Assembly: GCA_913062625.1 (NCBI GenBank)
Contig: CAJXWP010000015.1
Location: 1 to 47,392 of the forward strand
Origin: an uncultured Haliea sp.
GTDB taxonomy: Bacteria > Pseudomonadota > Gammaproteobacteria > Pseudomonadales > Halieaceae
Direction of reading: 5' to 3'
DNA length: 47,392 bases
Below, piece by piece: positions 1 to 47,392 of the stretch. How positions within the stretch are numbered: position 1 is the first letter of the stretch; the number at the start of each line of letters is the position of its first letter. A program made the position numbers and the translations under genes. The notes under the pieces are model-generated. The model ran no database searches. It was not told where the DNA came from and saw nothing but the letters and a program-made list of their open reading frames with translations.

Positions 1-156
1 CTGCTGTCTTGTGCCACCTGTGCCAACACACTGCCCGATAGGGGCATTGAGAGCATTAATACTGCAGGAGCAAGTAGGTGGCGTTTTAGTGCTGCTGTAG
101 TGTGGGTCATCGGAAGCGTCTCGTTATTGAATTATCGTGCTGGCTGCATTGAGTAG
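1..156 (+). CDS. possible 3' end of an unidentified gene (partial)
   Basis: Frame 1 is open from the first base to a TAG at 154-156, giving 51 residues. The last third contains a hydrophobic stretch (VVWVIGSVSLLNY) that could be a membrane helix. It has several Cys near the window edge. No family is recognised and the stretch is short, so an open frame by chance is possible. The upstream part lies outside the window. Confidence 0.25.
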   Translation: MLSCATCANTLPDRGIESINTAGASRWRFSAAVVWVIGSVSLLNYRAGCIE

Positions 157-347
157 AAGCTGACATATATTGTTTGTTCATTACCGCTTTGGATTTCCTA
201 ATTCTCACAGGATATGTCAGACATGTACAGAGGCTAAACCGCTAACAGTCGTGAGACACAGGCTCTGGCGAAAAGTTCCATCAATGGCTTTCTGTCGGCT
301 TCAACGGGGACAGCGCGGGGGGTATGAATCTGAAAACGCCTCATAGC

Positions 348-370
348 AAAACGGCCCCCAAAGGAGCCGC
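348..370 (-). terminator. rho-independent terminator of the leucine-rich-repeat gene
   Basis: Read on the minus strand about 30 bases after the stop of the repeat protein: a 7-bp stem CGGCTCC / GGGGCCG (one T-G pair) with a 4-base loop, followed at once by TTTT. Position and shape fit an intrinsic terminator. Confidence 0.65.
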
Positions 371-399
371 TGTGTGTCGCAATACCCGAGCAAACCTAC

Positions 400-1548
400 T
401 CAGGCTTTACGGAGCTTGTTGACAGCCACTAGCGATAGCAAAGCAGCCATCATGCCCAGTAGCCAGATAGACCCTACGGGGACAGGTGTGGCTGCTGGCG
501 GTGAGTAAGAAGCGAGTATCTCGTCTACAGAGTTACACCCTGTCGCGTTCCTACTAATAGTAATATCTCCGACCACTGAATCAGCGGGCGGGCCGCTCGG
601 CCAACCTAATACGGGTGCAATGCCTTGGCAGTTGGTAAGGGCAATATTGACCTGTATAAACAAAAAGCCCCCCACGCTAGTGAGGTTAGCTAGGCCGTCG
701 AGGTTGGTGAGGAGGTCATTGTTCTCGATAGCCAAATAGCCCTCCACGCTAGTGAGCTTAGCTAGGCCGCCTATGTTGGTGAGGAGGTCATTGTTCCCGA
801 TATACAAATAGCTCCCCACGCTAGTGAGGTTAGCTAGGCCTTCGATGTTGGTGAGGGAGGCATTGATACCGATATACAAAAAGCCCCCCACGCTAGTGAG
901 TTTAGCTAGGCCGTCGAGGTTGGTGAGGAGGTCATTGTCATAGATCTCCAAATAGCCCCCCACGCTGGTGAGGTTAGCTAGGCCTTCGATGTTGGTGAGG
1001 AGGTCATTGAGAGCGATATACAAATTGCCCCCCACGCTAGTGAGTTTAGCTAGGCCGTCGAGGTTGGTGAGGAGGTCATTGTTCTCGATATTCAAAAAGC
1101 CCCCCACGCTAGTGAGCTTAGCTAGGGCGTCTATGTTGGTGAGGAGGTCATTGTTCTCGATAGCCAAATAGCCCTCCACGCTAGTGAGTTTAGCTAGGCC
1201 GTCGAGGTTGGTGAGGGCGGCATTGGTATAGATGTATAAATTGTCCCCCACGCTAGTGAGTTTAGCTAGGCCGTCGAGGTTGGTGAGGAGGTCATTGTCA
1301 TAGATGTATAAATTGCCCCCCACGCTAGTGAGGTTAGCTAGGGCGTCTATGTTGGTGATGCCAGTACGGCTGGCGAAGGTAAGATCACCAAGCACTGAAT
1401 CACAATTTTTAGGAAAGGCATCCACTCGATCCTGTGTGGTGAAAGAGTAGGAGGGCTGTGGACAATCCTCCGCCCAAGCACCGCTGCTCCCCACAAGAGA
1501 AGCAAAGAGCAAACCGATTGAGATGATGTTTCGTAGGTGCATATTCAA
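400..1548 (-). CDS. secreted leucine-rich-repeat (receptor L-domain-like) protein with C-terminal sorting tail
   Basis: 382 residues. Residues 1-27 form a Sec signal peptide ending near GAWA. Residues about 66-306 are ten tandem 24-residue units of the type LTNLDGLAKLTSVGGNLYI, as in bacterial receptor L-domain or LRR proteins, which stack as a solenoid and usually bind surface ligands. After a short Cys-containing cap comes a tripartite tail: a PVPVG segment, a hydrophobic helix (WLLGMMAALLSLVAV) and a basic end (NKLRKA). That layout matches PEP-CTERM/IPTL-CTERM-type anchors processed by exosortase-like enzymes. None of those enzymes is visible here. An intrinsic terminator follows. The true ligand is unknown. 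The tail is shared with the broken gene at 1732-1907. Confidence 0.85.
   Translation of the reverse strand: MNMHLRNIISIGLLFASLVGSSGAWAEDCPQPSYSFTTQDRVDAFPKNCDSVLGDLTFASRTGITNIDALANLTSVGGNLYIYDNDLLTNLDGLAKLTSVGDNLYIYTNAALTNLDGLAKLTSVEGYLAIENNDLLTNIDALAKLTSVGGFLNIENNDLLTNLDGLAKLTSVGGNLYIALNDLLTNIEGLANLTSVGGYLEIYDNDLLTNLDGLAKLTSVGGFLYIGINASLTNIEGLANLTSVGSYLYIGNNDLLTNIGGLAKLTSVEGYLAIENNDLLTNLDGLANLTSVGGFLFIQVNIALTNCQGIAPVLGWPSGPPADSVVGDITISRNATGCNSVDEILASYSPPAATPVPVGSIWLLGMMAALLSLVAVNKLRKA
645..1365 (-). repeat. ten near-identical 72-bp tandem coding repeats
   Basis: Inside the leucine-rich-repeat gene, the core ACGCTAGTGAG.TTAGCTAGG (plus strand) recurs every 72 bases about ten times, each copy encoding one 24-residue unit. 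Most copies differ at only a few bases, concentrated in the codons for the variable strand (NLYIYDND, FLNIENND, YLAIENND). Such high DNA identity points to recent unit duplication or conversion. Confidence 0.9.
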
Positions 1549-1702
1549 AGATATCCCGTTGTTAGTAAGTTGAAAGGTAGTGCGCTATGCAGTGCCTAAA
1601 TATACGATTAGATTAAGTTATGTGTCTCAATAAAACTAACCCTCAAAGCAGTACCCTTAGACCGCGAAATTCGCTTAGCACCGGCTAACCCTGCAATGGC
1701 TG

Positions 1703-1723
1703 AAACCCGCACTAGGCGGGCTT
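1703..1723 (-). terminator. hairpin after the broken sorting-tail gene
   Basis: Minus strand: AAGCCCGC, loop CTAGT, GCGGGTTT, lying 10-30 bases past the TGA of the relic at 1732. A 5-bp G+C-rich stem flanked by A and T runs. It is a plausible intrinsic terminator, though the T run is short. Confidence 0.5.
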
Positions 1724-1731
1724 GAGAGGGC

Positions 1732-1907
1732 TCAGGCTTTACGCAGCTTCGTGACTGCCACTAGCGATAGCAAGCCGGCCATCATGCCGAGAAGCCACCG
1801 TCATCAAATTCCAACGCCAAGGCCTGCGCCGATAGCATCATCGAAATAAGCAGGAGTGCGAAAGAGGCGAGTACGCCACGCTGTGGTGCCGTTGTTGTTG
1901 GGTTCAT
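1732..1907 (-). pseudogene. relic of a secreted protein: signal peptide joined to the same sorting tail
   Basis: Minus strand, ATG at 1907 with GAGG upstream. The first 35 or so codons read as a signal peptide (MNPTTTAPQRGVLASFALL then LISMMLSAQALA) and the first residues of a mature protein. The reading frame then hits TGA. In the next frame the sequence reads WLLGMMAGLLSLVAVTKLRK before a stop, almost identical to the C-terminal tail of the gene at 400-1548. The whole body of the protein is missing, so this is an internally deleted, frame-shifted paralogue or partner that used the same anchor. Confidence 0.75.
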
Positions 1908-2056
1908 TAGAAGCCTCGTCCCTGATTAAGCTGCACGCATGCTATCAGACCACTCGCTCGCGTCAATGGGCCACATGGTTGGTGCAGACAATATTTTTTA
2001 GGGACAAAGCCACAAGAAGACTAGAGTTGATTCGAGAAGAATATGCTGAACTCCCG

Positions 2057-2140
2057 CTAGGCAAGTGCAAGAGCAACTCCCTTATCAACCCCTCGACTTG
2101 AACCAGTGACAACCGCAATCTGCCCTTTTAAATCACGCAC
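2057..2140 (-). pseudogene. N-terminal relic of a short-chain dehydrogenase
   Basis: Minus strand from a GTG at 2140: MRDLKGQIAVVTGSSRGVDK followed by GVALALA and TAG. This is the classic SDR start, including the TGxxxGxG cofactor loop, with the second-last glycine changed to Asp (GVDKG for GVGKG). No SDR sequence continues clearly beyond the stop in any frame, although a short LAGVQHILLEST reading in another frame could be a degraded continuation. It is best read as a gene remnant. Confidence 0.6.
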
Positions 2141-2693
2141 ATCTAACCCCTAATCGTGGTCGTTATAAGATAAAAAAACAAAAAATAACGCATGGTGCTC
2201 TGAGATGGCCACTCGATAGCACTGGAAAGTTAACGCTATTTCCTTGCAAACGGCAGTGCCCACCCAGTGCGCAGTGCATGCTCATCGACATTGGAATGAA
2301 AACAGCGACGACGAAGAAACAGCATTGCGCACGTATCGTTGGGTTTTGCTCGAGACGTCCCTCTCATGCATGGACGAGCACTGTCGCTCTAAAGCTGGCG
2401 AGCATGATTTAAGAGGCGAGTTAAGCTTGTACTTGACGACGCATGCGAGGTCCCCTTTTGCACCTATTAAACCCCATCGAGTAGCAAGGCGGCTGCTGTG
2501 GGCAGATATGGCGCGGACAGTGACCTCGACTGGGTAACGACCTTGCTCGATGAAACTGTTCACGCAGGAACGCCTGACAGCAGCGCATATCGCGCTTACC
2601 GGTCTAGCGGATGCGTATTTTCTCCTCGGTGGAAAACTACGAGGGGTGGTGTTGCGTCATTTGAGTTTGAAATGTCGACGTCGATTCGCTGCG
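2141..2693. other. gap with no recognisable gene
   Basis: About 550 bases. The open frames here (for example 2244-2537 plus and 2282-2563 minus) have no family character, no convincing start signals and overlap each other. I see no repeats, RNA gene or clear terminator. It may be decayed coding sequence, like the relics on its left. Confidence 0.4.
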
Positions 2694-4331
2694 TCAAGAC
2701 TCTTTGGCGGCGGCCGAACGTTGCGCTTTCTCGAATACAAAACCTTGATAGCCCTGGTCTGCCATATCAGAGATCCGCTGGTAGTAGATACTGCCTCCGA
2801 GGTATACGGAGAAGTAACGGGGCTTGCCAGGGACATTCGCGCCTGTCCACCACGAGTCGGTGCGGGGGAATAGCGTGATATTAGCGAGTGCGCTGACCTC
2901 GTTAGCCCAGGCCTCTTCGCTGTCGGTCGTAGGCTCGACGGCACCGAGTTCTTTCTCGTCAAGATGCTCCATGCAGTGGCCGATCCATTTCATCTGGCGC
3001 TCAGCGCCCAGTGGCATATTGTAGAACACGCCGGGCGACCCCGGACCATGAAGCATGAAGAGGTTGGGGAAACCCCCGATCGTAAGTCCCAGATAATTGT
3101 GGTAGCGCTCTTTCCAGCGCTCTTTTAGGCTTACACCTCCCCGTCCTTTGGGGTTAAGGCGCAACATCGAGCCGCTGATGGCGTCATAACCGGTCGCAAG
3201 CACGAGTACGTCGATTGGGTGTTCACCGCTTCGAGTGATGACGCTACTGTTTGTGAAGCGCTCTATGGGATCCTCGCGTAGGTCGACGAGACTTACGTTA
3301 TCTCGATTGAAAGTCTCGAAGTAACCATCCTCTAGGATCGGACGCTTGGTGATGACGAAGTAATCGGGCAACAATTTCTGTGCGGTAACGGGATCGTGCA
3401 CGATTTCTTGGATCTTTGCCCGAACAAAGTCTGCCAGCGTCTGATTGGCTTCCTCGCTGATCGCGATGTCGTTGTAAAGTCCCAAGAAGAACTTAAAGCC
3501 GCCTTGCTGCCACAATCGTTCGTACAGGGCTTTGCGTTGTTCGGCAGTGTCGTCGAGAGCGGCACGCGCCTGATTGTCGACAGGGAAACCGCCGAAATTC
3601 GCCTCCATCTTTTCACGGAGGATGTTCCAGTTCGCCCTCGCGTCCGCCATTTCTTCCGGAGTAATAGAACGGTTCCCGGCTGGAAAGGCATATTGAGGGG
3701 TACGCTGAAGCACTGTCACGTGCGCGGCCTCGCGCGCGATTTGGGGGATCGACTGGACCCCTGAAGAGCCTGTACCGATTACCGCTACCCGCTTGCCCTT
3801 GAAGGAAACAGGTTCATGAGGCCAAAGGCCGGTGTGATAACACTCACCTGCGAAATCTTGAATTCCCGGAATGTCGGGTTTGTTCGCCGTTGACAGCGCC
3901 CCCACCGCACAGATCAGGAATCTGGCGCAGGCGCGTTCGCCAGTCTGGGTCTCTATTGTCCAATGCTGCGCCGTTTCGTCGTAGCGGGCATCTGTTACCC
4001 AGGTGTCGAACTGAATGTCTCGCCGAAGATCAAAACGATCTGCGACATGCTCGAGGTAGGCGAGCACTGCAGACTGGTCAGACTGGGTTTCGGCCCAGTC
4101 CCACTCTTGCATAAGTTCTTCCGAGAAGGTGTAGCAATAAAAGGGACTGCCTGGGCCGTCGACTCGTGCACCCGGATAGCGGTTGTACCACCAGGTGCCT
4201 CCAACGTCGGTGGCACCGTCGTAAACCCGCACCGAAAGACCCATCTCGCGGAGGTGATGTAGGGCGTACATGCCACTCACACCGGCTCCGATAACTACTG
4301 CGTCATAGTGTTCCATCGCTTGGCTTTCCAT
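2694..4331 (-). CDS. flavin-containing Baeyer-Villiger monooxygenase (cyclohexanone monooxygenase type)
   Basis: 545 residues from the ATG at 4331, chosen because GGAAGGGGAT lies just upstream; a GTG eight codons earlier lacks such a site. An N-terminal FAD Rossmann motif GAGVSG is at residues 15-20. The type I BVMO fingerprint FAGECYHTGLWP is near residue 165, followed by the NADPH-binding GTGSSG. A GTWWYNRYPGARVD segment near the FAD domain is typical of cyclohexanone, phenylacetone and steroid monooxygenases. The enzyme would use NADPH and O2 to insert oxygen beside a ketone, giving an ester or lactone. It stands alone between relics. Cyclic, steroid and linear ketones cannot be told apart from sequence. 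Confidence 0.9.
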   Translation of the reverse strand: MESQAMEHYDAVVIGAGVSGMYALHHLREMGLSVRVYDGATDVGGTWWYNRYPGARVDGPGSPFYCYTFSEELMQEWDWAETQSDQSAVLAYLEHVADRFDLRRDIQFDTWVTDARYDETAQHWTIETQTGERACARFLICAVGALSTANKPDIPGIQDFAGECYHTGLWPHEPVSFKGKRVAVIGTGSSGVQSIPQIAREAAHVTVLQRTPQYAFPAGNRSITPEEMADARANWNILREKMEANFGGFPVDNQARAALDDTAEQRKALYERLWQQGGFKFFLGLYNDIAISEEANQTLADFVRAKIQEIVHDPVTAQKLLPDYFVITKRPILEDGYFETFNRDNVSLVDLREDPIERFTNSSVITRSGEHPIDVLVLATGYDAISGSMLRLNPKGRGGVSLKERWKERYHNYLGLTIGGFPNLFMLHGPGSPGVFYNMPLGAERQMKWIGHCMEHLDEKELGAVEPTTDSEEAWANEVSALANITLFPRTDSWWTGANVPGKPRYFSVYLGGSIYYQRISDMADQGYQGFVFEKAQRSAAAKES

Positions 4332-4691
4332 TTTGATCCCCTTCCGCTTTTCCACGCGCGAAGTAAGGACAACCGACGCACGTGTAGTTTGGCAATGTAA
4401 CTTGTTCGAGTATAGTATAAATAAAAGGGCGGTTGTAAGGAGATCCTCCCGTCGATAGATATAGCGGTGTCCTAAGAAAGTAATGCGATTTTCTTGAGGA
4501 TAAGTTCAGGAAAGCTTGCTTCTTAAACCGTGTATCTGACAACGCATATTTTTGTGTAGCTCCGCCCTCGTTTTCGCTTCTTGTCTGCGCTTTATTGCTA
4601 CCGCAGTTGCGCAACGATCCTAGGAACTATGGGAACCGAAGGATACGGGGAAGGTAAGGAGCTAGGGAACTTGCACACTCTTTTGCCCACA
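4332..4691. other. gap upstream of the monooxygenase, no gene seen
   Basis: About 360 bases. The minus-strand part nearest 4331 must carry the monooxygenase promoter. An A/T-rich stretch with TATAGTATAAATAA lies around 4413-4427, but I cannot assign -35 and -10 boxes. No protein family is recognisable in any frame. Confidence 0.4.
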
Positions 4692-4970
4692 CTATTGCGA
4701 GCCTCTCTCTACGCTTTTCCCCCAGCATCCAAAGCAGTGTACATTCTGCGATATAATACGATGCTTTGGGCACCTTGAGGCGCTGAGAGCCACCGATAGT
4801 AGCGGTTCAAAGGGGGTCACAGGCCGTGCTTCGATAAGCTGCTCGTGCCAGAGATTCATGATGAGGCTTACCCAGAGCAGAACATTGATCGTGACGAAGA
4901 CGGTAAAGGCAGACCGAAAAGCTATTTTTTAGAGCCCAACATCTCTGAGAAGCTTTTCGCAAAGAGCCAT
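4692..4970 (-). pseudogene. broken small membrane-protein gene B (2TM-like)
   Basis: Minus strand ATG at 4970 overlaps the TGA of the preceding relic as TGATG. It reads MALCEKLLRDVGL, then TAA, then continues in the same frame as KIAFRSAFTVFVTINVLLWV followed by SLIMNLWHEQLIEARPVTPF. The hydrophobic segment after a basic amphipathic lead resembles the first helix of 2TM-domain proteins. One in-frame stop interrupts it, and later codons have no clear character. It was probably the second gene of a coupled pair. Family assignment is tentative. Confidence 0.4.
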
Positions 4971-5202
4971 CAGCCCGACGCAATCATCAGTAGACCGTTA
5001 CAGGCCATAAGCATTCCGACCCAAAGGATCTGCGATTCATCAGGCCAGACAGAGGGAAAGAGGTCGCCGAGGAGAAGGCCATGAGGAGCGCCGGCCACAG
5101 CGTTGCAGGCAGACGCCGGTAGAAAACGTCCGCAGACATCGCCAGCAACAGCCTGACACCGCGCGATGTAGAAATATGAGTTTCGGACATAAATCGATCC
5201 AT
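4970..5202 (-). pseudogene. broken small membrane-protein gene A
   Basis: Minus strand from ATG 5202: MDRFMSETHISTSRGVRLLL and onward through ATLWPALLMAF. Near position 5070 the coding character moves to another frame, reading LLGDLFPSVWPDESQILWVG then MLMACNGLLMIASG and TGA. Restoring one base would give a protein of about 77 residues with two hydrophobic stretches. Its stop overlaps the start of the next relic, as in a translationally coupled operon. No family is recognised. Confidence 0.4.
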
Positions 5203-5395
5203 TGGTGTCTTGGAAACGTTAAAAGCTGTCTGCCGATGAAAATAGACTCAGTTGTGAAGACTCGCTCAAGGCGCTAAAATTCCGCTCGCAATAGGCCCCA
5301 GCGCTCAACCCAAATATCTTGGGCACGCAACAACGAGTGAACCATTTCGCGGGTTCAATAGCCCAGGTTAGAACCCGTCTATCAGATGAAAAGCA

Positions 5396-5521
5396 ATGAA
5401 AAAAAATGAACTTCCTGAAAAGCAGTGCCCCGTTTGTAAGCGCCCCTTTACATGGCGTAAAAAATGGAAAAAAGTGTGGCATGAGGTTAAATACTGCTCC
5501 GAGCGTTGCCGTCGCGCATAA
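5396..5521 (+). CDS. DUF2256 zinc-ribbon-like small protein
   Basis: 41 residues, beginning [20 protein letters not shown] and ending [10 protein letters not shown]. Two Cys pairs (CPVC and CSERC) flank a basic, Trp-rich middle, exactly the layout of DUF2256. DUF2256 proteins are known for lying beside cryptochrome/photolyase genes, and here the photolyase begins 15 bases downstream, so the two are probably one operon. The function is unknown; a metal-bound accessory or nucleic-acid-binding role is a guess. The family match, Cys spacing and neighbour make it a secure gene despite its size. Confidence 0.85.
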
Positions 5522-5536
5522 AGAGTAAATTCTTCA

Positions 5537-7066
5537 ATGAAAAAAAGTATCAATATCGTTTGGTTTAAACGCGATCTGCGTATCAACGACCACCGGCCAC
5601 TGTTGGAAGCTTCTCGACTAAACACGGCGATATTGCCACTTTATGTTGTTGAGCCTGAGTACTGGCAAGAAAGCTTCAGTTCTCGACGTCATTGGCATTT
5701 TATTTTTGATTGTCTCTATGATTTAGATGTCGCTTTGAAAGAATTAGGCCAGCCACTCATCATTAAAGTTGGCGATGTTTGCGATATTATTACAAGCCTT
5801 CATTTAAAGTTTCATGTCGAGGGTATATACGCTCATGAAGAGTCAGGAAACCTTTGGACGTATCGGAGAGATATAACGGTTAAAAAACTCTGTGTAACAA
5901 AGAGCATACCGCTTTATGAATACCCGCTAAATGGTGTTGTCCGAAAGCTTTCCACACGCAACGATTGGTCAAAAATTCGAAACAAACGCATGTTGGAAAC
6001 GATACTGCCAAGGCCAAAATCTTTAAATCCCATCGGCGATTACACATCGGAAAAATTACCGGATAAAGAGGACTCCCTATTTGGTGCCGAGTTATTCGGC
6101 ACAGTGCAACGTGGCGGACGAAATGCAGCCGTTGGTGATTTAAAGAGTTTTTTAAATGAGAGGTCAAGTCAGTACTTGTATCACATTTCTAGCCCTCGAT
6201 TATCTGCAACGTCTTGCTCGCGACTATCAGCGCATCTTGCGTGGGGAAGCCTGTCGGTCAGAGAGGTCATTCAATCCATAAAGAAAAGACAAAAGCAGCT
6301 TAGCATTGAAGACAAAAAGCGCTTTGGACGAAATTTAACGGCCTTTCACTCTCGACTTGCCTGGCGTTGTCATTTCATACAAAAAATTGAAGACCAACCT
6401 GAAATCGAAACCCATTGTATGCACCCGGCTTTTGAAGGTTTGCGTGAGGGCAGCCACGATGAGGTCAAATATAAAGCGTGGGCAACAGGAAATACAGGCT
6501 ACCCTTTTATTGACGCCTGCATGCGTAATTTAATTTTTGAGGGGTGGATCACCTTTCGAATGCGAGCAATGCTCGTAAGCTTTGCCAGTTATCAGCTTTG
6601 GTTAGATTGGCGGATTACAGGCGATCATCTGGCGCGCTTGTTTACCGATTATGAGCCTGGCATTCACTACAGTCAGCTACAGATGCAATCGGGTGTTACC
6701 GGCATCAATACAATCCGTGCTTATAATCCGATTAAACAATCACTTGAACATGATCCCAACGGTCATTACATCCGCAAATGGGTGCCGGAGTTGGTAAACC
6801 TTCCCAATGAGTTCATCCATGAGCCTTGGAAATGCGGAAACAGCCTAATCGATAATACGCATTACTTAATAGACACCGATTATCCACAGCCGATTGTTGA
6901 GCAAGCATCAGCTGTAAAACTGGCTAAAGAGAGCATTGCGAGAGTGCGTCAAAGCCCGCAATTTCGGGCGATATCAGGAGAGGTTTATAAAAAGCTGGGC
7001 AGCAGAAAGTTTAGAGCAAAAAGATCAAAGACTGCAGGCACAGGCAATCAAATAGACTTGTTTTAG
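5537..7066 (+). CDS. cryptochrome/DNA photolyase family flavoprotein
   Basis: 509 residues. The N-terminal alpha/beta antenna domain starts with [17 protein letters not shown], the standard photolyase opening. The C-terminal FAD domain contains [16 protein letters not shown] and, about 50 residues on, the stretch [17 protein letters not shown], followed by [20 protein letters not shown]. These match the photolyase/cryptochrome FAD pocket and C-terminal core. Expected role: light-driven, FADH-dependent repair of UV photoproducts, or blue-light sensing. DUF2256 directly upstream supports the DUF2256-linked subgroup. The codons are richer in A and T than those of flanking genes, suggesting acquisition from elsewhere. 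Photolyase versus cryptochrome function cannot be decided here. Confidence 0.92.
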
Positions 7067-7248
7067 TCCGGTGCTATACGGGGTTGGACTCGTTCGGAGG
7101 TGCTGACCGTATTAGCGTGCCCTTGCCTACAACCTTTATAATACGCAAAATAGCCAAGCTTGGCGCCAGGGGGCAATCAATAATTAGCCCCACACACGGC
7201 CTGCAGTATTTCGAGGCCCACTCAATTTTTTAATTATTGTCATAAAAA

Positions 7249-7277
7249 TTAAGTACTTAAGTGATTAATGCACTTAA
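7249..7277. promoter_or_regulatory. overlapping palindromes upstream of the SEC-C gene
   Basis: TTAAGTACTTAA at 7249-7260 is a perfect 12-base palindrome. Sharing its right arm, TTAAGTG (7257-7263), 7 bases, CACTTAA (7271-7277) is a perfect 7-bp inverted repeat. They lie 48-76 bases before the start codon at 7325, where an operator would sit. No regulator is identified. Confidence 0.4.
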
Positions 7278-7324
7278 TGTGCTGACTTTTATGTGAAAAT
7301 GATGTCTCCAACAAGGACCAAGGT

Positions 7325-7666
7325 ATGTCAGACAAGTTTTTTTTCAAGGGCCGTCAGGATTCACGTAAGGACCACGTCGGTGGTGCTTACCAGACGAATG
7401 CCGGCAGCAACGGCGGTAGTGAGAAATACCCGCTGGCGTTGCGTGTCACGAGCGAAGCGCGTCGCAAGGAGATTCAGGCGCTAGTCGATGAAGCGCAGTT
7501 GCATGCCCAAATTCATGTCGATAGCAGCGAGGGTGCACAAGAGTCGATTGCCGAACTGACTGCGTTGCTGAACAAAAGCGTTACGGTTAAAGTGGATAAA
7601 ACGCCAGCACGCAACAATCCCTGTAGCTGTGGCAGTGGAAAAAAATATAAGAAGTGTTGCGGTTAG
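7325..7666 (+). CDS. PBPRA1643 family SWIM/SEC-C metal-binding protein
   Basis: 113 residues. It opens MSDKFFFKGRQDSRKDHVGG and ends with the SEC-C zinc motif NPCSCGSGKKYKKCCG (C-x-C...CC), the same motif as the SecA tail. The N-terminal FFFKGR block and length fit the gammaproteobacterial PBPRA1643 family. The start is supported by AAGG upstream. It probably binds one zinc ion; the family's cellular role is unknown. Two palindromes sit in its upstream region and a hairpin follows it. Confidence 0.88.
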   Translation: MSDKFFFKGRQDSRKDHVGGAYQTNAGSNGGSEKYPLALRVTSEARRKEIQALVDEAQLHAQIHVDSSEGAQESIAELTALLNKSVTVKVDKTPARNNPCSCGSGKKYKKCCG

Positions 7667-7681
7667 GCTCATTATGCGAGA

Positions 7682-7709
7682 CATGGGCGGCTTCCGGCAG
7701 GCCGCCATG
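7682..7709 (+). terminator. strong hairpin after the SEC-C gene
   Basis: CATGGGCGGC, loop TTCCGGCAG, GCCGCCATG forms a 9-bp stem with one bulged G. No T run follows, so it may be a weak terminator or an mRNA 3'-end stabiliser, not a canonical rho-independent site. Confidence 0.35.
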
Positions 7710-7781
7710 ACGCCCGATAGATATCATCCGTTACGCACTGCAGCTATACTTTATGCCTCACAACAAGACTGATAAATAATA

Positions 7782-8207
7782 ATGAACAACAAGCTAGGCA
7801 CACTACAGCGCGCACTACAACTGATCGGTCGTGGACTGCTCGGGCTATACTTTATCGTCCCCGGAATCACGAAGGTCACCGGTTTCGGTGAGATGACTGA
7901 ATATATGTCGGCGCATAACGTTCCGCTTATTTCTGTTCTACTGGTGCTGACTATCGTTATCCAGATTGGAGGTGGCCTGAGTTTACTGGCAGGCTATCGT
8001 GTGCAGTTGGTGGCATTTGTACTGGCCGGGCTCACACTGGTGATCAGTCTCTTTATGCACAACTTTTGGGTCATGGAAGAAGGCCTGCAGCGGGGGCATG
8101 AGTTGCAGAACTTTATTAAGAATATGGCCATCATGGCAGGCTTGCTGTACATGGCAGGTGTGACACCATCGGTTGCGCAGCAGTCATTAAAAAAAGGCGA
8201 ACGCTGA
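7782..8207 (+). CDS. DoxX family membrane protein
   Basis: 141 residues with four hydrophobic helices: about residues 16-35 (LLGLYFIVPGITKVTGF region), 48-68, 73-92 and 115-133. The GRGLLGLYFIVPGITKVTGF opening and the later GGLSLLAGYRVQL turn are typical of the DoxX family of small inner-membrane proteins linked to redox or thiol stress. It follows the SEC-C gene by 115 bases, so co-transcription is possible but not shown. The precise function is unknown. Confidence 0.85.
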   Translation: MNNKLGTLQRALQLIGRGLLGLYFIVPGITKVTGFGEMTEYMSAHNVPLISVLLVLTIVIQIGGGLSLLAGYRVQLVAFVLAGLTLVISLFMHNFWVMEEGLQRGHELQNFIKNMAIMAGLLYMAGVTPSVAQQSLKKGER

Positions 8208-8308
8208 CAGGTGGCGGCAAGCGTTGGAACGGGGTGGGGAAGGTTTTTTTTAAAAAAATGTACTCCTCTTAATGTGCTTCTCTCAACGATGTAAAAGGGG
8301 ATTAGGCC

Positions 8309-8693
8309 GTGAAGATTGGCATTAATGGAACGGGATTAGTACTCAGCGCCTCTATTGAAGCAATTACAGAAGACGCCCGATTAGCCTTCAAAGACGGGTT
8401 CTCAAGCTACTGGTTGGCGGAACATCCACCGGAGGATTTGACGCACTGACGGTGTTGTCAGTGGTGGCTCAGACCGTGCCCGATATTGAATTGGAAACAG
8501 CGATTGTTCCGACCTTACCGCGACATCCAATGGCGATCTGGCACTCGTCGGCAGCGCCAGTGAAGTAGAAGATCACCTGGTAAAACTGATGGAGTCGGGA
8601 GTTGCGGATTATGCGGCGTCGGTCTTTGCTACATCCTCTGAAAAACATACCCAAACCAGAGACTTGTTGTGCCGGATAGGTCAGAGCTTTTAG
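8309..8693 (+). pseudogene. LLM-class (F420-type) flavin oxidoreductase, frame-shifted and internally deleted
   Basis: From GTG 8309 (AAAAGGGGATTAG upstream) it reads VKIGINGTGLVLSASIEAIT then FKDGFSSYWLAEHPPE and soon a stop. One frame over it continues TGGFDALTVLSVVAQTVPDI and ELETAIVPTLPRHPMA, all typical of the N-terminal strand-helix blocks of F420-dependent LLM proteins. A third frame then gives DLALVGSASEVEDHLVKLME and SGVADYAASVFATSSE, the C-terminal end. Roughly 170-190 residues of the barrel, as judged from the family's usual length of about 280-300, are missing. With two frame changes it cannot make a working enzyme. It lies 63 bases before the aldo/keto reductase and may once have been its operon partner. 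Confidence 0.85.
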
Positions 8694-8756
8694 ACAGGGC
8701 ACGCGCGCGTGCGTCAGAAGCGGGCGAACTAACAAATTCTAAACGGTGAGAAGCGC

Positions 8757-9731
8757 ATGCAGCGACAGAGATTGGGCCAGCTATTTGAGGTTAGCCGTTA
8801 TTCATTAGGCGGTGGGGGCATCGGTCAGGTCTGGGGTTCCACGTCTCAGCGTGAGGCGGTAAAGACCGTTAATGCGGCCTATGAGGCGGGTATCAACCTG
8901 TTTGACATGGCGCCTTTGTATGGCAACGGTGAGGCGGAAAAAGTGATGGGGCTGGCTTTCCCAGATGGTTACCCGGACGACGTTTTCTTGACGACCAAAT
9001 GCATGCTAGGCGCTGCACACGGCACGGATGTTGAAGGCATACTGTCTACCTCCCTGCAACAAAGCTTGCTTTTGTTAAGACGAGACTATGTCGATCTTTT
9101 TATACTGCACGGTTATGTTGTTCCCGATAATTGGCAGACGAACCTCCCAGAAGCATTATTATCAAAAATTGCAGTGACCTTCGCTACCTTTAACGATTAT
9201 GTCATTCCGGCCTTTGAAAAGCTTAAGCAGAGCGGGCGAATTAGAGCTTGGGGCGTGACGGCTGCCAGTACACAGGTCACGAATTTGGATATTATTAATG
9301 CGCAAAGACGACCCGATGTTGTCCAATGCGTGACCAATGTACTCGATTCGGCGGGCAGTATGACAATTGCCGCGGAACAACCAGACCCTCGCGCCGTCAT
9401 TCAGCAAGCGCGGCATCGCTCTGTTGGGGTTATGGGGGTCAGAGCGGTCGCCGCAGGGTCCCTAACGAGTGGCTTCGATCGGTCAGTCGCCGCAGATTCA
9501 AGAGAGCAGCTTGATTTTGATCGAGCGGCTCCGTTTCGCTCAATCGCGGCTGAGATGGGAATATCCCCGGCACAACTTGCGCATCAATACGCCTTGTCGA
9601 TGCCTGGGGTTGAGACGGTAGTTTTAGGCGTTAAAAATCGGGAGGAGCTGGCAGAGTGTTTGGCAGCAGAAGTAGCGCCGGATCTGGATACGTCTCTTGT
9701 GGCGCGCATTGATGCGGCTGTTCGCGACTAA
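8757..9731 (+). CDS. aldo/keto reductase
   Basis: 324 residues, (beta/alpha)8 AKR fold. The catalytic tetrad is visible: Asp50 and Tyr55 in FDMAPLYG, Lys81 in LTTKCML, and His118 in LFILHGYV. The N-terminal GGGGIGQVWG and C-terminal GVETVVLGVKNREEL, which sits in the NADPH-binding region, fit the L-fucose-dehydrogenase/auxin-induced branch. It would reduce an aldehyde or ketone, or oxidise the alcohol, with NADP(H). The substrate is unknown. The broken LLM gene directly upstream suggests a former two-gene unit. Confidence 0.9.
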   Translation: MQRQRLGQLFEVSRYSLGGGGIGQVWGSTSQREAVKTVNAAYEAGINLFDMAPLYGNGEAEKVMGLAFPDGYPDDVFLTTKCMLGAAHGTDVEGILSTSLQQSLLLLRRDYVDLFILHGYVVPDNWQTNLPEALLSKIAVTFATFNDYVIPAFEKLKQSGRIRAWGVTAASTQVTNLDIINAQRRPDVVQCVTNVLDSAGSMTIAAEQPDPRAVIQQARHRSVGVMGVRAVAAGSLTSGFDRSVAADSREQLDFDRAAPFRSIAAEMGISPAQLAHQYALSMPGVETVVLGVKNREELAECLAAEVAPDLDTSLVARIDAAVRD

Positions 9732-9772
9732 ATAGGCGCAGATTCAGAGGATATTTTCTGTCTCTGTGCAAA

Positions 9773-10822
9773 TCAAAACGCGCGGGTCTCACCAATATCG
9801 AGGACCCATGCCGCGTCGCTACCCAGTTCGGAGTTTTTCGCCGCCTCGTTGAAACGCTGCGGTGGCTCCGCCAGCGGTTCATCAGACAGGTCAAAAGTGC
9901 CGAAATGAATCGCCACAGCGCTGCTGGCACGCAGATCGATTGCGGCATGCAGCGCTTCTTCGGGATTCATATGTGATGCACGCATCATTGCCCTGGGCTC
10001 ATAGGCGCCGATGGGCATCGCCACCAGGTCAAATGGCCCAAGCGCGTCGCCAATCATCTTAAACCCATCGAAATAGCCGGTATCCCCTGCAAAGTAAAAA
10101 CGTTGTTGTGCGCCGATCACCGCCCACGACGACCAGAGGGCTTTGTCGTTGTCTGCGAGACTGCGTTTACTCCAATGTTGGGAAGGAAGACAGTGAATAG
10201 TGACGCCTTTATAAACCTCCGTTTGCCCCCAGTCGAGCTCTTCCACATTCGCGATTCCCTGTTTCTGTAGCAGTGCGCTATTACCTAGAGGCACATAGAA
10301 CACGGTTGCCGGATTGCGCTCTGCCAGCGACCTTAAGGTCGGGAGATCAAGGTGGTCATAATGGTTGTGAGAGATAAGCACAAAATCAATCGGGGGTAGG
10401 TCATCCATTGCCAGTCCCGGCGGCACAAAACGGCTTGGGCCTATCAGCGGCACCGGACTCGGCCGATTTGACCAGGTTGGGTCGGTCAAAAACGAAACCC
10501 GCTCCATTTGCACGAGTAGGCTAGCGTGCCCAATCCAAGTGACGGTAGAAATGCCGTTACCGGCGTTTTCCCTTAGGAATAATCCGTCGTTGGCAATGCG
10601 GTTAGGCGCCCCCTCACCATTTCTGAAATACGTGCCGAAGCGGCGCAACATAAACGGTACACGCACCGCCAGTGAGCCGTGCCCTAGGTCGCCTGCGAGG
10701 TTAGTGAAACGCCCGTCAGTAGTTCTTGGTGCGCTAGGGAAAAGGCCATCCGCCGGTTCGCCAATACTCATATGAGAGTAAGCGATGAACAAAAACAGTA
10801 ATCCGCCAAAACATTGCCGCAC
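9773..10822 (-). CDS. secreted or membrane-anchored metallo-beta-lactamase-fold hydrolase (NAPE-PLD/UlaG-like)
   Basis: 349 residues from a GTG at 10822, with AAGGCTCACCT just upstream. An N-terminal hydrophobic segment (FGGLLFLFIAYSHM) may be a signal peptide or anchor. Zinc ligands are visible in SHNHYDHLD near residues 151-159, FAGDTGY near 245 and HFGTFD near 310. The TWIGHASLLVQ and FLTDPTWSNRPSP blocks are typical of the N-acyl-phosphatidylethanolamine phospholipase D-like subgroup. It probably hydrolyses a phosphodiester or lactone-like bond; the substrate is open. It converges on the aldo/keto reductase, with 41 bases between the stops. Confidence 0.87.
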   Translation of the reverse strand: MRQCFGGLLFLFIAYSHMSIGEPADGLFPSAPRTTDGRFTNLAGDLGHGSLAVRVPFMLRRFGTYFRNGEGAPNRIANDGLFLRENAGNGISTVTWIGHASLLVQMERVSFLTDPTWSNRPSPVPLIGPSRFVPPGLAMDDLPPIDFVLISHNHYDHLDLPTLRSLAERNPATVFYVPLGNSALLQKQGIANVEELDWGQTEVYKGVTIHCLPSQHWSKRSLADNDKALWSSWAVIGAQQRFYFAGDTGYFDGFKMIGDALGPFDLVAMPIGAYEPRAMMRASHMNPEEALHAAIDLRASSAVAIHFGTFDLSDEPLAEPPQRFNEAAKNSELGSDAAWVLDIGETRAF

Positions 10823-11022
10823 AGGTGAGCCTTAAACGATTGAATAGTCAGCGCATAGTACAATGAGAAGTGACGCTGTGTATGCTGCCGCGCCATAATA
10901 GTCATGTCTATTGGCAGACCGAGCTTTTTTGTCGTTGAAAGCGTAATGTGTGGGAATCGTGGCGGAAAATCAGCCGTTCAGCCAACACTGCAGTCTAGAA
11001 ACTTTAAAAATGCAAAAATATC

Positions 11023-11037
11023 ATAGTGACTACCTAT
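11023..11037 (+). promoter_or_regulatory. OxyR-like half-site 1 upstream of katG
   Basis: ATAGTGACTACCTAT fits the arms of the OxyR half-site ATAG-N7-CTAT, with A at the tenth base as in the consensus. It lies 142 bases before the katG start codon. OxyR control of katG is well established in related bacteria. Binding here is inferred. Confidence 0.45.
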
Positions 11038-11081
11038 GACAGGTATTAATTTTGATCATTTTACACAATAGTAATAACATT

Positions 11082-11096
11082 ATAGGTTGTCTCTAT
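11082..11096 (+). promoter_or_regulatory. OxyR-like half-site 2 upstream of katG
   Basis: ATAGGTTGTCTCTAT again has intact ATAG and CTAT arms, with T at the sixth base. It is followed, after 7 bases, by a weaker TTAG-containing stretch. It lies 83 bases before the katG ATG, close to where a promoter should be. Confidence 0.5.
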
Positions 11097-11121
11097 AAAA
11101 CTGTTAGAGGTCAATTTCTAA

Positions 11122-13341
<2,220 letters not shown>

Positions 13342-13455
13342 TGTGCCGCCATGGATCAATGTCATCGTCAGTGACACGCTGGCGATATCGAACTGCGATT
13401 CTGTATCAATAGACTGTTAGAATGGCGTGTGATAAAAAATTATCGAGAATAAAAA

Positions 13456-15072
13456 ATGAACCAAGTTGACTTGAGCAATCCAGAAAATCGTAATTTCCCA
13501 GCGATATTGCATCGACAGGCGTTAGAAAACGGTTCCGGTGAATTCCTTCTTACAGATCAGCGGCGGTTGACCTTTGCAGAAGTCGACACGTTAACCGGGC
13601 AATTGGCGGGCGGCTTACGCAGTATAGGTGTTGAGCCCAATGACCGCGTCGCGTTAATGCTGAGCAACGATGTCGAGATGGTGCTACTAGCACTTGCGAT
13701 AAATAAATTGGGGGCGATCTGGACGCCAATTAACGCTGAATATAAAGGCGACTGGTTATTAGATAATCTGCTGCGTTGCCGCTACAAAGTGCTGGTGGTC
13801 GATGAAGCGCTACAAAATCGTGTGGCAGCCGTGCAAAACAGACTAGGGAATGAAACGATTGTATTGGTGGGAGACATCGACCAATCCACGTTACTGAATC
13901 CTATAGGTTATGACAGTCTCCTGAGTTCACCCGCGATAAAGGTTACAGCCGCCGATATAGACTACGGTGATACGTGCTCAATTTTGTGGACTTCTGGCAC
14001 GACGGGTAAATCAAAAGGTGTGATGCAAAGCTATAATTGCTGGGTTCGCGCGATCGTCTATGGGGCGAGTAAGCAGTACAACTCTCGCGGCGGTGATATT
14101 ATCTACAACACGCTGCCGCTGTATCATTCCGCCGCCTGGATCACCGGCATCTACCGCGCGCTGTTGGAAGGCATACCCTGCGTGATTGAGCAGAAATTTT
14201 CTGTGACAACATTTTGGGATCGCATTAGCCAATTTAAAGCGACACAAACGTTTGTCTTGGGTGCGATGGGTATTTTTTTACTCAACGCACCCGACAAAGC
14301 AGATGACGCAAAGAATACCCTGCGCACAGCCGGTGTCGTGCCGCTTTCCGCTGAGCAAAGGCAACGGTTTGAAGAACGCTTTGGGCTTAGGATTACGCGT
14401 GGCGGCTTAGGTCAAAGTGAGTGCTTGTTAGTCTGCAATCAGTTGGAAGAGCGTGACGATATTCCCTTGCATGCCCTAGGTTTCTCGGTCAGTGACAGTG
14501 AGGTTTGTCTTATGGATGACGAGGGTGTAACCGTGGTTGGTGAAGACGTGGGTGAAATTTGTGTCAAACCTTTAGAGCCTTATGTGGTATTTAACGGATA
14601 TTTTGATGATCCCCAAGCCACGCGTGAGGCTTTTTTTGGCGAATGGTATCGTACCGGTGACCTGGGGAAGCGAGATACGAATACCGGGGCATTATTCTTC
14701 GTTGACCGAAAGAAAGATGCTATTCGATATGCGGGTAGGAACATTTCGACAATGGAGGTCGAGAGCGTCGTCATTCAGCATCCCGACGTGAGAGAAGTTG
14801 CTGCATTCGGCATCGCATTGGCAGAGGTTGAGAGTGAACATGAGCTGAAGCTGAATGTGGTTTTACAAGATGGAGCACAGGTAACACATGAAGATTTAGC
14901 CGCTTTTATTAATGCCAATGCCCCGCATTACTTCGTACCAAGATACATGGAGTTTGTTGACTCGCTGCCTATGACACCAACTAGTAAAGTGCAAAAATTT
15001 AAACTAAGAGAAGCGGGTGTTGGCCCATCTACTTGGGATTTAAAAGCATCTAAATATCAGGTGAAACGTTAG
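13456..15072 (+). CDS. AMP-dependent acyl-CoA ligase
   Basis: 538 residues. The AMP-binding P-loop TSGTTGKSKGV is near residue 180. The adenylate motif region contains GGLGQSE. WYRTGDLGKRD marks the hinge region, and the C-terminal catalytic lysine lies in TSKVQKFKLRE. The protein resembles CaiC/FadD-type ligases that activate carboxylic acids with ATP and CoA. Its stop overlaps the stop of the Ltp2-like gene by 4 bases, tail to tail. Given the igr-like cluster opposite, it may activate a steroid side-chain acid (a role like that of FadD19 or CasG), but this is inference and a fatty or carnitine-like substrate is possible. Confidence 0.9.
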   Translation: MNQVDLSNPENRNFPAILHRQALENGSGEFLLTDQRRLTFAEVDTLTGQLAGGLRSIGVEPNDRVALMLSNDVEMVLLALAINKLGAIWTPINAEYKGDWLLDNLLRCRYKVLVVDEALQNRVAAVQNRLGNETIVLVGDIDQSTLLNPIGYDSLLSSPAIKVTAADIDYGDTCSILWTSGTTGKSKGVMQSYNCWVRAIVYGASKQYNSRGGDIIYNTLPLYHSAAWITGIYRALLEGIPCVIEQKFSVTTFWDRISQFKATQTFVLGAMGIFLLNAPDKADDAKNTLRTAGVVPLSAEQRQRFEERFGLRITRGGLGQSECLLVCNQLEERDDIPLHALGFSVSDSEVCLMDDEGVTVVGEDVGEICVKPLEPYVVFNGYFDDPQATREAFFGEWYRTGDLGKRDTNTGALFFVDRKKDAIRYAGRNISTMEVESVVIQHPDVREVAAFGIALAEVESEHELKLNVVLQDGAQVTHEDLAAFINANAPHYFVPRYMEFVDSLPMTPTSKVQKFKLREAGVGPSTWDLKASKYQVKR

Positions 15073-16250
15073 TTTTCTGCGCCCAACAGCAGGCCACTGG
15101 TAGGAACGCCCGTTCCTGCCGTAACGACAACATGCTTTACATTATCAACTTGATTGACCGATTGGCCACGAATCTGTCGGACGCCTTCAGCGACGCCATT
15201 CATACCATGTATATAAGCCTCGCCGAGTTGACCTCCATGTGTATTAATCGGTAATGTCCCGCTCATAAGATGTTCTCCACCGCGGACAAAATCCTTGGCT
15301 TCGCCGCGTCCACAAAAGCCATACTCTTCCAGTTGCATTAGGACATAAGGGGTAAAGTGGTCATAAATCACCGCAGTCTGAATGTCGTTTGGGCCAACCC
15401 CGGCTTGTCGATACAGCTGTTCGGCGACTAATGCGCATTCTGTTAGGCGCGTCACATCATCGCGGTAATACGAGGTCATCGATTGTTGATCGTCGCAAGA
15501 GCCCTGCGCCGCGCCGCGAATATACGCAGGTTTTTGTCTTAAATCTTTAGCGCGCTCAGCCGATACAACGAGACAAGCCACAGCGCCGTCAGACTCCTGA
15601 CAGCAGTCAAGTAAGCGCAGTGGCTCGCAGATCCAACGGCTATTTTGATGATCCGCCAAGGTAATCGGCTTTTGATAAAACCAGGCGTTTGGGTTGTTCA
15701 CAGCCATTGATCGACCACCTACGGACACCCTGCCTAAATCTAGCGTTGTGGCATCGTATTTATCTAAGTATGCAGAGGCGGCCATCGCCACCCAGGAAGC
15801 AGGTGTTATCAACCCGTGAGGACTGTGCCATCCGAATGCCGCAGTTTCATGTGTGGGGTCAGCGCCACGATCAGCGACACCCGTTCCGAATCGATATTCT
15901 GAGCGCTCGTTCATGGCCCGATAAACCAATACACACTCGCAAATGCCGGTTGAAATAGCCATCGCAGCTTGCAACAGCGGTCCACAGGCAGCCCCGCCAC
16001 CGTAGTCGATGCGAGAAAACATTTTGAGCGCTTTGCCTCCTATCAGGCGGTGCACTTCCATTTCCGGATTATTGTCCATCGTATAGGTGCTAATGCCATC
16101 CACCTCAGCAGGCGCGATACCTGCATCTGCGCATGCAGCCAAGACGGCCTCCACCGCCAAACGCATTTCACTGCGCCCCGATTTTTTTGAAAACTCGGTT
16201 GCACCAATGCCGACAATAGCCGCCTTACCACTAATTGTTCTATCACTCAT
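15069..16250 (-). CDS. ltp2: Ltp2-like thiolase-fold aldolase of steroid side-chain degradation
   Basis: 393 residues with a thiolase fold, of the lipid-transfer-protein/SCP-x thiolase subgroup. The usual Cys nucleophile motif is replaced by GGGAACGPLLQAAMAI, and the C-terminal HPxG motif by THGGQLGEAYIHGMNG. This is typical of Ltp2, which is a retro-aldolase and not a true thiolase. Mycobacterial Ltp2 works in a complex with the DUF35 domain of ChsH2 and splits the 17-hydroxy C22-CoA ester into androstenedione and propionyl-CoA. Here the DUF35 gene is the next one upstream, and the ChsE and ChsH genes precede it. It is the last gene of the six-gene minus-strand set. Confidence 0.87.
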   Translation of the reverse strand: MSDRTISGKAAIVGIGATEFSKKSGRSEMRLAVEAVLAACADAGIAPAEVDGISTYTMDNNPEMEVHRLIGGKALKMFSRIDYGGGAACGPLLQAAMAISTGICECVLVYRAMNERSEYRFGTGVADRGADPTHETAAFGWHSPHGLITPASWVAMAASAYLDKYDATTLDLGRVSVGGRSMAVNNPNAWFYQKPITLADHQNSRWICEPLRLLDCCQESDGAVACLVVSAERAKDLRQKPAYIRGAAQGSCDDQQSMTSYYRDDVTRLTECALVAEQLYRQAGVGPNDIQTAVIYDHFTPYVLMQLEEYGFCGRGEAKDFVRGGEHLMSGTLPINTHGGQLGEAYIHGMNGVAEGVRQIRGQSVNQVDNVKHVVVTAGTGVPTSGLLLGAEN

Positions 16251-16307
16251 ACTATGCCTTCTTTGAAAACTACATCGAAATTACATCGAAACTATCTGTT
16301 AAAATAA

Positions 16308-16325
16308 CGGGTTAAAACCGTTTCT
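16308..16325 (-). promoter_or_regulatory. hairpin between the DUF35 and Ltp2-like genes
   Basis: Minus strand: AAACGG, TTTTAA, CCCGTT, followed by ATTTT. A 5-bp stem with a trailing T-rich run could be a weak attenuator or a stability element in the 123-base gap inside the cluster. A direct repeat TACATCGAAA lies next to it (16273-16294). Confidence 0.3.
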
Positions 16326-16373
16326 ATGGTTCTAATTTGAGGTGATGACCGTCATCTTTCATTGTGGGTCAAT

Positions 16374-16775
16374 TTACGCTGGCTCAAACAATGCCAATGT
16401 GACTTCGTCATCACATCGAGTGATCGTTAGCTTTACTCTTTCCCCAATACGCACCTGTTCCGGTGTGCTGTTAATGAGTCCAGCGATAATTCGAGTGCCT
16501 TCTTCGAGCTGAACTAAGATGATAGGGTGGCCTGCTTCAAACGGGGGTTGAATCGGGTGATGCATTCGCACAAAACTGTGAATCACACCCCGGCCGCATG
16601 ATTCTAGCGCGTCTAACTCAAATGATTGACAATGCTTGCAGCACGCACCCGGAGGATGTTGCAGCTGGTCGCAGTTTTTGCAATGCTGTATTAGCAGTTT
16701 GCCGCCCTTCAGTCCATCCCAAAAAAACTGGGTATCCTTGTTGACTCCAATTCTTGGGCGTAATGCCTGCTCCAT
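16374..16775 (-). CDS. DUF35 OB-fold/zinc-ribbon protein, stand-alone C-terminal half of ChsH2
   Basis: 133 residues. The N-terminal helix region WDGLKGGKLLIQHCKNC leads into a rubredoxin-like zinc ribbon (CKNC and CKHC) and then an OB fold (GVIHSFVRMHHP and IIAGLINSTPEQVRIGERVK). In Actinobacteria, DUF35 is the C-terminal domain of ChsH2 and is needed for Ltp2 aldolase activity, probably binding the acyl-CoA. Here it is a separate gene lying next to the Ltp2-like gene. The matching MaoC half is the gene at 19686-20276. The start ATG has GAGAGGAT upstream. Confidence 0.88.
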   Translation of the reverse strand: MEQALRPRIGVNKDTQFFWDGLKGGKLLIQHCKNCDQLQHPPGACCKHCQSFELDALESCGRGVIHSFVRMHHPIQPPFEAGHPIILVQLEEGTRIIAGLINSTPEQVRIGERVKLTITRCDDEVTLALFEPA

Positions 16776-16873
16776 ACTATCCTCTCTGTCTAATAATTGT
16801 TTGTCGCACTAATACTTGTCCAGCCCTGAGACCTTTTCAGAGATTTCATCGTCTACCGCATTGTATGCTTCTG

Positions 16874-18055
16874 CTAGCGCTTATAGGCCTTCATGTCTAA
16901 GCCGAAGCGGGCGACTAAGTCGCGCATAACTTCTGCCACACCACCGCCAAAGGTATTAATTTGCCAGCTTCGATATTCGTTTTCGAGGTCGCCCTGAAGT
17001 ATTGCGCCGGAACTGCCACGCTGCAACATACCTTCGGCTCCTAGTACATCCATCAATAAACGATAAACTTCGATAACGGCTTCTGAGCTTCCTGCCTTAA
17101 TGGCGGAAGAAAATGCGGGGTCGGGTTCCCCTTGATCATTTTGCCATGCTGCTTGCCAATTCATTACGCGCATAGCCTCAAGGATATTATGCGATTCAGC
17201 GAGTGCGAGTTGCACCCACGGCACCTCAATGGGCCGACAGTCATTAGCCTGCCGCTGCCGCGCCCAGCTCAAAACGCGACTGTACATTGCCAAAGCATTG
17301 ATCCCGCACGCCGCCAAGCCTACGCGTTCATGATTGAGCTGTGACGTGACGAGTTTCCAACCTTGGTTTAATTCGCCAGCAATCATTTTCGCAGGGCAAC
17401 GCATATTGTCATAGTAAGTTACATTGGTTCTAGCGCCGCCTACGGTGTTGATCGGCGAAAACGAATACCCGGGTTGATCCGTGGACACCATAAAAATGGT
17501 GATACCTTTATGCCGCTTATCGGCATCGGGGTCAGTACGTGCTGCCAGCCAAACATAATCTGCTGCTTCAGCACTCGTTGTGTAAATCTTGTTGCCGTTA
17601 ATGAGATAGTCGTCTCCGTGAAGCACGGCGCTAGTGCTTAGCGACGCTAAATCGGTTCCAGAGTTGGGCTCTGTATAACCGATAGAAAAATGTAATTCAC
17701 CACTTGCTATCTGAGGTAAAAAAAACGACTTATGTTCCGCGGCTCCATGGGCTATTAATGCGGGCCCTACAGTGTTAACCGTAACAAAAGGGAAGGGCGC
17801 ACCGGAGATGCGAGTCTCTTCAAAAAATATCAACGATTCTTGTGCGCCGTAACCCTTGCCACCGTACTCTTCTGGCCATCCAACGGTCAGCCATCCATCT
17901 CTGCCAATCTGACGAATAATATCTTTATAGGCGTCCCCAGCCTCTTTATTAAGCACCGCTGCCTTGTTTTTCGGCGTCATCAATTTTGAGAAATAGGCTC
18001 TTATCTCTGCGCGCAGTGCGATTTGCTTTTCACTTTGTTCGAGGAACATAGGCAT
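16874..18055 (-). CDS. acyl-CoA dehydrogenase, ChsE2/FadE29-like subunit
   Basis: 393 residues. The flavin-stacking motif SIGYTEPNSGTDLASL near residue 130 is intact. The usual ERxQFGxPI segment is replaced by a divergent RQRQANDCRPIEVPWVQ. The C-terminus carries NTFGGGVAEVMRDLVA. These are traits of FadE29/ChsE2-type subunits, which form alpha2beta2 dehydrogenases with a partner (ChsE1) and desaturate the steroid C22-CoA side chain. The other dehydrogenase of this cluster is the natural partner. It lies between the DUF35 gene (98-base gap) and the ChsH1-like gene (56-base gap). Confidence 0.88.
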   Translation of the reverse strand: MPMFLEQSEKQIALRAEIRAYFSKLMTPKNKAAVLNKEAGDAYKDIIRQIGRDGWLTVGWPEEYGGKGYGAQESLIFFEETRISGAPFPFVTVNTVGPALIAHGAAEHKSFFLPQIASGELHFSIGYTEPNSGTDLASLSTSAVLHGDDYLINGNKIYTTSAEAADYVWLAARTDPDADKRHKGITIFMVSTDQPGYSFSPINTVGGARTNVTYYDNMRCPAKMIAGELNQGWKLVTSQLNHERVGLAACGINALAMYSRVLSWARQRQANDCRPIEVPWVQLALAESHNILEAMRVMNWQAAWQNDQGEPDPAFSSAIKAGSSEAVIEVYRLLMDVLGAEGMLQRGSSGAILQGDLENEYRSWQINTFGGGVAEVMRDLVARFGLDMKAYKR

Positions 18056-18111
18056 CTAACTCATATAACTAGGGTTGAAGGTAGGTGTTTCATTGTAATT
18101 TGGTTAAACGC

Positions 18112-18522
18112 TCAAACCAGCCGCACGACAACGTCCCCTATGACATGATCACCAATAGTATTTTTGCCTGTGACCTTTAGCTTAACAGACCGATCCGTGT
18201 CATCTTTACTGACAACCTCACCATTCATTACCATTGGGTTGCCCGGGTAGTTGGGTGACCCCAGTCTAATCGATACCGTCTTTAAAACACCAGATGGTCC
18301 GGTCCAATCGGTGACATATCGGCCGACAAAGCCGTTAGTAGTCAATATATTCATGAAAATGTTAGGTGATCCTAACGCTCGTGCAGCGTCCTGATCATGA
18401 TGAACATTCTGATAATCACGCGATGCAATGGCCGCTCCCGTAATCAACTTTGCGGTAATATTAATAGACAGTTCCGGCAGTCTATCGCCCACCTCAATAC
18501 GGCTAAAGTCGACGCTATTCAT
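18112..18522 (-). CDS. chsH1: MaoC-like hydratase subunit, ChsH1-like
   Basis: 136 residues, hot-dog fold. The blocks AIASRDYQNVHHDQDAARAL and FMNILTTNGFVGRYVTDWTG strongly resemble mycobacterial ChsH1 (Rv3541c). DYQNVHHD supplies the hydratase Asp and His. ChsH1 joins the MaoC half of ChsH2 to hydrate the unsaturated C22-CoA. Its ATG overlaps the stop of the upstream dehydrogenase as ATGA, so the two are translationally coupled. The hydratase partner is the separate gene at 19686-20276. Confidence 0.9.
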   Translation of the reverse strand: MNSVDFSRIEVGDRLPELSINITAKLITGAAIASRDYQNVHHDQDAARALGSPNIFMNILTTNGFVGRYVTDWTGPSGVLKTVSIRLGSPNYPGNPMVMNGEVVSKDDTDRSVKLKVTGKNTIGDHVIGDVVVRLV

Positions 18523-19634
18523 ACGGTAATTCCTAGGTCATCATTGTCCGCCAATTTTTGACCAAGCTGAGCTAGCTGTTCTTGCGCACCCCCTAAAGTG
18601 TATTCGAGTTGTTTTGCCCATAAGAAATATCGATGAATTGGATAGTCAATGTCTGCCCCCATTCCACCGTGCAAGTGCTGGGCGGTATGGCCGATTCGGT
18701 GGCCAGCCTCGCAGGCCCACCACTTTGCCGTTCTCGATTCAGTCGTCGCATCTTGGCCAGCACTAATTTTGTAGGCCGCGAGCCAAACACACGCACGCAG
18801 CGAGGAGTAGTCGATATAGCCATTAGCGGCTCGATGACTAACGGCTTGGAAGCTGGCGAGCGGTTTGTTAAATTGATGACGCTCACTGACGTAAAGAGCG
18901 GTGCGCTTAATGGCCTCCTCAACCACACCCAACTGCAGCGCGGCTATCGCGATATAACTGCGCTGAAGAATCCACTCCAGTACATCTGCGCTTGAGGAAG
19001 CGCCAATGATTCGCGTTGGGTCAATCGGCATACAATCCAGCGTTAACTGGTAATGTGGTTCGTTATTGCTGGTGACCTGCAGTTCAAGCGTTACGGCATC
19101 GCGACGCAGGTCAAGTAGGTAAAGGACGTTGCCTGTCCTATCATTCAACGGCAGTAAGATCGTCGCTGCATCTTTAGCAAACGCAACGTCATTGACACAG
19201 CCCGATACTTTGCCGTTGGCAATAGACAGTATGCTGTTAAAACCAGTTCGCGCAGCTTCTGAGGCAGCGATTGAAAAATGTGCCTCCCCAGCAGTGAAAT
19301 TGGGTAGCAACGCCTGTTTTTGCTCTAATGACCCAAATGTGTCAATGGCTTGAGCTACTACGATGCTTTGCCAAAGAGGTAGCTTGGCAAGCACTGTGCC
19401 CTGTGCTTCGAGTAAAGTGCTGGTCTCTAAAAAGGTTAAACCGCTTCCCCCGAATTCTTCGCCGACAATGGCGCCTAAGAGACCTGCGTCAGCCAGCACG
19501 CGCCAAAGGTCGGTGTCGAACCCTTCATTTTTGACCCGATTGACTTTGTGGTAGAGATCATCGACCTGATCGCAAAAAATCTTTTGCGATAGCGCTTCAA
19601 TCGATTGGTGTGCTTCTGTTTTTTCAAAATTCAT
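18519..19634 (-). CDS. acyl-CoA dehydrogenase, ChsE1/FadE28-like subunit
   Basis: 371 residues. It has the C-terminal ALQLGVVEEAIKRTALYVSE followed by RHQFNKPLASFQAVSHR, as in ordinary acyl-CoA dehydrogenases. The flavin-stacking motif in the middle is degenerate (SIAASEAARTGFNSILS in place of EPxAGSD). One member of this pair therefore keeps the flavin motif and the other the QFxKP segment. That fits an obligate ChsE1-ChsE2 heteromer with composite active sites. Its stop overlaps the ChsH1-like start by 4 bases. Confidence 0.87.
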   Translation of the reverse strand: MNFEKTEAHQSIEALSQKIFCDQVDDLYHKVNRVKNEGFDTDLWRVLADAGLLGAIVGEEFGGSGLTFLETSTLLEAQGTVLAKLPLWQSIVVAQAIDTFGSLEQKQALLPNFTAGEAHFSIAASEAARTGFNSILSIANGKVSGCVNDVAFAKDAATILLPLNDRTGNVLYLLDLRRDAVTLELQVTSNNEPHYQLTLDCMPIDPTRIIGASSSADVLEWILQRSYIAIAALQLGVVEEAIKRTALYVSERHQFNKPLASFQAVSHRAANGYIDYSSLRACVWLAAYKISAGQDATTESRTAKWWACEAGHRIGHTAQHLHGGMGADIDYPIHRYFLWAKQLEYTLGGAQEQLAQLGQKLADNDDLGITV

Positions 19635-19685
19635 AAGGGTTCTGCTCTATTATCAGCCAATTTTTTGGGTGCTGCTTGAGTTAAT

Positions 19686-20276
19686 CTAAACGGGTAGTGC
19701 AGGTCTGTAGTTGAGAATGCGGAAACGCATAGTTCCGACAATTTCATCGCGCTGGTTTCTATATTCAGTGAGCTGAGTGACAAAGTAGCCTACGCCTAGC
19801 GCCGTTGTCTTGCGGCCGGAAACAGCTTCAATGGTTGCGTGACCGCTGAGACTGTCGCCCTCAAAAACAGGTTGCATGTACTCCTGTTCGCAGTTCGTTG
19901 CGACCACGGCCAAGTAACCGTGCTCTGCAAAGCAGGCCATGGCGGGATTTTGCTCGCGGGTATCAGACCCTGGAGGGTGCTGTCCGCTAAACCCAGTCAT
20001 AGTCCACGCCTGCATCATCGTCGGCGGAGCAATGACCGTGCCCTGAGGCGCACCGATTTTTGCCGCCACAGCAGGATCGCTATAGGCGGGATTTTGGTCG
20101 CCCATTGCCTCGCACCAATGGCGAATCATTGGGCGATTAACCCTGTCCCACGCTAAAAAAGGGCCAGTTTCAACCCCTACGCACGATTGCAATTTCTCCT
20201 CGAGAGCAGCGATTTCCTGCAGCTCCGCTTCGCCATGAGATTCTATTTGTCTGGTCAACCTATCTTCTCCGAACAT
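19686..20276 (-). CDS. MaoC-like (FAS1-like) hydratase, stand-alone N-terminal half of ChsH2
   Basis: 196 residues from the ATG at 20276, chosen for GGGGCAGG just upstream; an ATG at 20300 in the same frame has no such site. The blocks WDRVNRPMIRHWCEAMGDQN and VIAPPTMMQAWTM are those of the FAS1-like MaoC domain of ChsH2. Mycobacterial ChsH2 is about 310 residues with a C-terminal DUF35; this protein stops after the MaoC domain, and DUF35 is encoded four genes downstream. It probably pairs with the ChsH1-like protein as the enoyl-CoA hydratase. It is the first gene of the cluster. Confidence 0.87.
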   Translation of the reverse strand: MFGEDRLTRQIESHGEAELQEIAALEEKLQSCVGVETGPFLAWDRVNRPMIRHWCEAMGDQNPAYSDPAVAAKIGAPQGTVIAPPTMMQAWTMTGFSGQHPPGSDTREQNPAMACFAEHGYLAVVATNCEQEYMQPVFEGDSLSGHATIEAVSGRKTTALGVGYFVTQLTEYRNQRDEIVGTMRFRILNYRPALPV

Positions 20277-20602
20277 TTTACCTGCCCCATCCGCCATCAT
20301 TTTTAGTCGGCTGTTACGCGATGGTCACTGCTGGAGGCTGCTAAGTTTCTGCACCTCCAATGTATACGCTTGCTAAACTCTGAATTGGAGCTTCAAAAAA
20401 TATATCAGGACAACTGGCGGCCTGCAACAGGGCCGAGCACTTTACACGATCCGCAGCACTCCGCTCAAAGTGTCTGAGTTCGGGGTTAGGGGCACTGCGA
20501 TTACTGTAATAGAAGTACACTTTACCGAACGCATCATTCGCGGTAATGTGACCACGTGTAGCAACCGGCGACACCTACAATCAGCAACAGGAGTTTGTTC
20601 AG
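20277..20602. other. divergent intergenic region between the igr-like cluster and the carbonic anhydrase
   Basis: About 325 bases between divergent genes, so it must hold both promoters. A minus-strand open frame (20341-20574) has no recognisable family. I see no convincing operator palindrome, so any steroid-responsive regulator site remains unlocated. Confidence 0.4.
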
Positions 20603-21319
20603 ATGAAAATGATCAGAACGTCGACATTTTTGACATGTGCCTTAACGCTTGCGATCTGTGCCACCGCAGCCAATGCCCTCGATAGTGCTCCGGGTGGTGT
20701 TATGACAAAATCAATGCAGGCAGCGATTACGCCAGCCAAGGCGCTGCAAATGCTCAAAGAGGGCAACGAACGTTTTGTTTCCGGTACTGCAAGTGGAGTG
20801 GATTATCTTGCGCAGGTTAAGAAGACTGCTGACGGACAATATCCGTTTGCTGCAGTGGTGACGTGCGTTGACTCCCGCACCCAGCCCGAAATTATATTTG
20901 ATCAAGGGATCGGAGATATGTTTGTGGCACGCGTGGCGGGTAATTTCGTCAATGACGATATTCTGGGCAGCCTCGAATTCGCCACTAAAGTGTCCGGCGC
21001 CAAGATAATCTTGATTATGGGTCATACAGAGTGCGGCGCCATCAAGGGGGCCTGTGACGATGTGGAGTTAGGGCTCTTGACGGCTACACTGGCGAACATC
21101 CAGCCGGCAGTAACGGCAGTAGAAAAGGAAGACTACTCTCCGACGAATTCAACGAATGCTAAATTCGTGCAGTCAGTGGCTGATATGAATGTCAAATTGA
21201 CCATGCAGATGCTTCGTGACAGAAGCTTAGTACTGCGCGGTATGATTGACAAAGGTGAGCTCGCACTTGTCGGCGCCATGTACGACATCACTACTGGAAA
21301 GACCACCTTTTACGAGTAA
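20603..21319 (+). CDS. periplasmic beta-carbonic anhydrase
   Basis: 238 residues. Residues 1-25 form a signal peptide ending at ATAANA, so the enzyme is exported. Zinc ligands Cys88 (TCVDSR, with Asp90 and Arg92), His141 and Cys144 (MGHTECGAI) are all present. It interconverts CO2 and bicarbonate. Exported beta-class enzymes are less common than cytoplasmic ones and may help trap CO2 or bicarbonate or buffer the periplasm. The gene is divergent from the steroid cluster and convergent on the mscL relic. Confidence 0.93.
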   Translation: MKMIRTSTFLTCALTLAICATAANALDSAPGGVMTKSMQAAITPAKALQMLKEGNERFVSGTASGVDYLAQVKKTADGQYPFAAVVTCVDSRTQPEIIFDQGIGDMFVARVAGNFVNDDILGSLEFATKVSGAKIILIMGHTECGAIKGACDDVELGLLTATLANIQPAVTAVEKEDYSPTNSTNAKFVQSVADMNVKLTMQMLRDRSLVLRGMIDKGELALVGAMYDITTGKTTFYE

Positions 21320-21362
21320 GCAGTAGGCCCGGATTCTATTACTCAGCGCTCGAGATTGTGCC

Positions 21363-21680
21363 TTAGATACCCGATAGTTCTGATGTGCAATGCGGGCGTT
21401 CGGTCGCGGTGAGAGCGACAGCGCTGACGCAGTAAGGGCAATCCTTTGTTGTCGGTTCTTTTTTCGGCTCTTCAGCTTGCAGTTTATTGATGCTTCTGCA
21501 GAGCAGGAACACGGCAAAGGCGACAATAAGAAAACTAATGACAGCGTTAATAAACAGCCCGTAACCGATAGTCACTGCTCCAGCTTTTTGGGCAATGGCC
21601 AGGGTGGCATAGAGGGCCTGCTGTAGTATCTTCCTTTCATATGACGAAAAAAACGGAAAAAGCGACTTTAGACCATTCAA
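21363..21680 (-). pseudogene. mscL: truncated large-conductance mechanosensitive channel
   Basis: The minus-strand frame contains the second helix and tail of MscL: LYATLAIAQKAGAVTIGYGL then FINAVISFLIVAFAVFLL, and the C-terminal PTTKDCPYCVSAVALTATE followed by RPHCTSEL. The first about 60-75 residues of MscL, including the pore-lining TM1, are missing. The first 20 codons of this frame (MNGLKSLFPFFSSYERK) are unrelated, and I cannot find TM1 in any frame up to 21807. One zinc-ribbon Cys is also changed (TERPHC where ATRCPHC is usual). A working channel is not expected. Confidence 0.8.
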
Positions 21681-21807
21681 AACTCAGTTATTGGTAATAA
21701 ATACAATAAGATACTGGACAATCGTCACAATTCACGGGAGTATTGAGCTGTAACTTAGCGACGTGTATTGAGCTGTTTAGCGTTAGAACGCAAATTCGTG
21801 TAGACGT

Positions 21808-22740
21808 GTGGGGAACAAGTTGAAAAATCTGATTGCCGCTGCGCTTATGCTCCTGCCATTGCTGGTCGTGAACGGGGTGCAGGCACAAAGTCTTAAAGGG
21901 TCTCCGACGTCGATCGAAAACCAATATCGAGCGGCTCATTCTTACGGATATACCTTTGTAAAGAGTTCAGGTTCGGTTCGCGGGCTCGTAAACAGTGGCC
22001 GACTGGTGCGGGTTAATACGGACAGTCACCTGGTGTTACATGACGTATCATTTCCCTATGTAGTGCCAGGGGCCAAAGTTTTTTTAGATCGGCTCAGCGT
22101 GCAATATCACAGAGCCTGTGGCGAGAAGCTCACTGTAACCAGCCTACTGAGGCCGAAAGACCGCCAGCCGGCCAACTCTGCGGCAAAATCTGTGCATCCA
22201 GCTGGCATGGCAATTGATTTGAGAGTTCCCAGAGAGAGGAAATGTCATTCTTGGCTCGAGAAAACTCTGCTGGCCCTAGAGAAAGATCGTGTTCTTGATG
22301 TTACTCGCGAACGTCGTCCTCCCCATTATCATGTTGCCGTATTTGTCGAACGCTATGAGGTCAGATTGGCACGGATGTCCGGATCTCAAAGGCAGTGGCA
22401 TGGGCAAAGCTATGTCGTCCGCCGAGGCGACACGCTGTCGGGTATTTCTATCCGCACGGGCGTTCGGGTGGCGCAGCTACGTTTGGTAAACGGATTGCGC
22501 TCAAACCTCATTAAAGTTGGTCAGAAACTCCGGTTGCCAGATGAAAACGCAGTGGCGAGCAATGCCGGCGGGGCAGATAGACTCGCCAGCAACGAAATGA
22601 CGTATCGAGTTAATCGGGGTGATACCCTTTGGGATATCGCCATTCGCTATGGCACCAGTGTTCAACATTTACGTCGCACAAATGGTCGGATTAATGATCG
22701 CCTGAAGATCGGTCAAGTGCTTAAAATCTCGAAGGGCTAA
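21808..22740 (+). CDS. DUF5715/M15-like peptidase-fold protein with two LysM domains
   Basis: 310 residues from GTG 21808; TTG 21820 with GGGGA 5 bases upstream is an equally good start. A signal peptide ends near VQAQS. The middle has His130 and Asp137 (HPAGMAIDLR) and His173/His175 (PPHYHVAVF), the zinc-ligand pattern of M15 D,D-carboxypeptidase folds. Two LysM repeats follow (SYVVRRGDTLSGIS near 208 and TYRVNRGDTLWDIA near 266). It likely binds peptidoglycan in the periplasm and may cut or sense it. DUF5715 proteins are poorly characterised, so peptidase activity is an inference. Confidence 0.8.
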   Translation: MGNKLKNLIAAALMLLPLLVVNGVQAQSLKGSPTSIENQYRAAHSYGYTFVKSSGSVRGLVNSGRLVRVNTDSHLVLHDVSFPYVVPGAKVFLDRLSVQYHRACGEKLTVTSLLRPKDRQPANSAAKSVHPAGMAIDLRVPRERKCHSWLEKTLLALEKDRVLDVTRERRPPHYHVAVFVERYEVRLARMSGSQRQWHGQSYVVRRGDTLSGISIRTGVRVAQLRLVNGLRSNLIKVGQKLRLPDENAVASNAGGADRLASNEMTYRVNRGDTLWDIAIRYGTSVQHLRRTNGRINDRLKIGQVLKISKG

Positions 22741-23021
22741 ACATAGTCCCTTCGCAGTCGTTAAATTGCCCTGCACACGTTATCGATAGTCTCCAAGAGA
22801 ATCCTTCATTGGCTCATGCGCCATAGCGTTGCTCAGAGGACGTGAAAGTGTCCAAGAGCGGTTGATAGTCTTATGATGGAAGGGAAAAATATTCTCGTGC
22901 GATAATATGATACCGTTAATCCTTGGTTCCTGCTGTGCCTACCTGATGTGAGAAAATCTATAGTCTGGTTCTCCCAACAGTCACTTCGTAACATGTACCG
23001 TTAGACTAGCAATTGGCTTAT

Positions 23022-24152
23022 ATGGCAATAGAAAAATCGCAATCTTACGTCCCGCTGGAAATGATTAGGCGGGAGTCGGGGCTTATAGTTGGCCTGATCA
23101 CGCTGGTCATATTTCTCGTGCTGGGGGGTGGATGGCTGTCCCAGCTGTCGGGCTGGGCGACCCCCTTGCTATTATTCGCTTGGCTGTTCCCTGTCATGCT
23201 TTGGCTGTCGTTTGGCGTTGTTCACCATGCCGACTGTTTGGCTGTCAAACTGGGCGAACCCTACGGCACGCTTATCCTGACGCTTTCGGTGATTAGTATC
23301 GAGGTTGTCATGATCTCGGCCGTCATGCTTAACGGGGATCAGAATCCGGAGTTGGGCAGGGACATGATGTTTGCTGTTTTAATGATAGCTCTCAACGGGC
23401 TTGTCGGACTCTCACTATTATTTGGCGGGCTTCCCCATTTCGAGCAGGCGCATAATCTGCAAGGTGCGAATACCTTTCTGGTGGTATTGATACCGCTTGC
23501 CGTCCTCAGTCTAATTCTTCCCAACTTTACGGTAGCCAGCGCATTGGGCACATATTCCACCGCGCAGATGGTGTTTGCTCTGGCCGCATCTGCGGGACTG
23601 TATGGCGCCTTCCTGATCATGCAGACGCTTCGCCATCGAGGGTTCTTTGTTGGTCCGGGAGAGTCCATTGAGGACGCACAGGATCACGGGGATATTGTCG
23701 TGAGATCGGTTGGTTTCCATGTTGTGTTTCTTCTCGCTAACATGCTGCCCATTGTGCTTCTGTCCAAGAGTATGGCAACAATTATTGATTACCAAGTGAT
23801 GGCGTTTAGCGCGCCGGTCGCACTCGGGGGCGTAATCATTGCACTTCTGGTTCTGGCGCCCGAAGGGTTGGCGGCGTTGAAATCGGCGGTTGATAATCGG
23901 CTGCAGCGTTCAATTAATATTTGCCTTGGTTCAGCCGTGGCGACTATTGGCCTGACAGTGCCAGTCATCATGATGATTAGCCTGACAACGGGCAACAAAG
24001 TTATTCTCGGGCTAGATCCTGTCGACACCGTCTTGCTTGTGACTACAATTTTGGTCTCGGTGGTGACATTTTCCAGCGAAAAAACCAATGTTATTCACGG
24101 GGTTGTTCATTTGGTCCTTTTTGTTGCTTACATAACCATGTTGTTTGATTAA
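23022..24152 (+). CDS. chaA: ChaA-type calcium/sodium:proton antiporter
   Basis: 376 residues from ATG 23022; a TTG three codons earlier is less likely. About 11 hydrophobic helices span the protein. The CaCA-type repeats are visible as GEPYGTLILTLSVISIEVVM in the first half and FSAPVALGGVIIALLVLAPE in the second. It exchanges cytoplasmic Ca2+ or Na+ for protons across the inner membrane, supporting ion balance at alkaline pH or high salt, which would suit a marine cell. It stands alone, with no clear upstream site. Confidence 0.88.
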   Translation: MAIEKSQSYVPLEMIRRESGLIVGLITLVIFLVLGGGWLSQLSGWATPLLLFAWLFPVMLWLSFGVVHHADCLAVKLGEPYGTLILTLSVISIEVVMISAVMLNGDQNPELGRDMMFAVLMIALNGLVGLSLLFGGLPHFEQAHNLQGANTFLVVLIPLAVLSLILPNFTVASALGTYSTAQMVFALAASAGLYGAFLIMQTLRHRGFFVGPGESIEDAQDHGDIVVRSVGFHVVFLLANMLPIVLLSKSMATIIDYQVMAFSAPVALGGVIIALLVLAPEGLAALKSAVDNRLQRSINICLGSAVATIGLTVPVIMMISLTTGNKVILGLDPVDTVLLVTTILVSVVTFSSEKTNVIHGVVHLVLFVAYITMLFD

Positions 24153-24315
24153 TTGAGCGCTTCAGGTATCGTGCGAATCGTGCCGCCATTCAGTATCGGC
24201 TGCCCAGACAAGTCGTCCTGCTCGGCTCGGGCCAATGGTGGGTCTTTTTTTGTTGTTAAATATCACGAAAAGTCACCACGCTTTACGTAAAAAGTGAATT
24301 AAGAGGAACTTATTT

Positions 24316-24774
24316 ATGCCAGCATTACGCTTTAATCATATGGAATTGACGTTGCCTCCGGGCGGTCTTGAACGTGACCGGGACGCCATTGTAACTTTTT
24401 ACAGTGAGGTGTTCGGCTTTAACCCGATAGACGTGCCTTTATTCGACACTGCAGGTCTGTTGTTGGCCACCGACGATGAAGTCAGTCAGTTCCTGCTGCT
24501 GATGGAGCAGGAAGAGCACCTTCACTCGCCCGGTTATGATCACCTAGGCTTCTTGTATGACAGTCGTGAGGAAGTTGATGAAATGCTGGCGAAATGCAAA
24601 CAGTGGCAGGAAAAAGACGATCGCGTGCGGATAAAAGAGTATGAAGACCTTGTCATTGCGCCCACCACTACCCACGCATTTTACGTGCAATATCTCCTGC
24701 CGATCTGGTTCGATATACAAGTCGTTGAGTATGAAGCAGGTACGGAGCCAAAGAAAAGTTGGGTTTATCGATAG
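24316..24774 (+). CDS. VOC family (glyoxalase/dioxygenase fold) protein
   Basis: 152 residues with paired beta-alpha-beta-beta-beta modules. Candidate metal residues are His8 (FNHMELTL), His75 or so (GYDHLGFLYD) and an acidic residue in the WFDIQVVEYE C-terminal strand. The RBS AGAGGAAC sits 8 bases upstream. VOC enzymes include ring-cleaving dioxygenases, glyoxalases and isomerases; the subtype cannot be set from sequence alone. It precedes the second Baeyer-Villiger monooxygenase by 232 bases, so a shared catabolic role is possible. Confidence 0.8.
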   Translation: MPALRFNHMELTLPPGGLERDRDAIVTFYSEVFGFNPIDVPLFDTAGLLLATDDEVSQFLLLMEQEEHLHSPGYDHLGFLYDSREEVDEMLAKCKQWQEKDDRVRIKEYEDLVIAPTTTHAFYVQYLLPIWFDIQVVEYEAGTEPKKSWVYR

Positions 24775-25006
24775 ACGTACTTCGCCTTAGCGAAGAATAG
24801 GGAACGCACGACAGGGTCTTACGACTGATGGCGCTGGGTGTCTTGCGGCTTGTGAGAGGGTAGCGTTGCGCTTTGTATTTTGTGGGTGCTGATCATCAAA
24901 CAACTTCCCGTTCGGTACGAATTATTGATACGGCCGAGTGGGTCAGCGCTCGGTTGTTCAGTATTATATCGGAATCAATTTTATAGCGACTAGAGGACGT
25001 TCAAGA

Positions 25007-26446
25007 ATGCGTATTGCCATAATAGGGGCGGGCCCCGCGGGTATTGCCGCGGGCCGTGAACTACTGAAACAGGGTTTTTCGGACTTTACGATTTTTGATG
25101 TATTGGATGCACCCGGAGGGACTTGGCGTCTGCATTCATACCCCGGGCTGGCCTGTGATGTTTGGGCACACTCTTATTCATTTTCTTACGCGCCTAACCC
25201 GGACTGGAGTGCGAGCTTTGTGGGCTTCGCCGAGATACAGGCTTATCTGGCCAAATGCGCTACGGAGTTTGGCCTCGATCCGCATATGCAGTTCAATACC
25301 CGTATCGTTCGAGCCGAATATAAAAAACCAGGACAATGGCAATTGGAGTCTGAAGCGGGCCCACTTGGACTTTTTGACATTCTCATCAATGCAATGGGCA
25401 ACCAGCACACACCGCTCTATCCCAAGGTGGAAGGCATAGACAGTTTCAAGGGTGATAGTTGGCACGCCACACGCTGGAACCACGACGTCGATCTGAAGGG
25501 TAAGCGTGTGGTAGTGGTGGGTTCCGCTGCCAGTGCAGTGCAGATTGTGCCGGAGGTGGCGAAAGAGGCAGGCCAACTGACCGTGTTGCAGCGCTCCGCT
25601 AATTGGATTATGCCAAGGCGAAAAAAGGAATATAGCGCGGGACAGCGCTGGCGATTCCGGCATGTCCCGACGTTGATAAGGCTGACTCGGTGGATGCAGC
25701 GCATGCTTATGGGGCAGGTAGAATATGCGGTGACGAATGGTCACAAGCGCATGGGCCAGTTTGAAGGCATGGTGGAGAGCTTTATTGACCGAGCTATTGA
25801 TGATCCAGCACTGCGCAAGGTGTTAACGCCAGACACGCGCTACGGTTGCAAACGAGGTCTGGTGTCGGATGATTTTTATCCGGCGTTAAATCGAGACAAT
25901 GTCGAGCTGATAGGGGAGGGGCTGGACCAAATAACGCCCTCGGGCATCGTGACCAGTAGTGGCCGGGAGATTGAGGCCGACGTTATTATCTACTGCACGG
26001 GTTATAGAATACTCGATTATGATCGATTCGATGTGATCGGACTCAATGAAGCGAACCTTGGTGCGGTGATGGGGGACACACCGCGTGCGCACAAGGGTAT
26101 TTCTGTGCCAGATTTCCCCAATTTCTTTTTCGCTGTGGGTCCAAACGGCCTCGTCCTAAACGTTTCTTATTTCATCACTGCTGAGCGCAATGTTGAAACG
26201 ATTGTCGGCTTACTGTCCGATCTGCGCAGCGCGGGGAAACAATCTCTGGATATAAAAAGGGAGGAGTTTCAGAGCTACAATAATACGATGGATGAAAAAT
26301 ACGCTAAATTTAGCTGGGGCTCGTCTGACTGCAACAGCTATTACACGAATGAGTCAGGGCACGCCTCATTTCTTTTTGCCGGAAATTTTAAGGAGTATAA
26401 GCGTTTACATGAGGCGACAGGGCTACAGGAATACGACATAGCCTGA
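25007..26446 (+). CDS. flavin-containing monooxygenase, divergent Baeyer-Villiger type
   Basis: 479 residues from ATG 25007, preceded by AGAGGAC. Begins MRIAIIGAGPAGIAAGRELL (FAD motif at residues 7-12), then GGTWRLHSYPGLACDVWAH, as in BVMOs. The fingerprint is altered: FKGDSWHATRWNHD where FxGxxxHTxxWP is usual. The NADPH motif VVVGSAASAVQ follows. The protein is about 65 residues shorter than the first BVMO in this window. It could be a BVMO or a related N- or S-oxygenase; NADPH and O2 use is likely in either case. Confidence 0.87.
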   Translation: MRIAIIGAGPAGIAAGRELLKQGFSDFTIFDVLDAPGGTWRLHSYPGLACDVWAHSYSFSYAPNPDWSASFVGFAEIQAYLAKCATEFGLDPHMQFNTRIVRAEYKKPGQWQLESEAGPLGLFDILINAMGNQHTPLYPKVEGIDSFKGDSWHATRWNHDVDLKGKRVVVVGSAASAVQIVPEVAKEAGQLTVLQRSANWIMPRRKKEYSAGQRWRFRHVPTLIRLTRWMQRMLMGQVEYAVTNGHKRMGQFEGMVESFIDRAIDDPALRKVLTPDTRYGCKRGLVSDDFYPALNRDNVELIGEGLDQITPSGIVTSSGREIEADVIIYCTGYRILDYDRFDVIGLNEANLGAVMGDTPRAHKGISVPDFPNFFFAVGPNGLVLNVSYFITAERNVETIVGLLSDLRSAGKQSLDIKREEFQSYNNTMDEKYAKFSWGSSDCNSYYTNESGHASFLFAGNFKEYKRLHEATGLQEYDIA

Positions 26447-26558
26447 TCAGCAAAACAGAGCTTGATGATATCAGTACTGGATGTTGAGTCATTTACCCCC
26501 TGTAGCCTCCGCAGTGGGGACATTCGTGGTGGGTACTCTTGGTGACTTATTTAGCCCG

Positions 26559-28592
26559 CTACCAAATGCGCACGCGGCTCTTTGGGGGTAAATACATGGT
26601 GTCATCCTTCGTGACGCCAAAGGCCTCATACCATTCGTCAATATTTCGCTGAGGGTTCTGCCCACGCACCATCCCTGGCGCATGAGGGTTGGTGAGAAGC
26701 AGATTAAGCAGCGCGTCATTGCGAGACTTTCCGCGCCACACCTGAGCCCAAGCCATAAAGAAGCGCTGGTCGCCGGTGAAGCCCTCAAGCACAGGCGCTT
26801 CGCGCCCTTGCAGCGAAAGCCTGTAAGCGGTATACGCCATCTGCATGCCCCCCAAATCGCCAATGTTTTCGCCCATGGTCAGAGCACCGTTGACACAGGT
26901 TTTGTCGTCTCCCGGGATGGGGCAGTACGCGCTGTATTGCTCGCTCAGTTCCTTCGTGGCAGCGGAAAAGTTCTTGCTCGTTGCAGGCGTCCACCAGTTG
27001 CGAATTCGGCCGCTCTCGTCGAACTCGCGGCCCTGATCATCAAAGCCATGACCGATCTCATGACCGATAACCGCGCCAATACCGCCATAGTTGACGGCTG
27101 GATCTGCCTTGCCGTCGAAGAAGGGTGGCTGCAATATGGCCGCAGGAAACGTAATCTGATTCATTAACGGGGAGTAATACGCGTTGACGGTCGGAGGCGT
27201 CATATGCCATTCGTCTCGGTCAACCGGCTGCTTCAGACGACTAACCTGACGTTTCCACTCGAATCGATTCGCGTTTTGAATATTTTCAAATAGCGTGTCC
27301 GGCTCAACGGCCAGCCCCGAGTAATCGCGCCACGTTGAAGGGTAACCAATACGTGGATCAAAGGTCGCTAACTTTTTGAGGGCTTCAGCTCGTGTTGCAT
27401 CATCCATCCAGTCCAGCGTGTCGATACGGGCTGCTAGTGCAGCCAGCAGATTATTCACCAGTTGCTCCATCTGTGCTTTATGCTGTGGCGGAAAGTGTTT
27501 TTTTACGTAAGCTTGTCCGAGACCTTCGCCTATATTGTTGTCGACTAGGGTTACGCCTCGCTTCCAGCGATCACGCTGCTGTTGCGTACCCCGCATCGTC
27601 CTGCTATAGAAGTCGAAGTTAGCATCATCGAAAGCCTTGGGTAGCAGGCTCGACGTGTCACTGGCACGATGAAACACCAGGTACTGCTTCCACGTGTTCA
27701 GGGGAACGGAATCGAGCAAGGCGGCACCTTTTGCGATTGCAGTGGTTTCGCCAACAACGACGCTCTGTGTGTCCTTGAGGCCAGTGGCCTCAAACACAAC
27801 AGGCCAGTCGACATTAGGCGCCAGTTTCATCAGCTCGTCTCGATTCATCGGATTGTAGGTTGCTTGAACATCGCGCTGTTGCGCCGGCGTCCATTGCACC
27901 TGCGCGAGTGCCATTTCAAGCTGGAAAACCGCCTTAGCACTAGTGCGTGCATCGGTATCGCCTGTCAGTGTCAAAAGGGCAGCAATGTGGTTCTGGTAGG
28001 CGGTGCGAAAATCATCGTATTCTGCGCCCTTGTTGGTGTAGTAGTCGCGCCCCATGCCTAGCCCTGCTTGGCCGATGAATACTTTGTAGCGTGATGTGTC
28101 AGCCGGGTCCGGCTGTATGCCAAAGCCAAACGGAGCGCTCATCTCGATGCGGCCAATCAGCCTCATTAAATCCGTTTTATCCTTCGCAGCCGCAATGCGA
28201 TCGAGATCCGGCTGTAGCGGTGTGATGCCCCGTTTTTCGATGGTCGCCTCATCCATCCACGAAGAGTAAAGAGCCACGACTTTTTTCAATGTAGGGTCAA
28301 TGGGCGGCGATTCGATAAGTTCATTTAACAGAACATGCAGATCTGTCTCGGACTTATCGCGTAACACGTCGAAGCTACCGTAGCGCGACTTGTCAGCAGG
28401 GATAGTGGTTGTCGCGAGCCACTTTCCATTGACGTATCGGTAGAAGTCATCGCCGGGCTTGATGCTGGGATCCATTTGGGAAGTGTCGATGCCGAACGTG
28501 CCCAACGCGGCCGTTGACGGGGTTGAGGTGGCGGCCGCTGTAAGGGGCATCAGAGCCACTACAGAAGCGGCAAGCAAAAATGATGATCGCAT
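26559..28592 (-). CDS. M13 family (neprilysin-like) zinc metallopeptidase
   Basis: 677 residues. A signal peptide covers residues 1-21 (VVALMPLTAAA). The zinc site GHEIGHGFDDQG gives His511, Glu512 and His515, and the third ligand lies in GENIGDLGG about 60 residues on. The substrate-binding NAYYSP lies some 40 residues before the zinc helix. The last tryptophan, in SRVRIW, is the conserved M13 C-terminus. It is a periplasmic or secreted oligopeptidase for nutrition or signal-peptide turnover. It converges with the monooxygenase. Confidence 0.95.
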   Translation of the reverse strand: MRSSFLLAASVVALMPLTAAATSTPSTAALGTFGIDTSQMDPSIKPGDDFYRYVNGKWLATTTIPADKSRYGSFDVLRDKSETDLHVLLNELIESPPIDPTLKKVVALYSSWMDEATIEKRGITPLQPDLDRIAAAKDKTDLMRLIGRIEMSAPFGFGIQPDPADTSRYKVFIGQAGLGMGRDYYTNKGAEYDDFRTAYQNHIAALLTLTGDTDARTSAKAVFQLEMALAQVQWTPAQQRDVQATYNPMNRDELMKLAPNVDWPVVFEATGLKDTQSVVVGETTAIAKGAALLDSVPLNTWKQYLVFHRASDTSSLLPKAFDDANFDFYSRTMRGTQQQRDRWKRGVTLVDNNIGEGLGQAYVKKHFPPQHKAQMEQLVNNLLAALAARIDTLDWMDDATRAEALKKLATFDPRIGYPSTWRDYSGLAVEPDTLFENIQNANRFEWKRQVSRLKQPVDRDEWHMTPPTVNAYYSPLMNQITFPAAILQPPFFDGKADPAVNYGGIGAVIGHEIGHGFDDQGREFDESGRIRNWWTPATSKNFSAATKELSEQYSAYCPIPGDDKTCVNGALTMGENIGDLGGMQMAYTAYRLSLQGREAPVLEGFTGDQRFFMAWAQVWRGKSRNDALLNLLLTNPHAPGMVRGQNPQRNIDEWYEAFGVTKDDTMYLPPKSRVRIW

Positions 28593-28844
28593 GGGTTAAC
28601 TGCCTTTAGAGATGTTGATGATGGATTGCACGGCTATTATCAGCATTATGCGGTATATCGACGAGGGAGGGTACCGCGCCAGAGGCTTGGCGGTTGAGGA
28701 TTTTACGTGTGCGGAGTATAACTATTGCCTCGCTAGTTATAATGGCGTTTTAGCCGGGCTAGCCAACCCCTATTTGCCGGACAGATCTTGCTGATGAATG
28801 GGGGCTGGTTGTGGGCCTTACACGGATGCACGGAGGAGAATGGT

Positions 28845-29714
28845 ATGGCGGATACTTCAATATTACTGGAAGGGCTGCATTTTGGTGAGGGCCCGCGGTG
28901 GCATGATGGGCGTTTATGGTTTAGCGATTTTTATGCACACGCCGTAAAGTCGGTGGATGAAACTGGGAAGGTGCGCACCGAGTTAACGCTCGATGACCAG
29001 CCATCGGGAATTGGTTGGTTGCCGGATGGGCGTTTATTGGTTGTTGCGATGAAGGAGCGCGCGGTCAAGCGCTTGGAGCCGACGGGGCTGGCACTGCACG
29101 CTGATATTAGTCATCTGACAGCGCATTTGTGCAACGATATGGTCGTGGATGCTGACGGTAGCGCTTGGGTAGGTAACTTTGGCTTTGATCTTGATGCTGA
29201 GCTGAGGACGCGGGGCGCCGACGTCATTAGTGACCATCCCTCTACAAACCTGGTACGCATCGATGCCGATGGATCGGTGTACTTGGCCGCGGGGGATATG
29301 CATTTTCCTAATGGCAGTGTTATTACGCCTGATGGCAGTACGCTTATTGTGGCTGAAACATTAGCGAGTCGTTTGACAGCGTTCACCATCAATGCCGACA
29401 AGTCACTGAGCGATCGCCGAGTCTGGGCCGCTGTTGAGAATGTTGCACCTGACGGTATCTGCCTCAATGATAATAATGAGGTCTGGGTGGCGAACGCACT
29501 TGCTCCTGAGGTGATATTGGTTGCCGAGGGAGGTGAAGTCCTCAAGCGAGTCGAAACCAGTCAACCTTGTTACGCCTGTATGCTGGGGGGTATGGACGGA
29601 AAAACGCTGTTTGCTGTGACGGCGGCATCATCGGACGGCGAGCTCGCTGCCGCTGAAAAAACCGGGAAGATTGAAACGGTGCGAGTGGATCGAGCGAGAG
29701 TGGGTTGGCCTTAA
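28845..29714 (+). CDS. SMP-30/gluconolactonase/LRE-like lactone hydrolase
   Basis: 289 residues from ATG 28845, preceded by GGAGGAG; earlier in-frame starts lack such a site. The six-bladed propeller signature residues are visible: LHFGEGPRWHDGRLWFSDFY at the N-terminus (metal-binding Glu), HLCNDMVVDADGSAWVGNFG in the middle (Asn/Asp ligands) and ENVAPDGICLNDNNEVWVAN. It opens sugar or other lactones with a divalent metal. A link to the two BVMOs, which make lactones, is attractive but only inferred. Confidence 0.88.
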   Translation: MADTSILLEGLHFGEGPRWHDGRLWFSDFYAHAVKSVDETGKVRTELTLDDQPSGIGWLPDGRLLVVAMKERAVKRLEPTGLALHADISHLTAHLCNDMVVDADGSAWVGNFGFDLDAELRTRGADVISDHPSTNLVRIDADGSVYLAAGDMHFPNGSVITPDGSTLIVAETLASRLTAFTINADKSLSDRRVWAAVENVAPDGICLNDNNEVWVANALAPEVILVAEGGEVLKRVETSQPCYACMLGGMDGKTLFAVTAASSDGELAAAEKTGKIETVRVDRARVGWP

Positions 29715-30169
29715 TCGTGTGTGGAGTTGCCTGGGGCAAACAATAGAATTCTGGCTACTGTGATCGCGAAGGTGCGATTGTGCCTCCTGATCGGGCAATA
29801 ACGGCTAAGCGATTCTGCGCCTTGCCAGCGTAAAAGGTCAACTAAGAGAGCGACGCCGAGGGAATACATAGCGCTGACGCTGTACCAATTAGTCCATTTC
29901 TAGAGACTGCTGTCCAACGGCTTTGGGCGTTGCGCGCTGCTGCAGTCCTTTGCGCCCTGTATCGGAGTTTGAGCCACTGTTCAGTGCTGTCGGAAGATTG
30001 CCCTGTAATAATGATAAACGCTAAAATAGCGCAGTCTGGTCTGATTTTAAACTACTATAGAATGTGACACGGCGTGTTCCTTGGGCAGGGCTGAATGTCA
30101 CGTCCTGTGCGGACCCGCATGGATCCGTTATAATGGCAACCGTGTCACTCACGACTAAGGGTAGGGCGT
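29715..30169. other. intergenic region before lipA
   Basis: About 455 bases with no recognisable gene. A short inverted repeat CGCTAAAATAGCG lies around 30018-30030. TGTGACACG and a distant TGTCACG (near 30063 and 30096) form a widely spaced inverted repeat. The only promoter-like element is the -10 box just before lipA. No RNA gene is seen. Confidence 0.4.
30129..30134 (+). promoter_or_regulatory. probable -10 box of lipA
   Basis: TATAAT, a perfect sigma70 -10 hexamer, ends 35 bases before the lipA ATG. No good -35 hexamer is present at 16-18 bases upstream, so the promoter may depend on an activator or be weak. Confidence 0.45.
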
Positions 30170-31159
30170 ATGTCCAGCAATGACCGTATTCCGGCCGTAC
30201 AGGTTGGCAGTGGAGAGAAATTCGTTAATGACTTGGGAATTACCGCCATTAAAGACGGTATCAAGTCTTCCGGCGAGAACGATCCACGTCAAAAGAAGCC
30301 TGACTGGTTGCGCATTCGTGTCCGCGGCGGCGCGACGTTTGAGAGAGTTCAAGGTGTTGTTCACCAACACAAATTGGCTACCGTGTGCGAGGAGGCCAAA
30401 TGTCCTAACATGAGTGAATGCTGGAGTGCGGGTACCGCGACCATTATGTTGATGGGGGATGTGTGCACGCGAGCCTGCCGTTTCTGTGCGGTGAATACGG
30501 GTAACCCCAAAGGATGGCTGGATGCTCAGGAGCCCGATAACGCCGCGCGTTCTGTACAACTGATGAATCTCAAGTACGTGGTTTTGACCTCGGTCAACCG
30601 GGACGATCTGCCAGACGGAGGAGCATTGCACTATGCAGCCTGCGTGAAACGGGTGAAGGAAGTGAATCCGGGCACTGCAGTGGAGACACTCACGCCAGAT
30701 TTTATGGGTGTGCATGCAGATATTGAAAAGGTGGTTGATTCTGGTATTGCTGTGTTTGCACAAAATATTGAGACGGTCTATCGACTGACTCATCCGGTGC
30801 GTGACCCGCGCGCTGGTTATCAACAGACGCTGGATGTGCTGGCTCATGCAAAAGCGTTTCGCCCCAAGGTGCTGACCAAAACCAGTCTTATGCTCGGTCT
30901 GGGAGAAAGTGAGGCGGAAATAGTCGAATGCATGGACGATCTACGTGCCGCCAATGTCGATATTCTAACTCTTGGTCAGTATCTGCAACCGACACCTAAT
31001 CACTACCCTATTGCTCGATATGTTAGCCCCGAAGAGTTTGAACGTTATCGGCAGTGGGGCCTGGAAAAGGGCTTTTTTGAAGTGGTGTCCGGTGTGTTTG
31101 TGCGTTCCAGTTATCGCGCCGAGCAAGTGTTGGCGAAAAATAACGTAGGACTGCCATAA
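30170..31159 (+). CDS. lipA: lipoyl synthase
   Basis: 329 residues, normal length. The auxiliary 4Fe-4S cluster motif [12 protein letters not shown] is followed by the radical-SAM motif Cys99-x3-Cys103-x2-Cys106 (CTRACRFC). The C-terminal RSSYRA motif, whose Ser binds the auxiliary cluster, is also present. It inserts two sulfurs into octanoyl groups on lipoyl domains, using SAM. The usual partner lipB is not adjacent; instead a PLP-dependent enzyme follows at once and appears translationally linked. ATG 30170 follows AGGG. Confidence 0.97.
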
Positions 31160-31197
31160 ACGGTTCTCAAGAATCGCTGTTACATGAGCTAAGCGAT

Positions 31198-32067
31198 GTG
31201 CCTGTTCTGGGTGTGTCATTAGGTCATGTATCCCTGTTGCGCTTGGATCAGACAGGAGGTCCGGCCCCCGGTAATAAATCGTTTAAGTTGGGGCACTATT
31301 TTTTTGAGGCAAAGCGCCTGGGGATTGCGCGCCTAGTGTCATTCGGAGGCGTCTGGTCAAATCATCTGCACGCGCTGGCGGCAACGGGTTACCAGCTAGG
31401 GTTCGAAACCGTCGGTATCATTCGGGGCGAGCCGACAGAAGAACCGTCCGCCATGCTGGCCGATGCGCGGCGCTGGGGCATGCGCCTCGTCTATGTAAGT
31501 CGACAAGAGTATCGGCAGCGCCATGACATTGTTTATCAGCAGCAACTAAAGGAGCGTTTCGCACCCTGCTTATTGATTCCAGAGGGGGGTGCCTCCATCG
31601 GAGGGGCTCGAGGCTGCATGGCCGTTGCGGATATCATCCGCCAGAGAGCGCCGTTAGCGCGGCACATTGTTGTGCCAGTGGGTACCGGTACAACAATGGC
31701 AGGGCTGGTGGCGGGTCTAGACGAAAGCTTTAAAATCGATGGCATCTCTGCCCTTAAGGGCGCGCATGATCTGGCGCAGCGGGTGCAGGATCTGCTCCCG
31801 CACCTGCCGCACGATAACCCCGCGAGCTGGCAGATTCTGCACGATTATCACTGCGGTGGTTTCGCCCGCGTCAACCGCTCACTGCGCGAGTTTATGCTGA
31901 CATTCGAAGCCATTCACGGTTTCGAACTCGAGCCTGTGTATACCGGCAAGATGCTGCTTGCGATCCATCAGTTACGTGCATGTGGTGCCTGGGACAAGGA
32001 TGCACCGGTGTTGGCGATACATACCGGGGGCCTGCAGGGCCGCCGCGGATATTCGTGGCTCAGTTGA
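31198..32067 (+). CDS. PLP-dependent ACC deaminase/D-cysteine desulfhydrase-like enzyme
   Basis: 289 residues from GTG 31198. The PLP lysine sits in PGNKSFKLGHYF near residue 29, followed by SFGGVWSNHLHALAATG, where the Ser-Asn-His segment contacts the cofactor, and the phosphate-binding VGTGTTMAGL. The family deaminates ACC or D-cysteine. The frame is open 14 codons upstream, reading [13 protein letters not shown], which looks like a genuine N-terminus. The first codon of that stretch is ATA (31156-31158), overlapping the lipA stop, with AGGA 5 bases before it. The real start may therefore be this unusual codon. Confidence 0.85.
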   Translation: MPVLGVSLGHVSLLRLDQTGGPAPGNKSFKLGHYFFEAKRLGIARLVSFGGVWSNHLHALAATGYQLGFETVGIIRGEPTEEPSAMLADARRWGMRLVYVSRQEYRQRHDIVYQQQLKERFAPCLLIPEGGASIGGARGCMAVADIIRQRAPLARHIVVPVGTGTTMAGLVAGLDESFKIDGISALKGAHDLAQRVQDLLPHLPHDNPASWQILHDYHCGGFARVNRSLREFMLTFEAIHGFELEPVYTGKMLLAIHQLRACGAWDKDAPVLAIHTGGLQGRRGYSWLS

Positions 32068-32137
32068 TACGTTTCGATCGAGCAGCGAGCGGTGCTTATT
32101 CATTCGGCGTACCGCCTCAGGTCAAAAAACGGCAACG

Positions 32138-34216
32138 TTAGCCCTGTGTCGCGCCGAACTGATAACTAATTTGCAGATATGCACCTCGCGGTTGGCCAAC
32201 AAAATATCGATATTCCCCGAAGCCGAAGTCTGCTCTCTCAGCGTAGTCTTCATCTAACAGGTTGGTAAGGCGCAATCCTGCTGACCATCGTGCGGTCAAG
32301 TCACTGGTAATACGCAGGTTTACCAGCGAGTGGCCGTCGTATTGATGGTTGTTCTGCGGCTCCAAATAATAGGAGTCCATGTAGACCCACTCAAGCTCAG
32401 CTCGACTGCTGCGTCCGACGAGTGTGGAAAAATCCCAGTCCAGACGGGCACTGCCGAAAGCTCTTGGGGCAGTGTCGATATCGTTGCCCTTAATGTTGCC
32501 GCTACTACCCAGTAATTCAATGTTGCTGTCGTAGGTGTGGTTTGCGACATTCGCATCTATGCCCACAGACCAACTGTCATCTAGCGCATAGTCTACGCTT
32601 AATTCGGCTCCATAATGGCGGGTTTGGGCGCCGCTGATATTGTATCGATTGGCGTCCTGAAAGATAACGTCGTCTTTGTGCATGTAATAGACCGCGACAT
32701 CGTAGCGCGTAGTACCAAGCCAGTCGCCGCGGAGCCCCAGTTCAACATTATCGATTTTTTCCGAGTTCAGATTGGCCGTTTCTTGGCCTGATTGCAATCG
32801 GTATAATTCTGTCGCCTGCGGCGCACGAAAACCGCGTGCCAGTCGCAGATAAGCGATGTGATTTTCCGTTAGGCTATAGCTGACTCCAGCGTTAAGTGAC
32901 CCGTCGGTAAAGCTGTCCTCTCGGTCTGACGGCCGGTAGAAGCGACAGTTGGTCGCTGCGGGGCCACAGGGAGCACCATCGGTGGTTTTGTTGTTGTAGT
33001 CGTAGTTGGTGTATTCGAGTCGCACCCCGCCGTCAATCTCCCACGGTGAATCGCTTTGCGTGCGCAGTTGGCTGTAGATTGCGCCGCCCGTCGCATTCAC
33101 CCGATAGTCATAGTGCACCCCCGCAGGTTGGTTAGGGCTAAAGTCTTCATCTTGCGTCTCCTTAAGGCTGGCGTTTGTGTACTCCATGTCGATGCCGTTT
33201 ATCCAGCGCAATGTGTCGGTATTCGTCTGCAGTGTAGCGCGCAGTCCCAGGCTGTCATGTGCATTTTCTTCTACCGGCTGCCAGGGCAAATAATGTTGCA
33301 GGAACTCCATATCGTTGTCCCGCAAATAGGGCGTGAGGGTGAGCGTGTTGGTGTCGTTCAGTGCGATGCTGGCCGCACTGTAAAAGCGCACAGACCATGC
33401 ATCCCTATACGCATTGGGGTTCGGATTACGCTTTTTCAAGTCATTATGTTCGTAGGCTTCATAGCCTTTAATAAAGCCTGCAGTGTTCTGGTTCAGGTTG
33501 GCAGCATCCAGCACGGTACGAACATTCCAGCTCTGGCCCGCATAATCATGGCGCACCGTGGCCTTTTGTTGGTCATAGTCGGAGTCATCCTTATACCCGC
33601 CGTCAGTTGTGCCGTTGGCACTGACACTGATGCCGTGTTTCCCCATCGTATTACTGAAGCGGTACTTCGCACGGTAGTAGTCATAAGGCCCTGCTTCGAA
33701 TGCTAGCCTGTTGTCGATTTCTTCTGTCGGCGCGGCGCTTATGACATTGATAACGCCATGCATCGCATTAGAGCCATACAGTGCTGTAGCCGGACCTCTG
33801 ATGACTTCAATGCGACCCGCCTGCTCGAAGTTTGTGTCAAACAGCTGGTTTACATTACAAAATCCTGGTGCGCGCAGGCTGATGCCATCTGCAGCCGCAA
33901 AGAAGGCTCCACAGCCGCCGGCACCCGTTAACACCGGTGAGCGCAGCGCGATAATGCTTTCCTGTCCATTGCCGCGACTAATCCAGGCGCCTGGTACGCG
34001 TTGCATGATTTCATTGATATGAATCGGATCAACCAGTTCCAGCGTTTCACTGTTTACTGCAGACCAAGCGAGCGGTAGCTTCATCGCGTTCTCTTCTACC
34101 CGGCTGGCAGTGACGAGAATATTCTCTTCCAAAGTGCCGCTTTGAACCGGTGCAGAAGTGACCAGCGCGACGAGCATTAGTGACTGAATAGGAAATGTTG
34201 GGCTTTTGCCGAGCAT
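32138..34216 (-). CDS. TonB-dependent outer-membrane receptor
   Basis: 692 residues. A signal peptide is followed by a TonB-box-like segment ENILVTASRVEENA. The plug domain contains GRIEVIRGPATALYGSNAMHGVINV, here given in the order GRIEVIRGP then ALYGSNAMHG. Numerous alternating strands follow, ending in an aromatic strand (AYLQISYQFGATQG). It would carry a large or scarce ligand across the outer membrane using TonB-ExbBD energy. Two Cys in the plug (GGCGAFFAAADGISL and APGFCNVNQL) probably form a disulfide. The ligand is unknown. Confidence 0.93.
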   Translation of the reverse strand: MLGKSPTFPIQSLMLVALVTSAPVQSGTLEENILVTASRVEENAMKLPLAWSAVNSETLELVDPIHINEIMQRVPGAWISRGNGQESIIALRSPVLTGAGGCGAFFAAADGISLRAPGFCNVNQLFDTNFEQAGRIEVIRGPATALYGSNAMHGVINVISAAPTEEIDNRLAFEAGPYDYYRAKYRFSNTMGKHGISVSANGTTDGGYKDDSDYDQQKATVRHDYAGQSWNVRTVLDAANLNQNTAGFIKGYEAYEHNDLKKRNPNPNAYRDAWSVRFYSAASIALNDTNTLTLTPYLRDNDMEFLQHYLPWQPVEENAHDSLGLRATLQTNTDTLRWINGIDMEYTNASLKETQDEDFSPNQPAGVHYDYRVNATGGAIYSQLRTQSDSPWEIDGGVRLEYTNYDYNNKTTDGAPCGPAATNCRFYRPSDREDSFTDGSLNAGVSYSLTENHIAYLRLARGFRAPQATELYRLQSGQETANLNSEKIDNVELGLRGDWLGTTRYDVAVYYMHKDDVIFQDANRYNISGAQTRHYGAELSVDYALDDSWSVGIDANVANHTYDSNIELLGSSGNIKGNDIDTAPRAFGSARLDWDFSTLVGRSSRAELEWVYMDSYYLEPQNNHQYDGHSLVNLRITSDLTARWSAGLRLTNLLDEDYAERADFGFGEYRYFVGQPRGAYLQISYQFGATQG

Positions 34217-34412
34217 GCGTTTTTCTCTAAGGTATAATCAGATCGCGAGTGTAGCTGATTAGATTCTTTACCCCAATAGCTCGGCACACTTTTGCACGGT
34301 TGACTGAACAAGTGGCCGGCGAGAAATTTTGCGGTATACTGAGTCGATAAATACAGTAAAACAGCGCTGCAATGCAGCCGGTTGCAATAACAACGTAATG
34401 AAGGACGACTCC

Positions 34413-35105
34413 ATGTCACATAAACGCTTAGCGGCACTTTTGGCCTCTTTCATGGTGCTCGGTGCTTGTACTCAGCTCGATGCCACATCATCCGCTGTGC
34501 CGGAGCGGGGCGACCCTGCCTTTTTGGAGGCGGTGAATGCGCGTGCAGATGAGCTCTACGTCAACCGTGAGACGCAAGCGGGTGTTCAGGGTTTCCGCAC
34601 TCTTTACATTGCGCCCGCGAATTTGGCCGATATGCAGGTTATTCAGCCCGAGGGCGCAACTGCCGATGAGGCTTGGCGAGTGACGGAATCGGAGGAGAAA
34701 ATAATACAAAAAGCGATAGCCCGAGAGTTTTCTGCAGCGCTCAGTTTCGACGCAGCGTTTAACCTTGTCGATAGCCAAGAGCAGGCAAAAATCATTGTGA
34801 ATACATCACTGGTTGCGATTCATCCCAATGAGAGTCGCGAGTCTGTCGCTGCTGGGGCCAAGCTGGGCGGTGCGATTACTGTCAGCATTGCGCTTGTCAA
34901 CGCGGCCACTGGGGCGGTTATGGTGCGTTCGGTAGACACAAAGTCCAGCGACGATATTTGGGCGTTCAATCAAGTGGATAATGATGATCCGGCAATTGAC
35001 CTGATTTTTCGTTCCTGGGGAAACAGTATTCGCCGCGGGATGTTGCAAGTGCAAGGCCGTTCACGTGACCCACTGGTGCAGCCTATCGTGCTAAAGCAGC
35101 AGTAA
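34413..35105 (+). CDS. DUF3313-like lipoprotein
   Basis: 230 residues from ATG 34413, preceded by AAGGA; an ATG 15 bases upstream has a poorer site. The signal peptide ends in the lipobox VLGAC, so the mature protein is lipid-modified at Cys18 or thereabouts. The mature part (RTLYIAPANLADMQVIQPEG and GAKLGGAITVSIALVNAATG) fits the DUF3313 lipoproteins of Gammaproteobacteria. No catalytic motif is seen. It lies divergent from the TonB receptor. Confidence 0.75.
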   Translation: MSHKRLAALLASFMVLGACTQLDATSSAVPERGDPAFLEAVNARADELYVNRETQAGVQGFRTLYIAPANLADMQVIQPEGATADEAWRVTESEEKIIQKAIAREFSAALSFDAAFNLVDSQEQAKIIVNTSLVAIHPNESRESVAAGAKLGGAITVSIALVNAATGAVMVRSVDTKSSDDIWAFNQVDNDDPAIDLIFRSWGNSIRRGMLQVQGRSRDPLVQPIVLKQQ

Positions 35106-35164
35106 AAAAAGATCCAACTGACCGCACACCAAGCCAGAGGAGAGAGGCTAATGAAGGAGAGACT

Positions 35165-35284
35165 ATGGGCAGCGAAATCGAAATGTTGTTAGTATTTGGA
35201 GCGATCTGGGCAGGGTTATTTGTTTTTTTCTACTCTCGCATAGCAGGTAACAAACTGAAGGCGAAACGCCGTAAGTCGGTATAA
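35165..35284 (+). CDS. 39-residue single-helix membrane protein
   Basis: ATG 35165 with AAGGAGAG 6 bases upstream, a near-perfect ribosome site. The product is MGSEIEMLLVFGAIWAGLFV then FFYSRIAGNKLKAKRRKSV: a short acidic N-terminus, one hydrophobic helix and a basic cytoplasmic tail. This layout resembles CcmD-size small membrane proteins, but no family is certain. It follows the DUF3313 lipoprotein by 59 bases and faces the truncated globin gene. Confidence 0.6.
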   Translation: MGSEIEMLLVFGAIWAGLFVFFYSRIAGNKLKAKRRKSV

Positions 35285-35362
35285 GGTAGAGCCGGCAGCA
35301 GTGTCGCCTAAAAGATGGTTACGGCTAGCGCCGCATTGGCGCACAGTGTTGGCAGCCACGCT

Positions 35363-35794
35363 TTAGTTCGCGGCAATGATGTTGGGGTTGGTGGCAGCGC
35401 TACTGGGACCTTCCTTGTTACGAATAGCGTCGGCGATGCGAAACAGCGGCACTTTCAGCATGTCTACAAGTTCTTCGCTGGCACCGGTCTGTTCCAGAGC
35501 TTTATCCATACATAACAGCCACTGATCGCGCTCGGCCGGCCCAATGTGATAGGGAGCGTGTGGTGTGGTCATGCAGACTGTATCGTATTTCTTCGCATAC
35601 AGAGGAGGGCCGCCCATCCAGCCCGTGAGATACTCAGCCAGCTTGAGTTTCATAGGCTGCAGTTCAGTGGCATGCATCGCCCTCAAGGGCGCGGCCTCCG
35701 GCAAAGTGTCCATGATGTCGTAGAAAGTGCTGGTTAGATGGCTAATGCCGTCCTCACCCAGAATCTGGTAAGGCGTTCGTTCCGAGTGACTCAT
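35363..35794 (-). CDS. group II truncated hemoglobin
   Basis: 143 residues. The PPLYAKKYDTVCM and HAPYHIGPAERDQWLLCM blocks match the E-F-G region of group II truncated hemoglobins, including the heme-proximal His region and the conserved Trp in DQWL. Such globins bind O2 or NO and often protect against nitrosative or oxidative stress. It starts with AAGGAA upstream. The C-terminal tail is longer than the minimal globin fold and rich in Ser and Asn. Confidence 0.9.
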   Translation of the reverse strand: MSHSERTPYQILGEDGISHLTSTFYDIMDTLPEAAPLRAMHATELQPMKLKLAEYLTGWMGGPPLYAKKYDTVCMTTPHAPYHIGPAERDQWLLCMDKALEQTGASEELVDMLKVPLFRIADAIRNKEGPSSAATNPNIIAAN

Positions 35795-35935
35795 GTAAGC
35801 AGTTCCTTTCTATGATGATGTGCAGTCTTGCTTGAGCGCGTTATTATAGTCGGCAGCCACTGCATATTGTAAGCAGTGTGAAACACGGCGATATTCTGGC
35901 GACACTAAGCCCTTTTGGCTGCTAGAGGTACAGAT

Positions 35936-36319
35936 ATGAATAATAATTCGGATAGTTTTTCGGTTAGCGCAAGGATAAGAAGCTTCATGCACGCGCTGGA
36001 GGGGATTGCTGAAATAATGCGCACTCAGCACAATGCGTGGTTACACGCCTTAGCCACCCTGTGTGTTTTGGCGGCAGGGTATGCCGTTGGCGTGTCAACA
36101 TCGGAGTGGTGTTTTTTAATTGTGGCCATCACGGGCGTGTGGGTAGCAGAAGCGCTGAATACCGCTTTTGAACTCTTGTGTGACGTTGCATCACCCGAGT
36201 TTCACCCTTTGGTAAAGAAATCTAAAGATGTGGCAGCCGGCGCGGTTCTGTTGAGTGCTATCGGAGCCGCCGCTATCGGACTTGTTATCTTTATCCCTTA
36301 TGTTGCCTCTTACCTTTAA
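35936..36319 (+). CDS. dgkA: diacylglycerol kinase family membrane protein
   Basis: 127 residues from ATG 35936, with TAGAGG upstream. Three hydrophobic helices follow an amphipathic start. The signature EALNTAFELLCDVASPEFHP with following KKSKDVAAGAVLL contains the Glu and Asn residues that bind Mg-ATP in the DgkA family. It phosphorylates diacylglycerol or undecaprenol in the inner membrane; the EFHP...KD layout is closer to the undecaprenol kinase branch. It stands alone ahead of purC. Confidence 0.88.
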   Translation: MNNNSDSFSVSARIRSFMHALEGIAEIMRTQHNAWLHALATLCVLAAGYAVGVSTSEWCFLIVAITGVWVAEALNTAFELLCDVASPEFHPLVKKSKDVAAGAVLLSAIGAAAIGLVIFIPYVASYL

Positions 36320-36452
36320 CCCGATACATTCACTTCTGCATTTGTAGGGTGCCTAGTCGTTCGTCCTTTGCTAGAATTCCAGCGCTGTCTAGCGCGCGTC
36401 TGAAGTCTTGCAGCCTGGACCAATTAAAACAACTGAATACAGGACAACCGCT

Positions 36453-37556
36453 ATGAGTCTTGCCCACAAGGTATTGGCCGTTAATGATGATCTCCCCATT
36501 CGCACGGATGCGCCAGTGCACAGTGGGAAAGTGCGTTCCGTTTACTGGCTGACCGCCGCCGATAGTGCTCGTTTGGTGCTTGAACGAGGCTACGATGTCG
36601 CACCGGATGCCCCATTAGCCATTATGGTCATATCGGATCGTATCTCTGCCTTCGATTGCATATGGCACGGCGAAGGTGGCATGCGCGGAGTTCCCGGCAA
36701 GGGCGCTGCACTGAATGCAATTTCCAATCACTGGTTTCGACTGTTCAGAGAGCAGGGTTTAGCGGAAAGCCACATTCTGGAGGTCCCCCATCCACTGGTT
36801 TGGATTGTGCAAAAGGCTAGGCCGGTGATGATTGAGGCTATTGCTAGGCAATATATTACCGGTTCGATGTGGCGCTCTTATGAGAAGGGCGAGCGAGAGT
36901 TTTGTGGCATCACGATTCCCGATGGTTTGCAGCGCGATCAAAAGTTGCCCGAGTTATTGATCACCCCGTCCAGCAAAGGTGTCTTAAATGACATTCCAGG
37001 TGTGCCCGCTGTCGATGATGTCAACGTCACCCGTCGCGATATTGAGAATAATTTTTCGGCCTTTGAGTTTGATAGCGTTGATGATATAGCGCGTTATGAA
37101 ACCCTGTTGCGCGAGGGCTTTGACGTGATTAGCGCAGAATTGGCACGTTTGGGTCAGGTTTTTGTCGATACAAAATTTGAGTTCGGCTATGTCAAGGATA
37201 AAAGCGGCAATCAAAAACTGATTTATATGGATGAAGTTGGAACACCTGATTCATCGCGAATCTGGGATGGTGAAGCATTGAGCGAGGGTCGGGTGGTTGA
37301 AAACTCAAAAGAAGATTTTCGGCAATTACTGCTACAGCACTTTCCGGACCCTGATATCCTGCTCAATAAGGATCGCATTGCGGAACGAGTGGCTTTGGCG
37401 CGTGACAACGCACTCCCGGTGGATGTGCTAATGGAAATATCGAAAACCTATGTGGGTATCGCGGAGAAAATCACGGGCGCGAGCCTGCAATTAGCCGAAA
37501 ACCCCAAAGCTGAAATCATCGAGGTGTTGCGTAACGACTTTGCGCTCGTTGACTGA
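36453..37556 (+). CDS. purC: phosphoribosylaminoimidazole-succinocarboxamide synthase
   Basis: 367 residues from ATG 36453 with AGGA upstream; a TTG start 45 bases earlier is unlikely. Nucleotide and substrate motifs are [11 protein letters not shown] (N-terminal ATP loop), [17 protein letters not shown], and the C-terminal [18 protein letters not shown], a PurC hallmark. The length matches the long, Ade1-like bacterial form rather than the 240-residue form. It joins aspartate to CAIR in purine synthesis. A TauE exporter gene begins 8 bases after its stop. Confidence 0.95.
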
Positions 37557-37564
37557 GTCAGTTC

Positions 37565-38326
37565 ATGCTAACTGACCCAAGCTTTTACCTCTTCAGTGTG
37601 CCGGCGGTATTGCTGTACGGTGTTACTAAGGGTGGCTTTGGCGGCTCACTGGCGATTATTTCGGTGCCGATGATGGCGTTAGTGATGCCGCCCACTCAGG
37701 CTGCAGCGATTCTTCTACCAATCCTCGTGGTTATGGACTTGTTGGTTGTAAAAGCCTATTGGGGAGTGTTCGATCGTCGAGCACTGTATCTGTTATTGCC
37801 CGCGGCGATACTGGGCATTGGTATCGGTTATCTCTCTGCAGAAGCCATGAATGAGCACTATATGCGCATTTTGATCGGTGTTCTGGCACTCGTGTTCGGG
37901 CTACAGAGCCTAATGGGGCTAAAATCATTCTCGGGCAAGGAGCACAACGCCGTCAGTGGTGGCTTGTTCGGCGCATTAGCGGGCTTTAGCAGCTTCAGTA
38001 TTCACGCGGGCGGACCGCTATTTACCCTATATCTCATGCCGAAGCAGCTATCGCCGTTGTTGTTTGCAGGCACTGCGGGGCTTTTTTTTGCAGTGGTCAA
38101 CGTTGTGAAGTTGGTGCCGTACTATGCCCTTGGGCAGTTTACTCAGGACAATCTTCTGTATTCGCTGGTGCTGATACCGCTAGCGCCTTTGGGCGTGAAG
38201 ATCGGTTATTATCTGGTGCGACATTCAACGCCGACGTTTTACTATTCGGTGGTTAGTTATTGCCTCATACTGGTGGGGGGAAAACTAGTGTGGGATGGCG
38301 TTAGCGCGCTTTCTGGAACGGCTTAA
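37565..38326 (+). CDS. TauE/SafE family sulfite/anion exporter
   Basis: 253 residues with about eight hydrophobic helices. The repeated GxxxGGxGGSLAI (VTKGGFGGSLAIISVPMM) and second-half GFSSFSIHAGGPLFTLYLMP are the paired signatures of the TauE/SafE family. It probably exports sulfite, sulfoacetate or another small anion. It is packed 8 bases behind purC and 23 bases ahead of a TIGR01244 sulfur-related protein, suggesting an operon. Confidence 0.88.
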   Translation: MLTDPSFYLFSVPAVLLYGVTKGGFGGSLAIISVPMMALVMPPTQAAAILLPILVVMDLLVVKAYWGVFDRRALYLLLPAAILGIGIGYLSAEAMNEHYMRILIGVLALVFGLQSLMGLKSFSGKEHNAVSGGLFGALAGFSSFSIHAGGPLFTLYLMPKQLSPLLFAGTAGLFFAVVNVVKLVPYYALGQFTQDNLLYSLVLIPLAPLGVKIGYYLVRHSTPTFYYSVVSYCLILVGGKLVWDGVSALSGTA

Positions 38327-38349
38327 GCGCTAGGCGAGAGGAAGGACGT

Positions 38350-38775
38350 ATGAATATTGTAAAATTAACGGCGAGTCTCGCGGTGTCTGCGCAGATTACA
38401 CTAGACGATGTTGTGCAAATCGCAGCAGCCGGTTATACCGTCTTGATTAATAATCGACCGGATGGCGAAGAGAGTACGCAGCCTCTTAGCGCCTCTATCG
38501 AGGCAGCGGCAGAAGCGGTAGGCATGGAATATCATCACATGCCAATGACCGCGGTCAGCTTTCCGGGGCCAGATTTAGATGCTATGAGTGATCTTTTCGA
38601 CGACCCTTTGCGCCCAGTATTAGCCTTTTGCCGTTCCGGTACACGCTGTGCAAATTTGTGGGTGGCAGGGCGGGCAGATGCTGATATGGCAACCGCACTG
38701 CAGGTGGCATGTCAGTGTGGCTTTGAGCTTGATATGGCCTCGTCCTTTATTGCAGATGCCGCGCAGCCTAAGTAG
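38350..38775 (+). CDS. TIGR01244 (DUF442/Blh-like) phosphatase-fold sulfur protein
   Basis: 141 residues, tyrosine-phosphatase-like fold. The active-loop sequence AFCRSGTRCANLW has the Cys-x5-Arg pattern, preceded by TVLINNRPDGEESTQP, the family hallmark. Members are proposed to be sulfur transferases that act with sulfide oxidation or TauE-type exporters; the TauE gene lies 23 bases upstream, which fits. The RBS AGGAAGGA lies just before the ATG. Confidence 0.87.
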   Translation: MNIVKLTASLAVSAQITLDDVVQIAAAGYTVLINNRPDGEESTQPLSASIEAAAEAVGMEYHHMPMTAVSFPGPDLDAMSDLFDDPLRPVLAFCRSGTRCANLWVAGRADADMATALQVACQCGFELDMASSFIADAAQPK

Positions 38776-38812
38776 CGTGTATCGCTGGTATACAGTCACG
38801 TAAGGAAGGTTT

Positions 38813-39523
38813 ATGCCTGAGACTATCGAAGCTCGCCCCGCCAGCACGGTTGTGTTGTTGAGGGATACCGACAATGGTCTTGAGACACTACTATTAAAAC
38901 GCAACAAGGCGCTGGTTTTCGCTGGTGGTGCTTGGGTTTTCCCAGGCGGCTCAGTTGACCCAGAGGACTTTGAAGCTGGGGACGGCAGCATCGCTAAAGC
39001 CTCGCGAATTGCCGCCGCACGGGAGGCGAATGAGGAGTCAGGTTTGTCGCCAAAGCTTGATGACATGGTGTTGCTGAGTCACTGGACCACGCCGGTGGGT
39101 GAGCCGCGGCGTTTCTCTACGTGGATTTATGCGGCGCCACTGGCGGAAGACGTTGAAGTGGTGATTGATGGCGGTGAAATTCACGACTCTCGATGGCTGA
39201 GTGTGCGCGCTGCTGCGGCCGAACATGAGTCTGGCAATCTGGTTATGTTGCCTCCGACCTACTTTACACTGCTGGGACTTTCACGTTATTCCAGTGTGGC
39301 GCAGATGGTTGCGCAGGAGCGCAGCTCCCCGGTGCCGGAGGTGTTCCCCGTGTTCGCCAATGATGGAGAGCAGGTGATGGTGATGTTTCCCGGGGATGCA
39401 GGTTATGACAGTACCGATGGCAGTCTCCCTGGAGCTCGCCATCGAGCGGTATTGGGTCACAAGTGCTGGCAATATGAGTACTCAGATGTCGATCCTACAT
39501 ACCCTCCCATATTAAAACGGTAG
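38813..39523 (+). CDS. NUDIX hydrolase
   Basis: 236 residues. The Nudix box is recognisable: GGSVDPEDFEAGDGSIAK, then ASRIAAAREANEESGL, with REANEESG supplying the metal-binding Glu. The insertion within the box and the length match the long NUDIX proteins related to coenzyme A or NUDT19-like hydrolases. It would cleave a nucleoside-diphosphate-linked compound. RBS AAGGAAGG. It follows the TIGR01244 gene by 37 bases. Confidence 0.85.
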   Translation: MPETIEARPASTVVLLRDTDNGLETLLLKRNKALVFAGGAWVFPGGSVDPEDFEAGDGSIAKASRIAAAREANEESGLSPKLDDMVLLSHWTTPVGEPRRFSTWIYAAPLAEDVEVVIDGGEIHDSRWLSVRAAAAEHESGNLVMLPPTYFTLLGLSRYSSVAQMVAQERSSPVPEVFPVFANDGEQVMVMFPGDAGYDSTDGSLPGARHRAVLGHKCWQYEYSDVDPTYPPILKR

Positions 39524-39729
39524 ATAACTTTAATATACTGCCAAGCAGTACAAAATCCTTTGGGATGTTCCAGGATGTATTTTCCATTAGCTGATTGTGT
39601 TGTTTGCCTCTGCACTGGCGCAGGCACCTCAGTCGTCGCTTTTAAGCGGGTGAGTGTTGTTAGCACGCTGGCTGTTGACGATTTAAACTTCAAAACATTA
39701 GATCACTGGGTGAAGACGGGAGAGAAGCG

Positions 39730-40128
39730 ATGACGGAAGGTGGGTGCCTGTGTGGCGCGGTGCGCTTTGGGGTTGAAGCGTTTAACTCAGCCATTTTTAA
39801 GTGTCACTGCTCCAAATGCCGGAAGGCTTTTGGGGGTGCATCCAGTGCTGCGGCGCTGGTCCGTGAAGACGATTTTTCTTGGCTACAGGGCGATGAGCGC
39901 GTGCGGGAGTTTCAATGTGAAAGTGGATTCAAGCGCCGGTTCTGTCCCGATTGCGGATCGATACTGCCGCAGTATTTGCCTGACTATACATTGCACTGGA
40001 TACCGGTAGGGTTGCTCGATTCTGACCCTGGTGTTCGGCTGAAACAGCATATTCATGTCAGTTCCAAGGCTGCCTGGGAAGTTCTCGATGCAGATACTCA
40101 GCAGTATCGTGAGGGATTTGGTTCGTGA
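39730..40128 (+). CDS. GFA family (glutathione-dependent formaldehyde-activating type) protein
   Basis: 132 residues. Zinc-binding Cys clusters are complete: GGCLCGAVRF, KCHCSKCRKAFG and RFCPDCGS, the GFA/CENP-V pattern. Members of this family may help formaldehyde react with glutathione, but most are of unknown function. RBS GGGAGAG precedes ATG 39730. It stands between the NUDIX gene and the DUF2805 gene. Confidence 0.88.
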   Translation: MTEGGCLCGAVRFGVEAFNSAIFKCHCSKCRKAFGGASSAAALVREDDFSWLQGDERVREFQCESGFKRRFCPDCGSILPQYLPDYTLHWIPVGLLDSDPGVRLKQHIHVSSKAAWEVLDADTQQYREGFGS

Positions 40129-40218
40129 CGGAACATTAGGCGGTTTGCAAATGCGGCTGAAAAGCGAATGCACGGTCACCCTGGTAGTCTCCCATCTGCT
40201 TTTTATCCGGTGTTACCG

Positions 40219-40461
40219 CTAGCGCATCTTTTGGGTGGGGCAACGGAACTTGCCTACCGTAAAATCACGCCGAGATAAGTGCTTGGTGCGCCTACCCGTA
40301 ACACGCTTGCGCCAAACCTGAAAAGAGCGCGGTTTTATTTCTTGACGCATGAGCTTAATCACTTGCGGCTCTGACAGTCCATAGGCGGCATAAATCGCCT
40401 CGAAAGGCGTCCGATCTTCCCAGGCCATCTCAATGATTCGACTGATCTCACTGGGATCCAT
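40219..40461 (-). CDS. DUF2805 (TIGR03643) family protein
   Basis: 80 residues from ATG 40461, chosen for AAAAGAG upstream; a longer frame to 40524 has no ribosome site. The sequence MDPSEISRIIEMAWEDRTPF then IKPRSFQVWRKRVTGR and a closing GKFRCPTQK is typical of TIGR03643. The helical N-terminus resembles a helix-turn-helix and the basic middle suggests nucleic-acid binding. In other genomes this family often sits with DUF2256 and photolyase genes; here it is about 33 kb away from them. Function unknown. Confidence 0.88.
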   Translation of the reverse strand: MDPSEISRIIEMAWEDRTPFEAIYAAYGLSEPQVIKLMRQEIKPRSFQVWRKRVTGRRTKHLSRRDFTVGKFRCPTQKMR

Positions 40462-40830
40462 GATGACTCTTTTCCCGTTAATGGCACACTGCCGCAAACT
40501 GCTTGCTTGTGGATGAAATAACACGCTGCAGCAGTATACCGTTTGCAGGCCACCTAAAGCCCGCTTTGTGTCGCGAATTTAACCGTTGATACGACAGATG
40601 CAGTTAACATGGCCATCGGCGTTTTAAACTCAGAGGGTTTCCTTTGCCGACTGTCCCTTGACTCTTGGGTAAAAGACAGTAGCCTTCAACCATGCAGCAT
40701 CAGCCTAATGGTATCGTGGGAGCTAGATTGTCAGACCCTCGAGTCTCACAATTCCTCATGACCGCCACCTATGTGGTTGGGGCGGCTGGGTACTTTGCGC
40801 TCTCGGCGCTGGCTACATAACAACTTAGTG
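40462..40830. other. intergenic region before the sulfotransferase, no gene seen
   Basis: About 370 bases. An in-frame ATG at 40771 would extend the sulfotransferase but adds a segment unlike the family (MWLGRLGTLRSRRW). No operator, terminator or RNA structure stands out. Confidence 0.4.
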
Positions 40831-42018
40831 ATGGCAGAGACTGAAGCAATGGCGATAAGTACTAACCTGTTGGGCCTAGAGTATGTGATAACAATGGCAA
40901 AGCAGCGCACTGGACTGGACGATTTTGGGGACGATAGCTTTCGGGCACCACTGAAAATTCTATTAGAAGCGCTTGTTGAACAGGCCGATCTTAACGAGGC
41001 CGGCATTCAAGGGCAGTCCGAAAGAATTATAGAGATCCTGTGCCAGCGCCTTCTCGCGCAGAGCTTTTTTGATAAGTACCCTGACATTCTTAACGAAGAA
41101 ATATTGAATCCAGTGGTGATAGTCGGCTTGCCTCGCACGGGCACGACGATGTTACATAGAACATTGGGCAGTGATCAGCGCTTTTACACGCCAATATGGT
41201 TTGAGACCAGATTTCCCTCGCCCCCCATAGATTGGGATTTTACCGGTGAAGACCCGAGGCTGGAAGCCGCCAAGGCTGAAATACTGGGAATGCTCGATGC
41301 CAATCCCGAGTTGGCTGCTATGCACCCGTTTGATGCAGAAGCCGCCGACGAAGAAATTATGCTATTGGAGCAGTCTTTTTACAGCAGTGTGCCTGAGGCT
41401 TTTTGTAATATCCCTGATTATGCCAACTGGGTCGACAGTCACGATAATACCCCTGGGTATCAATATTTATACAGAGTATTGCAATTCTTGCAGTGGCAGA
41501 AAAAACGTAAGGGACAAGAGGGTCGGCGGTGGTTGCTAAAAGCGCCACATCACATGCACCATCTTGATTTGTTGCTAGCGACATTTCCCGGAGTGAAAGT
41601 TGTTCAGACTCACCGTGACCCTTTAGAGACGATACCTTCATTTACCAGTCTCAATTATGGCTTGTGGAAGTTAAATACAGACAATCCCGATGCACAGGCG
41701 GTCGCAGATATCTGGTGTGCCAAGTTTTCTCGCAGTATGCGCCGGGCCATTGGCATACGCGATCAACATCCAGACTGTTTTTTCGATGTCAACTATAAGG
41801 ATACAACGCGCAATGCCGATGGTGTTCTAGAGTCGATCTATAAATTTATCGATATGGAATTTACCGATGGGGCAAAAGCGGGGATAGAGAAATGGCGGGA
41901 TAAAAACCGACGTGATGATCGCGCTGCCCATGAATACAGTTCAGAACAGTTTGGTTATACCGAAGATTTTCTTAAAGCTGAATTTAAAGACTATCGCCAC
42001 CGTTATGGCTTTGAATAA
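40831..42018 (+). CDS. sulfotransferase-family protein (PAPS-binding fold)
   Basis: 395 residues from ATG 40831; starts at 40771 and 40849 are alternatives and no ribosome site decides clearly. The 5'-phosphosulfate loop VVIVGLPRTGTTMLHRTL lies near residue 97, and the 3'-phosphate segment VVQTHRDPLETIPSF further on. LKAPHHMHHLDLLLATFPGV supplies the catalytic His region. It fits the broad family found beside lipid-catabolic genes in marine Gammaproteobacteria, though whether it truly transfers sulfate is unproven. It may act on a steroid or isoprenoid alcohol. Confidence 0.85.
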   Translation: MAETEAMAISTNLLGLEYVITMAKQRTGLDDFGDDSFRAPLKILLEALVEQADLNEAGIQGQSERIIEILCQRLLAQSFFDKYPDILNEEILNPVVIVGLPRTGTTMLHRTLGSDQRFYTPIWFETRFPSPPIDWDFTGEDPRLEAAKAEILGMLDANPELAAMHPFDAEAADEEIMLLEQSFYSSVPEAFCNIPDYANWVDSHDNTPGYQYLYRVLQFLQWQKKRKGQEGRRWLLKAPHHMHHLDLLLATFPGVKVVQTHRDPLETIPSFTSLNYGLWKLNTDNPDAQAVADIWCAKFSRSMRRAIGIRDQHPDCFFDVNYKDTTRNADGVLESIYKFIDMEFTDGAKAGIEKWRDKNRRDDRAAHEYSSEQFGYTEDFLKAEFKDYRHRYGFE

Positions 42019-42160
42019 TCGGTATATCTAATGATTGGTTAACGCTGAATATTGCTGATTTAACTTGGTAAAATACGGTGACTACTCTACTTAACTCACC
42101 TTGCGCCGTTGGCAATTAAATCCCCAATAAAGCAACCGCACGCCGCTGAGCTGCCTTAGT

Positions 42161-43003
42161 TTATTCGCCGGGGGCGAAATCGACGCCCTGAGTGACGGCT
42201 TCCCAAGTGTCCAATGACTGTCCAACCTGAGTTAGCTTGTCGCGGTAGGTGGTCAATACGCCGGCCCCTAGCAGCAGCTGCGCTGGTAGCTCGTCCATAT
42301 AGGCTAGATCAATAAACACCTGTGCCGCCCGCACAGGGTCGCCCGGTTGTTTGCCGTCCATCTCGCCAATCATGTCCAGTCGTGATCCCACATGCTCATA
42401 ATAGTCGTCAATGGGCGTCTGGGTGCGCTGCATAGAGCGGCCCGACCAATCTGTGCGGAAAGCGCCCGGCTGAATTGAACATACCTTGATGCCAAACGGG
42501 GCTACTTCCTTTGCCAGCGCTTCCATCAAACCTTCAAGAGCGTACTTGGAGGCACTGTAATACCCAGTGCCCGGGTTGGCCATTAAGCCCGCCTGAGAGG
42601 AGTTGTTTAAAATGACGCCTCTGCCGCGCTGTCGCATATGGGGCAATACCGCCTTGGTCAACGCCAAGACACCAAAGAAATTAGTTTCGAACAGCTGCCG
42701 CACGGCCGCTTCTTCGCCTTCTTCAATCGCACCCACATAGCCATAGCCCGCGTTATTGACCAATACATCGATGACGCCAAAATGACCTAGCGCCGCAGAT
42801 AGCGCCGCCTCGATTTGATGCGCGTCCGTGACATCCAGTGCTAACGACAGAGTTTGCTTTGGATATCGCTGACATATATCGGCGATGGCCTCTGGACGTC
42901 GAGCGGTGACCGCCACACTGTCGCCATGCGCAAGTGCTGCCAGCGCAATGTGTCGTCCAAAGCCAGTTGAACATCCGGTAATAAACCAAATTTTCGGGCT
43001 CAT
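42161..43003 (-). CDS. short-chain dehydrogenase/reductase
   Basis: 280 residues, classical SDR. The cofactor loop TGCSTGFG is near residue 9, NNAG near 87, the catalytic Ser in NNSSQAGLM, and YSASK near 157. The lack of Asp or Arg at the end of the second strand (TARRPEA) suggests NADP(H) preference. It oxidises or reduces a hydroxyl or keto group. Its ATG directly follows the stop of the DUF1214-like gene, so the two are coupled and probably share a pathway. Confidence 0.9.
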   Translation of the reverse strand: MSPKIWFITGCSTGFGRHIALAALAHGDSVAVTARRPEAIADICQRYPKQTLSLALDVTDAHQIEAALSAALGHFGVIDVLVNNAGYGYVGAIEEGEEAAVRQLFETNFFGVLALTKAVLPHMRQRGRGVILNNSSQAGLMANPGTGYYSASKYALEGLMEALAKEVAPFGIKVCSIQPGAFRTDWSGRSMQRTQTPIDDYYEHVGSRLDMIGEMDGKQPGDPVRAAQVFIDLAYMDELPAQLLLGAGVLTTYRDKLTQVGQSLDTWEAVTQGVDFAPGE

Positions 43004-44254
43004 CTATGTTTCCCCTGCGAGCCGCCAAGCATAGCTTGCGGCTCGTTCGTTGCTTATGCGCTGGCGTTGGTCTGCAGAAATCTTTTTGTTTTCAGACAAG
43101 GTGGCCTGATACTCTGCTAAGTTGACCAGTGACGAGCGCACTCCCAAACTATCGGACGCTTTGCCACCCGCAAATTCAGCCCAACGTAAGGTCAGAATGC
43201 CCTCGCGCATATCGGTGGGGTCCAGCCAATTGTGTACGCCAGGGTCAGTCATCGAGAGAACGAAGGTGTAACTACCATCCGCATTTGAGAGCGATTGTGC
43301 GCTGTTCATACAGCCGTTGCGTTCCGTAATATTATTAGTAGTACCCCATATGTTGGTAATGGGGGCGATGAAATAGTCGGCCCCACCCATGTCGACTTCC
43401 AGCACGATAGCGTGTTTGGAGTCGGGCAACTGGAAGTGGCCCATGATATAAATCTGCCCAACCTGGGCGCCGTCGTCTTCTCGATCGATAAGGAAACTAA
43501 AATCGTTGGCTTCTTTCTGCAGCGCTTGGTTGTTCCAGCGATGGGAATTGGTTGCGTATTTGCGCATGTACTGGCCAGCCAGTTCAATCAGTTCATCGCG
43601 CCCTCGTTGGGCCTGCGCGGGTGCCGGCCCCAAGCGTTCAACCTGTAGCTCATTCACGCGGTCCCCAGCCCAATCAAAGATGACATCGCGAATATAGAAT
43701 TCAAACGCGCTATCGTCGGTCTGAACGTGATTGACGCGTTCACCCGCCGGACGGTTGTCTACGGTTATTTCAAATCGACCCTCTTCGTCTAGTATCAGGT
43801 CTTTGCCGTTGACCAGGCCAACGGTGCGCATATCTTTGTCCCACAAGGTAAAGTAATTCTCCACCAGGCGTTTTTTTTGCACCCGACCGCTAATCACATA
43901 TTGCTCAGAACCCTGCACAGGAATTACCCGATATACGCTGTCTGGATTATCGATTCCCCAGCGCGAGCCGGGAATATGCTGGCCGTCTAAATCATGAGAC
44001 AGGCGACTGATAGTAATAACTTTGGGGTAAAGCGGATCTTGGTTTAGCGCCCAGACCACTGCACTAAACATGACTTCTTTAAACGCCGCATCGAAACAGG
44101 CCCGCATATCAGATGACGGTTTAGCTAAGTCGAGCCAGTAAGCTGCCACGTTCGTGTAAACCTCCTGTAGCTCAGGCGAATTGAACAATTCCAGAGCCAG
44201 TAATTCGTGCTCTCGCTGCTGAGGTGTATCGATAGGGTTGTTGACCTTAGCCAC
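43004..44254 (-). CDS. DUF1214-like protein
   Basis: 416 residues from GTG 44254, with AAGGAC 7 bases upstream. The C-terminal MTDPGVHNWLDPTDMREGIL then TLRWAEFAGG resembles the DUF1214 fold, in which a His-Asn-Trp motif heads a beta-rich domain. The N-terminal part is helical and unassigned. No signal peptide is present. It runs straight into the SDR gene, implying a shared operon. DUF1214 proteins occur near steroid and lipid-degradation genes, but their role is unknown. Confidence 0.65.
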   Translation of the reverse strand: MAKVNNPIDTPQQREHELLALELFNSPELQEVYTNVAAYWLDLAKPSSDMRACFDAAFKEVMFSAVVWALNQDPLYPKVITISRLSHDLDGQHIPGSRWGIDNPDSVYRVIPVQGSEQYVISGRVQKKRLVENYFTLWDKDMRTVGLVNGKDLILDEEGRFEITVDNRPAGERVNHVQTDDSAFEFYIRDVIFDWAGDRVNELQVERLGPAPAQAQRGRDELIELAGQYMRKYATNSHRWNNQALQKEANDFSFLIDREDDGAQVGQIYIMGHFQLPDSKHAIVLEVDMGGADYFIAPITNIWGTTNNITERNGCMNSAQSLSNADGSYTFVLSMTDPGVHNWLDPTDMREGILTLRWAEFAGGKASDSLGVRSSLVNLAEYQATLSENKKISADQRQRISNERAASYAWRLAGET

Positions 44255-44338
44255 CGTAAAAGTCCTTCTATATAAACATCACAAGTGTAGTTTATGCGTG
44301 CGGTAATTTCGCGCAACCCATCGGTATACATTTAAATT

Positions 44339-44470
44339 ATGAGCTTACCGCTGGCACAGATAGGTGTACTGGGCTTAACACAGGCCGTCGTCACAGTGGA
44401 GCAGCTGGGTGCCAGCGCGAATAAAGATAATTTTTTGGCTTGTGGTCGCAGTGACAAGCGGTCAGCCTAG
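44339..44470 (+). pseudogene. possible CaiB/BaiF CoA-transferase N-terminal relic
   Basis: Plus frame from ATG 44339: MSLPLAQIGVLGLTQAVVTV then EQLGASANKDNFLACGRSDK and RSA before TAG. The opening resembles the LPLAxIRVLDLTQ start of CaiB family proteins, and FLACGRSDKRSA is like their FLACNRNKRSIAL segment, with the intervening 30 or so residues shortened. It reads as an internally deleted and truncated relic. A chance match cannot be ruled out. Confidence 0.4.
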
Positions 44471-44890
44471 CCAGCCAGCTTCATCGCCTGCCAAGGTATC
44501 TCGCCCTTGACTATGAAAACCTTGTGGCCCAAGTTCAGCGCCACCAAGACAAACCACGATTGTCGGAAGGACTGGGGCCCTCTTTGTCGTTATAGTGTGA
44601 GCTGGCTAATGGTGAGATGGTGACGGCTGCGAGGACAATAATGGTGAGGACTTTTTGGCGTCGAAATTGAGGATATTCAGTCTCAGGTTGCGATGTTTGG
44701 ATAATTGTGAGAGCCATCAGACAGTGTATTCAGAGATGGAAGCCGCCAACAGGACAAATTTAGTAGGGCCTTTCAGTGCCCTGTGGGCCAATGACGACTA
44801 ATTTTTTAAACCTTTCGGTCATTACGGCAATTCTGAGGCTGCAATGCGCAGTGATTACGCTACCATGTAGTCGAAATTTGTGGAGTACCG
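44471..44890. other. gap before the KstD-like gene
   Basis: About 420 bases. A short plus-strand frame reads YLALDYENLVAQVQRHQDKP then RLSEGLGPSLSL, which has coding-like character but no recognisable family. It may be the end of a decayed gene. The KstD-like promoter must lie in the last part. Confidence 0.35.
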
Positions 44891-46606
44891 ATGATGAGTG
44901 CAGAGCAGCAGTGGGATTACAGTTTCGATGTGGTAGTGGTCGGATCTGGCAACGGTGGGATGACAGCGGCGCTTTGCAGCTATGAGATGGGCGTGAAGGA
45001 TGTTCTTGTCATAGAGAAATCGGATCTCTTCGGTGGTTCCAGCTCTATTTCCGGTGGTGGCGTGTGGATCCCATGTAACCGATATGCCAATGAAGCCGAT
45101 GCTGGAGATTCATTAGCAAGCGCCAAAACATACCTACGTCAACTGATTACAGAAGAGGAGGTGTCTGAACCGCAGCTAGATGCCTATCTGGAGAACGGTC
45201 CGAAGATGGTGGATTTTCTCCACGAGCGCACGCGTATGCGCTACGTGACTCTGGAACACTATCCGGATTACTACACCAATCTCGACGGCGCGATGGAAGG
45301 TCATCGTTCGATGGAACCGGAAACTTTTAATGCAAATGAGCTCGGTGAAGAGTGGCGACGGCTGCGGCGTACTCATCCGATGATGCATTTGGCGGGCAGG
45401 ATTGGTTTTACTCAGGTAGAGGCTGCGCTGCTGATCGGTCAGCAGCCGGGGTGGTGGAAAACAGCGATCAAGTTGGTCGTCGATTATGTCGTGGATATTC
45501 CTTGGCGTCTGAAGGACAGATACCACCGTCGTCTAGCTACGGGTTGTGCTGGGGTTGCTCGTCTGCGCGCATCAATGCAGGACCGAGACATTCCGCTCTG
45601 GCAAAATACAGCGATGACGAAAGTTGTAGATGTTGACGGCAAAGTGGTCGGTGTTGAAGTACTGCGTGATGGTAAAGCGGTCAGAATTCAGGCGCGCAAG
45701 GCGGTTGTTCTGGCCGCAGGTGGGTTTGAACATAATCAGGAAATGCGTGAAAAATATCTCCCGCAGCCCACCGACCACCGTTGGAGTGCGGGCACAAAAG
45801 ACAATACGGGTGATGCCATTCTCGAAGGGATGCGACTGGGCGCAAAAATGCATCGTCTTGACGAAGCCTGGTGGTGCAACACGATTTCTGTGCCGGGTGA
45901 GGACATTCCTCGCTTGAGCATTATGGAAAAGTCGTACCCGGGCTCCATTATGGTGAATCCGGCTGGGCAGCGATTTAGTAATGAATCACAAAACTACATG
46001 GCGTTTCAGCAGGAAACGTTTGCGAAGCATACCGAGGAAAACCCTCTCAATCCGAGCTGGCAAATATTTGATGCGAACTTCCGTGCCACGTATTTCGTCG
46101 GGCCGCTGTATAACAGCAAATTTCTGCCAGATTGGGCGGTGCCGAAGCGCTATGAAGAAGAAGGCTTTTTTGCTAAAGCGGATTCAATTGCCGAGCTTGC
46201 TCGAAAAATCGATGTGGATGTGGCGGGCTTGGAAGAGACAGTTAATAAGATGAATGAATTCGCCCGCGACGGTGAGGATCTAGATCACCAGCGTGGCGAG
46301 TCAGCCTACGATCGCTATTACGGCGACCCTCGTGTGACGCCCAATCCCTGTTTAGGCCCCATCAATAAGGCGCCTTACTATGCAATGAAGATTGATCCGG
46401 GTGACTTTGGAACCCAAGGTGGCATGATGACTAATGCTCACGCGCAGGTTATTCATGAAAACGGCACTGTGATTGACGGTCTTTATGCTATAGGTAATTG
46501 CAGCGCGCCAACGTTGCCCTGTTATCCTGGGCCGGGTTCGACCCTTGGGCCGGCTATGACGTTTGCTTATCAGGCGGCTAAGTCGATTACCGGTTATCGG
46601 GACTAG
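44891..46606 (+). CDS. kstD: 3-ketosteroid delta1-dehydrogenase-like flavoprotein
   Basis: 571 residues. FAD motif GSGNGG at residues 18-23, then VIEKSDLFGGSSSISGGGVW, as in the KstD/fumarate-reductase flavin family. The C-terminal APYYAMKIDPGDFGTQGGMM (Tyr496/Tyr497) matches the catalytic tyrosine segment of KstD, and YPGPGSTLGPAMTFAY the FAD end. NESQNYMAF corresponds to the active-site NExxxY region. It would remove two hydrogens from C1-C2 of a 3-ketosteroid. A related 3-keto-4-ene dehydrogenase activity is an alternative. No other ring-degradation genes are in the window. Confidence 0.88.
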   Translation: MMSAEQQWDYSFDVVVVGSGNGGMTAALCSYEMGVKDVLVIEKSDLFGGSSSISGGGVWIPCNRYANEADAGDSLASAKTYLRQLITEEEVSEPQLDAYLENGPKMVDFLHERTRMRYVTLEHYPDYYTNLDGAMEGHRSMEPETFNANELGEEWRRLRRTHPMMHLAGRIGFTQVEAALLIGQQPGWWKTAIKLVVDYVVDIPWRLKDRYHRRLATGCAGVARLRASMQDRDIPLWQNTAMTKVVDVDGKVVGVEVLRDGKAVRIQARKAVVLAAGGFEHNQEMREKYLPQPTDHRWSAGTKDNTGDAILEGMRLGAKMHRLDEAWWCNTISVPGEDIPRLSIMEKSYPGSIMVNPAGQRFSNESQNYMAFQQETFAKHTEENPLNPSWQIFDANFRATYFVGPLYNSKFLPDWAVPKRYEEEGFFAKADSIAELARKIDVDVAGLEETVNKMNEFARDGEDLDHQRGESAYDRYYGDPRVTPNPCLGPINKAPYYAMKIDPGDFGTQGGMMTNAHAQVIHENGTVIDGLYAIGNCSAPTLPCYPGPGSTLGPAMTFAYQAAKSITGYRD

Positions 46607-46994
46607 CGGTTAGCACTTCAGACATCCGCGACCTGACAAAGATTATTGGAGCACGGCGGGGATGTGGACCTCCGGGGGATACAGGTTTTCTGATGCAGTG
46701 GCCAAAAAATCTTTGTGGCCTTACATGGGCCTAGGATCTACCATTAAGTTTGACAGCAATAGTGCAAAAGTAGTGACCGTATTCGCTATCGGATTACAGG
46801 CGTTCTGGTCATTCTAGACAAGATAATCAACGACGCTAGAGCACCCTCTTCAGGCATAAAACCGGGAGGATGCGAGTCGATTTTCTGTCAATAGGCTCTT
46901 TGTTTTTCCTACACTTGCAATATAGCATTAGTCTTGGGAATAATATTGATGCTAGGCTCTGAAAACTTGATGTTTTCGGACTGCTCATACTCGT
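46607..46994. other. intergenic region before the P450 gene
   Basis: About 388 bases. The minus-strand frame at 46836-47132 overlaps the P450 start and has no family character. I see no obvious operator. The P450 promoter presumably lies here. Confidence 0.4.
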
Positions 46995-47392
46995 ATGCAA
47001 ACGATAAAAAACCTCCCTATTATTCCCCTCGCCGACCCTGAATTTTGGCAAGATCCGTACCCTCTGCTCGCCGAGTTGCGCGCCAAACATCGCGCCGCCG
47101 TTAACGATCAGGGAACGGTCGTGCCGCTGCATTGGGATGACTGCGAATGGACGATTAAGGGTACCGACTTTATTAATGAAGGGATCGAGTTTTTAGAGCG
47201 CCGTGGTTTTAATGAAGGCGACGCACTGCATACCTGGCGCAAGCACGCGCTCGGCGTGATGGAGGGTCCTGATCATTTGCGCGTACGCAAGCTGGTTAGT
47301 GGCGCCTTGTCTAGGCGCAGTATTGAGCCATTGCGTCCACTCATTCGCAAACAGGCACACGCTATCCTCGATATGTTTGCGGATAAAGGCGA
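46995..47392 (+). CDS. cytochrome P450, N-terminal part (runs off the window)
   Basis: ATG 46995; 132 complete codons to the edge. It reads IIPLADPEFWQDPYPLLAEL, then WTIKGTDFINEGIEF, then GPDHLRVRKLVSGALSRRSI and EPLRPLIRKQAHAILD. The last two blocks match the B-C-helix region of bacterial P450s (DPPEHxRLRRLVSRAFT). The heme-binding Cys lies beyond the window. There is no N-terminal anchor, so it is a soluble class I type. Beside a KstD-like gene it may hydroxylate a steroid or terpenoid. Confidence 0.85.
   Translation, partial: MQTIKNLPIIPLADPEFWQDPYPLLAELRAKHRAAVNDQGTVVPLHWDDCEWTIKGTDFINEGIEFLERRGFNEGDALHTWRKHALGVMEGPDHLRVRKLVSGALSRRSIEPLRPLIRKQAHAILDMFADKG

Follow-up and report, generated by a model that had tools for sequence, protein, structure and literature searches.

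ChsH2 is encoded as two separate genes, one for its MaoC half and one for its DUF35 half, in the window, the 47,392-nucleotide stretch of DNA from an uncultured Haliea sp. that was analyzed here, and this split, observed in an earlier note, is real. The set comprises six genes, all on the minus strand between 15069 and 20300 (Table 1), and every predicted frame is present as described. Judging from sequence, it is probably a second, paralogous Ltp2-type module for propionyl-CoA removal in a likely steroid-degrading Halieaceae bacterium, with ChsH2 made as two proteins. The DNA itself shows the gene families, the catalytic residues of ChsH1 and Ltp2, the separate genes, synteny that recurs in relatives and purifying selection, and the earlier interpretation as a whole is partly supported.

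Table 1 Features of the window and the matches that identify them.
Feature	Positions	Strand	Matches
ChsH2-MaoC half, stand-alone, 204 aa	19686..20300	-	PDB 4w78_A, 4wnb_A (E about 1e-33)
ChsE1-type acyl-CoA dehydrogenase (ACAD) subunit	18519..19634	-	PDB 6wy8_A (Tcur3481) 1.6e-65, 4x28_D 8e-58
ChsH1-type catalytic MaoC hydratase subunit	18112..18522	-	PDB 4w78_B, 4wnb_B (6e-32)
ChsE2-type acyl-CoA dehydrogenase subunit	16874..18055	-	PDB 6wy8_B (Tcur3483) 4.5e-116, 4x28_A 7.6e-114
ChsH2-DUF35 half, stand-alone, 133 aa	16374..16775	-	Pfam zf-ChsH2, OB_ChsH2_C (both above cut-off); PDB 6ok1_B 1.6e-33
Ltp2-type putative steroid retro-aldolase	15069..16250	-	NF005892 (lipid-transfer protein subfamily), 639.8 bits, cut-off 469; PDB 6ok1_A 2e-157
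Acyl-CoA ligase, convergent	13456..15072	+	Pfam AMP-binding
3-Ketosteroid delta-1-dehydrogenase (KstD)-like flavoprotein	44891..46606	+	NF009478 (best NCBIfam model)

The MaoC and DUF35 parts of ChsH2 are full-length genes 2.9 kb apart, the missing piece being the linker only. In Pfam searches the MaoC protein lacked a DUF35 domain and the DUF35 protein a MaoC domain, so that the two are not on the same chain. The MaoC half is the first gene and DUF35 the fifth, beside the Ltp2-like gene, as the earlier note had it; the MaoC frame reaches 20300, and the start given in that note, 20276, is an internal ATG. The DUF35 gene has its own start, with a Shine-Dalgarno-like GAGAGGA upstream. Along the set the intergenic gaps are 51, -4, 56, 98 and 123 bases, a stop/start overlap joining the ChsH1-type gene with the E1 gene. 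A pattern scan returned five promoter-like sites against 7.2 expected and eight terminator-like sites against 5.6 expected; on these counts the promoter-like site ahead of DUF35 is meaningless. Next to the set lie genes for a peroxidase, a carbonic anhydrase and a metallo-hydrolase-like protein, none of them a steroid gene.

An assembly slip or frameshift artefact was considered and rejected as unlikely, since the split recurs in seven named loci (L044-L050) and the window genes show purifying selection. Their dN/dS against three relatives was 0.016-0.146, defined in 12 of 18 comparisons and with synonymous sites near saturation.

Best PDB matches, joined for ChsH1 and Ltp2 by retained catalytic residues, assign the six genes to the ChsE1-ChsE2, ChsH1-ChsH2 and Ltp2 families, bearing out the earlier note, and profile and structure matches place the MaoC pair and the thiolase inside the ChsH1/ChsH2/Ltp2 families. 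The two dehydrogenase subunits match distinct chains of both 6wy8 and 4x28, which we take to be steroid dehydrogenases, 4x28 being ChsE1-ChsE2. The entries listed for the stand-alone MaoC half are its only PDB matches, and the names ChsH1 and ChsH2 are swapped between 4w78 and 4wnb. Aligned with the 4w78 chains, this half carries D-x4-Y (GDQNPAY) at the site of the ChsH1 D-x4-H, and its C-terminus runs into the linker. The ChsH1-type subunit retains D-x4-H (RDYQNVH), a spacing that is presumably the ChsH1 catalytic pattern. The pair consists of an H1 with Asp/His and an H2-MaoC with Tyr replacing His, the arrangement described for ChsH1 and ChsH2 in PMC11321319.

The DUF35 protein has cysteines at 32, 35, 46 and 49, which corresponds to the Cys4 zinc site C-x2-C-x10-C-x2-C given for ChsH2-DUF35 in PMC12329534. 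The same source gives as the mark of C3-side-chain Ltp2 aldolases YDHF plus a second catalytic tyrosine (Tyr294/Tyr344 in Thermomonospora curvata), and the window protein has both: an ungapped alignment with an offset of 2 gives Tyr296 within YDHF, and Tyr346. The mark of C5-side-chain Sal aldolases, YDCY with a catalytic Cys (PMC12329534), is absent from the window Ltp2, whose YDHF has His instead of Cys.

We infer a steroid substrate, a role for the ligase, the complexes formed and an untethered passage of the intermediate, as follows. First, a steroid whose side chain is a three-carbon acid (C22) would be activated by an acyl-CoA ligase, which may be the product of the convergent gene, and ChsE1-ChsE2 would desaturate C17-C20. 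A heterodimer of ChsH1 and the stand-alone ChsH2-MaoC would then add water at C17, H1 contributing the catalytic D/H and H2-MaoC the wide pocket. Finally, a heterotetramer of Ltp2 and the stand-alone DUF35 would cleave the tertiary alcohol to the 17-ketone and propionyl-CoA, the intermediate travelling by diffusion or weak contact without a tethered complex.

The 3′ end of the ligase gene overlaps the end of ltp2 by 4 bases, and a ligase adjoins Ltp2 in L045-L050 and also, at 46-47% identity, in L060 and L172; against the CasI model it scored 175 bits (cut-off 900). The KstD-like gene of the window lies ~25 kb from the set and scored 553.6 bits, under the curated cut-off of 789; the KstD-like gene on contig C59 is likewise under its cut-off. 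On C59, this gene adjoins a putative KshA-like gene, above the KshA_C cut-off, whose best NCBIfam model is 4beta-methylsterol monooxygenase, far below cut-off (73.9 against 600). The IpdE2 model NF050027 had matches in 56 of 57 genomes, none above cut-off. The C58 thiolase described below, the C59 gene pair and the KstD-like gene of the window suggest a steroid background for the genome, and known steroid degraders include a Halieaceae isolate (PMC5790920).

What makes the window set a second, paralogous module is a complete fused one in the same genome: on contig C58, ChsH2 in fused form lies with its own E1, E2, H1 and Ltp2, adjoining a thiolase above the curated cut-off for steroid 3-ketoacyl-CoA thiolase (607.9 bits against 515). 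The earlier note had named a fused ChsH2 elsewhere in the genome, serving the window enzymes, as evidence against its reading; the C58 protein is such a fused copy, but it comes with partners of its own. It could nevertheless lend a part to the window enzymes. A ChsH2 copy with a long frame (322-328 aa) accompanies the window-type split in all six genomes that have it; DUF35 was seen inside this copy in two of them (G000 and G006).

The search for relatives found 453, of which 80 were kept, and 41 of these 80 entered the tree. Fused and split forms both occur, most relatives being fused. Its statement that ChsH2 is fused in Actinobacteria needs qualifying: the fused form extends beyond them to most relatives in the sample and to Comamonas testosteroni TA441, and the halves are separate genes in two actinobacterial MAGs (L069, L070) and on a Rhodococcus plasmid (L159). 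In the class sample, 4 of 369 genomes had a match at E<=1e-25, including the window's own, the other three being fused (L188-L190). Five of the seven named split loci (L045, L046, L048, L049, L050) have MaoC-E1-H1-E2-DUF35-Ltp2 complete and in this order, followed by the ligase; L047 is split without E1 and E2, and in L044 the contig ends within DUF35. The named loci and the six genomes above are not independent counts, several loci being the same contigs as genomes of the sample (L046/G012, L047/G006, L053/G038 by coordinates).

Another lineage of the same family comprises eight genomes with a single short ChsH2 copy as the only one at E<=1e-25. Gene order was viewed in five of them (G026, G033, G070, G072, G160), where the halves lie in two pairs that diverge from each other, H1-H2MaoC and DUF35-Ltp2. 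The proposal that each half sits by its working partner fits best there, not in the window's lineage: in the window DUF35 does adjoin Ltp2, but the E1 gene stands between the MaoC half and its partner ChsH1. The order is H2-E1-H1-Ltp2 in fused relatives, G042 for example, from which it follows that in the window lineage the MaoC half kept its position and only DUF35 moved.

The MaoC tree was built without L072 (odd long frame), which was also unused for DUF35, and the DUF35 tree without L044 (partial DUF35); Streptomyces was reduced to 3-6 rows. Stand-alone DUF35 is spread over at least three separate clades, most simply explained by three fissions; a single clade for all of them was rejected (p-AU 0.00025), a single early split with re-fusions being still compatible, and so was one clade for both split lineages of the window's family alone (p-AU 0.0022). 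The fused set of G042 is the tree neighbour of the window DUF35 and Ltp2 (100/95 and 90/83). Most likely the ancestor of ChsH2 was fused, and in the window lineage DUF35 became detached from the MaoC gene and took up a place between E2 and Ltp2. A broader picture is put forward tentatively, at somewhat less than even confidence: ChsH2 may have split at least three times, DUF35 lying beside the aldolase in both family lineages; some lineages may then have gone further, to a ChsH2/ChsH1 pair that is MaoC-only and follows a KshA-like oxygenase, to a set reduced to hydratase and aldolase (G006) and to one reduced to dehydrogenase and hydratase (G038). On this picture the tether would be dispensable in nature, the three enzymes would be exchangeable modules, and the MaoC pair would have been recruited to a different reaction.

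The reverse history, with the split ancestral and fusion arising repeatedly, is very improbable. DUF35 is separate beside thiolases in distant pairs, for example on C2 of the same genome, and trees fix changes of state, not their direction; however, the main split clades of the MaoC, DUF35 and Ltp2 trees are interspersed with fused ones, and both single-clade hypotheses were rejected. It is also unlikely that the set is a chimera whose H2-MaoC/E1/H1/E2 and DUF35/Ltp2 blocks came from different parents. This would suit L053 (contig C4 of G038), which has the first block with DUF35 and Ltp2 absent within 16.5 kb, and G038, where no Ltp2 exceeds 48% identity. A grouping of the window clade with G042 was disfavoured in the MaoC tree (p-AU 0.023), the same grouping not being rejected for H1 (0.0825), but with L053 and L054 added it was not rejected in either (0.164 for MaoC, 0.532 for H1), so that the data are explained equally well if L053 lost DUF35/Ltp2.

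The same chemistry might act on another substrate, a branched acid that is not a steroid or a different polycyclic such as a terpenoid, and remove propionyl- or acetyl-CoA from it, with the C58 set as the steroid one. The non-steroid neighbours (peroxidase, metallo-hydrolase-like, carbonic anhydrase), the steroid thiolase beside the C58 set and plasmid-borne Ltp2 relatives in different settings point that way. Ltp2-like proteins at 52-59% identity adjoin CaiB/BaiF-type CoA transferases, one of them near aromatic meta-cleavage genes, so identity alone cannot fix the substrate. Yet the window Ltp2 and the steroid aldolase of T. curvata share a clade (100/99) that excludes the C58 Ltp2, and the C3-type YDHF is kept together with the second Tyr; steroid sets typically have an ACAD of two subunits and a MaoC partner that is inactive (PMC11321319, PMC12502768). 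A non-steroid substrate appears rather improbable. Somewhat unlikely, finally, is that the halves still form one complex, DUF35 binding the MaoC dimer non-covalently or the C58 ChsH2 bridging them, with coupling kept. The long-frame copy in six of six window-type-split genomes agrees with this, as does an unfavourable hydration pulled along by coupling (PMC8399759, PMC11321319), and the quick inactivation on dilution of CtSal with DUF35 lacking the MaoC part (PMC12329534) suggests that the tether is of some use. Against it stand the eight single-short-copy genomes, five of them seen with the split order, and the CtShy-CtSal pair, thought to be linked by long flexible linkers and judged inconsistent with direct channelling (same source).

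Whether ChsH1-ChsH2-Ltp2 and relatives channel the intermediate is stated as open in PMC12329534, and the natural split raises the question of whether hydratase and aldolase need tying together. Recurrent fission, including in genomes without a detected fused copy, offers ready untethered enzymes that can be compared with tethered relatives from within the family. The small stand-alone DUF35 and MaoC subunits may suit steroid biocatalysis, and genome surveys should not require a fused ChsH2 as a pathway marker.

Among the papers listed in our literature search, we met no report of a natural ChsH2 split; the words steroid, sterol, cholesterol and bile are absent from PMC10100682. TA441 ORF40-44 (ChsE1E2-ChsH1H2-Ltp2) comprises the same five enzyme families with the reactions proposed for the window, but ORF40 is a single MaoC-DUF35 protein (PMC12502768). 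When its MaoC and DUF35 parts were expressed apart, an engineered split, both activities were retained (PMC12502768); the earlier suggestion that fusion is dispensable is thus not new. Papers disagree on DUF35: the TA441 aldolase cannot do without it (PMC12502768), whereas an account in PMC11321319 has it apparently unimportant for activity. The window set is homologous to the Mycobacterium tuberculosis igr operon (ChsE1-ChsE2, ChsH1-ChsH2, Ltp2), with its solved hydratase (4w78/4wnb) and 4x28; there ChsH2 is fused (PMC12502768). The nearest solved aldolase with DUF35, T. curvata Ltp2-ChsH2(DUF35) (6ok1), contains the DUF35 domain without the MaoC half, cut off for the structure, whereas in the window DUF35 is separate in the genome. 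In bile-acid-degrading proteobacteria, the Shy-Sal system resembles the window families in that DUF35 connects the MaoC hydratase with an aldolase of the thiolase fold, but it handles C5 chains with a homodimeric MaoC, YDCY and a Cys3His zinc site, unlike the YDHF and Cys4 of the window (PMC11321319, PMC12329534). Mycolicibacterium neoaurum Atf1-ChsH4 has, like the window, a stand-alone DUF35 protein (138 aa) in an operon with a steroid aldolase, but acts at the earlier C5 side-chain retro-aldol step, with no mention of a matching stand-alone MaoC half in the text consulted (PMC10398937). Untethered function of the halves was already known from TA441 and a stand-alone DUF35 partner from ChsH4; the natural split of ChsH2 is a new variant.

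All six reading frames that the earlier note had assigned to a steroid side-chain module are present on the minus strand of the window. The gaps between them (51, -4, 56, 98, and 123 bases, in order) are compatible with a single transcript. The window also encodes two FMO-like flavin monooxygenases, both with pentalenolactone D synthase as top NCBIfam model at scores far under the cut-off.

Positions of the split ChsH2 set and other features of the window
Feature	Position	Strand	Remark
Large MaoC (ChsH2-MaoC half)	19686-20300	-	first in transcription order
ACAD (acyl-CoA dehydrogenase), ChsE1-type	18519-19634	-	second
Small MaoC (ChsH1-type)	18112-18522	-	third
ACAD, ChsE2-type	16874-18055	-	fourth
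DUF35 protein (ChsH2-DUF35 half)	16374-16775	-	fifth
Thiolase-like protein (Ltp2-type)	15069-16250	-	sixth
Acyl-CoA ligase	13456-15072	+	convergent to ltp2, 4-base overlap with its end
FMO-like monooxygenase	2694-4355		
FMO-like monooxygenase	24938-26446		
KstD-like protein	44891-46606		score under cut-off

Each protein matched the corresponding subunit of the steroid side-chain set in the PDB, bearing out the proposed family identities. In the ChsH1-ChsH2 structures 4w78 and 4wnb, the large MaoC protein matched one chain (E about 1e-33) and the small MaoC protein the other (E 6e-32). The two ACADs likewise each matched their own chain in 6wy8 (Tcur3481/Tcur3483) and in 4x28, which we take to be steroid dehydrogenases. 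The DUF35 protein, in which the Cys4 site is present, matched 6ok1_B, named ChsH2(DUF35) (E 1.6e-33), and the thiolase-like protein matched 6ok1_A (E 2e-157) and scored 639.8 bits with NF005892 (cut-off 469). The latter retains YDHF (Tyr296) and a second tyrosine (Tyr346), the pair assigned to the C3-chain aldolase, whereas the C5-chain Sal has YDCY (PMC12329534, available text). The small MaoC retains D-x4-H while the large one shows D-x4-Y, an asymmetry known for ChsH1/ChsH2 (PMC11321319, available text).

The claim that ChsH2 is split into two genes held up, as both proteins are complete and the linker is absent. Because the MaoC protein terminates shortly past FRILNYRPALPV and the DUF35 protein starts where its domain starts, the linker is the sole missing part of ChsH2. 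GAGAGGA lies upstream of the DUF35 gene's own start codon. Against the related locus L046, dN/dS was 0.146 for MaoC, 0.024 for DUF35, and 0.016 for Ltp2; synonymous sites were almost saturated, and over three relatives a value was defined in 12 of 18 comparisons.

The earlier note had also considered that a fused ChsH2 elsewhere in the genome might serve these enzymes. The source assembly, G000 (3.07 Mb, 117 contigs, 96.67% complete), does encode a fused ChsH2 (318 aa; contig C58), but this copy has a full set of its own, in the order E1, TetR, E2, H2, H1, Ltp2. The adjoining thiolase passes the steroid 3-ketoacyl-CoA thiolase model (607.9 bits, cut-off 515). On contig C59, a gene above the PF19298 (KshA_C) cut-off adjoins a KstD-like gene whose top model is 3-ketosteroid delta-1-dehydrogenase, its score lying under the cut-off; the putative oxygenase reached just 73.9 of 600 bits with its best NCBIfam model, 4beta-methylsterol monooxygenase. 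With a complete fused set in the same genome, the window set is thus a second, paralogous module. Halioglobus and Haliea MAGs were the closest named relatives in a search with the MaoC half (80 loci kept of 453 found), so the source family was taken as Halieaceae. The steroid degraders in the available text of PMC5790920 include a Halieaceae isolate, and our source organism is likely a steroid degrader.

Other arrangements of these domains were seen. Contig C2 of G000 carries a third DUF35/thiolase-like pair as separate overlapping genes (L005:14058-15640; 35% and 33% identity to the window pair). On its contig C34, L192:2637-3656 encodes a protein whose first half is H2-MaoC-like and whose second half is H1-like; L055, L174, L176, and L183 encode similar proteins, all of them about 340–354 aa long. 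Judged from their sequences, these join both hydratase subunits in a single chain that lacks DUF35. A MaoC-only ChsH2 and ChsH1 pair lies behind a KshA-like Rieske oxygenase in L056, L057, L058, L063, L065, and L066, and likewise in L068, L178, L179, L180, and L184, certain of which may be the same contigs. The oxygenases of these 11 loci share 71–100% identity with that of L065, and no ACAD, DUF35, or Ltp2 gene was found in the 3.5 to 16.5 kb stretches covered, possibly reflecting a new use of the hydratase pair.

The split is common to seven related loci (L044-L050), with the full gene order in five of them; L051 and L052 are cut by contig edges. L047 (also L171; contig C59 of G006), known from one assembly only, is a split set without either ACAD gene (H2-MaoC, H1, DUF35, Ltp2), and elsewhere in G006 no window-type E1 or E2 was found, the copies there being more remote (56% and 42% identity). 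L053 carries H2-MaoC, E1, H1, and E2, with no DUF35 or Ltp2 within the 16.5 kb covered and no Ltp2 above 48% identity in its genome, G038.

A survey of genomes, as the earlier note proposed, returned both fused and split ChsH2, with the split recurrent. Of the 140 genomes sampled from the family, 55 gave a match at E<=1e-25 (92 matches, 26 in stop-to-stop frames <=260 aa). G035 has a long frame, yet its gene encodes a 178-aa MaoC-only protein, and certain long frames encode MaoC-MaoC, not MaoC-DUF35, proteins (G090). The window-type split occurs in six genomes, which are not independent of the named loci: G000, G003 (counted without its DUF35 gene itself being viewed), G005, G006, G010 (Ltp2 gene on another contig), and G012. 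All six have a second ChsH2 copy in a frame of 322–328 aa, within which DUF35 was seen in G000 and G006. Eight genomes have one short copy only at E<=1e-25 (G026, G033, G069, G070, G071, G072, G076, and G160); in the five viewed, H1-H2MaoC and DUF35-Ltp2 form divergent pairs. The class sample gave a match in just 4 of 369 genomes, G000 included.

Separate adjoining MaoC and DUF35 genes also occur in two actinobacterial MAGs (L069, L070), and a Rhodococcus rhodochrous plasmid (L159) has consecutive MaoC, MaoC, DUF35, and Ltp2-like genes. As the L159 MaoC proteins share only 30% identity with those of the window and its DUF35 clusters, through long branches, with that of the distant C2 pair, this set may be a different line. 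Two other plasmids carry related genes. pVa1 of the fish-associated Vibrio alfacsensis (L160) has a fused ChsH2-type gene with ACAD, MaoC, Ltp2, and ETF genes, and pRW412a of Sphingopyxis granuli (L163) has DUF35 and Ltp2-like genes alongside those for a crotonase-type hydratase and for a CoA transferase, all of them between two IS6100 copies and close to aromatic meta-cleavage genes.

Split forms are scattered among fused ones at several places in the trees built for the MaoC half (68 rows), Ltp2 (50 rows), and DUF35 (48 rows), the starred branches requiring at least three, four, and three changes of state, respectively. A single clade for all 13 stand-alone ChsH2-type DUF35 rows was rejected (p-AU 0.00025), as was forcing together the two split lineages of the window's family (DUF35, p-AU 0.0022). 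Fission, rather than fusion, would be the parsimonious reading of these trees. The fused set of G042 neighbours the window DUF35 and Ltp2 (support 100/95 and 90/83), and its order, H2-E1-H1-Ltp2, indicates that E2 and DUF35 came between H1 and Ltp2 with the MaoC half in place. The window set may be chimeric: for the MaoC half, uniting the window group and G042 in one clade was disfavoured (p-AU 0.023; H1, 0.0825), but no longer once L053 and L054 were added (0.164; H1, 0.532).

By the proposed route, the ACAD pair would act first, the MaoC pair would act on its product, and Ltp2-DUF35 would then cleave the resulting compound in a retro-aldol reaction, giving a 17-ketone and propionyl-CoA. These steps were assigned through mutants in Comamonas testosteroni TA441 (PMC12502768, accessible part), and the same order is reviewed in PMC8399759 (accessible part), which describes CasI and StdA2 as C3-chain CoA ligases activating C22 acids. 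The convergent ligase, a recurrent neighbour (L045-L050, L060, L172), may activate such an acid, but its CasI model score is far under the cut-off. On that reading, the fused set next to the steroid thiolase would handle sterols, whereas the split set would take free C22 acids such as those derived from bile acids.

Independent halves and a stand-alone DUF35 partner are not new ideas, since both the ORF40 halves and ChsH4 have been published. In the literature, as partially covered here, we met no report of a natural ChsH2 split in C3-chain sets, of repeated splitting, or of genomes with split copies only. In M. neoaurum, the stand-alone DUF35 protein ChsH4 is, along with the aldolase Atf1, the product of a key gene (PMC10398937, accessible part). 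The MaoC and DUF35 halves of TA441 ORF40, a fused ChsH2, retained hydratase and aldolase activity when separately expressed, and efficient removal is said to require proper formation of each complex (PMC12502768, accessible part). There the halves were separated by engineering, whereas in the window they are separate in the genome.
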